Shown here: piece by piece, positions 1-64,000 of the stretch
Layout of the letters: each line of letters starts with the position of its first letter
How positions within the stretch are numbered: the first letter of the stretch is position 1
NCBI GenBank assembly: GCA_021850545.1
Contig: JAJZLU010000035.1
Location: forward strand, 1 to 64,000
Length of the DNA stretch: 64,000 bases
Source of the DNA: Thermoplasmata archaeon
GTDB lineage: Archaea > Thermoplasmatota > Thermoplasmata > Thermoplasmatales > Thermoplasmataceae
Direction of reading: 5' to 3'
Program-made: the position numbers and the translations under genes
Notes under the pieces: generated by a model
Database searches by the model: none
The model's input: only the letters and a program-made list of their open reading frames with translations
Told to the model about the DNA's origin: nothing

Positions 1-3000
1 CTCCTGGCTGTAAGAGCTAACACCATTTCCTGATGCCGTGATATTGTAAATCCCAGGGGTAACCCATATCATGGCTGTGCCAGTGCCATTGGTAAGTGTT
101 GTGCCCGCCACATATCCGCCAGGCCCAGATGCCTGCACGTTGACTCCGGATATTGGTTTCCCAGCTACTGATAGGTTTGCGAAGATAGTGTCAAATGGAA
201 TTGCAAGATCATAAACTAGGTTGCCACCATAAGTAACATTTGCATACTGGAAATTGCTGAATGTTTGGCCGCCTGCTGTGATTGAAACCTGATATGATAC
301 TGGAGGGAGGTTGGACATTGAATAGTTTCCGGCTATGATCGGGGCAGTGTATGAAAGGTTGTACTGGCTGTTAGTGTATGTAACAGTGCCGCTATTAATT
401 TCCTTGACGGAAACCAGTGGTTCAGTAGTGTTTTGTCCGTAAAATCTCTGCTGGAACTGGAATGATGTTGATCCACTAACGGAGGTGCTGCTTATCTGCA
501 GATTTTTTGCTATGTAATAATCTGGAAGAGCAGTGGACTGGTTGTATGAAGTTGGAATCCTGTTTGCCTGGTTTGTTGTAATGTGAACTGTGTTCTGGCC
601 AAGTGTAGTGCTTCCCACAAGGTACTGGTTGTTTGTTGAACCCAAGGAATAGAATAGGGTGTCATTTCCAGGGAGACCTGTAATGTTATAGTAACCCTGG
701 CTGTTTGTATTTACGACACTGTGGGGAATTCCATACTGGTCAAACAATGTAACATGGGCACCCGGAACTGGTTGGCCGCCAGGCATGGTAACCCTTCCAT
801 GTATTATTGCTCCCGGATAGTAGGCGATAATTGGATCTGATATAGCAAGGGATGTTGAAACAGGTGCAGTGAGTTCCACTGTGCCTATGCCGTGTTGCTG
901 GTCATAGTATGCCTGTGATAGGGGAACTGTTGTCCATGCAGACTCATGTGCTGCATAGTCCTTGTACGGGTTAAATGGAATATTTTCGTATATTACCATG
1001 AAGTTGCTCATGTTCCATGCGGGCCTAACCGAGTATTGGGTAGGGCCGAAATCGATTCCCGGGATTCCATTGGACTGCCCCAGAACACTTGGGGGAAGCC
1101 CGACTGTAAATCTGTAGATGGAGGTATTGTAAAACTGTGGCGTGTATTGAATGTTGTATGAAAGTGGGATCAGTCCCTGAGGCAGATTCTGCAATGAGAA
1201 AGTGCCATTGTTAGTTGTGGCGTAGATGTTGTAGTATTCAGTAGGAATAATGCCACCGCCTGATGAACTATACGACGGCGAGTCTGTAAGATAGGCCGGT
1301 GCGTAGAAGATGCCAGTATTTTGCGCAGAAGTGGGCAACAGTGATGCTAGGCTGTTATCAGTGGGCACCTGGATATACTTTATGCTGTAGCCTGTATCAG
1401 ACATTATTGCCTGGTAAAGATTTACCAGTGTTGTAGGTGAATATTTACTTGCAAGCTGCCCTTTTACGAACGCATAGTATACATTTGCAGAGCTGACCTC
1501 CTTGATGTACTGGCCATAAATTGAGGGGTTGGCAAGAACCACGTCCGTGAAAGAACCCGGATTGGCAGAGACTTTGCTTATATTAAGATACTCATTATAT
1601 CCGAGGTACGTTATCAAGCTTGACTTTACGGGTGCACTGAAATTTCCATTGTGGTAATCGCCCTGGATGAGTCTGCTTGTAAACAGGCCTAAGATCTGCG
1701 ATTCGTTTTGTGCAAGCAGAGTCTGGCCTGCCATTTCAACTGCCTGCTGGAAGTCATCTGCTACAGTTGGGTGCTGCCCCTGGTACCTTTCCTGGAAACC
1801 GTAATCCCACCATGAAAGGTAAGCTGGCTTATCCGTTATTGGCAGGTTTGAATCCTGCGTGCTCAACCAGGCAAGAGATTTGCTTAATGGCGTAGATCCA
1901 TTTGAAATTCCTCCGCTCAAGCCACCGATAAAGTTGGTAGTGTTGTTGGTCTTCAAGAAAGCGGGAATAGAATTTGCGATCTGGCTTTCTATCTGTGCCT
2001 GCGCGGAACTGCCAGCGGGGACCGAGGCTGAAACCATTGAAGTTGCAGATGGAACTACTACTAGTAAAGTAACTAATATTACGAATACAGCCTGGAGCCA
2101 ATTTATGTTTCCCTTAATGGCCTTAACAGCTGATCCTGACGCAGATGGTTTCTTTTTCTTTATTTCGTCAAGCCTGGAGATCTTTGCAAAGAGCAATAGT
2201 ACCCCAGCACCAAGAACTGCGTAAGCCGGGGCTGCAGTGATGTTGAATCGGGCTGCAGCAAAACTCATGTAAATTGAAACTACGGAGAAAACCAGGATCA
2301 GAAGAAGTTGATCTGTCTTTTCCTTAAGATACAGATAAGCAGCATACCCTACCCCTACCATCCCTAGCAGAAATTGTGCTATGCCAAAGCCTCCGATGTA
2401 TGGGCCAAGCTGGGGTGCAGCCGCTTCAGCAATTGTTGCATAAACCCTTGTCTTAATGAAATAACCGTCTCCACTCAGTAACCTGTCCAGTAAGGCTGGG
2501 CTGAAGTGTGCCATGCCTTCAAGGCCGGCAATAACCGAAAGTATGAGTATTGGAATAATAAGGATCCAGGGCCTTCTTCCAACAAGACCTATGAGGGCCC
2601 CGAATATGATCATTAGAATGCCTATTTCAAGTTCAGCGTTATACCAACCAGGCAGCTCGTGTACTCCCCAATAATAGTAATAACCCATGGCAAAGCCAAG
2701 GATTAAAAAAATCGCCGTGTAATAAGTTATGTAACCAGTTGGTCTCTTAAGAATAAGGTTTGCAACAAGTTGCACTGCAACATAAATTAGCAGGATTGCC
2801 TCTATGTACGCATAACCCTGCCAGGATAGCAAAAGACCTCCGAGAGAGGCCCCCGCAAGCAACCCATAAATTGTAGGAATCCTGTTTGCATTGAAGTACT
2901 TGATAATTTTGAGGTGATAGGCCCTGAAGTCCCTGAGATTGTCAATGATTCTATTCTTTTCAGAAAGCCGTATTGCCCTAAGGAAGAAATAAACAGCAAA

Positions 3001-3552
3001 GAATGCGAATATGAGTTCTGGTGTATGCATTCTTCCCCCAGAAAGGATACCGGATGAAAGGTTGCTCGGCATCAGCGTGTAAAGGAGTGCGCCCACTCCT
3101 GCTGCGTTCTTGCCAAATATTTCTCTTGTGATGAGATAAACTGGGATAATAAGGAGGGCGCCAAATACGGCATTGAATTCCTCGAATGCATAGAAGGCGG
3201 CCTGGTCTGCGCCGTAAAACGGCGACAGTATCTCAGCTACCAGCGCTATGAACCAGTGGAAGAATGGGTTTCTAGGATTCGTTGTCCCCAATGGGTAATT
3301 CATAGTGGGATCGAATACCAGCTGAGTATGCTGGTTCAAAATGTGCAGTATTGCAACGAAGTTGTAGTAGGGGTCACTTCCTCCTGAAGTAGGAAGAGCA
3401 GCTATCCCCCCGCCATACACAAATGTGGCTGCCCAGTAGAAATAATTCGATAGGAACAGGTAGAACGCTACCAAAATCCCGACGATTATAACTTCTGAGT
3501 GGTTGTATATCCTAGATAGAGCGTTAAATTTAGGCTGAAGCTGTAATTCCAT
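1..3552 (-). CDS. aglB: Oligosaccharyltransferase AglB/STT3-like, C-terminus truncated by window edge; C-terminal carboxypeptidase-regulatory/Ig-like beta domains
   Basis: Open minus-strand frame from ATG at 3552 to the window edge (no stop, so absent from the ORF track). N-terminus reads MELQLQPKFNALSRIYNHSEVIIVGILVAFYLFLSNYFYW...SGGSDPYYNFVAILH. SWWDYG catalytic motif in frame at 1798-1815. Distal part reads ...YYPGAIIHGRVTMPGGQPVPGAHVTLFDQYG... (CarboxypepD_reg-like). Confidence 0.9.
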   Translation of the reverse strand, partial: MELQLQPKFNALSRIYNHSEVIIVGILVAFYLFLSNYFYWAATFVYGGGIAALPTSGGSDPYYNFVAILHILNQHTQLVFDPTMNYPLGTTNPRNPFFHWFIALVAEILSPFYGADQAAFYAFEEFNAVFGALLIIPVYLITREIFGKNAAGVGALLYTLMPSNLSSGILSGGRMHTPELIFAFFAVYFFLRAIRLSEKNRIIDNLRDFRAYHLKIIKYFNANRIPTIYGLLAGASLGGLLLSWQGYAYIEAILLIYVAVQLVANLILKRPTGYITYYTAIFLILGFAMGYYYYWGVHELPGWYNAELEIGILMIIFGALIGLVGRRPWILIIPILILSVIAGLEGMAHFSPALLDRLLSGDGYFIKTRVYATIAEAAAPQLGPYIGGFGIAQFLLGMVGVGYAAYLYLKEKTDQLLLILVFSVVSIYMSFAAARFNITAAPAYAVLGAGVLLLFAKISRLDEIKKKKPSASGSAVKAIKGNINWLQAVFVILVTLLVVVPSATSMVSASVPAGSSAQAQIESQIANSIPAFLKTNNTTNFIGGLSGGISNGSTPLSKSLAWLSTQDSNLPITDKPAYLSWWDYGFQERYQGQHPTVADDFQQAVEMAGQTLLAQNESQILGLFTSRLIQGDYHNGNFSAPVKSSLITYLGYNEYLNISKVSANPGSFTDVVLANPSIYGQYIKEVSSANVYYAFVKGQLASKYSPTTLVNLYQAIMSDTGYSIKYIQVPTDNSLASLLPTSAQNTGIFYAPAYLTDSPSYSSSGGGIIPTEYYNIYATTNNGTFSLQNLPQGLIPLSYNIQYTPQFYNTSIYRFTVGLPPSVLGQSNGIPGIDFGPTQYSVRPAWNMSNFMVIYENIPFNPYKDYAAHESAWTTVPLSQAYYDQQHGIGTVELTAPVSTSLAISDPIIAYYPGAIIHGRVTMPGGQPVPGAHVTLFDQYGIPHSVVNTNSQGYYNITGLPGNDTLFYSLGSTNNQYLVGSTTLGQNTVHITTNQANRIPTSYNQSTALPDYYIAKNLQISSTSVSGSTSFQFQQRFYGQNTTEPLVSVKEINSGTVTYTNSQYNLSYTAPIIAGNYSMSNLPPVSYQVSITAGGQTFSNFQYANVTYGGNLVYDLAIPFDTIFANLSVAGKPISGVNVQASGPGGYVAGTTLTNGTGTAMIWVTPGIYNITASGNGVSSYSQE

Positions 3553-3642
3553 TGGCGTCGTTCCTGAGGTGGTCTAATATAATCTAAATATAAAAAACTA
3601 ATCTGAATGCAGTCTATTCCTATTCTGGTATATACTTAAAAT

Positions 3643-4131
3643 TCACACGATATAGGTCAGGGTTTCATCGTCCATATCGTAGTCGAATAGCTTTGAGTAC
3701 CTGCCCCAGTTGAGCAGGACCCTGAAACTTACCTCTGGATCTTCAGATGGGAAATTGCTTCCAAGAAATTCATCAAGCTCCTCTTTTTCGATCTTTCCCT
3801 CTTCGGCATTCTTTAAGAGCCCGATTATAGATGAGAACGGCTCTATCTTCCCAAGAATCTTCCTGAGAATGAGCTTCCTCTCTGTCAGATCTGATTTAAG
3901 GAAATAGCTCCCCTCCTGAGTAAGGGAAACATCGCCATCGGAAACATTCACGAGGCCAAGGGCCTCAGTATCATTCAATAGATTCAGCAGGGTTGTACGT
4001 TCCTCGTCCAGGGAATCATCAAGGGTTGCAATGTCTACAGGCTTGCCCAGGTCTTCCAGTATCTCAAGCAAACCAACAATATCTCCAATGTTTTCGGTCT
4101 CTAAAAGGTGCATTTCAGATTTGTTCTCCAT
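3643..4131 (-). CDS. Stand-alone AAA-associated C-terminal domain-like protein (domain usually found at the C-terminus of nitrate/sulfonate-type ABC ATPases)
   Basis: 162 aa; C-terminal ...VSFRVLLNWGRYSKLFDYDMDDETLTYIV resembles the AAA_assoc_C domain; no Walker motifs. Confidence 0.65.
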   Translation of the reverse strand: MENKSEMHLLETENIGDIVGLLEILEDLGKPVDIATLDDSLDEERTTLLNLLNDTEALGLVNVSDGDVSLTQEGSYFLKSDLTERKLILRKILGKIEPFSSIIGLLKNAEEGKIEKEELDEFLGSNFPSEDPEVSFRVLLNWGRYSKLFDYDMDDETLTYIV

Positions 4132-4275
4132 ATTTTTGTTAGCTTATAGTTTTTATGCTTCGTTCATAAGCAGATGTTTCGTTTTCTTGCATTTAATTTA
4201 AAACCTTACATCGTAGCTAATCGTAGCTGCCGTTATGGCATATACTTAATTCCAATATGAGTTTCACTTATTACG

Positions 4276-5310
4276 GTGTCTGGAAAATCGTCAAGAATTA
4301 GGGATAAAATAGTGGACCTCGCCCAGAAAAAAGGGAGAGATGGGATTTACCAAAAAGATTTGCAGATATCCCTTGGCATTTCGAAATCATATTGTTCTGA
4401 ACAATTGGCCTTTTTATCTGCTAAAGAACATGTTGTAGCAAAACTCAAAGAGGGGGGCCTGGTAAAAATCTACCATATAGAATATTATCCTGACATTATT
4501 GAAGGGGTGATTAGGGTCGGAATGCTACGATCTTCTGAATATATCCCTTCAATTGCCGCGTTTAATGAGGTTTTTTCGGATTCAGGCAGCAAGGTTTTCT
4601 TCAGATTTTATGACGGGACTAGGGAACTTTTCCAGGATTTCAACAGAGGAACACTTGAGTTCATGCTTGCCCCCACTACTGCCACCATAATGTCGGGAAT
4701 TGTTGAAGACAATCTGGTAATAATTTCCGGCTTGGCTTCAGGGGGATCCGGAATTCTGTCTCACCAAACTGGCAGGTCAGCCATCCTCAGTACGGAATTG
4801 TCCTCAATGATTTCACTCGCATCTGAATCCATGGGTCATGAGTTCCCTGTTGAGATAGAAAGCTTTGATAATCCAAGGGAAGCCCTTAACGACTTTATAA
4901 CAGGCAAATGCAGAATGATAGCAATCTGGGAGCCCTATTATTCTCACATACTCCAGCAACCAGGAAATTCCGTGGCAGTGGAATATCGGGATGTCATGGG
5001 TGATTTTCCATGCTGTTGTGCAGCCGTGAGCAAGAGATTCTTTGAGCTTTGGAAGAGACTTATTGGCCGATGGATTGTAGAATACAGAAAAATGGCTGGT
5101 TTGAAAGACTTTACATCCATTAAGTTCAGAAAGGCGATAAGGATAGTATCTGAAGGTACCGGGATACATGAGGCATTAGTGGAAAAGAGTCTGATGAATT
5201 ACGACTTTTCAAGTAATCATATCGGCCTGGAAAAATTGAAGAAAATGAGTATAAACCTTTCAGCGAGGCAAAAGGAAAGGCTCTTCCTGGCGGATACCTT
5301 AGTCGATTAG
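4276..5310 (+). CDS. HTH domain fused to NMT1/THI5-like (type 2 periplasmic-binding-like) domain; putative ligand-sensing transcription regulator
   Basis: N-terminal ...GIYQKDLQISLGISKSYCSEQLAFLSAKEHVVAKLKEGG HTH; middle ...FMLAPTTATIMSGIVEDNLVIISGLASGGSGIL... NrtA/SsuA-like; no signal peptide. Confidence 0.65.
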   Translation: MSGKSSRIRDKIVDLAQKKGRDGIYQKDLQISLGISKSYCSEQLAFLSAKEHVVAKLKEGGLVKIYHIEYYPDIIEGVIRVGMLRSSEYIPSIAAFNEVFSDSGSKVFFRFYDGTRELFQDFNRGTLEFMLAPTTATIMSGIVEDNLVIISGLASGGSGILSHQTGRSAILSTELSSMISLASESMGHEFPVEIESFDNPREALNDFITGKCRMIAIWEPYYSHILQQPGNSVAVEYRDVMGDFPCCCAAVSKRFFELWKRLIGRWIVEYRKMAGLKDFTSIKFRKAIRIVSEGTGIHEALVEKSLMNYDFSSNHIGLEKLKKMSINLSARQKERLFLADTLVD

Positions 5311-6912
5311 CTTTGAAGCATTGGTGACATCTAGTTCTATTACCACCACTGGGTTTTTCAACTCATACTGGTCCAGGGTCTCCGGATGTATTTCTCCAAG
5401 AATGCCTATTTCCTTCCCATCAACAAATATCTTCCCTGTTCTTCCAGGAACAAAATTCTCATGGTCTGTTGGCCTGATTTCATATTTTTCAAGAGTTAAC
5501 CTTGTAGTCAGGGCATCCAGAACCTGCTTCATGTCAGAGAATGTGGATTTTGAGTGAATTTTTGCAGCACAGATATGTGTATACTGTTTCCCATTGGATA
5601 CAATTTCCCCGATCTCGAATATCATCTGGGGAAGAGTTCTTCTCTTGTTTAGCCTGAGGAAGTCCAGAGATCCAAGGTAAAGCCTGTCCCTGACAACGCT
5701 GAAATCCTGGCTCTTAGGATTCCTTATTTGGATACCCCCCGAATATTTGGCATTCTGGTAATGATCCTGCTTGGAAACAACAAACGTCATTATCTCCTGA
5801 TATCCAAGGCCCGTCATGATATTTCTTATATTGCTTGCAATCTGGTTTCCCGATGCCTCTGCTCCGATGACATCCATGGTTGGCATGTGAAGGGATAGGT
5901 TTCCGTATCCGTATCCTTTTGCAACATCTTCAATTATGTCTACTGGACCCATAACATCATTCCTATTTCCAGGGACCATCACCATAAGGCCTTCTTCTTT
6001 AACCTCTGCGCCAAATCCCATCTTTTCAAGCAGAAACTTACACTCCTTTGTGGAGATTTTTTGTCCGAGGATTTGTTCAACTTCTCTCAAGGAAACTGAA
6101 ATTTTCCTGCCATCTGAACTCAGAAAGTCCTCTATATCATTAAGATTAGAACCTGTTATTTCATATTCAAGGTTCTGGAAATAATATGCCAGAAGGAAGA
6201 AGGCCTCTTTGACTGGCTTAATGTCTGTTCCGGTAATATCTATGAAGAAAGTGGCGGTGTCTTCTGTAACGGCCGTGGCGTTTCCATTGACCACGGGAGG
6301 CATGGACAGGACCCTATTGTCTGAATCCTCAATTAAAGGCACCAGGTTGCCTGAAGGGATAAGGTGAGCGTATTCAATTCCCTTGGGGTGCTTATTAAGT
6401 ATCTCTTTCGCTGTGCCGGTTACTGTACCGTCATAAGTGGTGAAGCTTACTTCAGAGGAATTTCTGGCGGAATAAGTTAATGGCAACCTGAGATCTTTGC
6501 CATCGTGTATGCCAATGGAAACCTTGGCACGGTCCCTGCCAATTGACAGGTGGAGCTTTTCCTGGTAATCGATCAATTCCCTGAAATGTTCGCCTATCCT
6601 GCCTCCCCTGCAGTGGAATCCGATCACGTATTTTCTTAGGTTCCTTACACTTTTGTCAATGATGAAATCGCTTTGTCCACCGCCTATATTAAGTGGTTGC
6701 CAGCGCTTTTTTCCGTAAAAAATCTCCATTGCTCGCTTGATCTGGCTGAATGAGAAAAGGTCAGGTCTGTCGGGATTGAATTCAACCCGGAATTCATCTT
6801 CGTCCTTTTCAGTGCTGTAGCCTATAACCTCAGAGTATTTTTCAACTTCCGGAATGAAATTTTCTCCGTATAATTTCCTCAGAGATGGGGTGGCCTCCTT
6901 TATAACAACCAT
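5299..6912 (-). CDS. pheT: Phenylalanyl-tRNA synthetase beta subunit
   Basis: 537 aa; archaeal PheT-like with B3/B4 and B5 domain sequence (e.g. FNPDRPDLFSFSQIKRAMEIF; MVPGNRNDVMGPVDIIEDVAKGYGYGNL). Confidence 0.92.
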   Translation of the reverse strand: MVVIKEATPSLRKLYGENFIPEVEKYSEVIGYSTEKDEDEFRVEFNPDRPDLFSFSQIKRAMEIFYGKKRWQPLNIGGGQSDFIIDKSVRNLRKYVIGFHCRGGRIGEHFRELIDYQEKLHLSIGRDRAKVSIGIHDGKDLRLPLTYSARNSSEVSFTTYDGTVTGTAKEILNKHPKGIEYAHLIPSGNLVPLIEDSDNRVLSMPPVVNGNATAVTEDTATFFIDITGTDIKPVKEAFFLLAYYFQNLEYEITGSNLNDIEDFLSSDGRKISVSLREVEQILGQKISTKECKFLLEKMGFGAEVKEEGLMVMVPGNRNDVMGPVDIIEDVAKGYGYGNLSLHMPTMDVIGAEASGNQIASNIRNIMTGLGYQEIMTFVVSKQDHYQNAKYSGGIQIRNPKSQDFSVVRDRLYLGSLDFLRLNKRRTLPQMIFEIGEIVSNGKQYTHICAAKIHSKSTFSDMKQVLDALTTRLTLEKYEIRPTDHENFVPGRTGKIFVDGKEIGILGEIHPETLDQYELKNPVVVIELDVTNASKLID

Positions 6913-7061
6913 TGATTAGTGTATGGCTAGATGCTTAAAAATATGGATTATTCTCAAGCCAATGGAATTGACCCTTGTATTAACCAGATTAAGCGTGGAT
7001 TACTGCAGCAGAAGCCCTGAGTTAAAGAAAATTGGGCCGAATATAATAAAATAAGGTGAAG

Positions 7062-7400
7062 TTATTTTACATTTTCTTCCTTTGAAATTTCCTTTATCTC
7101 CTTATTGATCTTGTTAAGCGTGTAATCCCTTAGAATAACTCTGATCAGATCGTCTAAAGAAATAGCAGAGCCTTGATCTATTTCAGTCTCAAGCTCTGCA
7201 ATCATCTTCTTTGGAAGGACGAGATCTATCTTGGATGTGGGGCCCTTTCTGTAATTTCGTTCAATGAATTCATCAATGGCCCTCCTGACAATGTCTGATA
7301 CCGTTTCGTACTGGAAGTTCTCCACCAACTCTTCAAGTTGGTTCATGGTCTCTTTTGTCAGCCTGACAGTTATTCTAAATGGTACAGACAGTATTTTCAC
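7062..7400 (-). CDS. Ribbon-helix-helix (CopG-like) DNA-binding protein, possibly two RHH repeats
   Basis: ...FRITVRLTKETMNQLEELVENFQYETVSDIVRRAIDEFIERN... plus second ...KIDLVLPKKMIAELETEIDQGSAISLDDLIRVILRDY... Confidence 0.7.
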   Translation of the reverse strand: MKILSVPFRITVRLTKETMNQLEELVENFQYETVSDIVRRAIDEFIERNYRKGPTSKIDLVLPKKMIAELETEIDQGSAISLDDLIRVILRDYTLNKINKEIKEISKEENVK

Positions 7401-7611
7401 CCCTCATTTAATGATGCAGAGTCTCAGTTTTTTGATTCCTTGCATCATACATTCGTCTGACAAATTAATGATTTAATATAAACTTTGCCAATACAAAATA
7501 GGAACAACAAATTTCGTGTTCACCTTTGAGCAGCTATTACATTAGTTTGATTCAAGACCGAGAGGTAAGTTTTGAGAGTGCATAAAAGAATATTAAAATT
7601 AAAGACCATTT

Positions 7612-8157
7612 ATGGTGAATATGTCAATTAAAATAGGCAAGCACTGTTACATTTCAGAGACTGCAGTGCTCATAGGTGATGTAACTATAGGCGACGATGT
7701 TGCAATCTTCGACCATGCAGTTCTGCGTGGAGATCTCAATAAAATAGTGGTGGGAAATGGTTCAAATATCCAGGACAATGTAACATTCCACACCGAACTC
7801 AACCATGCTGCAATAATTGGTGCAGGAGTATCTGTCGGGCACAATGCAGTGGTGCACGGTTGTGAATTGGGTGATAACATAATCGTGGGAATGGGAGCAA
7901 TTGTCATGAACGGCGCAAAAATCCCATCTGGTTGCATCATAGCAGCTGGCGCAGTTGTGACTGAAGACTTCACCTGCAAGGAGGATTCTCTCATAGCAGG
8001 CCTACCGGGAAAAGTGAAGAGGGAATCCGATCCAGGACTCTTGGAATATGCAAAGAGAAATGCCCAGTCATACCGAGCCCTGAAAGAGAGGCACATTGCG
8101 GGGGATTTTTCCAGGGAAACCGGTAAAACGCTGAAGGTGGAACAGCAACCTACATAA
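7612..8157 (+). CDS. Gamma-class carbonic anhydrase-like hexapeptide-repeat protein
   Basis: Left-handed beta-helix repeats; candidate Zn ligands FHTE...GHNAVVHG preserved. Confidence 0.8.
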   Translation: MVNMSIKIGKHCYISETAVLIGDVTIGDDVAIFDHAVLRGDLNKIVVGNGSNIQDNVTFHTELNHAAIIGAGVSVGHNAVVHGCELGDNIIVGMGAIVMNGAKIPSGCIIAAGAVVTEDFTCKEDSLIAGLPGKVKRESDPGLLEYAKRNAQSYRALKERHIAGDFSRETGKTLKVEQQPT

Positions 8158-8199
8158 ACCCCTGCACATACCCCTACACGATTTTTTACAGACTCACAG

Positions 8200-8226
8200 A
8201 TATCCGCCTCTACAAAAAACGGATAT
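8200..8226. promoter_or_regulatory. Inverted repeat ATATCCG-N13-CGGATAT upstream of archaellin gene
   Basis: Arms 8200-8206 and 8220-8226 perfect reverse complements. Confidence 0.6.
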
Positions 8227-8263
8227 TAGACACACTATGGTTCCACAGGTTGAGGTGTCTAAT
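8225..8263. promoter_or_regulatory. Inverted repeat ATTAGACAC-N21-GTGTCTAAT overlapping archaellin SD and start codon
   Basis: Arms 8225-8233 and 8255-8263 perfect reverse complements; GAGGTG SD-like at 8252-8257, ATG at 8262-8264. Confidence 0.6.
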
Positions 8264-8978
8264 GAATAGAACACTAAAAATGGGAGTTAGAAAACTCCAG
8301 AGAGCCTTCAGCCTTAAGGCCAATAGGGCTGAAACCGGGATTGGAACCCTGATTATCTTTATAGCCATGGTTCTAGTCGCAGCAGTAGCAGCAACCGTGC
8401 TTATCCATACAGCCGGAAACCTGCAGCAGAAAGCCACAAGTACGGGGTCATCGACCACCCAACAGGTTGCAACGGGACTTACCGTTTCATCAGTATGGGG
8501 CCTCGATAACAACACCACCGTCGAAGCTGGAAACGTTAGTTTGATTGCCATATACGTTACACCAAACGCTGGCAGCTCAGGAATAAACCTGAATCAGACA
8601 ACAGTGCAGTTGACCTACAATGGTAAGACAGCATCACTGACATATGCCTACAGTCCAAAGGGAACAAACGTGTCATTCCATTCAGTCCTGTCCGGAACAA
8701 ATAATGTCTTCCAAAAGTCATTCTTTGATGCAGCAAACAAATCAAACTTTGCAATTCTTGACATCAAGGACCCACAGAACTCGATGACAAAGAACTATCC
8801 AGTTGTTACATCCGGTGGAGAGGCAGCTATACTCATTAATGTGTCTGCAGTCTTCGGAGTTGGAATATTACAGAACAGCCAGGTCTCTGGTTCCGTGAAC
8901 CCACAGGTAGGCAACCCGGGAGTCATACAGTTCACAGCACCGTATGCTTTCACACAGAAGGTAATGGAGCTCCAGTAA
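8262..8978 (+). CDS. flaB: Archaellin (flagellin) FlaB; ORF track start 8250 is a TTG upstream of the more likely ATG at 8262
   Basis: MNRTLKMGVRKLQRAFSLKANRAETGIGTLIIFIAMVLVAAVAATVLIHTAGNLQQKATSTGSS: class III signal peptide and archaellin N-terminus; first gene of fla operon. Confidence 0.93.
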   Translation: MNRTLKMGVRKLQRAFSLKANRAETGIGTLIIFIAMVLVAAVAATVLIHTAGNLQQKATSTGSSTTQQVATGLTVSSVWGLDNNTTVEAGNVSLIAIYVTPNAGSSGINLNQTTVQLTYNGKTASLTYAYSPKGTNVSFHSVLSGTNNVFQKSFFDAANKSNFAILDIKDPQNSMTKNYPVVTSGGEAAILINVSAVFGVGILQNSQVSGSVNPQVGNPGVIQFTAPYAFTQKVMELQ

Positions 8979-9006
8979 AGCTCCAAAACCTTCTCCTATT
9001 TGAGCA

Positions 9007-9507
9007 GTGATTACAATGGGTCTCTTTGATAATTTAAAGGGCTTAGGCAAAAAAAAGAAAGAGACCACAGTCAACGTACCCCCGCAGAATCCACTAATGC
9101 AACCACCTACAGACACACAGCAGAGCACACAGTCATTCGACAGTAAGTTCATTGATGGTGTCAATCAGCGAATCAGTGCGGTGGAAAATGAAGTCAGCAA
9201 ACTGAATGTATCAATGGAAACCGCAAAGAGGAACATATCTGAAATCAAAGAGGAATTGGAGAAAGTGAAGGAGAATGTTAAAATGGTAGTATCATTATAT
9301 GAAATGGTATCCAAGAAATTCAACCCCTTCATGGATGTAACTCCTGAGGAAATCAAGGAAGTCACAGACGTGCTCAGGGAGAACATACACGACCTGGAGA
9401 GAATGGTGCAGTATGCAATCGATGATCTCAAGGAACTATATGGGGCCCCCGACCTCGACGACATGATTTCGGATATAGGACACCAGGAGGATACAAATGA
9501 TCAATGA
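9007..9507 (+). CDS. flaC: Archaellum accessory protein FlaC-like (FlaCE); likely start ATG at 9016
   Basis: MGLFDNLKG...; coiled-coil; ...PFMDVTPEEIKEV...; position between flaB and flaD/E-like gene. Confidence 0.75.
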   Translation: MITMGLFDNLKGLGKKKKETTVNVPPQNPLMQPPTDTQQSTQSFDSKFIDGVNQRISAVENEVSKLNVSMETAKRNISEIKEELEKVKENVKMVVSLYEMVSKKFNPFMDVTPEEIKEVTDVLRENIHDLERMVQYAIDDLKELYGAPDLDDMISDIGHQEDTNDQ

Positions 9508-10189
9508 TGCGTTGAAGAGTTTTCTGCAGACTAAAATGGAGTCGGCAGACAAAACCATACCTAAATTTGTACTAGAAGAGCTTCGGCAGAAAATACTGAA
9601 CTCACCAACGAAATTCTCAAAATCGGACATTGAAGCCCTCTTTAACAACCTGGAACAAAGATACAGTGAAAGCAAGGAAAATTCGCTCCTAGGAAAGGTG
9701 GACAATCTTTTCAAGGAGATATCCAACGTGGAGAAGATGCTTTCTGGTGAAGGGAACAAGAAAAAGTCAACTGAGCCGGAGGCGGAAACCAGCCAGGTAC
9801 AGGCAAGGTACCCATGGAAGGCCCACAGAAAAGCCAAGCTGGAAACACTTGGCGACGACGTGGTTTCTCTCATGGTTGCATTGCGATGGCTGGAATTCCT
9901 ATTGGACAACTATGGGCCCGAGAACACCATGGATGTGCTGGACTATTACGAGAGCATAGGATGGATATCCCAGTCAGTAAAGGAACAGATGATAAAGTTC
10001 ACGAAAATGACTGGCCTTATCAGCCCTGTGCAGGAGTACAAGGTCAAGCCATCGATCCAGGACCACATAGTTACCATGCTCTTCATCGAGAAACTCAACG
10101 GTGGCGAGATTACCAGAGATCTAATCGAAGCACTGGAAAGAGACTTTAGAATGTTGAAGAAGGGAGTGGACGAATTATATGGGATTTAG
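9497..10189 (+). CDS. Archaellum accessory protein FlaD/FlaE-like
   Basis: C-terminal YPWKAHRKAKLETLGDDVVSLMVALRWLEFLLDNYGPENTMDVLDYYESIGWIS, a FlaD/E-type domain; overlaps neighbours. Confidence 0.85.
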   Translation: MINDALKSFLQTKMESADKTIPKFVLEELRQKILNSPTKFSKSDIEALFNNLEQRYSESKENSLLGKVDNLFKEISNVEKMLSGEGNKKKSTEPEAETSQVQARYPWKAHRKAKLETLGDDVVSLMVALRWLEFLLDNYGPENTMDVLDYYESIGWISQSVKEQMIKFTKMTGLISPVQEYKVKPSIQDHIVTMLFIEKLNGGEITRDLIEALERDFRMLKKGVDELYGI

Positions 10190-10601
10190 TTACGTTGTAG
10201 CTGTGGCAGTATTGCTAAGCTCATCCCTCATTTTTTTTGGGATAATATACTCCGACTTTGTGCACACGGAGTCACAGATTAATGATGCACAGAACAAATC
10301 CAATATGCAGAATTACGATTACATGAATTCCAAGGTTACCATAGATAACTACAGCTATGTTGCCTCGGGTTCAAACTTCACAGTAACAATGAATGTTACA
10401 AATACGGGGAGTGTGACCCTGAACCTGAATCACACGAATCTACTGGTTAACGGGAGCATCGTTAACTTTACCTATGCAAGTCAATACCTGTTTCCCCTGG
10501 GGAATGATACGGTATCATTCACCACGGGTGCAGGATCACATGATGTGGAATTGGTGTTTAACACGGGATATGAAAAATTTGAAAAAGTGGTGGTAGCCTA
10601 A
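10179..10601 (+). CDS. flaF: Archaellum protein FlaF
   Basis: N-terminal TM MGFSYVVAVAVLLSSSLIFFGIIYSDF plus beta-rich domain; gene order. Confidence 0.85.
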   Translation: MGFSYVVAVAVLLSSSLIFFGIIYSDFVHTESQINDAQNKSNMQNYDYMNSKVTIDNYSYVASGSNFTVTMNVTNTGSVTLNLNHTNLLVNGSIVNFTYASQYLFPLGNDTVSFTTGAGSHDVELVFNTGYEKFEKVVVA

Positions 10602-11047
10602 TGGCGTCCATGGCGACATCGGAGATGATATTCTTCATAGCGACGCTCATACTGAGCGTAAGCGTTGTGGGAGTGCTGGGGGGCCAGACAGCCCACCTTT
10701 CCCTAGGGATGCAGAACTCTGCAAAGGGGACCTCCAGCCAGATCCAGACAAACTTCGAGATCATCAATGACCCCAATAGCATACCATACCAGAATGGCTA
10801 TGTGTTCTACATAAAGAACACAGGTGAGAATGGGATATATTTCACCAACACAACAGTAAGCGTACTGATCAACGGAACTCTGCTTTCGGGCAGCGAGGTT
10901 ACCATGATCTCGCCGGGAAACACAGGCGAGATCATGCCAAGCCAGGTGGGCGAAATAGTTGTCAATCTGACTATACCCAGCGGATACAATGAGCTAACCG
11001 TGACACTCTCCAATGGCCTGAGCAAGAGTATGGAATTCCAGGTCTAA
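10601..11047 (+). CDS. flaG: Archaellum protein FlaG
   Basis: N-terminal TM plus beta-sandwich-like domain; gene order F-G-H. Confidence 0.85.
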   Translation: MASMATSEMIFFIATLILSVSVVGVLGGQTAHLSLGMQNSAKGTSSQIQTNFEIINDPNSIPYQNGYVFYIKNTGENGIYFTNTTVSVLINGTLLSGSEVTMISPGNTGEIMPSQVGEIVVNLTIPSGYNELTVTLSNGLSKSMEFQV

Positions 11048-11057
11048 TGGTGTAGAG

Positions 11058-11729
11058 ATGTATCTAAACTTTTCCCTGGAAGGGGATGAACTGGACAGAA
11101 GGATGGGCGGCGGGCTGTACCTCGGCCAGGTGATAACCATAGAAGGAGGCAGCGGGGCAGGAAAAACTCTCCTGTGTTTAAGATTAGCCTATGGTTTGAT
11201 AAAGCACAGCACAACAGTCGCGTATGTATCCTCCCAGTTCCCCATCAGGGAATTCATCAATGAGGCGGAATCGCTCGGTTACCCCATGATGAACGAGATA
11301 CTCTCTGACCAGGTTTCTTTCATAACATCAGTGTTCCTGATGAGGAAAAACAGGAAAGCATCGCTTGAAGAGCTCCTCAGTACAGAACAGGTGAAGGACA
11401 AGCAGGTCCTGATCATCGATGCCCTGAATCCTGAAATGTTTCAGGACTATGACGTTGGAGAATATTTCTCCAAGCTAAGGAAATTCTCAGAAAACAGGAT
11501 CGTGATTGTGACTATAAACCCGGCAGATGTCGGAAAGAACCACCTTTCCACCATACATGAACTCTCAACGACAATAATATCACTGAACACAAAGGACCTC
11601 GCAGGTGAAAGAAAGCATATGGTAGATCTGGTGAAATTTCCCATGGCCCTGAATTCATTCCAGCAGGCAATACCATTCAGGATTGAACCGAAGAGGGGTT
11701 TGATTGTTGAAATATCAAGCGTATCGTGA
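11058..11729 (+). CDS. flaH: Archaellum RecA-like ATPase FlaH
   Basis: Walker A GGSGAGKT; Walker B-like VLIIDALNPE; gene order. Confidence 0.93.
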   Translation: MYLNFSLEGDELDRRMGGGLYLGQVITIEGGSGAGKTLLCLRLAYGLIKHSTTVAYVSSQFPIREFINEAESLGYPMMNEILSDQVSFITSVFLMRKNRKASLEELLSTEQVKDKQVLIIDALNPEMFQDYDVGEYFSKLRKFSENRIVIVTINPADVGKNHLSTIHELSTTIISLNTKDLAGERKHMVDLVKFPMALNSFQQAIPFRIEPKRGLIVEISSVS

Positions 11730-11738
11730 GGATGAAAA

Positions 11739-13358
11739 ATGGCAGATTATGTGATCTCAGACAGCTTTGAAGTTGCAGTTCAGAGGAACCCGCACCTTCT
11801 CACTTACTTGAGCGAATACAGGATGCAGACGCAGAGGACTCCTCAATTCATTCCTGTCCCTGACAATTCCCTTAGAGATATTGCATCTCTCGATATCATC
11901 TACCCAGTAGGGGACCCAATATTCATCCATATCTATACTGAGAACGGTGCCAGGATCTATAAGCCAATAGAGCCGGACCTCACATTGGAGGAACTGGGGT
12001 TCATGGAACAGATTCTTGGCGTAATCCTGAATTATGCGGCAGATTATCCGCCACCAGAGTCAGAGGAGGTGCTTGACCGCAACCTTGAGGAAATATACAG
12101 CAAGGCAGTAACACTCGGCTCTGCAAACAAGGTGAAGCTTACCTCTGTAACCATTAAGGCTGACCTTCGTGACAAGATGCTCTACAACATCAAGAAGGAT
12201 GTAATCGGCCTTGGCCCTTTAGAGCCCCTCATAAGGGATTCAAACATTGAAGATATTAGCGGAATAGGGGCAAATGACGTCTTCATAGTCCACAAGATAT
12301 TCGGTTCCCTGAAGACGAGGGTAAGTTTCGGGGACAATGACAGGCTTTCCATTTACAGCAAGAGGCTCAGTGAACGTGTGGGAAGGCCAGTTTCAGACAA
12401 GACTCCCATAGTGGATGCCACACTTCCTGACGGTTCCAGGCTTTCAATCGTCTACAGCAGCGATGTCTCCACCAGGGGACCAAGCTTTACCATCAGGAAG
12501 TTCGCAGATATACCGATCAGCATAGTCCAGCTGGTAAGATTCAACACCCTGTCGGCTGAAGAAGCAGCATACCTCTGGCTTGCCCTTGAATACGGGCAGA
12601 GTGTGTTTGTTTGCGGTGAAACGGCCAGCGGGAAAACAACAGTGGTAAACGCAATGATACCTTTCATTAGGCCAGAATCAAAGATATTCAGTGCCGAGGA
12701 TACCCCGGAAGTCAGGGCTCCACAGGAAGCCTGGCAGCAACTTGTAACAAGGGAAAGGGGGGCTGAGGAAAGCAGGGTTACACTTTTCGACCTCCTTAAG
12801 ACAGCATTGAGATCAAGGCCTAACTACATCATAGTGGGAGAAATCAGGGGTGCAGAAGGTTCAATGGCTTTCCAGGCAATGCAGACGGGCCACCCAGTTA
12901 TATCCACTTTCCACGCGGCCTCGGTAAAAAAGATGATCCAGAGATTTACTGGCACGCCAATCAACATTCCTGTCACTTTCATGGATAACCTGAACATTGC
13001 CCTTATTCAGCAGGCGGTTTATGTCAACGGAAAATTCCTGAGGAGAACAACCAGCATCAACGAGATAGAGGGGTATTTTGAGGAACTGGGAGGCGTTTCA
13101 ACAAAGCAGGTTTTCCAGTGGGACCCAACAAACGACAGGCATGTGTTCAGAGGGCTAAACAACAGCTACATTCTCGAGAAGAGAATTGCCCAGACAGCAG
13201 GAATGGCTGATCCCAAATCCATTTATGATGAGCTATTCAAGAGGGCAAGGATCATTGAATGGATGCTGAGGAACAATATAATGTCATATTACAAGGTGTT
13301 TGAGCTGATCAAGTCCTTCTACCTGAAGGGTGAAGCGTCAATACCAATTTACGGGTGA
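11739..13358 (+). CDS. flaI: Archaellum motor/assembly ATPase FlaI
   Basis: Type II/IV secretion ATPase: VCGETASGKTTVVNAMIPFI, PNYIIVGEIRGAEG, MQTGHPVISTFHA. Confidence 0.96.
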   Translation: MADYVISDSFEVAVQRNPHLLTYLSEYRMQTQRTPQFIPVPDNSLRDIASLDIIYPVGDPIFIHIYTENGARIYKPIEPDLTLEELGFMEQILGVILNYAADYPPPESEEVLDRNLEEIYSKAVTLGSANKVKLTSVTIKADLRDKMLYNIKKDVIGLGPLEPLIRDSNIEDISGIGANDVFIVHKIFGSLKTRVSFGDNDRLSIYSKRLSERVGRPVSDKTPIVDATLPDGSRLSIVYSSDVSTRGPSFTIRKFADIPISIVQLVRFNTLSAEEAAYLWLALEYGQSVFVCGETASGKTTVVNAMIPFIRPESKIFSAEDTPEVRAPQEAWQQLVTRERGAEESRVTLFDLLKTALRSRPNYIIVGEIRGAEGSMAFQAMQTGHPVISTFHAASVKKMIQRFTGTPINIPVTFMDNLNIALIQQAVYVNGKFLRRTTSINEIEGYFEELGGVSTKQVFQWDPTNDRHVFRGLNNSYILEKRIAQTAGMADPKSIYDELFKRARIIEWMLRNNIMSYYKVFELIKSFYLKGEASIPIYG

Positions 13359-15019
13359 TTAAGATAGCGGAGTTCAGGTTCCTTGGGACTGTTTCGAGGA
13401 TAGAGTTCAAACGAAGAGACCTTGCCATAATGGGCTCATCTCTTGGCCTAGTGATTGTGGGTCTCGTTCTCTACAACCTTACGGGAATCATCTATCTCGC
13501 AGGGGCTTCGGCAGTGGGAGCTGTGGGAGTCCTTTTCATGATTATTCGGCCTGTGCTTGAGAGGGATGTTGCCAAGACAGACATCAACTCAAACATACCA
13601 TATTTCATAACAGCCTTTGCGACCCTTTCAGTTAGCGCTGCAAACAGGATCGACATGCTAGAGCTCCTCTCCAAGAAGGAGAAGCTAGGGAAGATTAAGG
13701 ATGAGATCGCAAAGCTTGTGAACCTTGTAAAGAACTGGAGAAGGGGGCTTTCAGAGGCGGCTATGTTCCTTTCCAGCAGATCTCCAAGTGAGATATTTGA
13801 GGATTTCCTTGCCAGGTTCGGGCATGCCATCAATAGCGGGCAGGATTTTGAGGAGTTTGTCAACAATGAGGCTGAAACCGTGATGAACAACTTTGAAACA
13901 ACTTACATTTCAGCCCTCTATACATTTGACCTCTACAAGGACCTCTATGTGTCAATGCTGCTTTCATTTGCTTTCCTGATCACATTTGTTATGATTATGC
14001 CAATATTGATCAGCATCAACATAATCCAGGTGCTTTCCCTGAGCCTTCTTACAATAGTGCTTGGAGAGGCAATGCTTGTCTATGGAATCAAGGTAGTGCT
14101 TCCCAATGATCCAATTTGGCACGACACAGGCATCAAGACGCCACTCCAGATCAAGATACGGAAATACCTCATCCTGGGCGGTGTTGCCTCTGTGCTGCTT
14201 GCAGTCATTTCTATAGCACTCGATCTTGAGGCAAAACTCCCATTCTACTTTATCATAGCAATTGTTGTAACGCCCCTCTTCGTCCCCGGTTATGTTGGAT
14301 CTAAAGCAGAGAAGATGGTTGCAAAGAAGGACGAGATGTTTGGCAGTTTCATAAGATCGCTGGCAGGCTCAGCTGCTGCAAGGGGGAACATGATCATAGA
14401 GGCACTGAAGGCCATAGTCCTGCATGACTTTGGCACCCTTACAGTAGATATCCGGGCCCTGTACAGGAGGCTTGCATACAGGATCAACAATGTCTCTTCC
14501 TGGAGAAACTTTAGCGCGGACACTGGGTCTCACCTCATAGAAGTGTTCTCCGAGAGCTTTGTTGAGAGCGTAGATCTTGGTGCCAATGCTGACAAGGCTG
14601 GTGCAGTAGTCGCAGACAATTTTGACAGGGTGATCAGGTTGCGGAAGAGAAGGCACGCGTCAGTGACCAGCTATATTGGAGTCCTTTATGGCATAACTGG
14701 CGGCCTTGCATTTTCTCTAGCAATTGCATTCGGGGTATTGCAGATAATAAATCAGGTATTTGCAACCTTCAATGTCCAGTCGTTGAACTCGTTTGGCATA
14801 TTCGTGTCACAGCCACAGTCCTCCATACTTGTGATAGAGGCATTCATTCTTGCAATTCTCCTGATACATTCCTTCATAGCGGGAACGGCCCTGAAGATAG
14901 CAGACGGCGGAAAGGTTGTACATGGGCTGCACCACTTCGTCATAATGACATGGATTGTTACAGGCGTCATGTATGGCACCCTTCAGGTTGTAAAACTCAT
15001 ACTGGGTGGCTCCCTGTGA
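13355..15019 (+). CDS. flaJ: Archaellum membrane platform protein FlaJ
   Basis: 554 aa polytopic T2SSF-like protein; overlaps flaI stop. Confidence 0.94.
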   Translation: MIKIAEFRFLGTVSRIEFKRRDLAIMGSSLGLVIVGLVLYNLTGIIYLAGASAVGAVGVLFMIIRPVLERDVAKTDINSNIPYFITAFATLSVSAANRIDMLELLSKKEKLGKIKDEIAKLVNLVKNWRRGLSEAAMFLSSRSPSEIFEDFLARFGHAINSGQDFEEFVNNEAETVMNNFETTYISALYTFDLYKDLYVSMLLSFAFLITFVMIMPILISINIIQVLSLSLLTIVLGEAMLVYGIKVVLPNDPIWHDTGIKTPLQIKIRKYLILGGVASVLLAVISIALDLEAKLPFYFIIAIVVTPLFVPGYVGSKAEKMVAKKDEMFGSFIRSLAGSAAARGNMIIEALKAIVLHDFGTLTVDIRALYRRLAYRINNVSSWRNFSADTGSHLIEVFSESFVESVDLGANADKAGAVVADNFDRVIRLRKRRHASVTSYIGVLYGITGGLAFSLAIAFGVLQIINQVFATFNVQSLNSFGIFVSQPQSSILVIEAFILAILLIHSFIAGTALKIADGGKVVHGLHHFVIMTWIVTGVMYGTLQVVKLILGGSL

Positions 15020-15058
15020 TGCTTACCCCATAAATATGAGATAATAATAATATATGAG

Positions 15059-18000
15059 TTGTACTCTAGACCAGAGATGGCTGAGGCCACTACAATTCGG
15101 AAAGCTGTCAAGAGACTGAGACTGGCGGCTGAAGGGATCATTGAGTCAGCCGGAGAAGCAACAGAGGCTGTACAGACTGAGTTGCTGGAGAGCCTCGAAG
15201 AGCTCAAGGAATCATGGCAAGCCGGCCATATATCGCCTGATGATGAATCCTTTATTGAAGTTGAGAATATATTTGAACGCCTCAAGGCTGCGCCGAAGGA
15301 TATTTACCGGGACTCTCTCATACTGGTCCTTTCATTCATCACAACTTCACAGAAACTATGGAACCTTAAGTTGGAGGAACTCGGTTCCATTGACTCATAT
15401 TCGGAAATACTGGAAGTAATGGAGTCGAACCGCCCTTTCACGTTAAATGAGCATAACCTCGAGATTATATTCAGGGCGGCCAGATCACTTGACAGGTATC
15501 CGGAAGCTGCAATTTTCCTCTCTGGAAAAGGTGTTTTCCACCGTGAGATATTCGAGGGAGCTATAGAGCAGGGGTTGGACCAGTATACAAAAGCCACAAT
15601 CCTCAACCACTTTCTATCAGCGCATAGCGCTGAATTTGCTGAGAAGTTTCTTGAACTGCTTCGGTCCAAGGAAAAAGACGTCTGGGCAGAAATAAGGCTA
15701 ATTGAGCTTTACGAGAAGCAGAACCACGAGAAATTCATTCTTGAGATTGAGAAGTTTGACCCTGATGAGATCACTGAACTCCAGGAACTCAGGAACATGG
15801 GGTACCTTCTCCTGAGAAACGACATGCCACAACTCACTGTAAACATTGCACAGGATGGCCTCACGTTATTCCCCGAGGATTATGAGCTCCTGAAGTTGAA
15901 GGGAGAAGCTTTGCTTAAGCTCAATGAAACCGTGGAATCATACGAGATTTTCAAGCAGCTTGCAAACAGGAATAATGCTGACCTTGGGTCCATAAAGAGC
16001 GCAATCAACCTTGCTTTTTCCCAGAAACTCTACTCAGAGTGCCAGCACCTGATTGATGCATACCCTTCATCCATGTCTGACCCGGACATCCTGAGGAAGA
16101 AGATTGAATGTGAGATATACAGTTCAAAATTCACTGAAGCAATAAAGGACCTGGATCAGGCGCTTTCCCAGCACCCAGGCGACAAGGGGCTCCGAAATCT
16201 CAAGCTGACGGTCCTCATCAAATTGAGCAAGGAAAGTGACGCTTTCAATTTTGCAAGGGAACTGATGGAAAGCGACCCTGAAAACCTGGAAGCATCCTCA
16301 TATGTGATAAATTGGCTCTACAGGCGCGGAGAGTATGACACAATAATAGGCATTTTTGAAGACTACCCTGATCTCAAGCTCAGGTTCCACGCAATATACG
16401 TTGCAAGTGAGGTGTATGAAGATGAGGAAAAGGCAGCCCTGAGGGAAATTGCCGAACATCCTGAACTTATGGATGCATCTGAGGTGGTTGATTCCATATT
16501 CTTTAATGTGCGTGACGATGAATTCCTGGGCAAGCTGGATGCCATATTTGAATCCAGGAAGAGCAAGAAACCATATTACCGTATCGTTGCGAACAGGCTC
16601 AGGGGGCTCCGCCCGAGGATGGAGTCCATGCTTGATGAAATCATAACAGGAAACACCTCGCAGGCGCTTGCATACATATTCTCCTATGAATACTTCTCAT
16701 CAAGGGGCTCTGAAGTTCCTGACAGGATTAGGACCATGCTTCATTCTCCCCAGTTCAAGGAGATTAGGGGGCTCATGGATTTCCTGTCCCAGATTTACGG
16801 GGGGAAGTTCTCGGAAGATGTTGTTGACTCTGCCAGGTTCCTGTTTCCACTTACCGAGGCATACATTAAGATGGGCCTCCTGGACAAAGCAGAGAGCCAG
16901 CTGAACAGAACCTCCCATTCAGATGATGACCCGTTCTACCGTTATGGAGTCGCACTCATTGAATTCAAGAGAGGCGAAACCGCCACTGCAAGGAAGTACG
17001 CGGAAAGTGCGCAGGACAGATTGAGAAACGCAGATTTCCTGGAGCTGTTGATGAACATAGCGCTCTCAAATGGCGAACAGAAGAAGTTCAGGGAGTACCT
17101 CGAAGAAGTGGTTGATATGAACATCCTGGACTTCTTTGACTTTTCAGACATTTACCAAAACATCACAAGGAATAAGCTCTGGGAAATGGCTTCTATTGTG
17201 CTCTCCATAGATTCCGAGGGACATGTGCAGAATCCTTGGATTGTTCGGCTAAGGCGCGATTTTGCACTTGCAAACAAGGACTACAAGAAAGCAGGGGAGT
17301 CTTCTTTGATGCTATTCAGCACGAACCAGTACTCCGAGGAGGATGTCCACAGGCAGATCCAGATTTACCAGAGCCTTGGAAAGTCATCAGAGGTTACAAA
17401 CTTCCTCATAGACCTTGAAACCGATAACAGGGCAGTCTGGCTTGAAGTCCTCATCGGCGACACCTACTACAACATTTCAAAGTATTCTGAAGCCCTGCAG
17501 CACTATTCCATTGCCATCTCGCTTGGGGCAGATCCTGAGAAAATCGGGAATTATGTTAACGCCCTCATAGAGATGGGGAAGTTTGAGGAATCTGAGGAAC
17601 TCATAAGGAAGACCGACAACAGGCTCCTTCAGTTAAAACTGCTGCAGAAAACCTCAGATATACAGGGATCGCTTGAACTGCTTGGTAAGCTCACTTTCAA
17701 GAAAGACGAGGACCAGGAAATTGTCAGGTACGCAGTGGACAATCTGTGGTACAACAGGGATGTACGGGATTTTCTTGTCAACCTTTACAAGCAGGAAGGT
17801 TATACTTGGTTGGGCAAGATCATTGCTTTAAGGACATTTGAGAACAATGACACCAAACTTGCACTCGAAGTTGCGAAGAATCTCAACAAGAACAATCCTG
17901 AAGACCTGGACATAGTGAACCTCTATGCAGAGATGCTCATCAAATCCGGCCAGCGTGAGGATGCCATTGAGCTTATACTTCAGAGCCTGAAGTTCTCAGA

Positions 18001-18778
18001 CGAGTTCTCAAAAGGCATGAACCTGACAAACACACTTCTAAGGCTGTACTACGATGACAGGGATTATGAGTCAGTGATACAGTTTTACGAAACAAACCCC
18101 AAATACATCGATGAGCGGAGCCTCCAGTATGTCATAAGGAGTTATATGGAGGCAGACAACTTCGACATGGCCGAAAAACTAATGGGCAGATATGAGGGAA
18201 CGCTTCTTTCGCGGGAAATCCAGAATGAGCTTAGGGAAGACCTCAAAACTAAGAAGGAGTTCATGGAGACCATATTCTATGTCAGCAGGCTCCTTAAGCT
18301 TGAGTATAAGGTGGGGAAGAAATTCGACAAGAAAGAGGCATTCTACAAAGCCGACATACCAATTGAACAGATCGAGCCTGTATACCAGTTTCTGGGAAGC
18401 AGGGATTTTTACTTTGACGTGAACGAGGAGAAGTATGAGATCCTCACCAGGGATGTTATACAGAAAGCTGCAAAGGCAGTGGAAATGGAAGGCATTAAGG
18501 ATCTTACAATCAATGTCATATTCAACAATCTTGACAGGAAAGACCCTGTGCTTGCGAGGAATATATACATATATATCAGGGACCAGCTTGACATTGCCAG
18601 GAGACCGAAACTGAAGGACGAGACGCTTCTGAAGCTTCTCAGGGTAGCACTTAAGGAGAATGTCAAGCAGGAGCCACTTCACATTGCTTTCTTCCTCAAA
18701 ATTGGGATTTCAGAATCCCTTGAGGTAATGACACTTATGGAATATATGTCCAAGATGAACGAAGAGGGCGAAATCTGA
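15059..18778 (+). CDS. Large TPR/alpha-solenoid repeat protein (1239 aa), unknown function
   Basis: Repeated TPR-like helices (e.g. ALLKLNETVESYEIFKQLA; YYNISKYSEALQHYSIAISLGADPEK; VNLYAEMLIKSGQREDAIELI); 39 nt after flaJ, same strand. Confidence 0.8.
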   Translation: MYSRPEMAEATTIRKAVKRLRLAAEGIIESAGEATEAVQTELLESLEELKESWQAGHISPDDESFIEVENIFERLKAAPKDIYRDSLILVLSFITTSQKLWNLKLEELGSIDSYSEILEVMESNRPFTLNEHNLEIIFRAARSLDRYPEAAIFLSGKGVFHREIFEGAIEQGLDQYTKATILNHFLSAHSAEFAEKFLELLRSKEKDVWAEIRLIELYEKQNHEKFILEIEKFDPDEITELQELRNMGYLLLRNDMPQLTVNIAQDGLTLFPEDYELLKLKGEALLKLNETVESYEIFKQLANRNNADLGSIKSAINLAFSQKLYSECQHLIDAYPSSMSDPDILRKKIECEIYSSKFTEAIKDLDQALSQHPGDKGLRNLKLTVLIKLSKESDAFNFARELMESDPENLEASSYVINWLYRRGEYDTIIGIFEDYPDLKLRFHAIYVASEVYEDEEKAALREIAEHPELMDASEVVDSIFFNVRDDEFLGKLDAIFESRKSKKPYYRIVANRLRGLRPRMESMLDEIITGNTSQALAYIFSYEYFSSRGSEVPDRIRTMLHSPQFKEIRGLMDFLSQIYGGKFSEDVVDSARFLFPLTEAYIKMGLLDKAESQLNRTSHSDDDPFYRYGVALIEFKRGETATARKYAESAQDRLRNADFLELLMNIALSNGEQKKFREYLEEVVDMNILDFFDFSDIYQNITRNKLWEMASIVLSIDSEGHVQNPWIVRLRRDFALANKDYKKAGESSLMLFSTNQYSEEDVHRQIQIYQSLGKSSEVTNFLIDLETDNRAVWLEVLIGDTYYNISKYSEALQHYSIAISLGADPEKIGNYVNALIEMGKFEESEELIRKTDNRLLQLKLLQKTSDIQGSLELLGKLTFKKDEDQEIVRYAVDNLWYNRDVRDFLVNLYKQEGYTWLGKIIALRTFENNDTKLALEVAKNLNKNNPEDLDIVNLYAEMLIKSGQREDAIELILQSLKFSDEFSKGMNLTNTLLRLYYDDRDYESVIQFYETNPKYIDERSLQYVIRSYMEADNFDMAEKLMGRYEGTLLSREIQNELREDLKTKKEFMETIFYVSRLLKLEYKVGKKFDKKEAFYKADIPIEQIEPVYQFLGSRDFYFDVNEEKYEILTRDVIQKAAKAVEMEGIKDLTINVIFNNLDRKDPVLARNIYIYIRDQLDIARRPKLKDETLLKLLRVALKENVKQEPLHIAFFLKIGISESLEVMTLMEYMSKMNEEGEI

Positions 18779-19396
18779 TTGCATGTCTTCGGCTATTCCC
18801 GAGTGAGAAGGGAAATTCAGGACATACTCATTGCGATGTTTGGCCTGACCCTTGCCTTTTCAATAGCTACGTTCAGCCACCATTCCTTCAGGCTGTCCGT
18901 ATACCAGGTCTTTTATTATCTTGGACTTAGCCTGGCGGCGGTCTGCCTCGCATTTCTTGCCCATGAGCTGTCACACAGGCAGGTGGCCAGAAGATACGGG
19001 GGATTTGCAGAGTTCAGGGTGTGGCCAATGGGGCTCCTTGGCGGAATACTTTTTTCATTCCTGGGCATTGTACTGGCTGCTCCGGGCGCGGTTTACATGG
19101 AAGGGGTATTTGGCAAGGATAGAATTGGGAAGACTGCACTTGCGGGCCCATTTACAAACCTCGTACTGGGATTGGCATTCCTCGCCGCAGGAATCCTGTT
19201 CTACGGGAATTTCTTGGTGTTCCCCCTGGGTTATCTCTCCCAAATTAACCTGTACCTGGGTGCATTCAACATGATACCTTTCGCTCCCCTCGATGGCCAG
19301 AAAGTGATGTCCTGGAATATGAGGTATTACGTGGTGGCTTTTGGCAGCATGATCCTGCTTGCCGTGCTTTCGTTCATAATATTCGGCGGAATTTAA
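18779..19396 (+). CDS. Site-2-protease-like M50 metallopeptidase, membrane
   Basis: HExxH motif FLAHELSHRQVARRYGG and distal FNMIPFAPLDGQKVM (NxxPxxxxDG); TTG start directly abutting the TPR gene stop. Confidence 0.85.
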   Translation: MHVFGYSRVRREIQDILIAMFGLTLAFSIATFSHHSFRLSVYQVFYYLGLSLAAVCLAFLAHELSHRQVARRYGGFAEFRVWPMGLLGGILFSFLGIVLAAPGAVYMEGVFGKDRIGKTALAGPFTNLVLGLAFLAAGILFYGNFLVFPLGYLSQINLYLGAFNMIPFAPLDGQKVMSWNMRYYVVAFGSMILLAVLSFIIFGGI

Positions 19397-19403
19397 AATG
19401 GAA

Positions 19404-19655
19404 TTATTCCTTTGGAGTGAGGAAGAAAATAGAGTTCTCTCCAACCTCAATCCTGTATGGGATCCGGTATTCCTTTGCGGATCCATCGTCCACCAGAAAG
19501 ACACTTTTGGACCTTGAAAGGTGCTCCCAGAGCCCCGGGGACGGTTTCGCCATGACGCCTATGTAAAGCGGGTTTTCTGATGCCGTAAACCACTTTTCCA
19601 CTGGAAATTCGACGCCATTTCCATTGCTGGATGCAAGAATCTTCATTTGTGCCAC
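19404..19655 (-). CDS. Small conserved-looking hypothetical protein (83 aa)
   Basis: Intact ORF in the gap between the M50 gene and the zinc-ribbon gene; no recognised family. Confidence 0.5.
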   Translation of the reverse strand: MAQMKILASSNGNGVEFPVEKWFTASENPLYIGVMAKPSPGLWEHLSRSKSVFLVDDGSAKEYRIPYRIEVGENSIFFLTPKE

Positions 19656-19762
19656 TTCAATACTGTGATCTGGATAAGGATTATATATTTTCCAGAAATT
19701 TGGTGAAGTCTTAGTTTAGGTATTCAAGGAATAAGCATCCTGAATCCCGTTATAAGAAGGCA

Positions 19763-19939
19763 ATGGTTAAGATGAGATATAAAGAGAATTGCACGTCCTG
19801 CGGAATAGGACTTGTACAGGCTGGTTACTCCATATTTGAATGCCCACAGTGCGGTGAAGAGCTTATCGGGCGCTGCAAGGATTGCAGGGAACACTCTACA
19901 AAGTATGACTGCCCAAAATGCGGCTTCCAGGGGCCATGA
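19763..19939 (+). CDS. Small zinc-ribbon protein (archaeal DUF1610/HVO_2753-like, translation-associated)
   Basis: [58 protein letters not shown], four CxxC knuckles; 58 aa, below ORF-track cutoff; directly precedes aEF1-beta. Confidence 0.88.
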
Positions 19940-19949
19940 GGGGAATTAA

Positions 19950-20216
19950 ATGGGAGACGTAGCAGTTTTGTTGAAAATATTGCCTACAGATGTAGAACTT
20001 GACATCGATGCCCTCAAGGAAAACGTCATTGGCAAGGTAAAGCCACTGTGTGAAATCAACAAAGTGGAAATAAACGAAGTAGGGTTTGGGCTCAAAGCAA
20101 TAAAGCTCCAGGTCATTGTGCCAGATCAGGAAGGAAAGATAGACCTGGTCGAGCAAGCCATTTCCTCAGTCGAGGGAGTCGGGCAGGTAGACACTGAAGA
20201 AGTTACACTGGTGTAA
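19950..20216 (+). CDS. ef1b: Translation elongation factor aEF-1 beta
   Basis: MGDVAVLLKILPTDVELDIDALKENV...GFGLKAIKLQVIVPDQEG...VEGVGQVDTEEVTLV. Confidence 0.93.
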   Translation: MGDVAVLLKILPTDVELDIDALKENVIGKVKPLCEINKVEINEVGFGLKAIKLQVIVPDQEGKIDLVEQAISSVEGVGQVDTEEVTLV

Positions 20217-21301
20217 TGACTCTCCCCTGGCTTTTTTACAACTTTTTCTTCGATTTTTTTATAACAATACTTTTCCTTATTTTTCTTGGTTTAACTTACA
20301 TAGCCGCAAACAGGAACCGTGCTGAGTCTTATCCTGAAACACCTGATCTGATGGCATTGGTTATTGTGCCATGCAGGGGCCTGGATTATTCCCTGGAAGC
20401 AAACCTTAAGAGCATTTTATCTCAGGATTACAGAAGCCACGATGTTATAGCAGTGGTGGACTCTGAAGATGATCCAAGCGTAGAAATCCTGAAAAAGGTC
20501 GGCATGAAGTGGATTGTTTCTTCAGACCAGTGCAAAAACTGCAGCGGAAAGGTTAGGGCCATCTCATCTGCAATAAGTGCCTCAAGGGAATATGACATAT
20601 ATGTGATCGCAGATTCGGATATCCTTGTGAAAGGAGACTGGCTTTCGAGGCTTCTTTCTCCCATGGCCCACAGCGATACTGGTATTTCAACTACATTTCC
20701 ATACTTTGAGCCGGTGGGTGGATTCTGGTCCAGGGTCAAGCTCATATGGGGCTTTGTTGGCCTCGGCATGATGGAGTCAAAGCTTACGAGATTTGGATGG
20801 GGCGGATCCCTTGCATTCAGAAGGGAACTGATCAATGGGGAAAACATGGAATTTTTCAGGAATTATGTTTCAGATGATATAGCACTGACAAAGCTCTGCA
20901 AGAAACTCAATCTCAGGATCGCTTACGTGAAGGAAGCCATGCCGAAGATCAATTCGCCGGACGACTTCAAAACATTCATGGAGTGGGCGAACAGGCAAAC
21001 CGCACTTTCGGTTTATTCTACGCGTAATGTTCTCAGGTACGGGTTGGCATTTTATGGCGCATCCATTCTCCTGTTCATTTCCTCCATATCCCTCGCTTTG
21101 TTTGCATACCCTGCATTCTTAATTTTTCTCGCCCCAGCCATCATCAATGCTGCCAGGGCGGTCAAGAGATCAGGGAAATGGCCAGTGTCTTCATTCCTCA
21201 TAAGCTTCCTCGTACCATTCATCTATTTCTACAACCTTGCAAAGGCCTCTTCTATGAAATCCATTACCTGGAGAGGGAGAGACTACTCCCTGGAACAGTA
21301 A
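20216..21301 (+). CDS. Membrane glycosyltransferase family 2
   Basis: ...LVIVPCRGLDYSLEANLKSILSQDYRSHDVIAVVDSEDDPS... GT-A fold, C-terminal TMs; TAATG overlap with ef1b stop. Confidence 0.85.
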   Translation: MTLPWLFYNFFFDFFITILFLIFLGLTYIAANRNRAESYPETPDLMALVIVPCRGLDYSLEANLKSILSQDYRSHDVIAVVDSEDDPSVEILKKVGMKWIVSSDQCKNCSGKVRAISSAISASREYDIYVIADSDILVKGDWLSRLLSPMAHSDTGISTTFPYFEPVGGFWSRVKLIWGFVGLGMMESKLTRFGWGGSLAFRRELINGENMEFFRNYVSDDIALTKLCKKLNLRIAYVKEAMPKINSPDDFKTFMEWANRQTALSVYSTRNVLRYGLAFYGASILLFISSISLALFAYPAFLIFLAPAIINAARAVKRSGKWPVSSFLISFLVPFIYFYNLAKASSMKSITWRGRDYSLEQ

Positions 21302-21347
21302 TCCCGGGTAAATTCTTATATTACAATACAATGAAAACACGGTTAAG

Positions 21348-22706
21348 TTGACAAGCGATCCACATAATGAACCCATTTTTGGCACGAACGGAATCAGGGG
21401 AATCCCAAACAGTGACCTTTCAGTGGAATTCTCACAGGAGATAGGCAAGGCCATTGGCACCTTTTACGGCAAAGTAACTGTTGCTATGGGAAGGGACACG
21501 AGAGACACTGGCAACATGATTTTCAATGCGGTCTCATCAGGCCTCATGAGTGCCGGGACAAGTGTCATTGACCTTGGTATTCTGCCTACACCTGCTGTCC
21601 AGTTTTACTGCAGGACAAAGGGGATCTTTGGTGTGGTGATCACAGCTTCGCACAATCCCCCTCAGTTCAATGGAATCAAGTGCATTGCCGATGACGGCAC
21701 GGAACTTAGACGGGAAGATGAGGAAAAAATCGAAAAGATATACTATAAGAAGGCTTATGAGGCTGTTTCCTGGGAGCACGCAGGTTCCCTGAAGAACGAT
21801 CCTACCTCCCTGGATCTTTACATTGAGGGGATCATGTCCCATGTGGATGTTGAGAAAATAAGAAAAAATCAGTACAGAGTCCTTATTGACAGCGGGAATG
21901 GGGCATCCTATTTCACGACACCTAATCTCCTTAGAAGGCTTGGATGCAAAGTAGTGTCGCTCAATGCTTATCCAGATGGAAAATTTACATCCAGGACTTC
22001 TGAGCCAAGGCCTGAGAACCTGAAGGACCTGATCACCCTCATGAAAAGTGGCACTTTCAACCTTGGCGTTGCCCATGATGGTGATGCTGACAGGGCAGTA
22101 TTCATAGATGAGAATGGAAATTTCATTGACGGCGACAAGACCCTCTGCCTAGTGGTGAAGAGCGTGATAAAGCCCGGCAGCAAGGTTGTAACTCCAATAA
22201 GCAGTTCAGATGCCATTGATGAGATATGTGCTAATGGCAAAGCCCAGCTCATCCGTACCAGGGTGGGCGCCCCAATTGTGTCTAGGACAATGATTGACAA
22301 CAAGGCCATGATCGGAGGCGAGGAAAACGGAGGCATAATCTACGGTGAACATCAGTATTGCAGGGATGGGGCTATGACTGTTGCCCTGATTCTGAACCTT
22401 ATGGCAGAAATCAACAGGAAAGTATCAGAGTTGATTTCGGGGTTGCCGCAATTCTTTATCCACAAACTCTCTGTTGAGAGGAAGAAAGACTGGAAAACCC
22501 TTGAGCCGGCCATCCTTTCTTATTCCAGTTCAAAGAAAGTTGACAAATCAGACGGGCTCAAGGTCTATTTAGATGATGGGTGGGTGTTGATGCGCCCCTC
22601 AGGCACAGAACCAATAATAAGGATTTATGGCCAGTCCAGGGATGAAAAGATTGCAAGGAACCTGGCCCTTGAGTATGAAGCGTTCATTCTTGGCCTTCAG
22701 GAATGA
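21348..22706 (+). CDS. Phosphohexomutase (phosphoglucosamine mutase/phosphomannomutase family)
   Basis: FGTNGIRGIPN, GVVITASHNPPQFNG, AHDGDADRAVFID, MRPSGTEPIIRIY. Confidence 0.93.
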   Translation: MTSDPHNEPIFGTNGIRGIPNSDLSVEFSQEIGKAIGTFYGKVTVAMGRDTRDTGNMIFNAVSSGLMSAGTSVIDLGILPTPAVQFYCRTKGIFGVVITASHNPPQFNGIKCIADDGTELRREDEEKIEKIYYKKAYEAVSWEHAGSLKNDPTSLDLYIEGIMSHVDVEKIRKNQYRVLIDSGNGASYFTTPNLLRRLGCKVVSLNAYPDGKFTSRTSEPRPENLKDLITLMKSGTFNLGVAHDGDADRAVFIDENGNFIDGDKTLCLVVKSVIKPGSKVVTPISSSDAIDEICANGKAQLIRTRVGAPIVSRTMIDNKAMIGGEENGGIIYGEHQYCRDGAMTVALILNLMAEINRKVSELISGLPQFFIHKLSVERKKDWKTLEPAILSYSSSKKVDKSDGLKVYLDDGWVLMRPSGTEPIIRIYGQSRDEKIARNLALEYEAFILGLQE

Positions 22707-23311
22707 CCAAGGGCTGAATACGTGTCCCTGAACCTCATAACAGCAGTTACATTTCCCGCTATAGCAAACCAGATGAGCAGAATGTTAATTGGCGTGATCA
22801 GCACTTGGTAAAAAACTGCGTGATATGGAATGAAAAACTGCAGCAGGATGAAAATGAGCATGAAGACCAGCCTGTCTGCCCTTCCCAGAATGCCTGAATA
22901 ATTTCTCTTGAGCCCAAGGGCCTGAGACTGCACTCCAAGGTAACTGGTAAGAAGAACGCCAATGACTGCCAGAAGGCCGATCCAAACCTGTGCATGCACA
23001 CTGAATATGAACCCCAGCATTATGAGGATGTCAGAATACCTGTCCAATACGTGGTCCAGCAAATCACCCTTTTTGGATGACATGTTCCTCATTCTTGCAA
23101 CCTTTCCATCTATTGCATCGAAAAGGGCAGACAGAACAAGAGACACGAAACTTGCCAGAATAAGGTATCCTCCAAGGTAGAACAGCAATCCGGTGAGTCC
23201 TGCAAACACCAGTGAGAATATTGAAATTGTATTTGGATTGGTTTTCATGAAAGGCTTTGAAAGAGGTATTAGGAATTTGTCAGCAGTGCCCCTATAGGAA
23301 TCCAGTACCAT
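22697..23311 (-). CDS. CDP-alcohol phosphatidyltransferase (archaetidylinositol-phosphate synthase-like)
   Basis: DAIDGKVARMRNMSSKKGDLLDHVLDRYSD (CDP-OH-P-transferase motif). Confidence 0.85.
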   Translation of the reverse strand: MVLDSYRGTADKFLIPLSKPFMKTNPNTISIFSLVFAGLTGLLFYLGGYLILASFVSLVLSALFDAIDGKVARMRNMSSKKGDLLDHVLDRYSDILIMLGFIFSVHAQVWIGLLAVIGVLLTSYLGVQSQALGLKRNYSGILGRADRLVFMLIFILLQFFIPYHAVFYQVLITPINILLIWFAIAGNVTAVMRFRDTYSALGHS

Positions 23312-23336
23312 TAGAAAAGAAGATGGTTAAGTTCAA

Positions 23337-23795
23337 TTAATCTTTTTTTGCAGGATTGAGGAATTGTAAAATCTTATTGGCTGTTGCCTCCGTGTCCCCT
23401 TCCTGGACTCTGATCCTGTGTATCCTTGATGAGGGAAGAAATTCGAGCGACTCCTGGTAGATTATATCTGATCGCAAGGCATCGAGGTTTTCATTGATTT
23501 TTTCGTCACTGTAGCCACGCCCCCTCAATGTTTCAGCGACCTTTTCTTCGTCTCTTTCAAGGATAAATACGGCCGAAGGGCCGAGCAGATGTGAATAATG
23601 CCCTTCCGCAATGATATCCCGCTCACCTGCCCTAGATAATCTTTCCCTCAGGCACTCCACGTCCATTTCCTCTCCATCAAGGCATGACAAGGCGCCTTCA
23701 AGTTCCAGAACATTCCGGCAGCCATAGCCTAATTTCCTGAGGGCATCGCAAACGGAGCTTTTACCAGAACCTGGAATGCCAGATATGCCTATCAA
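23337..23795 (-). CDS. Adenylate kinase-like P-loop kinase (Fap7-like)
   Basis: MIGISGIPGSGKSSVCDALRKLG; overlaps tiaS stop. Confidence 0.8.
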   Translation of the reverse strand: MIGISGIPGSGKSSVCDALRKLGYGCRNVLELEGALSCLDGEEMDVECLRERLSRAGERDIIAEGHYSHLLGPSAVFILERDEEKVAETLRGRGYSDEKINENLDALRSDIIYQESLEFLPSSRIHRIRVQEGDTEATANKILQFLNPAKKD

Positions 23796-25111
23796 GCCGA
23801 AACCTCTCGTTCCAATTCCTTGGTTTCATGATTTCTCATCGCAAAAGGCCGGGAAAGGTGCCTTCTGGCTATAACCGGGACATCGTAGAGGCCAGGGCTG
23901 ATACCCCTTTCCTTCAGCCTGTAAACAGCCATGCTGGATCTGTAGCCGCACTGGTTGCACCGGTAGTCATTGTGTCCCTTGCTGTGTGTGACCCCGTCAC
24001 ATTTCGGGCAGACTGGCGGGGCCTTGCTGTAAAGGCTGGAAACGGTAATTACTCTCATTTTCTCCACATTGAGGCAGTTGTCCTTGTAAGTGCCATATAC
24101 GCACACCCTGTCTCCAATGGCAAGGCTGGAGAATACTTTCCTGAACTCCTTTGTTGGCTCGAATGCCGCCAGTTTGATGCCTGAATTCCCATATTGAAGG
24201 TACGTAAAGTAATGCCCCCCTTTTATGGCACAAACATTGCCGGCAATTGTGCCTTCTATTGAGTAGGAATGCCCGGGCAGGAGGTTTACCGGATCCTTGA
24301 TGATATGGTCATCTGTAGCCTGGTTTGTGCTGAAAAGGATTGACCGATCCACTCCGATAGAGTATTCTTCAATGATGCGGTTACAACCATTCAGCAGTGC
24401 ATCGGGGTCCGTGCCTCTCACTCCGAATACGACTGGCGTCCGCTCCTTTGGGAAAATTGCAGCATAGTTGTTGGAGTGGTCAATATTGTTGAAACTCCCT
24501 TCTATTCCGTCGGCCATAACTGCAGCGCCCATTTTCCTTTCCGAACCGATTGATTCCCCGGAAGGGAACCTGTAGTTCAGAACTTCATAAGTTACATTGG
24601 AGCCTGGCCACGATATGGCTGCGGCTGAACCAATGATGCCACGCCCGTTCTTGACCTTCCTGAAACTGCCTCCCTGCTGATTTATGAAACGCTCAGCTTC
24701 GGCAATTGTAACCTCTTCCCTAACAGCTTTCCAGTAGAATGACGGATCAAATTTTTTCTCTGATGCCACAATTCCGGGATTTGTCTCTTCTTCCTGAAGT
24801 TCTGCAATTTCACCAATGATTTCGCTGGCCAGGTCCATGAGTTCCCTGCCATTGGCGCTGGTTTCCTCGCCGGGATAGCTGAAAATCCAGGAACCATGGG
24901 AACTTCCAATCTTCCTTGGTTCACCTTTCCCTTTCCCAAGGTTTGCGATGAGCGCCCCGTTGCCACGTGTCTTGTGTTCAATCGCAGGATTCAGCCTTAC
25001 CAGGCTTGGGTATCCTATCAGGTCAAGGCCGCTACGCAATATTATTTCTGAGAGAACGTAGGTTGTGCACATCCCCTTGCGGGAATCTGTGTCATCAACT
25101 GCAATGTACAT
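23792..25111 (-). CDS. tiaS: tRNA(Ile2) 2-agmatinylcytidine synthetase TiaS
   Basis: MYIAVDDTDSRKGMCTTYVLSEI...; OB fold and C-terminal zinc ribbon CPKCDGVTHSKGHNDYRCNQCGYRS. Confidence 0.92.
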   Translation of the reverse strand: MYIAVDDTDSRKGMCTTYVLSEIILRSGLDLIGYPSLVRLNPAIEHKTRGNGALIANLGKGKGEPRKIGSSHGSWIFSYPGEETSANGRELMDLASEIIGEIAELQEEETNPGIVASEKKFDPSFYWKAVREEVTIAEAERFINQQGGSFRKVKNGRGIIGSAAAISWPGSNVTYEVLNYRFPSGESIGSERKMGAAVMADGIEGSFNNIDHSNNYAAIFPKERTPVVFGVRGTDPDALLNGCNRIIEEYSIGVDRSILFSTNQATDDHIIKDPVNLLPGHSYSIEGTIAGNVCAIKGGHYFTYLQYGNSGIKLAAFEPTKEFRKVFSSLAIGDRVCVYGTYKDNCLNVEKMRVITVSSLYSKAPPVCPKCDGVTHSKGHNDYRCNQCGYRSSMAVYRLKERGISPGLYDVPVIARRHLSRPFAMRNHETKELEREVSA

Positions 25112-25888
25112 CTATACCCCGTATCTTCTCTTTCTGCTCTGATATGAAATAATTGCCTTCAGGAAATCTGCCTTCTTGAGTTCCGGCCAGTTCACATCAG
25201 AGAAATAGAGTTCTGAGTAGGCGGACTGCCAGAGAAGGAAGTTTGAAATCCTCTCCTCTCCGCTGGTCCTGAAAATCAGGTCAGGGTCCGGAAGGCTCTT
25301 GTCATATAGAAATTCCCTGAACTTGTCCTCTGTGATATCATCAATTGTCATTTTCCCTTTTTCAATTTCCCCGTACATCTTCTTCATTGCGTTGATGATT
25401 TCCTGCCTTCCTCCATAGCCTATGGCAATGTTGAACCTGAAATTCCTGAACCCTTTTGTTGTGTCTTCAACCTTTTTTATGGTTTTTTGAAGATAGTCTG
25501 GAAGGTGATCAAACTCCCCGATTACCTTTACCCTGATCTTGTTGTCATACACCCTTGGATCTTCAAGGAGGTCAAGGAATGCGTCATTGATCAACCTGAA
25601 CAGGAAATCGACCTCATTCGGGTCCCTGTTGAAGTTTTCTGTTGAAAAGCCGTAGACTGTTACGATTCTGACACCGGCGTCCATGCACCATTGAAGGACT
25701 TCCTCCAGTTTCTCCTTCCCTCTTATGTGCCCCTCATTTTCCGTCAAACCGATTCCGCGTGCATAACGCCTGTTGCCATCAGTGATTATTCCGATATGCA
25801 TTGGAACCTGGCCTTTTTTGACCTCTTCCATGAGGATCTTCTCGTAAACCTCCGTAGTAAGGTTTCCAATCTGATCGGCTATTCCCAT
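25112..25888 (-). CDS. uppS: cis-Prenyltransferase (undecaprenyl diphosphate synthase family)
   Basis: MHIGIITDGNRRYARGIGLTENEGH, VTVYGFSTENFNRDPNEV, LIFRTSGEERISNFLLWQSAYSELYF. Confidence 0.93.
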   Translation of the reverse strand: MGIADQIGNLTTEVYEKILMEEVKKGQVPMHIGIITDGNRRYARGIGLTENEGHIRGKEKLEEVLQWCMDAGVRIVTVYGFSTENFNRDPNEVDFLFRLINDAFLDLLEDPRVYDNKIRVKVIGEFDHLPDYLQKTIKKVEDTTKGFRNFRFNIAIGYGGRQEIINAMKKMYGEIEKGKMTIDDITEDKFREFLYDKSLPDPDLIFRTSGEERISNFLLWQSAYSELYFSDVNWPELKKADFLKAIISYQSRKRRYGV

Positions 25889-25921
25889 CCAGTTAAGGCT
25901 ATGCCAATTTGAGCTAAATAA

Positions 25922-26887
25922 TTATTCCCAAGATTTGGAGGCAGTCAGCGAGTACATCGTAAGTGTGCTGGAATAACCATGCACTTCCCTTTTCTTCAAT
26001 ATATTCAGCCCCAGGTCCCTGAATTCCTCCATTCTCTCCTCTATTCCTGGCATGTCTAGAATTTCATAGTAATGCAATATTCCATTTTCCTTCAGCTTCC
26101 CAATGGCTTTCGTAAGGTAAAGGCGGGACTCATGGGGCAAATTCATGATTATCCTGTCCGCCTCAGGGAGAGGGGAAATAATCTCTGCGGAATCTCCACA
26201 CAAGGGTTCTATTGATCCAAGCAACCTGTTCATTGCAATGCTTTCCTTCATGAAGCGGATTGCGTCTGGATTGCTGTCTATAGCTGTGATCCTGGCTTTC
26301 TGAACTTTTGCTATGTTCAATGAAAAAGCCCCGATGCCTGCAAACATGTCAATAATAAATTCGCCCTCAGCTACTTCCCTTGAAACAAACATCCGCTCTG
26401 TTGCAAGCCTGGGGGAAAAGTAAACCTTTGAGACATCAAGCCTGAACAGCACGCCATTCTCACGGTACTGTGTTTCTGCCCTCGCTTCCCCGCTTAACAG
26501 TTCGAGATCCCTGAGCCTGTAGGGGCCGGTTATCCCCCTGTCTAGATATACGCTTTTTATGTTAGGGTGGGTTTCCATAAGTGAAGTGGCCAAAGCCAGA
26601 GCCCTCTCCCGTTCCCGGATCTTTGTGATGGCTATATCGCCTATAAGGTCAAATGCCCCCCCTGCAAGTTTTGGAAGATGTTTGGCCTTGGAAGGAACCG
26701 GTTTCATGAATACAATTTCCCAGTAACTGTGAGTTTTGGCTTCGCTTACTTTTTCCGCCCTAATTGGAATATAAACGTAATTCTCATCACGCTGTATCTG
26801 GCTACCACTGTCTATCCACTGGCCTTTCCGAAGGTCCTGGAGCAGGAACTGTGCTTCTTTCTTCAATACCTTCAGGTGTTCCTTCAC
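25922..26887 (-). CDS. trm5: tRNA (guanine37-N1)-methyltransferase Trm5
   Basis: FIIDMFAGIGAFSLNIAK, IMNLPHESRLYL. Confidence 0.88.
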   Translation of the reverse strand: MKEHLKVLKKEAQFLLQDLRKGQWIDSGSQIQRDENYVYIPIRAEKVSEAKTHSYWEIVFMKPVPSKAKHLPKLAGGAFDLIGDIAITKIRERERALALATSLMETHPNIKSVYLDRGITGPYRLRDLELLSGEARAETQYRENGVLFRLDVSKVYFSPRLATERMFVSREVAEGEFIIDMFAGIGAFSLNIAKVQKARITAIDSNPDAIRFMKESIAMNRLLGSIEPLCGDSAEIISPLPEADRIIMNLPHESRLYLTKAIGKLKENGILHYYEILDMPGIEERMEEFRDLGLNILKKREVHGYSSTLTMYSLTASKSWE

Positions 26888-29019
26888 CTTCGTCTCCTCT
26901 GCAGTACTGTCCTGGCATGGCTTATGGTTTCGGAAGCCAGCTTATGGGAAAAGCCTGCAATTCTTGTGATTTCTTCCTCCTTTGCGCCTGCAACAGAGTC
27001 GAGGCTGGTAAGGCCCGAGGTGTAAAGCCTCCGGGCTCTCACCCTTCCAATGTTCGGTATTGCGGTGAGTTCCCAGATATCTTCCTTGATTCCTTCCCTT
27101 ATCCTTATGGCCAGCATCTCAAAGTAAGTCCTCCTTTCAGGAAGCAGCATGGAAGCCAGCCTGGAAAGTGAATATGCCATCCATTCTGCGCTGCTTACCT
27201 TGGCCTGTATGTCACCGGGGCCTATTCCGTACCTGTTTGTTATGTAATCTGTAGACTTCTCGTTTACCCAGTCATATAGCACCATGGCAGTTTTGGCACT
27301 ATTGAAGGTGTCTGTGCTGTCTTCGTATTCCAGGCCATTTTCCTCCATGAAGAAGAGTACATCCTCAGTATCATCCTTTTTCGCAATCAGTGACGGCACT
27401 TCCGGAGTCAGGCATATATTATAGAGGGTTCTCTGGTCACTGATGTTTCCCTGATCCAGGTATCTTTTAAGGATGAGGGCTGAAACTGGATCTATGTAGA
27501 GATCACTGACGGTCTTTCCCAGTTTTGTTACCTTGTAATCATCCTCGGTTCCCCTTATGAAGCCATTTTCACTGAGAAAAGACAGGGCTTCCCCGAATCT
27601 CCCCATATGGGCCGAAATATCTGTCTGGAAACCAAGCAGGGTTTTTTCGTGGAACCCCATGACATCATTGATGCTCCTTGCGAGCCCTGTGCTCACCAGG
27701 GCCAGTGAATTAAACCTCACAAGGGATTCCTTCCCTATTCCCGAGAAAACTGGCTCAGGTTCTCCATCCAGATACTCCCATGCGCGCTCCAGTGAAGTTT
27801 CCGATGCGGCATAAATTATGCCAAAGCCTGTCCTGTCATACTTTGGCCTTCCAGCCCTGCCCAGCATCTGGTGCACCTCAGTGTTTGAAATGTAGCCAAC
27901 ATATCCGTCTGAGAACCTGGTTATGTCCCTTATGACCACTACTCGAGCCGGAAGGTTCACTCCTGCTGCCAGGGTCGGCGTTGCGACTAGGACCTTTATC
28001 CTGCCTTCCCGGAAGAGAGATTCCACCACTGTGCGCTGTGCAGATGAGAGGCCTGCATGGTGGAAACTCACACCCTTTGGGATGAATTCTTCCAGTATTC
28101 CCTGGTACCTGTCAGTTTCACCGCCCCATGGCGGCTCCCACTGGAATTGCCCGGTGATCCCCTCTTCCAGGGAGTAGGAGAGTTTCCTTGCAAGGTCCTC
28201 CGACCTCTTGCGTGAGTTCACAAACACCAGGAGCTGGCCGCCCTGGGAAATGAAATGCTCGCATAATCGTGCCAGGTCATCTTTGCCCTTGAAGGAGATG
28301 GGTTCACCCTCCTGGAATTCAAGTGTCCTGTTGAAAAGTATGCCTTTCTGGAGCTTAACTGGCCGGAATTCGCTGACAACGCTCTCTGCATCCAGCCAGC
28401 CAGAAATGTCATCAATGTTGGAAATAGTTGCGGAAAGCCCCAATATCCTTGTATCGGGATTCATGTACCTTGCCGCGGAAAGGAAGGTTTCCAGCCTGGC
28501 TCCCCTGCTCTCATCCCCTATAAGGTGAAGCTCATCAGCAACAATGAGTGAAATGTCAAACATGAGGGAAGGATCATGATGGAATAGAGAATCCGCCTTT
28601 TCGGATGTGCACACTATCACATCGAATCTCTTGATGAACTCAGGGGAATCGTCATAGTCGCCCACTGAAATTGCCACCTTCAGGCCAAGCGATGACATGC
28701 GTTTCAGGTCCTCATACTTCTCAGAGGCAAGTGCCCTCAGGGGAACAATGTACATGGACTTCCGCCCTTTCAGGAATTCACGGTATATTGCCACGTAAGC
28801 TATGAGTGATTTGCCCGATGCAGTTGGCACAGATACCACAACATTCCGTCCAGCTTCAAGGTGTTTTATGGCCTCTTCCTGGTGCGGATACAGCTCCAGG
28901 TCATTCCCGTCAAACATGTCAAGGAACTGCCCTGGCAGATCCAGTTCTGTAAGTCTCATTGTCCATGGTTCATTCCGTTCAAAAACTAAATATTTGCATT
29001 CACCTGTTTGCCTGTTCAT
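26884..29019 (-). CDS. hel308: Hel308/Ski2-family DNA helicase
   Basis: VVSVPTASGKSLIAYVAIYRE, VADELHLIGDESRG, VHQMLGRAGRPKYDRTGFG, C-terminal HhH ELTAIPNIGRVRARRLYTSG. Confidence 0.92.
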   Translation of the reverse strand: MNRQTGECKYLVFERNEPWTMRLTELDLPGQFLDMFDGNDLELYPHQEEAIKHLEAGRNVVVSVPTASGKSLIAYVAIYREFLKGRKSMYIVPLRALASEKYEDLKRMSSLGLKVAISVGDYDDSPEFIKRFDVIVCTSEKADSLFHHDPSLMFDISLIVADELHLIGDESRGARLETFLSAARYMNPDTRILGLSATISNIDDISGWLDAESVVSEFRPVKLQKGILFNRTLEFQEGEPISFKGKDDLARLCEHFISQGGQLLVFVNSRKRSEDLARKLSYSLEEGITGQFQWEPPWGGETDRYQGILEEFIPKGVSFHHAGLSSAQRTVVESLFREGRIKVLVATPTLAAGVNLPARVVVIRDITRFSDGYVGYISNTEVHQMLGRAGRPKYDRTGFGIIYAASETSLERAWEYLDGEPEPVFSGIGKESLVRFNSLALVSTGLARSINDVMGFHEKTLLGFQTDISAHMGRFGEALSFLSENGFIRGTEDDYKVTKLGKTVSDLYIDPVSALILKRYLDQGNISDQRTLYNICLTPEVPSLIAKKDDTEDVLFFMEENGLEYEDSTDTFNSAKTAMVLYDWVNEKSTDYITNRYGIGPGDIQAKVSSAEWMAYSLSRLASMLLPERRTYFEMLAIRIREGIKEDIWELTAIPNIGRVRARRLYTSGLTSLDSVAGAKEEEITRIAGFSHKLASETISHARTVLQRRRR

Positions 29020-29077
29020 GTTTCCTAGAGATATGATGCAGCGGCAAAATTAATATGGGCACAGTATTTTTCAGCAG

Positions 29078-29734
29078 TTGACCCAAAGGCCGTACATAAT
29101 TGTTAACGTTGCCCAGAGCCTAAACGGCTATATTTCGGGAAAAGCGGGAAGGAGAGTTGTAATATCTTCACCGGAAGACATGGTCAGGGTGCATGAACTG
29201 AGGTCAGAGGTAGACGCGATCCTAATCGGTTCAGGCACAGTTATTGCCGATGACCCAAGGCTGCTTGTTGACCAGAATGTTGTCCAGAGCGCAATTCCCC
29301 CAGTAAGGGTAATACTCGACAGAAGCATGAGGGCTAAGCCCTCCTCCAGGGTCTTTGACAGTTCAGCTAGGACCATAGTGTATACTGGAGGAAATAGAGT
29401 GGACAGCAGGAAATGCGAGATAAGGACACGAGATGACCAAGGCCTTCAGATTCATAATATCCTGCAGGAGCTCCACGATGATGGAATAGGAAAGCTGCTT
29501 GTGGAGGGCGGGAAGACAGTCATCACGCAGTTCATTGAGGAGCGTGCAATAGATGAGTTTTACCTCTATATAGGGGACGTCATAATTGAGGAAGGGGGCC
29601 TTAAACTGTTCACCCCGGGCTTTGAAATTCGCAATATAATAAAGACGGTGAGGCCTTTTGGTATGGGTGTGCTTATAAGCCTTGATCCCTATCACTTACA
29701 GAGACTATGGAAAACACAAGTAAAGGATACCTGA
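29078..29734 (+). CDS. 2,5-diamino-6-ribosylamino-4(3H)-pyrimidinone 5'-phosphate reductase (RibD C-terminal family)
   Basis: RPYIIVNVAQSLNGYISGKAG..., AILIGSGTVIADDPRLL, KLLVEGGKTVITQFI. Confidence 0.85.
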   Translation: MTQRPYIIVNVAQSLNGYISGKAGRRVVISSPEDMVRVHELRSEVDAILIGSGTVIADDPRLLVDQNVVQSAIPPVRVILDRSMRAKPSSRVFDSSARTIVYTGGNRVDSRKCEIRTRDDQGLQIHNILQELHDDGIGKLLVEGGKTVITQFIEERAIDEFYLYIGDVIIEEGGLKLFTPGFEIRNIIKTVRPFGMGVLISLDPYHLQRLWKTQVKDT

Positions 29735-30942
29735 GACTTGGATGGGCCAGGGAAAGGATGGACGTTACATCACAAATACGGGAAAGATTCATCCGGGAAA
29801 AGCCCCTGAAAGGAGTAAAGATTTCCATGGCATTGCATGTTGAAGCCAAGACAGGGGTCTTTGCGCTGCTTCTGAGAGAAGGCGGTGCTGATATAAGGAT
29901 GGCCTCATGCAACCCGTTAAGCTCAGATGACAGTGTTGTGGAGTCCCTTAAGGGCGATTACAAGATGGACGTTTATGCAAAGAAAGGGGAAAGTGAGGAA
30001 GAATATTACGAATATCTGAACAAGACCCTGGATCTAAAGCCTAATGTCATAATTGATGACGGCGGCGATCTTGTAAAGATCGTTACTGAGGAGAGGACCG
30101 ACCTCCTGGACAATATAATCGGCGGGAATGAGGAGACGACAACTGGAGTTGTCAGGCTCTTCGCAATGGAGAAGGCAGGGGCATTGAAGTTCCCAATGTT
30201 TGATGTAAATGACGCTGAAATGAAGCATTTCTTTGACAACAGGTATGGAACCGGCCAGAGCACCCTAGACGGAATAATGTCTGCAACAAATGTCCTGATG
30301 GCAGGGAAGAAGATAGTTGTAGCAGGGTATGGTTGGTGCGGGAAAGGCATTGCCATGAGGATGAAAGGCCTAGGGGGCCTTGTTACAGTAACAGAGATTA
30401 ACCCCGTGAAAGCTGTAGAAGCAGCTATGGATGGTTTTGAGGTAAAAACCATGAACCAGGCGATCAGGGAAGCCGATCTTGTTGTAACAGCAACAGGCAT
30501 GAAGAATGTTGTGTCCTATGATGACCTGCTGGTTGCCAAGAAGAACCTCATACTTTCAAATTCTGGCCATTTCAATAACGAGATCCCTGTAAAGGAGCTT
30601 GAGGCAAGGTCTTTGGATAAGAGGCCCGTCAGGGAGAGCATCAACAGGTATAAGCTGGAAAACGGAAATACCATAGACCTAGTGGCAGACGGAAGGCTAG
30701 TAAACCTCGCAGTAGGGCAGGGGCACCCGGTTGAAATCATGGACATGAGTTTTTCAATTCAGGCCCTCACTGCAGAATATCTTGTGAAGAACCATGAGAA
30801 GCTTGAAAGAAAGGTTTATCCAGTTCCGAGGCAGATTGATCTTGAAGTGGCAAACCTAAAGCTCAGTGGGCTTGGCCTTTCCATAGACAGCCTCACCGAA
30901 GACCAGAAGAAATACGCTGAGGAATGGAAGGAAGGAACCTGA
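29707..30942 (+). CDS. ahcY: Adenosylhomocysteinase
   Basis: MALHVEAKTGVFALLLREGGADI, VVAGYGWCGKGIAMRMKGLG, ILSNSGHFNNEI. Confidence 0.93.
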   Translation: MENTSKGYLRLGWARERMDVTSQIRERFIREKPLKGVKISMALHVEAKTGVFALLLREGGADIRMASCNPLSSDDSVVESLKGDYKMDVYAKKGESEEEYYEYLNKTLDLKPNVIIDDGGDLVKIVTEERTDLLDNIIGGNEETTTGVVRLFAMEKAGALKFPMFDVNDAEMKHFFDNRYGTGQSTLDGIMSATNVLMAGKKIVVAGYGWCGKGIAMRMKGLGGLVTVTEINPVKAVEAAMDGFEVKTMNQAIREADLVVTATGMKNVVSYDDLLVAKKNLILSNSGHFNNEIPVKELEARSLDKRPVRESINRYKLENGNTIDLVADGRLVNLAVGQGHPVEIMDMSFSIQALTAEYLVKNHEKLERKVYPVPRQIDLEVANLKLSGLGLSIDSLTEDQKKYAEEWKEGT

Positions 30943-30958
30943 ACCGGGGGTTCTAAAG

Positions 30959-32173
30959 ATGAAGAAAATCTTCCTTATTGTACTGGATGGCCTTGGGGAC
31001 AGGCCAAATTCGGAACTTCATGGGAGGACTGCACTTCAGGCCTCATACAGGCCCAATCTGAACAAGCTTGTGAGAGAAGGCCAGGGAGGCATGATGCACC
31101 CTGTTTCCCCTGGATACAGGACTGGATCAGATACGTCCCATCTTTCACTCCTTGGATACGATCCTGAAGAATTCTACACTGGAAGAGGGCCATTTGAGGC
31201 AATGGGCCTAGGAATGACTGTATTGGGTGGAGACGTAGCTTTCAGGGCGAACTTTGCAACCGTTGACAATGATGGAGTTGTACAGGACAGGCGGGCTGGC
31301 AGGATCACCATTGGGACGGACAGGCTAGCAGAATCCCTTTCGTTTTCCGTAGATGGCGTAGACTTCTTCGTGAAGGCTGGAGTTGAGCACAGGGCCGCAT
31401 TGGTTATGCGTGGGGAGGGACTCTCAGACCAGATCACTGATTCAGATCCGCACGAACCGGGACTGAAGGTCAAAGAGGTCAAAGCGCTCAGTGCCGAAGC
31501 TAAATTCACTTCAGATGTTTTGAACAAGTACCTTGCCATTGCCAGGAAAAAACTCCGCGAGAATGATATCAACGTTCAAAGGGAAATGGAAGGAAAAGCG
31601 CCCGCAAATGAACTCCTGGTGAGGGGCGCCGGGCAGGCACCCTCTCTCAAGCCTTTCCGTGACCTGTTTGGAATGAACGCTGGCTGTATTTCCGGAATAC
31701 CCATGATCACTGGCATATGCAGGCTGGTCGGAATGACTAGCGTCCCAGTGGAAGGTGCCACAGGAAGGCTTGACAGCAATTTCCAGGCAAAGTTCGAAGC
31801 GGCCTACAAAGCCTTAGAGGAATTCGATTTCCTTATAATGAATATAAAAGCTACAGATGTAGCCGGACACGATGGGGATGCACTAGCAAAGAGGGATGCA
31901 ATTCAGAGGATAGATGCTGCAATGGGCGGCATAAGGAAAATCCTTGACAATACAGTAGTTTGCGTCACGGGTGACCACTCAACGCCATGTGCAATGAAGG
32001 ACCATTCCGGCGATCCGCTCCCCATACTCTTCAATACAAATGGGATAAGGCGGGATCATGCCAGGCTCTTTGATGAAATCTCATGCACCAACGGAACATA
32101 CCACATAACTAGCGGCGACGTCATGAAGATACTGTTGCAATTGTCAGACAGGGCTGAGAAGTACGGGGCCTGA
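30959..32173 (+). CDS. apgM: 2,3-bisphosphoglycerate-independent phosphoglycerate mutase, archaeal type
   Basis: MKKIFLIVLDGLGDRPNSELHGRTALQAS, GDHSTPCAMKDHSGDPLPILF. Confidence 0.93.
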   Translation: MKKIFLIVLDGLGDRPNSELHGRTALQASYRPNLNKLVREGQGGMMHPVSPGYRTGSDTSHLSLLGYDPEEFYTGRGPFEAMGLGMTVLGGDVAFRANFATVDNDGVVQDRRAGRITIGTDRLAESLSFSVDGVDFFVKAGVEHRAALVMRGEGLSDQITDSDPHEPGLKVKEVKALSAEAKFTSDVLNKYLAIARKKLRENDINVQREMEGKAPANELLVRGAGQAPSLKPFRDLFGMNAGCISGIPMITGICRLVGMTSVPVEGATGRLDSNFQAKFEAAYKALEEFDFLIMNIKATDVAGHDGDALAKRDAIQRIDAAMGGIRKILDNTVVCVTGDHSTPCAMKDHSGDPLPILFNTNGIRRDHARLFDEISCTNGTYHITSGDVMKILLQLSDRAEKYGA

Positions 32174-32275
32174 GAATAGATTGCCTATAGACCTTTGAAA
32201 TAAGCAGTTCTCATGCCAACATATTTTCTTATTTTTTCTTGAGTCAAAAAGATTATATATTAACCTGTCAATAGC

Positions 32276-32959
32276 ATGTCTGACAATTGGATGACACCTA
32301 AGGCTTTTGGTTTGGGAAACATAAAGGAGAACCTCAAGATCCACAGCTTGAAGAAGGAATACGACAAGAGAAACAAGAAGGATATTCTCACATATTCACA
32401 GCCGAAGGGCATATACTATTCAATTCTTTTTTCACTGATGCTCTGGTGGATACCTATTGCCGGACCAGCAATCGCAGGCTATATTGGCGGCAGAAAATCC
32501 GGAACCACCTCAAGGGCCATCACATCATCTCTCATATCCACTTCCATAATCATGATGATTACATTCCTAATGGCACCATTTACAACTGGTGCGCTTGCAG
32601 GAGTGAATGATTATTTCAGCAATGGTGTGCTCACTGTGAGTCAGAGCCAACTTTTTGCATATTCTGGCCTTCTCAATGATCTTTACACCGGATATGGCGT
32701 TTACAAAACCTTCTCCATAATTCTGCCGGGGTCACTCGTACTTCTTAACATCTTCAGTTATACCGGAGGTTTCATGAGCACCCTCAAGACGCAGGAAGAC
32801 AACCTATCGTACAGCTATATGAGCAGGGACATAGACGAGAGGCTCAGAGCAGTCAGGTCTGCCCCAAAGGTTCAGGTCGCCGGCAGAAGAGCCATAAAAG
32901 AGTTCACTGACGGAACCAATGACGATGAGGAGGGGGTTGGGGGCTGGAGCTATCTATAG
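32276..32959 (+). CDS. Polytopic membrane protein of unknown function
   Basis: 227 aa with hydrophobic segments; own TATA-like upstream sequence (gattatatattaac). Confidence 0.6.
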   Translation: MSDNWMTPKAFGLGNIKENLKIHSLKKEYDKRNKKDILTYSQPKGIYYSILFSLMLWWIPIAGPAIAGYIGGRKSGTTSRAITSSLISTSIIMMITFLMAPFTTGALAGVNDYFSNGVLTVSQSQLFAYSGLLNDLYTGYGVYKTFSIILPGSLVLLNIFSYTGGFMSTLKTQEDNLSYSYMSRDIDERLRAVRSAPKVQVAGRRAIKEFTDGTNDDEEGVGGWSYL

Positions 32960-33004
32960 TAATGCATAACAATTTTTTACCACCATAATCATAACCTTTC
33001 ACCA

Positions 33005-34330
33005 ATGATAGACATTAAGCTTCTCCGGGAAAAACCAAATTTGTTTTATGATTCATGCAAAGCCAGAGGCTTTGATACCAAGGTTCTAGACCAATTTTTC
33101 CAACTGGATGAAAAATGGAGGGAGAATTTAAAAGCCATAAACCAGTTGAAACACGAGAAGAACACGCTTAGCCTGGAAGTTGCCAAGGCGATGAAAGAGG
33201 GAGCCGAACCATCGGGAATAAAAGACAAGGTTAGGGAGATCAACATAAGGATCGACCAGTTTGAAGTCGAGCAGAAGGAAATTGAGGAGTCCAGGACCCG
33301 TATTGTAAGGATAATTCCCAATTTGCTTGACAAAGAGGCCCCCAGATGCCTTACTGAAGAAGAAGCCGCCCTCGTTCATACCTGGGGAAAAGCCAAGGTT
33401 TTCCCTGAAGACCTTGACACATTCAGGAAGTCAAGCGGCGGGATGGAGTATGAGCTGCTCCAGAGCAGGCCAACAAGCCATGTGGATCTAGTGCAGGATA
33501 TGGGCATTGTGGACCTTGAAAGAGCTGCAAAGACCTCTGGAGCAAGGTTCTATTACATGAAGAACAGGCTGGTTAAACTGGAGCTTGCACTGGTGAATTA
33601 CGCTCTGGACTTTCTTTCGGAGAGGGGGTTTGATCTTGTCGAGCCACCGTTCATGCTAAACTACAAGGCAATGGAAGGTGCAACTGACGTGGAGACATTC
33701 AAGGACACACTTTACAAGATTGAAGGTGAAGACCTCTACCTCATTTCGACGGCAGAACACCCGCTTGCGGCTTTCTTCCAGGATGAGATATTGGAGGAGG
33801 GAGCTTTGCCAATCAGGCTGGCGGGAGTCTCGCCATGCTTCAGGAAAGAAGCAGGATCGCATGGCAAGGACACTAAGGGAATCTTCAGGGTGCATCAGTT
33901 CACAAAGATTGAACAGTTCATCTACTGTAAGCCAGAGGACTCGTGGGATTTCTTTAAGGAGCTTGTGAAGAATTCGGAAGACATGTTCAGGAGCCTTGAG
34001 TTGCCATACAGAGTTGTGAATATTTGTTCAGGTGACCTGGGAAACCTTGCTGCCAGAAAATATGACATAGAGGCATGGTTTCCGTCACAGGGAAAATTCA
34101 GGGAAGTCGTGTCAGCGTCAAACGATACAGATTACCAGGCCAGGTCTCTCAATGTAAGATACAGGGCCAAGGGAGGAAACAGGTTTGTGCACACCCTCAA
34201 CAGCACAGCAGTTGCAACCACAAGAACACTTGTTGCCATAATGGAAAATAACCAGCTGAAAAATGAAACCGGCTTCCGGGTGCCGAAAGCGCTGGTCCCA
34301 TACACTGGTTTCGAAACTATTGCAAAATAA
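33005..34330 (+). CDS. serS: Seryl-tRNA synthetase
   Basis: MIDIKLLREKPNLFYDSCKARG..., class II motifs (GVSPCFRKEAGSHGKDTKGIFRVHQFTKIEQF). Confidence 0.96.
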   Translation: MIDIKLLREKPNLFYDSCKARGFDTKVLDQFFQLDEKWRENLKAINQLKHEKNTLSLEVAKAMKEGAEPSGIKDKVREINIRIDQFEVEQKEIEESRTRIVRIIPNLLDKEAPRCLTEEEAALVHTWGKAKVFPEDLDTFRKSSGGMEYELLQSRPTSHVDLVQDMGIVDLERAAKTSGARFYYMKNRLVKLELALVNYALDFLSERGFDLVEPPFMLNYKAMEGATDVETFKDTLYKIEGEDLYLISTAEHPLAAFFQDEILEEGALPIRLAGVSPCFRKEAGSHGKDTKGIFRVHQFTKIEQFIYCKPEDSWDFFKELVKNSEDMFRSLELPYRVVNICSGDLGNLAARKYDIEAWFPSQGKFREVVSASNDTDYQARSLNVRYRAKGGNRFVHTLNSTAVATTRTLVAIMENNQLKNETGFRVPKALVPYTGFETIAK

Positions 34331-34334
34331 ATAT

Positions 34335-35789
34335 TTACCTTGACCTTTCTGCGTAAGCCATCTTTGCAGAAGTCGGGGAAAATTTTTTCCACCTGTCAAG
34401 GATGGGGAGCCTGTCCTCGTTTACCTGGTCCATGACATTGAGATAGGAAAGAATCCCGTTTACTGCCTTGTCTGCATCCCTAACGGCGCTTATAAGGTCT
34501 CTAGAGGCATTTGTGGAGTCACCGCCGGAGAAAACGCCCTTGAGTGAAGTCATTCCGGCTTCATTTGTAATTGGCTGTCCCTGTGGGGTCAGCCTGAGGT
34601 TCCTGAGGTATTCATCTCCCATGAAGCTGTAATCGGTTTCCTGGCCAGTTGCTTCGATGATGTAGTCCACGTCAATCTCATGAACCTTGTCCTTTATGGG
34701 CACCGGCTTGGCGCGGCCTCCCTTCTCCGTGACCATTTCATTCTGCCAGTACCTTAATTTTACTGCCCTGTTGCCCTCTTTGACATATTCAAATGGAGTA
34801 ACTTCCCATACATAGTTGACCATTTCCTCAATGGATTCCTCCATTTCCTCGTCTGCATTCATGCTTGGGTAGCCCGGGCGGTCAATTTCCCTTCTTCTGT
34901 ACATAATGTATACGTTCTTTGCCCCAAGTCTCATGGACGTCCTGGAAGAATCGTTGGCGGTGAAACCGCCTCCGATAACAACAACACTCTTCCCCACATC
35001 GATAATTTCGCCGAAACTCACCCTTCTAAGAAATTCAGTCGCATGTATAACGTTCTCCGCATCGCTTCCCGGAGTGCCCGTCATGTGTGGCTTCTGGTTC
35101 CCGACGGAAATGTAAACCGCGTCGTGAGATTTCATAATATCGTCAAAACTTACGTCCTTGCCAATCTCTGTATTGAGCCTGACATCCACACCCTGGGAAA
35201 TGATAAACCCAATCTCCTTGTCAAGGACCTCCTGTGGAAGCCTGTATCTGGGAATGCCTGTTTTCATAAAGCCTCCCAGTGCAGGGAGCTTTTCGTAAAG
35301 TGTAACCTTGATGCCCTGGATTGAAAGGTAAAATGCGGCAGTCAAGCCCGATGGGCCACCACCAATAACAGCAACTTTCTTGCCAATAAACTTCTTCCTC
35401 GGCAGGTTGAGCAGTTGCCCATAATCACTGAACTTGTCAGCGGCATACCGCTTGATATGCCTGATGGCTATTGGGCCACCAGTGTCATACATGACACAGA
35501 TGTCTTCACAAAGATGCGTACATACCCTGCCAATAATAGCAGGGAATGGAAGATTTTCAAAAACGATTCTCACAGTCTGGGCAGGATCTCCAACTGCTGT
35601 GCTGTTTATATAGCCCCCAATGTCGAGACTGGCCGGGCATGCCTGTGTACAAATGTTACAGCCTATACACCGGCTGGATTCAGCCACAGCTTCGCTATCG
35701 CTATACTCCTTGACTGGTTCCAGCTGGAAACTCTTAACCCTCTTTTGGGGGTCTTCATGCGCTATTTTGACACGCTCAAAATTAAGCAT
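34335..35789 (-). CDS. GltD-like NAD(P)H-dependent oxidoreductase (glutamate synthase small-subunit family)
   Basis: CIGCNICTQACPASLDIGGYIN, VAVIGGGPSGLTAAFYLSIQGIKVTLYEKLPALGGFMKTGIPRYRLP. Confidence 0.88.
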   Translation of the reverse strand: MLNFERVKIAHEDPQKRVKSFQLEPVKEYSDSEAVAESSRCIGCNICTQACPASLDIGGYINSTAVGDPAQTVRIVFENLPFPAIIGRVCTHLCEDICVMYDTGGPIAIRHIKRYAADKFSDYGQLLNLPRKKFIGKKVAVIGGGPSGLTAAFYLSIQGIKVTLYEKLPALGGFMKTGIPRYRLPQEVLDKEIGFIISQGVDVRLNTEIGKDVSFDDIMKSHDAVYISVGNQKPHMTGTPGSDAENVIHATEFLRRVSFGEIIDVGKSVVVIGGGFTANDSSRTSMRLGAKNVYIMYRRREIDRPGYPSMNADEEMEESIEEMVNYVWEVTPFEYVKEGNRAVKLRYWQNEMVTEKGGRAKPVPIKDKVHEIDVDYIIEATGQETDYSFMGDEYLRNLRLTPQGQPITNEAGMTSLKGVFSGGDSTNASRDLISAVRDADKAVNGILSYLNVMDQVNEDRLPILDRWKKFSPTSAKMAYAERSR

Positions 35790-35879
35790 TGTTCGACCCT
35801 TCCCTTAAATCTCCACATTAATTATAAAGATTTTTTTACAGATAAAGCAAATTTCTGATTCCCATAGAATTTTCACCTA

Positions 35880-36269
35880 TCAGGTTATCCTTGGTATGAC
35901 TAGCATTGCAAAAAACAGGTTGAAGAGCACAATTATGCTCATTAACACGTATAGCCTGTTCTTGTCCTTTAGGAAATCAATGATTGAGATGAAAACAACA
36001 GATATTGGGGTAAATATGAGCACCCAGAGCCCTGTTGTTATATAATAAATGCCGTCCAGCGAGGCAAGCCCTGCCGGTATTCCCCCCAACGGTATGAAAT
36101 GTGAGTTGAAACTGTTGTTGAAATCGGAAAGATAGGAAAGAGTGTGGTTCATGCCACCATTCCTTACAAAGAGCAAAACTGTTCCCGCAAGGATGAAAAA
36201 CAGGCTTATTATGACCCCAGTCCTCAGTGTGTAACTGGTAATAAGGTCAAGATCAATTTCCTTTTGCAT
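35880..36269 (-). CDS. DUF1634-like small membrane protein
   Basis: 129 aa, multiple TMs, overlapped with TauE/SafE gene (typical partner). Confidence 0.65.
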   Translation of the reverse strand: MQKEIDLDLITSYTLRTGVIISLFFILAGTVLLFVRNGGMNHTLSYLSDFNNSFNSHFIPLGGIPAGLASLDGIYYITTGLWVLIFTPISVVFISIIDFLKDKNRLYVLMSIIVLFNLFFAMLVIPRIT

Positions 36270-37239
36270 CTACTTTTTCACCTCTCATAGTATGGACGTA
36301 CAGCCCCAGGATCATAATTACAGAGAATACTGCTGATAATGCAACTTCAATGGCAGTTGAAATATTCAATAAACTAGATTTCTGGAATCCGCGAAGAAGC
36401 ATTTCTACTCCGAGGAAAGAAAGTATTGCGAAGAAAATCCATCTGATGTTCTTGTTTGTGATTTTCATGAGTATCTTTGCCCCGATAAATGATCCTATCA
36501 GGACTCCAAGAGCTGTCGCAGCAGCGAGAAATACCTGTATATAACCATTATACCAGTAAATTGAGCTCCCAGTTGCTGCAGTTATTCCTATCATGAAGTT
36601 GCTGGTTGTTGTTGTAACCTTCATTGGGAGGTTCATAGCCCAGTCCATCCCCAGCACCTTCAATGCCCCGCTCCCTATTCCCAACAGCCCCGAAATAACT
36701 CCGGCGAAGAACATGATGATTTCTGCAAGCCACCATCTGACCCCTTCGTAATCTACTTTCTTTTTGAGTCTCTTGTCATAATAAGAGCCTGCAAGTTGGA
36801 ACAGTTTTGTTGACCAATCCGCTTTCCTGGGAACAGGCTCTTCAAACTTTCCCCTCTGTACAGTGGGTATCAGGGAACCTAGCAGAACAATACCGAATAT
36901 TATGTAAATCAAATAAGAAAAGTTGTTGTTGTTTATGTACACAGCCGTAAGTGAACCAACAATAGCTCCTGCAGTAGTGGCAATTTCGAGCCCGATGCCA
37001 ATCTTAACGTTTGTAATCTTTTCTCTAGTGTATGCGCTTGCACTGCCGGCTGATGTCGCAATAGTGGAAACAAGGCTTGCACCAGTTGCGTAAATTATTG
37101 GCACACTGTAAAAGAGGGTAAGCAGCGGAACAAGAACAGTTGCACCACCGAGCCCGGTAAGTGAGCCGATAGTGCCGGCTGCGATGCCTCCAGCCATTAT
37201 TGAAAGGAATTTCAGTGCTATGTATAAGATAGCAGACAT
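36253..37239 (-). CDS. TauE/SafE-family sulfite exporter-like permease
   Basis: GGIAAGTIGSLTGLGGATVLVPLLTLFY and GVISGLLGIGSGALKVLGMDWAMNLPMKVTTTTSNFMIG. Confidence 0.88.
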   Translation of the reverse strand: MSAILYIALKFLSIMAGGIAAGTIGSLTGLGGATVLVPLLTLFYSVPIIYATGASLVSTIATSAGSASAYTREKITNVKIGIGLEIATTAGAIVGSLTAVYINNNNFSYLIYIIFGIVLLGSLIPTVQRGKFEEPVPRKADWSTKLFQLAGSYYDKRLKKKVDYEGVRWWLAEIIMFFAGVISGLLGIGSGALKVLGMDWAMNLPMKVTTTTSNFMIGITAATGSSIYWYNGYIQVFLAAATALGVLIGSFIGAKILMKITNKNIRWIFFAILSFLGVEMLLRGFQKSSLLNISTAIEVALSAVFSVIMILGLYVHTMRGEKVDAKGN

Positions 37240-37384
37240 TCAACCTTGTATCGTTGCATACTATATATTAATCATTGAAAAGGCTGGAAAAGATGGGTTT
37301 GGAGGGTTTTTGCTAAAAATCCGATTCTTGTGATAAGTGCCATTTTTTAACTTATCCGAAGATTCCTTCTAAGTTCTAAATAGG

Positions 37385-39298
37385 TCACGAAACCTTACCT
37401 TGTGAGACTGTGAAAGACATTGTGGAGGAGAGATCACCATAGTATGCAATTATCCTGTACTTTCCATTTACAGGGATCTGTTGCAGTGAATTATCAGGAA
37501 CCAGAGTTATAGTGGCAGAGCTATTATTTTCCAAAGTCAAATTGCTGAAATGCCACAGATAACCATTGAGATTGGGCATTTGAGACCATGGGACGATCCT
37601 GTACATAACCTGGCCATAGGAAACATTGGTATGGACTAACCCAAGATTCAGGGTTATTGCAGTGATGTTCTGCCCATCTGATGAGCCTATGTTGATATTT
37701 CCAATACTTAATCCATTGGGCTGGCTATGGGACTCATGGTATGCGATAGGCACCCCTAAAAGTAATATGGCAAGGCATATAGCAATGGCCTTGTTCCTTC
37801 CGGGGAATGATGATATTCGTTTCGAACTCCCCCTGGTATCATTTCCGCTGATTTTTATCATTGCAGGGACAATTAACGCAATGATGGGCCAGAAAACTAC
37901 ATAGTCCAGCAGGAAGCGGTAATTGAAGAGGAATATGAGAAGTGGAAATGCGAGGAATGCTAACTTCAGCCTATCATAATAAACAATGTAAAGCATTAAA
38001 AATGAGGCAGACAGGCAGATCACAACTACTGTAAAGAACTCCCTTGAAAGTGGGGCGATGCCGAGGAAGCCCAGTTGTGAAGGCCCGAACCCTATACCCA
38101 TAAGAGGATCAAACCCGGGGGCCAGGATGGCCTGGAAAAACGAAGCAGGATTATTCAAAATGAATGGCACGTTAGGCAATAAGAATGCCAGCGCAGCGAA
38201 AAGTGCCCAGTAAATTGCCTCTTTTCGACCGAGTTCCCGGTAAACGAAAAACAGAAAAAAAGGAAAAATCAACCATGGAATCTGCTTTACTGCCATGGCC
38301 AATCCCATCGAAGCGCCTGACATTATGGGCTTCTTATAAGAGTAAATGGAAAACATAAGAAATACAACCCATACAATGTCTGGATATCCAAGTCCTGTTT
38401 GGATCAGATATGCTGGGTTCAACAGAAGTATGAATACCGGAAAAAGGGAAAGAAGCCTGGATTTTTCTCCGGAATAGGTCAGGAATAACATTACAGCAGG
38501 TATTGCATAGAGCGGCAGAAGAGTCACCGTGGGAGGCAACCCAAGGAAATGTGCTGGAACATATGCAATTAAAGAAAGTGCCGGATAACTGATGCTTGTA
38601 ACAAGACCCCCTGTTAGCAGAGGAGTCCCTATGCTTAACGGATAACCGGGAAGAGTGGAGTGGATATAGCCGAAAACGCCTGAGGTATTTGATGCAACAT
38701 AAGGATTGATTCCGCTCATCACAAGATGGGCGGAGTAGAAGTCTATAAGCATCTCATCGGTAGGATACGCAGGAGATCCATACCAGAAAGCGACTGCCCA
38801 GGTAATGGCCAGTGCAGATATTGGGATATAATACCAGTGTGCCAGACTCCTCGGCCTTTTCGCTTCCAGAAAGTAAATTATCACTAATGACGCTAGAAAA
38901 ACAAAAGTGAGGATAAATAAAATGGCTTCCAACACTGCTGGGAGAGTTCTGTAATGCTCAATCCTGGAAAGTGCAACTGGTACAAAAAAGTATAAGGCGT
39001 ACACCAGAATGCCTATTGGCGCAAGTTTAAAGGAGATCCTTTTTTTTCCAGCATTTGTATCCAAAATCGACCAGAGTTTCCGACCTGATGAAAGGGCTAC
39101 TTGGGGGAGTGGTTCAACAAGCCCACAAAGGAGGGATGCAAAACCGAGTACTATGAAAAGTGATTCTAATGAGATGAGAGCAATACCCTGGTAACCATAG
39201 AGACTCCAGAGAATCTGTGGCATTGCTATAAAAGCCGAACTTGCAGCTATGAAAGCAAGCCTAATGAATAAAGTAGAGGCCCTCTGGCTTTCATTCAC
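37385..39298 (-). CDS. Large membrane protein, DUF2029/GT-C-like mannosyltransferase candidate
   Basis: 637 aa polytopic; coupled (4-nt overlap) to GT2 gene. Confidence 0.6.
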   Translation of the reverse strand: MNESQRASTLFIRLAFIAASSAFIAMPQILWSLYGYQGIALISLESLFIVLGFASLLCGLVEPLPQVALSSGRKLWSILDTNAGKKRISFKLAPIGILVYALYFFVPVALSRIEHYRTLPAVLEAILFILTFVFLASLVIIYFLEAKRPRSLAHWYYIPISALAITWAVAFWYGSPAYPTDEMLIDFYSAHLVMSGINPYVASNTSGVFGYIHSTLPGYPLSIGTPLLTGGLVTSISYPALSLIAYVPAHFLGLPPTVTLLPLYAIPAVMLFLTYSGEKSRLLSLFPVFILLLNPAYLIQTGLGYPDIVWVVFLMFSIYSYKKPIMSGASMGLAMAVKQIPWLIFPFFLFFVYRELGRKEAIYWALFAALAFLLPNVPFILNNPASFFQAILAPGFDPLMGIGFGPSQLGFLGIAPLSREFFTVVVICLSASFLMLYIVYYDRLKLAFLAFPLLIFLFNYRFLLDYVVFWPIIALIVPAMIKISGNDTRGSSKRISSFPGRNKAIAICLAILLLGVPIAYHESHSQPNGLSIGNINIGSSDGQNITAITLNLGLVHTNVSYGQVMYRIVPWSQMPNLNGYLWHFSNLTLENNSSATITLVPDNSLQQIPVNGKYRIIAYYGDLSSTMSFTVSQGKVS

Positions 39299-40380
39299 CT
39301 TTCACTTTCCCTCCAAACATAGAATGTTGAGGAGAGATAAGTTACGAGGAAAGCACATACTATTCCCACTAATTGTGCGATGCCAATTCCATAAATGCTT
39401 CCTTTATTGATAATGCCACTAGTTAACAGAAGGTAGAAGATTCCCGCATTAACCCCAATACCAAGCAAGCTGAAGAAATTGAATCTAGCAAGTCTGAATA
39501 GAAATGTGGTCTTTCCCGTTGTGGGCCTTTTCTTGAAAGTGAATCTGTCATTAAGCACAAAGTTGGAAACCACGCTGGCCTCCACTGCAAGTGGGCTAGC
39601 CGGGAATCCCATATAGCCATAGAGAAGGAAAAGTATGAGGTAGTTCACAAATACCCCCGATATACCCACAATGACATACCTGCCAATGTTGCCCTTCTTG
39701 AAAATTAGTGAGGCAAAATTCCCTATGTCGTTGAACTTCAGCTTGCTTTTTCCCTGTGACCGTTTCACAAACAAAATTGGATATTCAAAAACTTTGAAGC
39801 CGCTGCCTATAAGCCTTCTCATAATGTCAATCTGGCCGGCATATGAGGGACTGATTGGTTCTAAAAGATTGGAATCGAGCAAGAACTCCATGGCACTCGC
39901 TGAGTAAACCCTGAATCCGCTTGTGGCATCCCTTACCTTAGCAGAAAATGTAGATCTGAAAGCTATGTTGCCTCCAAGGCTGATGAGCCTTCTCTTTATT
40001 GTGTCCCTGTTCTTTCCCCCAGGCACGTAACGGGAGCCAACAACAAGATCTGCATGTTTTTCTGATGCAGCCTTGAGAAGGTCAGGGACATAGGATGGAT
40101 CATGTGAAAAATCTGAATCCATAACAACAGCGTATTTGCAGGATGAGGGAAGCCTCTTGAACCCTTCAAGTATTGCTGAGACAAGCCCCATTCTCCTGTT
40201 CCTTTCAACAAGGTGAACGTTGCTCCAAGAGCTGCATACTTGCTGTGTGCCATCAGTGCTGCCATCATCCACAACATACACTGTGTAGCTTTCCAGCCTC
40301 GGAAGAAGGATTTCCAGATTTGCCCTTTCGTTGACCACAGGCAATATTATGGCAACGTTGTCAACCTCAGGACCAGCCAT
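39295..40380 (-). CDS. Dolichol-phosphate mannosyltransferase-like GT2 fused to GtrA-like membrane domain
   Basis: AIILPVVNERANLEILLPRLESYTVYVVDDGSTDGT; GtrA-like C-terminus YVIVGISGVFVNYLILFLLYGYMG. Confidence 0.88.
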   Translation of the reverse strand: MAGPEVDNVAIILPVVNERANLEILLPRLESYTVYVVDDGSTDGTQQVCSSWSNVHLVERNRRMGLVSAILEGFKRLPSSCKYAVVMDSDFSHDPSYVPDLLKAASEKHADLVVGSRYVPGGKNRDTIKRRLISLGGNIAFRSTFSAKVRDATSGFRVYSASAMEFLLDSNLLEPISPSYAGQIDIMRRLIGSGFKVFEYPILFVKRSQGKSKLKFNDIGNFASLIFKKGNIGRYVIVGISGVFVNYLILFLLYGYMGFPASPLAVEASVVSNFVLNDRFTFKKRPTTGKTTFLFRLARFNFFSLLGIGVNAGIFYLLLTSGIINKGSIYGIGIAQLVGIVCAFLVTYLSSTFYVWRESER

Positions 40381-40524
40381 TATTATTCGAATGAGTTATG
40401 TATGTTTAGGTTTAAAGCTTTGGGCTGTAAAGTCGGAATTTGTTTACAAAAAGCGTATTTTTGAGGTTTTTTGTTCGCTCCTATAAAGGTATTTATAACC
40501 TTTTCCTATCCAATAGGGATAGAC

Positions 40525-41535
40525 ATGTCCACAGACATCTCACAATTGAGATTTGGCGAGGAACTCATAAAGAGAGGATTTGCCAAAATGACAAAGGGCG
40601 GCGTTATCATGGACGTTACAACTGCAGAGCAGGCAAGAATTGCCGAGGATGCAGGCGCAGTTTCCGTTATGGCCCTCGAGAGAGTTCCAGCAGACATCAG
40701 GGCAGCGGGCGGAGTCGCCAGAATGGCTGACCCGGAGAAAATAAAGGAAATTTTGGATGCAGTTTCAATTCCTGTCATGGCAAAGGTCAGAATCGGCCAC
40801 GTATCCGAGGGTTACACTCTTGAGGCCCTGGGAGTCGATATGCTTGATGAGAGTGAGGTGCTTACCCCCGCAGATCCTTTTTTCCACGTTTACAAGAAAC
40901 AGCTCAAGGTACCGGTTGTATGCGGTGCCAGGACACTTCCAGAAGCAGTGAGAAGAATTGTTGAGGGCGCAGCCATGATCCGTACCAAGGGAGAAGCTGG
41001 AACCGGAAACGTTGTGGAAGCCGTTAGGCACATCAGAATGGTCAATGAGGAGATCGGGATCGTAAAGGATCTTAGCCAAGAGGAACTTAAGAAAGTTGCA
41101 GAGAGGATTGCAGAGAATTACAGGGTCCTGAGGAAAACTGCCTCACAAGACCTCTTTGGGGATGAAAATTATCTCACAGGATACAACCTGTTTTATGGGC
41201 AGAACCTGGAAAAGATGGAAGCGGAAGTCCTGAAAGTCCTAAAGGAAGTGAGGAGACTTGGCAGGCTACCCGTGGTCAATTTCGCAGCGGGCGGAGTTGC
41301 TACACCTGCTGATGGTGCACTGATGATGAAGCTTGGCATGGATGGAGTTTTCGTCGGAAGTGGAATCTTCAAGTCCGAGGATCCAAAGAGAATGGCCAGG
41401 GCTGTAGTTGAAGCAGTTGAAAACTACGAAGATTACAAGATCATAGGAAATGTCTCTTCTGGCCTGCCAGGGATGCAGGGCTTGGACATAGAACAGATGC
41501 CCAAGGAAATGAGGCTCCAGGAAAGAGGTTGGTAA
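40525..41535 (+). CDS. pdxS: Pyridoxal 5'-phosphate synthase lyase subunit PdxS (ORF-track start 40471 appears over-extended)
   Basis: [67 protein letters not shown]. Confidence 0.96.
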
Positions 41536-41547
41536 TCCATCTACAGT

Positions 41548-42276
41548 TTGCTTGACACAATACTGATACTTGCCATACTGGCAGTGCTCTTTGCTGTATC
41601 CAGGTTATTTAATATCTTTGACCTGAAAGGGACAACCGCAGCCCTTATAGTTGGACTCATAGTGGCCTTTTTTGGCTCCATCGACTGGCTCGTGGTCCTT
41701 CTTGTATTCGCCATTAGTTCGCACTTTGCAACAAAGGCTTATTTCGATGTCAAGAAGAAGCAGCATGTACAGGAGGGGATTGCCGGTGAAAGGCGAGTTT
41801 CAAATGTTTTCTACGCTGCACTAATTGGAATTGCCATCGCATCACTTAATCTGACAAGCATGTTTGCGCATTCCATTTATTTCCATTATTTCGAGCTATT
41901 TTCAGTTTCCCTCGCCGTTGTTAATTCTGATACGTTTGCTTCGGAGATTGGCCAGATTGACAAAAGAGTCTATATGATAACAACCCTGAAGAGAACTACC
42001 CCAGGCATAAACGGTGGAATTTCCCTGACAGGGGAGGTGGCTGCCCTTTTCGGGGCATTTGTCGTTGCCATTACCTATGGCCTGTTGAACCTGTCTGGCA
42101 CAAGCCTTGAAAGGATTCTTCTGGTTGGGGCCCTTGGTTTCCTCGGGTGCCAGATAGACAGCATCCTTGGCGCAACATTAGAGAACAGGAATAAACTCAG
42201 CAAGGGAGAAGTGAATTTTCTGGCTTCCCTTTTTTCAGTGATCATTGCGATACCAGTTCTTTTCTTTGCTTTCTGA
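41548..42276 (+). CDS. DUF92-family membrane protein
   Basis: VNSDTFASEIGQIDKRVYMITTLKRTTPGINGGISLTGEVAALFGA typical of DUF92. Confidence 0.85.
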   Translation: MLDTILILAILAVLFAVSRLFNIFDLKGTTAALIVGLIVAFFGSIDWLVVLLVFAISSHFATKAYFDVKKKQHVQEGIAGERRVSNVFYAALIGIAIASLNLTSMFAHSIYFHYFELFSVSLAVVNSDTFASEIGQIDKRVYMITTLKRTTPGINGGISLTGEVAALFGAFVVAITYGLLNLSGTSLERILLVGALGFLGCQIDSILGATLENRNKLSKGEVNFLASLFSVIIAIPVLFFAF

Positions 42277-42430
42277 TTAAACTTGATACCTTTTCCATTA
42301 ATTCCATTTTAACGAAATGCTATTAACTCAGCAAAAGGATCCCATATTAGATTAAGAATAGAAAGTGCATGAATTGCAGAATTAAAAAAAACAGTACATC
42401 AAATAAATAGAAAAATTTGGAATTAAAGGT

Positions 42431-43069
42431 TTATTGTTTTGTGAGCAGGATGAACCCGTTAGATGAATCGGCCCCTGCGGCTGCATTTATGACCACAAAC
42501 AGCCCCTGTCCCTTTGTCATTAGCTTAAGGGCGGTGGCATTAAGTTCCACAGAAAAGTTGAAGGTGTACTTTCCTCCAGTATAGGTAACGTTCTTCGTGA
42601 ATGAGTGGAACAGCTGGTAGGTTATGTTCTGGTAGGTGTATGTGGTTGCCAGCCTTGATGCATTCTGCACAATCGAACTGTTAACAGAACTATTGAGAGT
42701 TATTCCCGATTTGAGGGTCTGATTGACCAACTGGTTATAGACCTGAGTATAAGTCACATTGTATGTTGAGTTATAGGCACTGAGATTCTGAACAGCAGGT
42801 GCAATGACCGTGAGGTTCATGCCTCCTGACGCAGTAGTTGCTGTAATGGTCATGGAAAATGACACATTAGTCGTGGAATCGGTCACATTAGCCGTGTATG
42901 TCTGGTTGGAAGCGTTATAATAACCGCTTACGCCACTGGAAGTTATGCCCGTCACGGCAGTTCCTGAAGCCTTTGAAGATATTATGTGGGATGTCCCAAA
43001 GGCTCCGCCGATTATTAACACAGTTAGTACCAGGAACCCAATCCATCCTTTGATATTGCTGCTTGCCAT
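42431..43069 (-). CDS. Membrane-anchored/secreted Ser/Thr/Asn-rich hypothetical protein
   Basis: N-terminal TM then beta-rich extracellular-looking domain with many NxS/T sequons. Confidence 0.6.
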   Translation of the reverse strand: MASSNIKGWIGFLVLTVLIIGGAFGTSHIISSKASGTAVTGITSSGVSGYYNASNQTYTANVTDSTTNVSFSMTITATTASGGMNLTVIAPAVQNLSAYNSTYNVTYTQVYNQLVNQTLKSGITLNSSVNSSIVQNASRLATTYTYQNITYQLFHSFTKNVTYTGGKYTFNFSVELNATALKLMTKGQGLFVVINAAAGADSSNGFILLTKQ

Positions 43070-43076
43070 TTTAATT

Positions 43077-43757
43077 TCAAACTCCTATTTCCTTTGATTT
43101 CGTTATATCCGTTTTGCTGCTGTTTATTTTAGACAAGAGGGCAAGGTGCTCCTCTCCGAGTGTCTCCCTAATCTGCCTCATTCGGCTCTTTCTCCTAAGA
43201 ACTATCTTGAAGCTGCTGGTTTCTTGAATCAAAGTCTTAGACTCCCCAAGTAGATCCGATGAAGGAAAAACATAGTCGCAGTTTATGCCCTCTAGCGCCT
43301 TCCTGACCTCTGTTTTCTGGAATTTTAAGGAAGTCATGGAGCCACCCATTGAGAACATATACTGTTTAGTGAATCCAAGCTTTGCTTCTGGAGCCCCGAT
43401 TATTGTGTCACATAGAAGGGCCAGCTCGTAGCCAATGTCGATTGCATTTCCGTTGACAATGGCATAGAGGGGCTTTTCAATAGAGTAAATTATGGATGCG
43501 AGCGCCCTAAGTGAATTAAGCATTTCAAAAGGTTTGTCCCATCCAAGAAGTTCCGTTGCGAATATTTCATTCTGGCCTGTAATGGCGATGCTTTCCACAG
43601 CTGGATCAATGGAGGCGGTGCTCAAAGCCATCATGAGTTCATCAATAGTTTCCTTCCTTATTTTTCCAGAGGAGGAGCTTCTCAGGACTATTAGTCCCAC
43701 TTCGTCCTCTCTCCAGAAGGAGATCTCTTCAAAGCCCTTTACTCTTATATCACTCAT
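43077..43757 (-). CDS. Crotonase/enoyl-CoA hydratase-fold protein, divergent
   Basis: EEISFWREDEVGLIVLRSSSSGKIRKETIDELMMALSTASIDPAVESIAITGQNEIFATE... AIVNGNAIDIGYELALLCDTIIGAPEAKLGF. Confidence 0.72.
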   Translation of the reverse strand: MSDIRVKGFEEISFWREDEVGLIVLRSSSSGKIRKETIDELMMALSTASIDPAVESIAITGQNEIFATELLGWDKPFEMLNSLRALASIIYSIEKPLYAIVNGNAIDIGYELALLCDTIIGAPEAKLGFTKQYMFSMGGSMTSLKFQKTEVRKALEGINCDYVFPSSDLLGESKTLIQETSSFKIVLRRKSRMRQIRETLGEEHLALLSKINSSKTDITKSKEIGV

Positions 43758-45423
43758 CGTAGAACGCTGCCCTGTAAATTCTCATTATTGTCCCTGCAAA
43801 GACGAGGATAAATCCGAGGCCTATCCCAAATTCGGCATTTGGCACTGAACCGATAGGATCGAGCTGCATAATGAGATATATGATTGCTATTGTCCCAATA
43901 GTAAGCAATGCAGATAGAACCATTGCCACATTCTTGCTGAGGTGGAAGGTATTCTCGCTCTCAATTTTCTTCTCACTCTCAAGGGAAAGGTTTGCAGATT
44001 TCATTGTACCGATTGCGCCGAATACCATTACTCCCCCCGTGAACAGAGAGGTAAGAATATTGAGCCCACTGGTATGTACAAGTGTTGCAGTGAAATTTTG
44101 CCCAAAGTTGTATGCTGCGAACATCAGGATAAATAGGAATAAGAGGAAAGATGTGGTAATCTTGCTTGTACTGACCTTGAACTTTCCCTTTTTGTAAAGC
44201 CTGGAGAGCAAGGTAACCCCTGCCACAACTATTATGAAAGGCGGAACAAAGACTGCTGCAACTTCCCAGTTGGGTATCTGGACTCCCGGTGTGAGCGCTC
44301 CCCAAGCTGAAAGTATAGCCATGTATAAAATTCCCAGTATTCCAAATGACGTAACTAGTGGCCTTGAAAGAGGATGGAGGTCATCTGTGACATCTATGAA
44401 TGGAAGAAGAAGGAAATAAACCAGCGGGACAATTCCAAATACAGCAGTAGCTGCAAGTGCTGAAAGTGGCCCTGCGGCGCTGAACATTTCAAAATCCACT
44501 GCCTTATAAACAAAGAGGAGGAACCATGGCGGGTATGCGGGAACATATGCGGCCAGGGGGCTGCTTGGCGAAACCTGCGGGAATGGAGAGAAGAGTGCAG
44601 GCACATTCGGAAGAAGCGCAATTACTGATGGGATTATCATAAGAAGACCAAAACTGTACATAGCCAGTTGTGTCATGAATCCAAAGTTGTAAGGATACCA
44701 TTTTCTGTGCTTCTCTTCTTCGGTATCAACTGCCGGTGCCTTGTGATTCACGTCCTTATGTGATGGCATTATTCCGTTTGCTTCTGCAAGCCAGAAGTGT
44801 GCGCCGAATAATACTCCAATCAGGAGCACCAGTATAACGTGCCAGGCGAGCATGTGTATGAACAGGCTGGTTGACGTGCCGTTTCCGAAGAATATTGCTT
44901 CAAGTGAATTGCCTAGGAATGGAGTAGCCTGGGCGATCCCTCTGCCCACGTCTGTCGCATCTGCAGACAGTACATCCCCAGTCATTGAATAACCAAAGAA
45001 ACCGACGCCGATTGTAACTGCGAGCAGAAGCACCCCGATTATCCACTGCATCTGCCTTGGTTTCTTATATGAACCGAAGAAGTAATTCCTGTACATATGG
45101 ACATATATGAGGAAAATCATTGCATACGCACCGTACAGGTGTGTTGTTAGCATGAAAGAACCGAATGGGATTGAAGTGATGATCGCCTCGGTAGATATAT
45201 AAGCCTCAGACGGGTTGTAATAGAGCAGTAGAAGAAGCCCAGTTATTATCTGGTAGACGAAAGCCATGCTTATCAGGGCCCCAGTCCAGTACCAAATGCC
45301 TCCCCTCTTCCTCATGTAATCTGGAACTTTTTTTAAGGGGAGTTCCTCGATATGCATCACGTCTGGCCCAAGTATTTCTCCTTTCTTGGGCAGTTTTATG
45401 AGTTTAAATTTACTGTCTGCCAT
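43750..45423 (-). CDS. Cytochrome b (bc1/b6f-like)
   Basis: GALISMAFVYQIITGLLLLLYYNPS, HLYGAYAMIFLIYVHMYRNYFFGSYKKPRQMQWIIG, LLAWHVILVLLIG; adjacent Rieske. Confidence 0.93.
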   Translation of the reverse strand: MADSKFKLIKLPKKGEILGPDVMHIEELPLKKVPDYMRKRGGIWYWTGALISMAFVYQIITGLLLLLYYNPSEAYISTEAIITSIPFGSFMLTTHLYGAYAMIFLIYVHMYRNYFFGSYKKPRQMQWIIGVLLLAVTIGVGFFGYSMTGDVLSADATDVGRGIAQATPFLGNSLEAIFFGNGTSTSLFIHMLAWHVILVLLIGVLFGAHFWLAEANGIMPSHKDVNHKAPAVDTEEEKHRKWYPYNFGFMTQLAMYSFGLLMIIPSVIALLPNVPALFSPFPQVSPSSPLAAYVPAYPPWFLLFVYKAVDFEMFSAAGPLSALAATAVFGIVPLVYFLLLPFIDVTDDLHPLSRPLVTSFGILGILYMAILSAWGALTPGVQIPNWEVAAVFVPPFIIVVAGVTLLSRLYKKGKFKVSTSKITTSFLLFLFILMFAAYNFGQNFTATLVHTSGLNILTSLFTGGVMVFGAIGTMKSANLSLESEKKIESENTFHLSKNVAMVLSALLTIGTIAIIYLIMQLDPIGSVPNAEFGIGLGFILVFAGTIMRIYRAAFYDE

Positions 45424-45436
45424 TTAAAATACCTCT

Positions 45437-46174
45437 TTAAGCCCCCGCTACATCAACTTGTGTAACAGGAGTGGTTGTTGTCCCACTTGGGAATGGAGTT
45501 CCACCCTCTAGGTCACTCGGCTTTCCGTAGATTGTCGGGCCCAACATGCTCTTCACTTTGTAGGTGTCAGTGATAGGGTCAAAATCAAGCACCACATTTG
45601 GGAGTGGCTTTGCTGTGGGACCAGTTATTACTGCCGCACCTTTTGCAGGATCATAAGTGCTTCCATGGCAGTTGCAGTGGATGAATCCAGTCGGGCTGCT
45701 GAGAGAAGGATGTCCGGGGATTGCAGTTCCTCCACTGTAATAATGAATAATAGGAGGTACACATCCAAGATGCTGGCAAATTGCGCTGAAAGATACAACA
45801 GAACCGTATGGCCCAACCCCACCAGGAGATCTGAATGCCCCTCCAGTTGCAGGTATTGTGACATTCTGGGGTGTTACTCTCACATCGTTATTGCTTGTGT
45901 CTCCCAACCTCAGAAGGAAGTTTGGATCATTGTCAAGCGGGTAATAAAAAATGTAGGCCTTCGTGCTGTTTACCTTAATATCAGAGGTATGTATGGGGGC
46001 GCCAGTTGCTTCGTCCACAAGTGTTAGAGTGGGAAACGAAGAAAGCCCGGCAGCAGGAGTTATTAAATTCCTAATAACACCATTGGCAACCCCAACGACC
46101 GCGGCTCCCGCAGAAACTACGATCATTGCCTTCAGGAAATTCCTCTTTCCCTGATCTATTGGCTCATCGTCCAT
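45437..46174 (-). CDS. Rieske iron-sulfur protein
   Basis: CQHLGCVPPIIHYY...FIHCNCHGSTYDPAKG Rieske motifs; N-terminal TM with twin-arginine-like/KRNFLKAM start. Confidence 0.95.
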   Translation of the reverse strand: MDDEPIDQGKRNFLKAMIVVSAGAAVVGVANGVIRNLITPAAGLSSFPTLTLVDEATGAPIHTSDIKVNSTKAYIFYYPLDNDPNFLLRLGDTSNNDVRVTPQNVTIPATGGAFRSPGGVGPYGSVVSFSAICQHLGCVPPIIHYYSGGTAIPGHPSLSSPTGFIHCNCHGSTYDPAKGAAVITGPTAKPLPNVVLDFDPITDTYKVKSMLGPTIYGKPSDLEGGTPFPSGTTTTPVTQVDVAGA

Positions 46175-46331
46175 GAAGGATGAATAGAACTACTGTATAA
46201 GTTTTTTTTTGAATTTACAACTGCCTACATTATAGAATTGAGAATTAGATGATATTCTCGATTACGGGGCAGGAAATAAAGATATCTGGAAATCTGGAAA
46301 TCTTAATATACCGGTGTAGCATGATTCATTT

Positions 46332-46802
46332 ATGGCAAAAGAAAACGAAAAAGAAGAATCTGAAACGATAGAAACAAAGCAGAATATATCAGTAAAAGGA
46401 GTCAGAAAGGATATCTATGGAAGGATACTGAGACTCACCCGGGAGACTGGGCAAACTCTTGGGGACATCACGAACGAAGCCTATAGAACATTCCTTTCTG
46501 GTGTCGAGGGGGCAAGGCATCTTTCCCATAATTTCATAGAGGGGGCAACAAAGGGGTCTGTCAAGTATGTGGAGAATATCAAGAACCTCACAATAACCAG
46601 AGAAGACCTCGCGGAAATATCTACAAGAGTTGCGTTCAGAAACATTGACACTCTGGTTTTTGAAGACATTGCAACTGATGATGTTGCAAAACACGTTGAA
46701 AGCCTTACAAACGTAAAAGTGGTCGTGATACCAAAGACGGTAAGCAAGGCATCTATTTTGCTTAGGTCTACACTCATAGACGAGATACGGGTAACCAAAT
46801 AA
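46332..46802 (+). CDS. Hypothetical protein, possible nucleic-acid-binding
   Basis: Intact 156-aa ORF with own TATA-like upstream sequence; stop codon at the ISL3 insertion site. Confidence 0.55.
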   Translation: MAKENEKEESETIETKQNISVKGVRKDIYGRILRLTRETGQTLGDITNEAYRTFLSGVEGARHLSHNFIEGATKGSVKYVENIKNLTITREDLAEISTRVAFRNIDTLVFEDIATDDVAKHVESLTNVKVVVIPKTVSKASILLRSTLIDEIRVTK

Positions 46803-46806
46803 AACA
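46799..46806. repeat. Left target site duplication ATAAAACA
   Basis: Identical to 48094-48101, directly abutting IS ends. Confidence 0.9.
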
Positions 46807-48093
46807 GGTTCATCGGACTTTGGTGTGGGTAATTTTAGTCATCAATTAGCTATATTTTTTTATGGACGAGATCCAGATCTATTCAAAGCTCCTCGAGTGG
46901 AAGGTCGTGAATGTCTCTATCGATTCAGAGAAGAAGGTTGTTGAAGTCTTCATTGACCACGACAGGGGATCAAAGCTTCCCTGTCCAGAGTGCAGGACAG
47001 ATTGCATGGTCTATGATCACCTGAAGGAGCGTGTCTGGAGGGATCTCCATAGCATAGGATTCAAGACATTCATTCATGCAATGCCCCCAGGATAGAATGC
47101 CCTGAACATGGCATAAGGGAGGCTCTCATGCCATTCTCGGAGAAGAGATCAAGGTTCACTCTCAGATTTGAAACAAAATCCATCAGGATTTTGCAGAACA
47201 TGGATCTGTACAATTTCACCTGCACCATGGACATCTCGTGTAAGCAGGCGTGGAACATCATTGCTCATGCAGTGGAGAGGGGACTGTCAAGGAAAAGATC
47301 GCATCCCAGGGTAATATGCATAGATGACAAATCCTACAAGAAGGGTCGCAAGTACATCACCACAGTCATTGATTGTGAGACAAAGGGTGTTGACTATGTG
47401 TCATTCGAAAGGAAGAAGAAGTCCCTGTACCAGTATTAAGAAAGCATCTCGGAGGAGGATAGGTCCAACATAATTGCCGTTTCAATGGACATGTGGGATC
47501 CGTACATCAGCTCGACCCTGGAGCATGTCCCGGGTGCTCATGGAAAGATCGTCTTCGACCGCTTTCATGTCATGAAACATGTGAATGAGGCAGTTGATTC
47601 CGTGAGGAAGGAGGAGAATCGTGAGCTGGCGAAGAAAAGCATAATGGATCTCAAGGGTACGCGGTATCTCTGGCTATATTCAGGCGACAATCTGCCTGAA
47701 AGGTACAGGCAGAGGTACGGAGATCTGAAGGCATCAGATCTCAGGACAGGCAGGGCACATTCAATGAAGGAGAACATCAGGAGCCTCTGGAATCACCAAT
47801 CCATGGGTGAGGCAAAGGAGTACTGGAAAAACTGGCTCTCATGGGTCGCGCACTCATCCATCGATGCCATGAAGATTGTGGCAAAGATGATGAGGATGCA
47901 TATTGACAAGATACTGAACTATTTCACCCACAGAATCACCAATGCAAAGGCGGAAGGGATCAATTCCAAGATTTCTCTGATAGAAAAGATGGCGTATGGA
48001 TTCAGGAACAGAAGCTATCTGAGGACAGCGATATACTTCAAATGCGGAAATCTGGAACTTTATCCATGAACCCACACAAAAGTGTGAAGGACC
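46807..48093 (+). mobile_element. ISL3-family insertion sequence with 24-nt imperfect TIRs and 8-bp TSD
   Basis: IRL ggttcatcggactttggtgtgggt (46807-46830) vs reverse complement of IRR ggtccttcacacttttgtgtgggt (48070-48093), 19/24 identical; flanking 8-bp direct repeats ataaaaca at 46799-46806 and 48094-48101. Confidence 0.92.
46862..48069 (+). pseudogene. ISL3-family DDE transposase, disrupted by one frameshift and one in-frame stop
   Basis: Segments 46862-47095 (zinc-finger N-terminus LPCPECRTDCMVYDHLKERVWRDLHSIGFKTF), 47128-47439 and 47485-48069. Frameshift at C-run 47084-47088; TAA at 47437-47439 between SLYQY and ESISEEDRSN. IDDKSYKKG, SMDMWDPY, AKAEGINSK retained. Confidence 0.92.
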
Positions 48094-48101
48094 ATAAAAC
48101 A
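48094..48101. repeat. Right target site duplication ATAAAACA
   Basis: Identical to 46799-46806. Confidence 0.9.
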
Positions 48102-48154
48102 TAGATGCATGAAAATAATATATGCCTAGAGAATATGTGAACCTGCCAGCGGCA

Positions 48155-48227
48155 GGGCTCGTAGTCTAGTGGTTATGATACCGCCCTTACAAGGCGGTGG
48201 TCACCGGTTCAAATCCGGTCGGGCCCA
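48155..48227 (+). tRNA. tRNA-Val (anticodon TAC)
   Basis: gggctcgtagtctagtggttatgataccgcccttacaaggcggtggtcaccggttcaaatccggtcgggccca; acceptor GGGCTCG/CGGGCCC, anticodon stem CCGCC/GGCGG, loop CTTACAA, T arm ACCGG TTCAAAT CCGGT; no encoded CCA; TATA-like sequence about 35 nt upstream. Confidence 0.96.
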
Positions 48228-48545
48228 TAACACAATTCATTTCCCTTCGTTCAAGGATAGTTTCCCCTGTGCTTCCATACCAATATTACAAATTTTCAAT
48301 AAGTATTTGTTCAATATCCTGCACCTATAGAATTCTGTCATATCCTCTTGTATTCGCACTAAGGCCAAGGCCTACGGATAGATCTGGACTGCCTTTTGAT
48401 ACGAGCTGTTTTTCCTTAAAATGCATAGAAAAAGAGAACAAAAAGAACCTGTTTCATCATCAAGCCACTTCGATTGGCGGAAAGCTGGTTCCTGAAAGAT
48501 TAAACATTCTGTACATATAACAGAATTGCCTTTTCATCATCGTAG

Positions 48546-49202
48546 ATGTATAAAGACAGAAAAGATGCCGGCCAAAAGCTTTCTCTGCTTCTCCAAGAAT
48601 ATATTGGGGAGAACGTGATCGTATATGGCCTGACAAGGGGAGGTGTGCCGGTTGCACTGGAGATTGCGAATTTCCTGGACGCCCCCCTAGAAGCATTTAT
48701 TGTCAAGAAGCTGGGAGCACCATACCAGGAAGAACTGGCCCTTGGAGCCATAACTGAGGGAAAGGAGCCCACCATATATTATAACAGGGAAATCCTTGCA
48801 CAACTCCAACTGCATGTGAATGATCTTAAAGCAACAGTAAAGAAGAGAAAGGAGCAGATTGAGGAGTTGCAACATCTTCTCAGGCCCAACCGGGATATTC
48901 TAATAGACAGAAATGCAACTGCAATAATTGTGGATGACGGAATTGCCACAGGGGCAACAATGAGGGCTGCAATAGAATTTTTTAGAAAAGGAGGGCAGAA
49001 GAAGATAGTAGTTGCAGTTCCGGCAGGACAGAAGTCCGTGCTTGATGGCCTGAGGAATTTGGTAGATGATGTGGTTTGTCCCGACATAGTCACATATATG
49101 GAGGCAGTTGGAGAATTTTACAGGGACTTCCGGCAGGTAGAGAATGATGTGGTTCTAGACATTCTCAAGAAATCACGAAAACCCATCAAGAACCTGAAGT
49201 AA
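48546..49202 (+). CDS. Phosphoribosyltransferase-domain protein
   Basis: YKDRKDAGQKLSLLLQEYIGENVIVYGLTRGGVPVALEIA..., IIVDDGIATGATMRAAIEF. Confidence 0.88.
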   Translation: MYKDRKDAGQKLSLLLQEYIGENVIVYGLTRGGVPVALEIANFLDAPLEAFIVKKLGAPYQEELALGAITEGKEPTIYYNREILAQLQLHVNDLKATVKKRKEQIEELQHLLRPNRDILIDRNATAIIVDDGIATGATMRAAIEFFRKGGQKKIVVAVPAGQKSVLDGLRNLVDDVVCPDIVTYMEAVGEFYRDFRQVENDVVLDILKKSRKPIKNLK

Positions 49203-49205
49203 ATC

Positions 49206-51851
49206 TCAGGCTCTCCATACCCGGCCTCTCTTTGAATAATACTGCACCAGTTTAACCGCTTCCATCCAGAAAGTGGCAGCCGCCGTCCCTAGGATTACCA
49301 GTGCCCAGTCAAAAGCTGTAAGGTCTGCGGTATGGAGTAGCGACTGAAGGGAAGGGAATATGGTGATTATGAATAGTGTAAGGAAAACGAGGATGCCCCA
49401 GGCCAGTATAACCCTGTTGGAGAAAAACCCCTTCAACAACACAGGTTCCATATCAGTCCTGAGATTATGGGCCAGGAACAGCTGTGCTATTACCCATGCA
49501 GCAAATGCAGCAGTCTGGGCCCGCTCAAGATTGGCAGAAGTGTAAAGTATATACCCGTATATTCCCGAAACCGCCCCAGAAATTGCTATAGATGATATGA
49601 GAACGTAAAGGATGAACCTGGCATTCAGGAAAGAGGATTTCATATTTTTCCCAGAAAGTGCCATAATTCCAGATTCTTCCCTTTCATAGAGGAATCCTCC
49701 CAGGGCTGCCACATCAAGGAGAAGTTCCATTATGATTATCTGTACGGGCGAAAATGGAAACGGTATTGACACAATTATGGGGACCAGAAGTATCATGACC
49801 AGTGACAATTTAATGCTGATTTCGTATTTTATGCTCTTTTTCAGTGTGTAGAGGATAGATCTGCCTTCGTGGACCGCTTCAACAATGGTGGAGAAATCAT
49901 CGTCAAGCAGGATCATGTCAGAGGCTTCCCTGGCAACTTCAGTCCCCCTGATTCCCATTGATATCCCGATTTCTGCCCTTTTGAGGGCGGGGGAATCATT
50001 CACGCCATCCCCAGTGACTGCAACGGCCTCACCCTTCTCCTGAAGGAGCCTGACCAGCCTGAACTTGTCCTCTGAAGTTATCCTGGCAAAAATGGAAACG
50101 TGATCCAGTTCCGCTGACAGTGTGGAATCATCCATATTGGAAAGATCACTTCCGGTGAGAACTCGGGCATTGGAATTTATTCCAACCTGATTAGCAATCG
50201 CATTTGCAGTCTTAGGATGATCGCCAGTTAGCATTATTACCCTTATACCGGCGTTCTGGCAGGCCAATATTGACTGCCTGACTTCTTTCCTTGGTGGATC
50301 AATGAAGCTGATGAGACCTAGGAAGACCAGATTATTTTCCACTTCACTTCTGTCTGCACTTGAACTGCCTAATTCCCTGTAGGCCAGAGCTATTACTCGC
50401 TCTCCCTTTGATGAGATGTCCTCCACTTCCTGAAGAGCTTCTCTTATCAAATCACCTGATTGGTAGTTGCTGGAGGGACCCTGGGTCCCTGAGATAGTTG
50501 CCCTCCTGATAATTGCCTCGGGCGCACCACTTGAAAACAGGTATGTCCTTTTCTCGTTATCAATGTAAGTGTATGAAGAGAGTTTTAAATTATTGTCAAA
50601 GCCGAATTCGTCAATAAGCCTGTACCTGGTCCACAGATCCCTCAGTTCAGGAAAAGTTGAGATGAAATGGTTGTAGACCGCTACTTCCATTGGATCATGG
50701 CGGCCTGAAAGTTCGCTGTTTCCAAGGTTGAGAGTCCCCGTTGCAAGTACCGCAGCTTTGGCCATAAAAGTTTCGCCCAACCCATTGGCTTCGTTCATTG
50801 GCCATGGATAAACTCCGGATACTGACATCCTGTTTTCAGTAAGCGTGCCAGTTTTGTCTGTTGCAATGACTGTAACGCTCCCCAAGGTTTCAGCCGCCTT
50901 GAGATCCTTGACCACCGCATTCTGTTTTGAAAGTGCGTATGCCCCTATGGCAAGGGTAATTGAGATAATAACTGGCAATTCCTCAGGCACTGTTGCAAAG
51001 GCCATAGAAAGCCCGGTAAGAAGCATATCGCCGAATGGTTCTCCCTCTAAGTACCCTATAAGCGGGACCACCACGCTGAATAGGACTGCCATTGAAGCAA
51101 GCACCATTATCAGCCTAGACAGAGAAGACTGGAGCGGTGTCTTTTTCTTCTCGCCTTCCTCGGTCAGCCTCGCTACCTTGCCAAGCTCTGTATTCTTGCC
51201 TGTTGATGTTACAACGAGCTTGCCAGACCCCTGGACTACCATGGTTCCCGAGAATACCATGTTTGTAAGGTCCACCAGCTCACCAGTAGCAGGCAAGAAA
51301 TCTGCGCCCTTGAGAACATAGTAAGACTCACCAGTCAGCGAGGATTCGTCTACCTTCAAGGTATGAGATTCCAGTAGCCTGCCGTCTGAAGGAACAATAT
51401 CACCGGATGAAAGAAGAATAATATCACCGGGAACGACATTAGCAGTCTTTATCTCTTTAAGCTTGCCATCCCTGATTACCTTGGCTAATGGCATTCTCAT
51501 ATCTTTGAGGGCATCTATTGAAACTCTTGCCTTGTTCAAATTATAAGTCTCAATTCCCACAACTAGGAGCACGACAACCACTATTGTTATGGAATCCCTC
51601 GGGTCTCCTAGAATTGAATATAATATGGCGATGATAACCAGAAGCAGGATCATGGGCTCCCTTAGTTCCTTTAGGAAAACCCCCAGAAATCCTGTTTCTC
51701 TCTCAAGCTTAATTTCATTCTTCCCGTGGGTCCTGAGCCTGGATTCGGCTTCGCTGCTATCCAGTCCGCCATTGATGTCGGAGCGCAGCTTTGAAATAAT
51801 TTCTTCCAGCTTATCTGTAGAAGCCTCAGCAGATCCTAAGCCTTGCCCCAT
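49206..51851 (-). CDS. P-type cation-transporting ATPase
   Basis: VIATDKTGTLTENRMSV phosphorylation motif, LTGESYYV, MLTGDHPKTA, AVTGDGVNDSPALKRAEIGISMG. Confidence 0.95.
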   Translation of the reverse strand: MGQGLGSAEASTDKLEEIISKLRSDINGGLDSSEAESRLRTHGKNEIKLERETGFLGVFLKELREPMILLLVIIAILYSILGDPRDSITIVVVVLLVVGIETYNLNKARVSIDALKDMRMPLAKVIRDGKLKEIKTANVVPGDIILLSSGDIVPSDGRLLESHTLKVDESSLTGESYYVLKGADFLPATGELVDLTNMVFSGTMVVQGSGKLVVTSTGKNTELGKVARLTEEGEKKKTPLQSSLSRLIMVLASMAVLFSVVVPLIGYLEGEPFGDMLLTGLSMAFATVPEELPVIISITLAIGAYALSKQNAVVKDLKAAETLGSVTVIATDKTGTLTENRMSVSGVYPWPMNEANGLGETFMAKAAVLATGTLNLGNSELSGRHDPMEVAVYNHFISTFPELRDLWTRYRLIDEFGFDNNLKLSSYTYIDNEKRTYLFSSGAPEAIIRRATISGTQGPSSNYQSGDLIREALQEVEDISSKGERVIALAYRELGSSSADRSEVENNLVFLGLISFIDPPRKEVRQSILACQNAGIRVIMLTGDHPKTANAIANQVGINSNARVLTGSDLSNMDDSTLSAELDHVSIFARITSEDKFRLVRLLQEKGEAVAVTGDGVNDSPALKRAEIGISMGIRGTEVAREASDMILLDDDFSTIVEAVHEGRSILYTLKKSIKYEISIKLSLVMILLVPIIVSIPFPFSPVQIIIMELLLDVAALGGFLYEREESGIMALSGKNMKSSFLNARFILYVLISSIAISGAVSGIYGYILYTSANLERAQTAAFAAWVIAQLFLAHNLRTDMEPVLLKGFFSNRVILAWGILVFLTLFIITIFPSLQSLLHTADLTAFDWALVILGTAAATFWMEAVKLVQYYSKRGRVWRA

Positions 51852-52003
51852 CAGAATAATAATCTAGTGGTGATTCAAGTAATGTATCCCTAAAAATTCC
51901 ATAGATTCAGAATAAAACTGCCACAACTGGTTCAATTCTGTTCTTCCTGGAATACAGTTCTGATTCACAAAATCTTATTAATCCAGCTAAAGTTTAGCAT
52001 TCA

Positions 52004-52516
52004 ATGGCAGTTGCTAGGCCCACCTGGGACCAGTATTTCATGAGGATGGCATTCCTTGCCGCCTCCAGGGCTAATTGCACTCGAAGAAAAGTCGGAGCGG
52101 TTATTGTCAAAGACAAGAACATCCTTGCCACCGGATACAATGGACCCCCATCAGGAACAGTACACTGCGATGTTGTGGGCTGCATAAGGGATGACCTGAA
52201 TGTCCCGTCTGGTGAAAGGCATGAACTGTGCAGGGGGCTCCACGCAGAACAGAACGCCATAATCCAGGCGGCAGTGCACGGAGTGAGCATAAGTGGAGCC
52301 ACCATCTACATCACCACCCATCCATGCATTGTGTGCTCAAAAATGATCATGAATTCTCAGATAAAAGAAGTAGTATATGCACAGGGTTATCCTGATGAGT
52401 TGGCTGAACTAATGCTTCTCGAAAGTCACCTGAAGAAAAGGAAATTTGAGTTGCCGGAAGATGAAACAAGGGCAATGCTTGGTGAATTCTATGCGAAGAT
52501 GCCCGGTAACGACTGA
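52004..52516 (+). CDS. dCMP/cytidine deaminase-family zinc deaminase
   Basis: [15 protein letters not shown] and [27 protein letters not shown]. Confidence 0.92.
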
Positions 52517-52545
52517 CGAACCTTATATATAAAGGAACAGGATCA

Positions 52546-53202
52546 GTGCAGGTGTTTAATCTTGCACTAGCCACCTTGGTGTCTAATGACATCATTTCCA
52601 TTATAACGACCTTGGGCTATCCCGGCATATTCTTTCTGATGCTCCTTGAAGGGCTGCTTCTTCCAATCCCATCGGAAGTGGTTATGGCTTTTGGCGGATA
52701 TCTGGCCTACAGTGGGGCCCTGCCTTCAGAGATCGGAATCCCTGCATTCGTAATCCTTCTTCTGGCAGGCAGCGTAGGCAACATGGTCGGGGCCTATCTT
52801 GCATACATGCTTGGAGACTACGGCGGAATTCCCCTCATCCTCAGATATGGAAGATACGTAATGCTTGACAAGAGTTCCATAGACAAGACCCAGCTGTGGT
52901 TTGAGAAATATGGAACTCCTTCTGTTTTCCTGACAAGGCTTGTACCGGTATTCAGGACGTTTATTTCGATTCCAGCTGGAATAGCAAAAATGAACCGGGC
53001 ACACTTCCTGGCCCTTACTTTGGTAGGTGCACTGATTTGGGATTCAGTCCTGATTTACTTTGGCTTTATTCTAGGGCCTCACTGGGCGCAGATAATCAGT
53101 GCCTTCAACAAGTTCACTGATGTGGCTATTGCAGCACTTGTTCTCCTCGTTATAGGATGGGTTTACACAAAACTTAAGAAAAGGAAGGTTATCAAAAATT
53201 AA
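52546..53202 (+). CDS. DedA-family membrane protein
   Basis: FFLMLLEGLLLPIPSEVVMAFGGYLA, FLTRLVPVFRTFISIPAGIAKM. Confidence 0.92.
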   Translation: MQVFNLALATLVSNDIISIITTLGYPGIFFLMLLEGLLLPIPSEVVMAFGGYLAYSGALPSEIGIPAFVILLLAGSVGNMVGAYLAYMLGDYGGIPLILRYGRYVMLDKSSIDKTQLWFEKYGTPSVFLTRLVPVFRTFISIPAGIAKMNRAHFLALTLVGALIWDSVLIYFGFILGPHWAQIISAFNKFTDVAIAALVLLVIGWVYTKLKKRKVIKN

Positions 53203-53218
53203 TTTTTCTTAAAAAAAT

Positions 53219-53413
53219 TTAGTGTTTCTTTGTAGACCATGGGACTGCAAGTGACAGAAAATAGACGATGAATCCCACGGCTGCAAAGGCAACAAGTTCA
53301 TTCAGTGGGGCATTCATGAAATGGTAGAGAAGCCCACCAATTTCAATTATGAACAGACCCAGAAAGAAAAGCGGATATCTTACACTACTTAGATTTCTTG
53401 CCATTTTAAACAC
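53219..53413 (-). CDS. Small two-TM membrane protein in Sdh1-like operon
   Basis: 64 aa, hydrophobic, 1 nt downstream of the membrane subunit gene. Confidence 0.65.
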   Translation of the reverse strand: MFKMARNLSSVRYPLFFLGLFIIEIGGLLYHFMNAPLNELVAFAAVGFIVYFLSLAVPWSTKKH

Positions 53414-53414
53414 C

Positions 53415-54146
53415 TCAGTGCAGAAGCACTATGTTCGGTATCACTCCGGCCACTGTGGCCCTTATGAACAGGTCCACCAGGAAGAACATTGTAAGGCTGA
53501 GCCAAGCAAATGTCTCGTGATGGGCATTGATTTTTGTCTGCCCGCTGAAGAGTCTCTTCCTTGTGTTGTGCTGGCAACTGAAACAGTCCACATTGCCCCC
53601 GACTAGGTGCCTGATGGCATGGCAGGAGAATGTGTAAATTGTAACAAATGCGGTGTTAACTATGAGCAGGATTCCGCCAAGCGTAAGTGTGAATCCGGGC
53701 TGGTACGTCATTGAGAGATACAGGTCGTAGTAGAAGAATGGGAGTATTGCAACTGCAAAGTACATGAAGTATCTGTGGAGGTTTTCCAGCCTGAAGAATC
53801 TCGTTTCACCAGTGTATTCCCTTCCCTTGAACTCTCCCCTGAACCCTATTTCACAATTTCTCGGGTGGTTGAAGACGTGCCTGTGGTAATCTTTCCTGTA
53901 AGCATAGCAGGTCAACCTGAACAGGCCAACGAATGGCAATACAGCCACTGTTGGCGAATAGAATGGGTCTGTAAGGCCGGTGCTCTTGCTGTAATAGACA
54001 GGGTATGTTACCATGAGGAATATTCCTACTACAAGGAGGAGGATAAAAGACCACAGCCTCCAATTTGGTTCAAGGAATTCCTTAGGGATAAGCCTAGTCA
54101 TCGATCTGTTGGATTTCTGCCTTGCCTGATTCTGGTTCCCTATCAT
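53415..54146 (-). CDS. Membrane subunit of Sdh1-like succinate dehydrogenase; candidate membrane-embedded Rieske-type FeS protein
   Basis: Polytopic; Cys/His cluster FSCHAIRHLVGGNVDCFSCQHNTRKRLFSGQTKINAHHETF; downstream of and adjacent to sdhB-like gene. Confidence 0.72.
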   Translation of the reverse strand: MIGNQNQARQKSNRSMTRLIPKEFLEPNWRLWSFILLLVVGIFLMVTYPVYYSKSTGLTDPFYSPTVAVLPFVGLFRLTCYAYRKDYHRHVFNHPRNCEIGFRGEFKGREYTGETRFFRLENLHRYFMYFAVAILPFFYYDLYLSMTYQPGFTLTLGGILLIVNTAFVTIYTFSCHAIRHLVGGNVDCFSCQHNTRKRLFSGQTKINAHHETFAWLSLTMFFLVDLFIRATVAGVIPNIVLLH

Positions 54147-54147
54147 T

Positions 54148-54900
54148 TCAGACCACCCTTGTTTCCTTAGTTCTCTTTCTCTTTATCAGCCTTGCAATTG
54201 GATCATATGTCATATCAACTGCCCTCTCCTTTTCCTGTATGATTGCATTGTCTGTGATGTGTATGTGCTCTGGGCAGACATCCTGGCAGCATTTTGTGAT
54301 ATTGCAGAAGCCAAGCCCGCCAACCTTGTTCAGGAAAGTGGACCGGTCCACAGAGTCTATGGGGTGCATATCAAGCGAAGCGGCTTTCACGATGTGTGCT
54401 GGCCCGAAATAGGGGGTTGAATGTTCCCTGACCACATGGCAGACATCCTGGCACAGGAAGCACTGTATGCACTTCTTGAACTCCTTCGATCTCTCTATGT
54501 CTTCCTGGTGCATTTTCCAGGGGAATTCAAGATCCTCCCTTGGAGTGAATTTGGGGATCTGCCTCAGGATATCCCAGTTTTCAGTTACATCAGTTACGAG
54601 GTCCCTGATAAGGGGATATGCCCCCATTGGAGACACAGTTATGTTGTGCCCAACTTTGTCGACTCTCGTTTTGCACATCAGCTTTGGCATCCCGTTTATC
54701 TCAGCTGCACACGAACCGCACTTGGCAGCCTTGCAGTTCCATCTGATTGCCAGCGTCGTGTCGAGCTTCTCCTGCACGTACCTGACTGCATCCAGGACTA
54801 CCATTCCATCGACCAGCGGAACTTCAAATTTCTGGTAATGCCCCTTTTCCTCAACGGATGGGTCCTGCCTGTAAATATTCAAGGTTATCTTTTCATCCAT
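54148..54900 (-). CDS. Succinate dehydrogenase/fumarate reductase iron-sulfur subunit, Sdh1-like
   Basis: WNCKAAKCGSCAAEINGMPKLMCKT, CIQCFLCQDVCH, CNITKCCQDVCPEHI. Confidence 0.92.
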   Translation of the reverse strand: MDEKITLNIYRQDPSVEEKGHYQKFEVPLVDGMVVLDAVRYVQEKLDTTLAIRWNCKAAKCGSCAAEINGMPKLMCKTRVDKVGHNITVSPMGAYPLIRDLVTDVTENWDILRQIPKFTPREDLEFPWKMHQEDIERSKEFKKCIQCFLCQDVCHVVREHSTPYFGPAHIVKAASLDMHPIDSVDRSTFLNKVGGLGFCNITKCCQDVCPEHIHITDNAIIQEKERAVDMTYDPIARLIKRKRTKETRVV

Positions 54901-56627
54901 CAGTATACCTCCGGTTTCACATACGGCTTAAACTCTTCTGGAAGCTCTGGAACCGGCAATGTGTCAAACTTCATTTCCCCGTTGTTGTCGGTGCATGTTA
55001 TGTTCTTGAGCCATTCCTTGTTCTTCTTGGGGAAATCCTTTCTAGTGTGTGCGCCCCTGCTCTCTGGCCTCATAATTGCAGATTTCACAATTGCTTCTGT
55101 GGCAACCAGCATGTTTCCTAATTCAAGCGCCGCAAGAAGGCCATGGTTGTACCTCTTTCCTCCTGGTGCAGCAACCGAAGGGTACCTTTCCTTAAGTTTC
55201 TGGATTATTTCCAGGGCCAATTCAAGGTGTTCTGCATCCCTGACGATGCCCACATTATCTGACATCGCCGTCGTGAGTTCGTCGATCAGGTCATAGGCAT
55301 TTGTGCCTTCTGGCCTGAGAAAGCCCAGAACCCTTTCTATTTCCCGGTTGACATCAGAATCATCCACTTCAACCAACTCAACTTTCTTGACGAACTCAGA
55401 AGCCCCTTCGCCCACTTTCTTTCCAAAAACCATTATGTCGCTCATTGAGTTCCCTCCAAGCCTGTTTGCTCCGTGCAATCCGCAGGCAACTTCGCCTGCT
55501 GCAAAGAGGCCCTCAACGGTAGAAGCACCTGTGTCAGGTTCTACCCGTATGCCGCCCATCTGGTAATGCACGGTTGGGGCAACTTCCATCATTTCCTTTG
55601 TTATGTCGACACCAGCAAACTCCATGAACTGCATATACATGCTTGGAAGCTTCTGCTTGACGAACTCGGCGCCCTTGTAAGAAATGTCAAGGTACACCCC
55701 GCCATGTTCAGTGCCTCTACCGGCCTGGATTTCAGCGTAATTTGCCCTTGCCACGACGTCTCTTGCATCAAGTTCCTTCTTCTGCGGGGAGTATCTCAGC
55801 ATATACCTTTCCTTATCCTTGTTGTAAAGGATGCCCCCCTCGCCTCTGACCCCTTCTGTTACCAGAAGTCCCCTGACTCCCGGGGGATAAACCATTCCTG
55901 TTGGATGGAACTGGATCATCTCCATGTCCTGAAGGGTTGCTCCTGCCCTGAACGCCAAACCGAGGCCATCGCCTGTGGACTCCCAGGAGTTTGAAGTGAT
56001 CTTGAATACCCTGCCGCAACCACCAGTTGCAAGTATTACGGCTTTGGCCCTGAAGAGGTGGAATTCTCCCTTGTCCATTTTCAGTCCCACAGCACCAATC
56101 ACGCGGCTATTGTTCTTGAGAAGGTTGGTTATGTACATTTCATCAAAAATTGTGACATTTTCCCTGTGAATAATCTGGTCCTGAAGTGTCCTGATGATTT
56201 CCAGGCCAGTTCTGTCTCCCACATGGCAAAGTCTCCTGTAGGAGTGTCCTCCAAACGCCCTCTGAAGGATCCTTCCATCGGGGGTCCGGTCAAAGAGCGC
56301 CCCGAACTTCTCCAGTTCATGCACTCTCTGGGGGGCTTCCTTGGCCAGGATTTCAGCCATTCTCCAGTTACCAATGTATACTCCTTCTTCTACGATATCA
56401 CCGAAATGTACCTGCCAGTTATCTTGGGGGTCCACGTTGCCCAGGGCGGCTGCCATTCCTCCTTCGGCCATCACAGTATGGGCTTTGCCCAGCAATGACT
56501 TTGAAACAACAGTTACCCTGAGGCCAGCGTCAGAAGCAGCAAGAGCTGCCCTCATGCCGGCCCCGCCTGCTCCGATGATAAGAACATCCGATTCAGTTTT
56601 TATATATTGCTCAGCCATGAGAATCAC
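54900..56627 (-). CDS. Succinate dehydrogenase/fumarate reductase flavoprotein subunit, Sdh1-like
   Basis: VLIIGAGGAGMRAALAASDAG, KAHTVMAEGGMAA (flavinylation His), QFHPTGMVYPPGVRGLLVTEGVRGEGG. Confidence 0.94.
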   Translation of the reverse strand: MILMAEQYIKTESDVLIIGAGGAGMRAALAASDAGLRVTVVSKSLLGKAHTVMAEGGMAAALGNVDPQDNWQVHFGDIVEEGVYIGNWRMAEILAKEAPQRVHELEKFGALFDRTPDGRILQRAFGGHSYRRLCHVGDRTGLEIIRTLQDQIIHRENVTIFDEMYITNLLKNNSRVIGAVGLKMDKGEFHLFRAKAVILATGGCGRVFKITSNSWESTGDGLGLAFRAGATLQDMEMIQFHPTGMVYPPGVRGLLVTEGVRGEGGILYNKDKERYMLRYSPQKKELDARDVVARANYAEIQAGRGTEHGGVYLDISYKGAEFVKQKLPSMYMQFMEFAGVDITKEMMEVAPTVHYQMGGIRVEPDTGASTVEGLFAAGEVACGLHGANRLGGNSMSDIMVFGKKVGEGASEFVKKVELVEVDDSDVNREIERVLGFLRPEGTNAYDLIDELTTAMSDNVGIVRDAEHLELALEIIQKLKERYPSVAAPGGKRYNHGLLAALELGNMLVATEAIVKSAIMRPESRGAHTRKDFPKKNKEWLKNITCTDNNGEMKFDTLPVPELPEEFKPYVKPEVY

Positions 56628-56816
56628 TTAATTATAGCTAGCTTGGAGTGTTGATGCGTCCGACTTTAATAAAAGTTTTAATCATATATTAGGTTAGCCA
56701 TTTTTTTAACCCTAAGTGCTTAGGCATATTTTCAGAGTGTGTTAAACACCCCTACTTAACTTATCGATCCACTATCAATGAAATGAATGGTTTCCTGCGG
56801 ATCCATAAAAATAAAA

Positions 56817-57248
56817 TCATGGGATGGCCATTTGTGCCACCACCAGAGAGAGGATTGTCCCATATATAACAGAGACGACAAATACTGCGAAGATAGCCCA
56901 TGAAACAAATTTTCTTGCCTTTGCAGAGATGCCAGTCTCGTATATTATCCCTTTAAGCCCATTTAATCCATGGTATGTCACAACCCACAGAAAGATCAGG
57001 AAGAATGCGAGCCACCATGGATCTCTCAGATTTCCAACCACCGTATCAAACAGTTCAATTGGGCTTCCTCCGTTTATATGTGCCACGTAGAGATGTACAC
57101 CGAGAAAGAATATTATGAAAGCACCACTGGCCGCCTGGAACAGCCACTGTATTGATCCAATGGGCCTCGTCCTTTTCTTTTCCGCCTCTTTATCAAGCGC
57201 TTCAAGGTTTGCCATTAAACACCGCCTCCTGACAACAGAACCTGCCAA
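56817..57248 (-). CDS. sdhD: Succinate dehydrogenase membrane anchor subunit (SdhD-like)
   Basis: TM protein with ...VTYHGLNGLKGIIYETG...; overlaps next membrane anchor gene. Confidence 0.8.
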   Translation of the reverse strand: MAGSVVRRRCLMANLEALDKEAEKKRTRPIGSIQWLFQAASGAFIIFFLGVHLYVAHINGGSPIELFDTVVGNLRDPWWLAFFLIFLWVVTYHGLNGLKGIIYETGISAKARKFVSWAIFAVFVVSVIYGTILSLVVAQMAIP

Positions 57249-57643
57249 GCATAGTAGAGAAACAGAAGCATCAGGATCATTGCACCTGACTCAAGGATGA
57301 AAAACATGAGTTTGTGGTGTTTGAGGCCATACCCTGCCTCATTGAGCATCAGCCTAACGCCATTCGCCCCATGGTAAAAGATGACCAGTGAGAGAAGTAT
57401 GTCCATGACAATGAAGATGTCATACGGACCATATGTGAATGAGGTGATCAGGTCGTTGAACGCGACACCGCCCCTAAGAAGGTTGGAAAGCACAAAGAAA
57501 TGGAGGTATAGGTACAGCAGGATTACAATTCCAGAAATCCTGTGCATTGTGTAAGCGAAATACCCAATGCCCTTGTGGAAGAAATTCAGCCAGCCGAGTG
57601 TTCCGTTATCGCTTTCCAGCATGCTTTCCCCTCCTGAAGGCAT
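57215..57643 (-). CDS. sdhC: Succinate dehydrogenase cytochrome b556-like subunit (SdhC-like)
   Basis: FAYTMHRISGIVILLYLYLHFFVLSNL, IFYHGANGVRLMLNEAGY. Confidence 0.85.
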   Translation of the reverse strand: MPSGGESMLESDNGTLGWLNFFHKGIGYFAYTMHRISGIVILLYLYLHFFVLSNLLRGGVAFNDLITSFTYGPYDIFIVMDILLSLVIFYHGANGVRLMLNEAGYGLKHHKLMFFILESGAMILMLLFLYYAWQVLLSGGGV

Positions 57644-58352
57644 TCTTCAGTTCGTGGGATATTCCTGTTCTTCTGAGTAACTGTATAGCCCGTGAAGGAT
57701 CCACATCCTTGGGACATACTTCAGTGCATTCCCCGGCATAATGGCATCTTGATGTGCCACTTTCCCCGCCCGTTATTTCAAGGCGTATTGGAGTTCCCTC
57801 GTCCCTACTGTCAAGGTTGAATCTCAGGGCTGCGGCCAGAGCTGCCGGACCAAGGTAATCATCATCAGAGCCCGATATAGGGCAGGCCGCAAGGCAAAGC
57901 CCACACTTTATGCACATGGAATATTGTTCATAGATCTTGAACTGTTCTGGAGTCTGCAAAAGCTCTACCCCAGGTGATTTATCATCTTTCCTGATGATGT
58001 ATGGCTTCACCTTCCTGTATTTCTCGAAGAAAGGATCAATGTCGACAACAAGGTCCTTGATCACTTGATAATGAGGCAATGGTGACACCCGTATAGTGTT
58101 CGAGCCCAGTGATTCGGCAATGGTTGAGCATGCCATCCTTGGCTTCCCGTTTATCTGCATTGAACAGCTTCCGCATATTTCCATCCTGCAGGAATGGCGA
58201 AAAGAAAGCGTACCGTCGAGGTTCTCGCTTATGTATACAAGGCCTTCCAGCACAGTAGAAATTTTTTTCTTTGGAACGTTGAACCTGTCAAATCGTGAAT
58301 TGCCCTTTTCATCTCCCCTTTTTACCAAAAATACATAATTTTCAGAATCCAT
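57606..58352 (-). CDS. sdhB: Succinate dehydrogenase iron-sulfur subunit
   Basis: SFRHSCRMEICGSCSMQINGKPRMACST, CIKCGLCLAACP, CHYAGECTEVCPKDVDP. Confidence 0.94.
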   Translation of the reverse strand: MDSENYVFLVKRGDEKGNSRFDRFNVPKKKISTVLEGLVYISENLDGTLSFRHSCRMEICGSCSMQINGKPRMACSTIAESLGSNTIRVSPLPHYQVIKDLVVDIDPFFEKYRKVKPYIIRKDDKSPGVELLQTPEQFKIYEQYSMCIKCGLCLAACPISGSDDDYLGPAALAAALRFNLDSRDEGTPIRLEITGGESGTSRCHYAGECTEVCPKDVDPSRAIQLLRRTGISHELKNAFRRGKHAGKR

Positions 58353-58361
58353 AGAATCACT

Positions 58362-60092
58362 TCAGTAAACCCTTGGGGCAGGCTTCCATTTGGTGATTGC
58401 TACGTCGGTGTAATGAAATGCCGGCCCGTCCTTTGTAAAGTTAACAACGGTATGTTTCAGGAAATTCACATCATCTCTCTTTGGATAGTCGTTCCTGTAG
58501 TGTGCCCCCCTGCTTTCCCTCCTCATTAAAGCACCCAGTGTAATAATTTCTGCAAGGTCAAGCATGAATCCGAGTTCGAGTGTTTCCTGCAGTTGAAGGT
58601 TGAAAACTCTGGACTTGTCCTCCACAGAAATATTTGAGAATCTCCCCTTCAGTGAGATGATGTTTTTGGCCTGTTTTTCAAGCTCACTCTCAGTGCGCAA
58701 CACACCTACATTCTGGTCCATTCCGGTCCTGAGATCCTCCCTGATCCTGGCAACGTTTTCTCCTCCCCCGTTTTTCAGGATTCCTTCCCAGATCCGTTTT
58801 TCCTCCATCATAACCCTTGTTGTATCGAGGTCAGGGATAGTGTGCGCTGAAGCCCATTCTGCTGCCTTGATGCCCACGACGTTTCCAAATGCAAGGCATT
58901 CGTTTGTAGAGTTTGAACCCAACCGGTTTGCCCCATGTATGCTTATGGCGACATTCTCTCCGGCCCCGAATATGCCTGGAACCTGTGTCTCAGTAGATAT
59001 CCTCACATCAATGCCGCCCATTGTGTAATGAGTGGCAGGCCTTACTGGGATTGGTTCCACAGCTGGATCGATATGATTGAATTTCTTGGCTATGTCAGTG
59101 ATCATGGGCAATCTTTCCTCCAGTTTTTCAGCAATGTGTGTGAGGTCAAGATGTATGTGGGGTGTCTCCCCATGTTCATCGATTATCCCCCGGCCGCCAA
59201 GTATTTCCCACATCATCGCCCGAGAAACGATGTCACGGGGAGCTTCCTCCAACTTTGTTGGAGCATACTTTTCCATGAACCGTTTGCCTTCAGAGTTCCT
59301 GAGATACCCCCCTTCAGCCCTGGCTGCCTCTGTAATAAGGATTCCGGACGGGACCAGGCCAGTGGGATGGAACTGCATGAATTCCATGTCCTTCAGTGAA
59401 AGGCCTGCCCTGTATGCAATCGCATTGCCGTCACCGGTAACTGAGCTCGCATATGTGCTGAACTGGTAAAGGCGGCCGGCCCCACCCGCTGCAAAGATGA
59501 GCGCCTTTCCCTGGAAAACAACAAACTCCCCTGTCTTGAGGTTGATGGCAGTAAGGCCGTTGAACCTGTTCTGGCCTATAATTGCGGAAGTTACAAAATA
59601 CTCATTGTAAAAGTGTATCCTGTCATACATCTGGCACCTGCTGAAAAGGGTCTGCATAACATGGAACCCTGTCTTGTCCGCTGCAAATGTAGCCCTTGGG
59701 AAGCTCAATCCACCAAAGTCCCTCTGTGAAATGGTTCCGTCAGAGTTCCTGGACCACGGGCACCCCCAGCGGTCAGTAGTATAAATCTGCTCTGGAACTA
59801 TCCGCACAAACTCCTCCACTGCATCCTGGTCGGCCAGATAGTCGCTTCCCTTTATGGTATCAAAAGCGTGGAGGTCAAGATTGTCCCTGGGATCAAGAAC
59901 TGCACTGGTTCCCCCTTCTGCGGACACGGAGTGGGACCTTAGAGGGTAAAGCTTAGATACAAGCCCAACTGAAATTGAATTGTCCTTCTCCGCTGCCGAA
60001 ATGGCTGCCCTTAGCCCAGCCATTCCTCCACCCATAATTATGATATCTTCCTTGATGGTTTCCAACATAAACCCTATATAAAAATGCCTCAA
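58362..60092 (-). CDS. sdhA: Succinate dehydrogenase flavoprotein subunit (start may be internal ATG, MLETIKEDIIIMGGG)
   Basis: IIMGGGMAGLRAAISAAE, RSHSVSAEGGTSAV, QFHPTGLVPSGILITEAARAEGG. Confidence 0.95.
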   Translation of the reverse strand: MRHFYIGFMLETIKEDIIIMGGGMAGLRAAISAAEKDNSISVGLVSKLYPLRSHSVSAEGGTSAVLDPRDNLDLHAFDTIKGSDYLADQDAVEEFVRIVPEQIYTTDRWGCPWSRNSDGTISQRDFGGLSFPRATFAADKTGFHVMQTLFSRCQMYDRIHFYNEYFVTSAIIGQNRFNGLTAINLKTGEFVVFQGKALIFAAGGAGRLYQFSTYASSVTGDGNAIAYRAGLSLKDMEFMQFHPTGLVPSGILITEAARAEGGYLRNSEGKRFMEKYAPTKLEEAPRDIVSRAMMWEILGGRGIIDEHGETPHIHLDLTHIAEKLEERLPMITDIAKKFNHIDPAVEPIPVRPATHYTMGGIDVRISTETQVPGIFGAGENVAISIHGANRLGSNSTNECLAFGNVVGIKAAEWASAHTIPDLDTTRVMMEEKRIWEGILKNGGGENVARIREDLRTGMDQNVGVLRTESELEKQAKNIISLKGRFSNISVEDKSRVFNLQLQETLELGFMLDLAEIITLGALMRRESRGAHYRNDYPKRDDVNFLKHTVVNFTKDGPAFHYTDVAITKWKPAPRVY

Positions 60093-60207
60093 CTTTTAAA
60101 AGGGCGTACACTAACAATTACGCCATTCCCTTTAGATAAAAGTGTGAGTACCTTTTTTCTTGAGTTTTAATCCGTGGATAAGTTCCAGTATCTCCACAAG
60201 GGCAATC

Positions 60208-60255
60208 TTTAAATAATTTGAATTAATCATTAGTTGTCAACTAATGGTTGACAAC
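60208..60255 (+). promoter_or_regulatory. hsp20 promoter: TATA-like tttaaata plus inverted-repeat operator GTTGTCAAC-N5-GTTGACAAC
   Basis: TATA-like 60208-60216; arms 60233-60241 and 60247-60255 perfect reverse complements; SD-like aggagg at 60256, ATG at 60270. Confidence 0.8.
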
Positions 60256-60269
60256 AGGAGGATGTAAAC

Positions 60270-60821
60270 ATGCCATACAGGAGAAGAAAAGACGACGACT
60301 GGAGAGATGAGTTCGAGGAGTTCTTTGAGAACTTCGGTTTCGACTTTGACAGGTTCAATGACAGGATGATGAAGATGTGGGACCGGATGCTTAAGGAATC
60401 TGACGTACAGACCTTCGGGCCATATGTTTACGGATTTTCTTACAAGATAGGGCAGGATGGGAAGCCAGTCTTTGAGGAATTCGGCAATGTTCCCCAGGGA
60501 AGGATGTTTGGGAAGGAACCAAAACTACTGGACAAGGACGTCAGAGAACCAATAACAGACCTCACTGAAGACAAGGACAAAATCTTCATTACATACGAAC
60601 TGCCCGGTATTTCCAAGGAGAACATCCAGCTCAATGTTTCAGAGTACAATGTGACAATGGAGGTAAAGGAAGGGCCAAGGAAGTACTACAAGAGCTTTGA
60701 CTTCAGCTATGAACTGAAACCTGACACCGCGAGTGCAAAGTTCCTCAATGGAATACTGGATGTTTCAGTGGAACGTGCAAGAAAAGAGATCCCGGGTGGC
60801 AGAAATATCTCCATAGACTGA
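60270..60821 (+). CDS. hsp20: Hsp20/alpha-crystallin small heat shock protein
   Basis: C-terminal alpha-crystallin-like domain: DLTEDKDKIFITYELPGISKENIQLNVSEYNVTMEV. Confidence 0.88.
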   Translation: MPYRRRKDDDWRDEFEEFFENFGFDFDRFNDRMMKMWDRMLKESDVQTFGPYVYGFSYKIGQDGKPVFEEFGNVPQGRMFGKEPKLLDKDVREPITDLTEDKDKIFITYELPGISKENIQLNVSEYNVTMEVKEGPRKYYKSFDFSYELKPDTASAKFLNGILDVSVERARKEIPGGRNISID

Positions 60822-60830
60822 GGCGCGAAA

Positions 60831-61430
60831 ATGATTGACGAGGACATCCTTTCTTTGATTTCGGCCATTGAGAACAACACACGACGAGAAATTCTGAGAG
60901 GCTTGATCCTCGACCAATCCTATGCCTTACAGATCAGCAGATGGATAGGGGTGTCTCAGCAGGCCATCAACAAGCAGCTTGACTTGCTGGAAAAGGCCAA
61001 CCTCATTCTTTCTGCAGGTATAATACCAAGCAGTTCTGGAGCCCCCAGGAAAATTTACAAGCCCACTGGCTTTTCGACACTGGTTGCAGACTATTCCAGG
61101 AACTTCATTGAAGTAAAACGTTATGACATTCCGGAGAAAGAACCTGGAGAAGGGGATGAAACTGCAATTGCGCCAAAAGAACTAATGGCGAACTTAAGCA
61201 AAACAGAGAATGAACTCAACGACATGATGGAAAGGCGCCTTGAGCTTATCCAGAAAAAGGATGGCCTTCTTGGAAAGCTGCATTACTATATAAACAGAAT
61301 TTCGCCGGACGAAATGACCAGGAATATACTCCTTGACTACTGCGACTACCTGGATCCGGAATACGTCGCCAGGAGATACAACATACCTCTCACATATGTT
61401 ATGCAGGTAGTTGAAACCTACCTGAAATAA
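60831..61430 (+). CDS. ArsR-like HTH regulator, probably co-transcribed with hsp20
   Basis: ISAIENNTRREILRGLILDQSYALQISRWIGVSQQAINKQLDLLEKANLI winged HTH; 9 nt after hsp20 stop. Confidence 0.82.
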   Translation: MIDEDILSLISAIENNTRREILRGLILDQSYALQISRWIGVSQQAINKQLDLLEKANLILSAGIIPSSSGAPRKIYKPTGFSTLVADYSRNFIEVKRYDIPEKEPGEGDETAIAPKELMANLSKTENELNDMMERRLELIQKKDGLLGKLHYYINRISPDEMTRNILLDYCDYLDPEYVARRYNIPLTYVMQVVETYLK

Positions 61431-62191
61431 CTGCATTTTTTTGTGAATTTTTCAGCAAAAGCAGCCTCATTGTGGTTTAAAGCTGCAGGGATCACCACAG
61501 CGGCTGGAAATTCTGCGAAACGGGCAAGGATGATATTAGAAACTGAGTCATAAATAAGCCTCTCCCCTTCCTGGGATACCCGTGACAGCGAGAAGACTTT
61601 GCTTTGATCATTGAGGAAATCAAAGCCATAACGCTCTTCCATCTGAAGTATGGTCTCGAGGGCTTCGTGCGGGAACATGGTCCTGCCATCTTTAAGGTCA
61701 AGGAGAAGAATGGTATGCTGGTTCAGTGAAAGGTTGGCTGCAATTTTTTCTGCGACACTTTTGGGCAGGAAATTATCCTGAGGGAATGGCACTGAAACAG
61801 GCGGCCCCATCCTGTAGGGAAATAGACCGATCTTCCCTGGGATCACTGATATAATGGAAGCATTTTCAAAAATGGCCACTTCTATCCCTGCATCAAGGGC
61901 GTCAGCGCGCAGCTGGTTGTGGGTCGTCGCGGAAAGCGGATCACCCGTGACTATTACTGAAACCTTCTGGTAAGCGGAAAGGCGGATAATTTCCTCTTGG
62001 CTTTCCACAAATTCCCTGTCAGCGGGAATAACTTCCCTGCCCAGGAGGCCCTCCAGCTCCCTAATTGTACCCTGTGGAGATATTGAAGTATATGTTTCAA
62101 AATATACAAGGTCTGAAAGCTTCAGAACCTCAAACTGTTCCAGCGTAAGGCTTTTGATACCCCTCAGTCCAAGGCCAACCAGGTTCAGCAT
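61418..62191 (-). CDS. dphB: Diphthine synthase
   Basis: MLNLVGLGLRGIKSLTLEQFEVLKLSDLVYFETYTS...VIVTGDPLSATTHNQLRADALDAG. Confidence 0.93.
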   Translation of the reverse strand: MLNLVGLGLRGIKSLTLEQFEVLKLSDLVYFETYTSISPQGTIRELEGLLGREVIPADREFVESQEEIIRLSAYQKVSVIVTGDPLSATTHNQLRADALDAGIEVAIFENASIISVIPGKIGLFPYRMGPPVSVPFPQDNFLPKSVAEKIAANLSLNQHTILLLDLKDGRTMFPHEALETILQMEERYGFDFLNDQSKVFSLSRVSQEGERLIYDSVSNIILARFAEFPAAVVIPAALNHNEAAFAEKFTKKCSYFR

Positions 62192-62201
62192 TGAAGGTTG
62201 C

Positions 62202-63413
62202 CTAAAGGAAATCTTCCTCTATCCTGATGAGTTCATTGAGTTTGGCCAATCTCTCCCCGCCAATAGTTCCGGTCTTGATGAACTCAGCGCCGAACGCAAC
62301 AGAAAGGTGTGCAATGAAATCGTCGGTTGTCTCTCCGCTCCTATGCGAAACCGTCCTGCTCATTCCGGCCTCAGTGGCCATTTTAACAGCCTCAACGGTA
62401 CTCGAAAGGGTGCCTATCTGGTTCACCTTGATGAGTATCCCGCTTGTGGACTTGAGTTCTATTCCTTTCCTGAGCCTCTGGGGGTTTGTTGTGTATAGAT
62501 CATCCCCAACAACTACACCATTCTTGCCGACTTTTCTTGTGACCTCGGCAAATCCCTCATAGTCGGTATCTTCCATCGGGTCTTCATTGAAATAAAAGCC
62601 AAGCTCATTGGAAAAGGATGCTGCAAAATCAATCTGCTGGTCACGAGTTTTAACCTCCTTCTTGTAGTGGTACTTTCCATCCTTGAAATATTCCGTCGCC
62701 GCAAAGTCCACGCCAAGCAGTATCTTCACCTTGTGTTCACTGGACATTTCCTTTACTGCCTGTTTTATAATTTCCACCGCCTCTAGGTCGTCTATGCTGG
62801 CTGTCCATGCCCTTTCGTCGCCAACCCCGACGCTCACTCCCTTCAGCTTGTCAGACAGCAGCTCGCCAATTCTTCTGTGGACCCTGGTATTCACGAATGC
62901 AGATTCCATGAAAGTCTTTCCCTGGGTCGAAACAAGGAACTCCTGTATTGTAGTTCCGTTTCTGGAGTGCCGGCCACCGCCAATTACGTTTCCCATTGGT
63001 CTGGGCAGGCTCCTTGAAAACATTCCTCCTACATACTTGTAAAGTGGAATGTCCAGGGCCTGTGATACTGCCTTTGCGTTTGCAACCGAAATTGCGGTTG
63101 CCATGTTCCCCCCAAGGTTTGAAAGGTATTCCGAGCCGTCAAGTTCTCTTAGTATGGCATCCAGTCCCTGCTGGTCCAGTGCATTGAAACCTAGAATTCT
63201 GTTCTTTACGTTCTTTTCAAAGAACTTTATTGACTCATCCGGCCCCCCCTTGGGAAAAGCCTGCATTTCAGTTGCCCCTGTGCTAGCGCCGGATGGCGAG
63301 GAGCAGACTCCTGTGGAATATTCAAGGTCCACGGTCGCTTCGACCGTGAAGTTTCCCCTTGAATCAATGACTTTCCTTGCCCTTACATCTACAATAGGAA
63401 TGTGAGACAACAT
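62202..63413 (-). CDS. eno: Enolase
   Basis: [59 protein letters not shown]. Confidence 0.96.
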
Positions 63414-63442
63414 GCATTTATGAAATGTGCATAAGGTTTAAT

Positions 63443-63970
63443 TTATTTTTTCACCTGAGACAAATTGTCCCTGTAACGCCTGCAGAAAGTATTGTAATTG
63501 TTCTTGTAATCTTCCCAGAGCCTCCTGTATTCATCATTTATTTCGCCAATAACCTTAGCAGGCACACCTGCTGCAATACTTCCATCCGGTATCTCAAACC
63601 TGTTCCTTACAACAGCCCCTTCCGCTATGGCAGCCCAGGTTCCAACATTGGCAAAATCAGAAATGGTTGAGTTCATGCCGATGACCGCCCAGTCGTTTAT
63701 TGTTGGAGTATGTATAACAGACAAATGCCCCAGAGTTACATGTTTTCCAATTGTTGTCTTCTCTCCTGGCCTAGCGTGGATCACAACATTGTCTTCCACT
63801 GCGGTATAATCACCAACTTCTATCTCGCCGTAATCTCCTCTAACAACTGCACCTGGCCCAATCCAGACTTCCTTTCCTATTCTAACGTTGCCAATAATGA
63901 CAGCCGATGGGAAAACATATGCCGATTCGTCCAGAACAGGCACCCTTCCTTCAAATTCATACAGTGGCAT
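63443..63970 (-). CDS. Gamma-class carbonic anhydrase-like hexapeptide-repeat protein
   Basis: VVRGDYGEIEVGDYTAVEDNVVIHARPGEKTTIGKHVTLGHLSVIHTPTI; conserved His ligands. Confidence 0.85.
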   Translation of the reverse strand: MPLYEFEGRVPVLDESAYVFPSAVIIGNVRIGKEVWIGPGAVVRGDYGEIEVGDYTAVEDNVVIHARPGEKTTIGKHVTLGHLSVIHTPTINDWAVIGMNSTISDFANVGTWAAIAEGAVVRNRFEIPDGSIAAGVPAKVIGEINDEYRRLWEDYKNNYNTFCRRYRDNLSQVKK

Positions 63971-64000
63971 AAAAGAAGGATCACTAATGATTTAATGAAA

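Follow-up and report, generated by a model that had tools for sequence, protein, structure and literature searches.

Class F complex II

The closest described system to the locus analyzed here is Sdh1 of Mycobacterium smegmatis (7D6V), which a review assigns to class F of complex II and describes as having a Rieske cluster integral to the membrane (PMC10238741). In this class, succinate is oxidized at FAD and the electrons pass through three SdhB clusters and the membrane Rieske cluster to quinone (7D6V, via PMC10238741). The class F membrane subunit has six helices (PMC10238741). A 2019 FEBS Letters paper deals with this class of complex II (as cited in PMC9426501), and the class F structures found come from one mycobacterium only (7D6V/7D6X). 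Complex II of A-, E- and G-plasma was described in a 2013 acid-mine genome paper as 'missing SdhD' and as having a low-confidence SdhC (PMC3750248).

Gene organization

The window (the whole stretch of DNA that was analyzed, 64,000 nucleotides from an acidophilic archaeon of the Thermoplasmatales) contains a tight four-gene unit that runs from 56627 to 53219 on the minus strand and encodes SdhA and SdhB, followed by a polytopic anchor of 243 aa and a small protein with two helices. The set probably specifies a class F (Sdh1-type), heme-free complex II with a membrane Rieske-type cluster, to which the anchor clade termed F2 (defined below) adds a small subunit and a possible second metal site. 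The four open reading frames that a preliminary description had placed here are all borne out, in strand as well as in position. The first gene, sdhA2 (54900..56627, minus strand), encodes a 575-aa flavoprotein with the domains FAD_binding_2 and Succ_DH_flav_C. Its stop overlaps sdhB2 (54148..54900, minus strand; iron-sulfur subunit, 250 aa) by one base, and a gap of one base separates sdhB2 from the anchor gene (53415..54146, minus strand). The gene for the small two-TM subunit (53219..53413, minus strand), assigned by its linkage to the anchor, encodes 64 aa from a GTG at 53413 or 61 aa from an ATG at 53404. Because the sequence GAGGTG lies across the anchor stop codon (TGA, 53415-53417), a few bases before this ATG, the small protein is probably the 61-aa form, made from the same message as the anchor. 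Elsewhere in the window, an ORF at 47485-48069 (plus strand) may represent an ISL3-type transposase fragment.

SdhA2 and SdhB2

Among all PDB chains, SdhA2 is most similar to 7d6v_A (599.6 bits; runner-up 402.8) and SdhB2 to 7d6v_B (271.7 bits; runner-up 99.9). SdhB2 passes the cut-off of the equivalog NF009052 (314 bits; cut-off 256), and the best NCBIfam match of SdhA2, NF005866, scores 770 bits, below its cut-off of 819. His50 of SdhA2 (the FAD-linking position), H241, H354 and H385 are invariant in 71 F2 sequences and kept in 33 or 34 of 34 other homologs. The SdhB2 cysteines assigned to the 2Fe-2S, 4Fe-4S and 3Fe-4S clusters (56, 61, 64, 76, 144, 147, 150, 154, 199, 205 and 209) are all invariant. 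The sequences support placing both subunits in the Sdh1 lineage; they had earlier been judged nearer to the Sdh1 class than to classical enzymes, and the wide margins by which 7d6v is the top PDB match agree with that judgment.

The membrane anchor

A phmmer search of the PDB with the anchor gave 7d6v_C as the sole match at E<=10 (E-value: 2.7e-32), and a profile of the anchor family matched 7d6v_C only (E-value: 1.4e-41). The Foldseek comparison with the mycobacterial Sdh1 membrane subunit that had been proposed as a check gave the same answer, with 7d6v_C as the sole significant match to the AlphaFold2 model of the anchor (E-value: 9e-9, prob 1.00). The TM-score between model and chain is only 0.62/0.58, with an rmsd of 7.0; the model has a mean pLDDT of 75, and its confidence is low for loop 88-115 and moderate for residues 181-200. 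Five long helices are predicted (29-47, 67-90, 123-147, 156-174/176-181 and 210-232), along with a shorter one at 194-207. Set against the six helices of class F, the anchor has five predicted long TM-type helices, and the small protein shows two hydrophobic stretches.

Pfam and NCBIfam searches assigned the anchor to no family. It does not match Sdh_cyt or Fumarate_red_C/D, the anchors of heme-b classes A-D, at E<=1, whereas the adjoining classical anchors of 142 and 143 aa do match PF01127; nor does it match the CCG domain that marks class E. Identification as a heme anchor or a CCG anchor was rejected on these grounds. The preliminary description had already held that the 243-aa protein is not an SdhC/SdhD heme-b anchor and had named a match to either family as reason to abandon its reading; such a match was looked for and is absent. 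The gene set thus has a single polytopic anchor homologous to 7d6v_C, as in class F, and the Sdh1-like architecture proposed for this archaeon is supported by sequence, and by fold, for the three core subunits.

Candidate Rieske ligands

Anchors were collected from 80 relatives found by genome scan, from 106 genomes with a match among the 296 of the window's phylum that were sampled, and from three bacterial records; these three, all from the plasmid collection, and the chain from M. smegmatis made up the bacterial sample. About 130 anchors and the Sdh1 chain were aligned, and nine more were then added. Seven residues, C80, C98, H124, C175, H176, H180 and H210, are common to nearly all of the ~135 homologs, including mycobacterial Sdh1, and so are candidate Rieske ligands supported by homology. 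They are kept in archaea, in actinobacteria, in a Gemmatimonadota record and in marine-type Thermoplasmatota. The archaeal anchor thus shares with Sdh1 seven conserved Cys/His residues that could coordinate a [2Fe-2S] cluster in the membrane. Fifty columns are invariant in 71 sequences with 49-88% identity to the window protein, among them C80, H88, H94, C98, H124, C175, H176, H180, C188, C191 and H210, so that by this measure the Cys/His cluster is far beyond chance.

C80 (53907..53909), H124 (53775..53777) and H210 (53517..53519), all on the minus strand, are kept throughout the alignment, as are C175 and H176 of the motif C175-H176-x3-H180 (53607..53624, minus strand), save for one row with unread bases at these last two positions. 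C98 (53853..53855, minus strand) is replaced by Val in one divergent homolog (L114). At H180, L114 and the related homologs L134 and L135 have Asn, in each case along with D141H. Both residues are weakened as essential ligands. Given these exceptions, the simplest and most likely choice of ligands on the alignment is C80 and C175 together with two from among H124, H176 and H210. The five residues lie toward one common end of helices 2-5 in the predicted secondary structure and would face SdhB if the N-terminus is inside. By analogy with 7D6V, the cluster that they bind would be a Rieske [2Fe-2S] cluster.

Two local variations were seen in the alignment. In the related Thermoplasmatota L114, L134 and L135, a C-x2-C motif occurs together with H180N and D141H (and, in L114, C98V), a combination that may represent a possible ligand exchange. 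The actinobacterial anchors L129 and L131 and 7d6v_C have an extra Cys two residues past H176 (SCHSCRH) that the archaeal homologs lack.

The preliminary description had drawn the Rieske-type centre differently, from a dense Cys/His cluster made up of C175-H176-x3-H180 and C188-x2-C191-x-H193. The first of these motifs is real and its three residues belong to the conserved set, but its spacing is not the C-H-x4-H originally given, and the conserved residues are actually spread over the protein. The second is absent from Sdh1, where the cluster was seen, and is an extra, mostly archaeal feature; in the proposed check of Cys/His invariance the core seven held in nearly all homologs, but H193, the last His of C-x2-C-x-H, varies even among close relatives within F2. 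C80, H124 and H210 are more broadly kept. A centre built from these two motifs is therefore highly improbable, even though the Cys/His residues are dense in this part of the sequence, and the family-wide residues are preferred.

Anchor clades and the small subunit

In a midpoint-rooted maximum likelihood tree (quick search), the 110 anchors included fall into two groups, F1 (39 rows) and F2 (71 rows), the latter on a long branch (SH-aLRT 100). F2 contains Thermoplasmatales, Micrarchaeota, some Nitrososphaerota and others; F1 contains the bacterial rows and more distant Thermoplasmatota, which, judged by the sizes of their families, are taken to be mainly marine lineages. The gene order is anchor-SdhA-SdhB in F1 and SdhA-SdhB-anchor-small in F2, with anchor-small beside SdhA-SdhB in Nitrososphaerota.

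When the 29,372 ORFs of all loci were searched with a profile of the small protein, there were 92 matches, each on the same strand as an anchor gene and directly after it. The small gene is present in every anchor-bearing F2 locus, and all 47 F1 loci lack it. This perfect linkage supports the earlier suggestion of a possibly new small subunit. Its product combines a pair of hydrophobic stretches with the conserved motif [RK]YP-x-F...G and conserved Gly positions, and has no relative in the PDB. Since the homolog alignment contains no conserved Cys or His, the small protein probably binds no cofactor on its own, and a structural role is inferred. Weak resemblances to exosortase and MscL-like proteins (E-values 0.01-0.2) were rejected, as they fall below the curated cut-offs and are contradicted by the linkage to the anchor.

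A candidate second metal site

Two further groups of residues distinguish the F2 anchors. C188-x2-C191 (53574..53585, minus strand) is invariant in F2 and is missing from mycobacterial Sdh1 and most F1 homologs. H88, H90 and H94 (53865..53885, minus strand) are predicted to lie where helix 2 ends on the cytoplasmic side; H94, like C188 and C191, is found in all F2 rows, and H88 and H90 in nearly all. From their conservation, C188, C191 and H94, with H90 or H88, may form a second metal site near the SdhB-anchor interface, one for Zn or, less likely, an Fe-S cluster. Nine F1 rows have C-x2-C without the F2 histidines, and gain and loss of the motif on the anchor tree amount to five changes; on the strength of these nine rows, the motif may predate F2 and have been lost in others.

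What such a site would do can be read in two ways. The enzyme may be the same class F complex with C188-x2-C191 and the F2 histidines serving purely as a structural zinc knuckle (or dithiol) that stabilizes the cytoplasmic loops and takes no part in electron transfer, a reading with an even chance of being correct. Cysteines spaced C-x2-C together with His are a common zinc arrangement. The mycobacterial, Gemmatimonadota and marine-type homologs keep the core seven and have no C-x2-C, so the core enzyme can do without the motif. However, the nine F1 homologs with C-x2-C and no F2 histidines imply that the two groups are not one obligatory site, and the absolute invariance within F2 would be equally expected of a redox site. 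The other reading is that F2 enzymes carry a second redox-active cluster, bound by C188, C191, H94 and a neighbour, between the 3Fe-4S cluster of SdhB and either the Rieske cluster or quinone, with a dedicated new subunit. This is quite unlikely; if true, the archaeal enzyme would have one electron-transfer step more than any described complex II.

Distribution and the neighbouring classical genes

Among 61 genomes of the window's family, an F2 anchor is present in 36 and an Sdh_cyt anchor in 23: 28 genomes have only F2, 15 only Sdh_cyt, eight both (G000, G248, G445, G233, G130, G183, G446 and G454) and ten neither, and not all of these absences are certain because some of the genomes are incomplete. 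As an Sdh_cyt anchor was not found in 28 of the 36 family genomes with F2, the F2 protein must be their membrane anchor, and the class F set is usually the sole source of a recognized complex II anchor in F2 genomes of this family. Five further F2 genomes, including the complete genome of Micrarchaeum A_DKE (about 1 Mb), likewise contain no Sdh_cyt anchor. In Micrarchaeota, the F2 anchor occurs in 17 of 117 genomes of the phylum, with carriers that include genomes of about 0.7-1.1 Mb. The four-gene class F complex II is kept in the Micrarchaeota/Mancarchaeum loci L014, L020, L021, L024, L025, L029, L032 and L034. Distribution is patchy in the phylum of the Nitrososphaerales locus L054, whose own genome is the only one of 121 sampled to have the F2 anchor.

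Immediately upstream of the class F set, the window also encodes a full classical enzyme, which the preliminary description does not mention: sdhA and sdhB together with a pair of Sdh_cyt anchors (56817-60092, minus strand). The same tandem occurs only in the near relatives L002 and L003 and is not found in L004-L007. In the I-plasma-like loci L010-L013, L015-L017, L019 and L033, a different classical-type set (A, Sdh_cyt-like, B) lies directly downstream of the small gene, and the pairing of class F and classical genes therefore seems to have arisen more than once. The two complete sets in tandem, and the pairing of class F with a different classical set on the other side in I-plasma-like loci, speak for a reading in which the class F complex would act in vivo as a quinol:fumarate reductase and the adjoining classical sdhABCD as the succinate dehydrogenase. 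This division of labour is unlikely, as 28 of the 36 F2 genomes of the family have no Sdh_cyt anchor and mycobacterial Sdh1 is itself a succinate dehydrogenase (PMC9426501, PMC13332983).

Proposed model

The proposed model for the class F enzyme acting as a succinate dehydrogenase is as follows. Electrons from succinate would enter at FAD in SdhA and pass through the three SdhB clusters to a Rieske-type [2Fe-2S] cluster held among the cytoplasmic ends of anchor helices 2-5. This cluster would reduce quinone without heme b; both the heme-free transfer and the quinone reaction are inferred for the archaeal enzyme. In F2, the small two-helix subunit would pack against the five-helix anchor, and the cytoplasmic C188-x2-C191 with H94 (and H90/H88) would provide the possible second metal site near the SdhB-anchor interface.

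In the genomes scanned, class F appears as a widespread archaeal respiratory enzyme and not a mycobacterial one alone. Such an enzyme may explain the 'missing SdhD' and low-confidence SdhC of A-, E- and G-plasma (PMC3750248), and both these gaps and the four-gene complex II of PMC5155288 are consistent with the F2 set. The analysis names a fourth complex II subunit and points to a second conserved Cys/His site that can be tested, and culturable acidophiles such as Cuniculiplasma offer a route to studying a Rieske centre inside the membrane. In the searchable literature no account was found of archaeal class F anchors, the small subunit or the extra Cys/His site, and subscription papers may mention archaeal homologs. 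The class itself is known; as far as checked, the four-subunit form seen in archaea, with its possible second metal site, is undescribed.

Comparison with known complex II systems

Class E enzymes resemble the archaeal set in having a non-heme, Cys-rich anchor, which in class E has Zn/Fe-S; however, the archaeal anchor has no CCG match and is polytopic, whereas the class E anchor is amphipathic. The class A diheme complex II of M. smegmatis, Sdh2 (6LUM), likewise includes an additional small membrane protein, SdhF. Its catalytic subunits are less similar than those of 7D6V (SdhA 402.8 against 599.6 bits, SdhB 92.3 against 271.7), its anchors are heme proteins, and SdhF is a different protein of ~3 kDa (PMC7447783), the archaeal small protein having no PDB match. 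In Cuniculiplasma divulgatum, four genes (CSP5_0486-0489) are given as complex II in the available passages of PMC5155288, which name succinate dehydrogenase only and no Rieske-type anchor; the Cuniculiplasma sp. locus L049 has the same A-B-C-small set as the window. The best match remains M. smegmatis Sdh1 (7D6V/7D6X), to which all three core subunits are related and which shares the core seven Cys/His residues and an anchor without a heme-anchor family match. The archaeal gene order is A-B-C-small, in contrast to the C-A-B order of the F1 relatives examined, including the actinobacterial ones. Relative to Sdh1, the archaeal anchor has five predicted helices and a shorter N-terminus, and the archaeal set adds the small subunit, C188-x2-C191 and H88/H90/H94.
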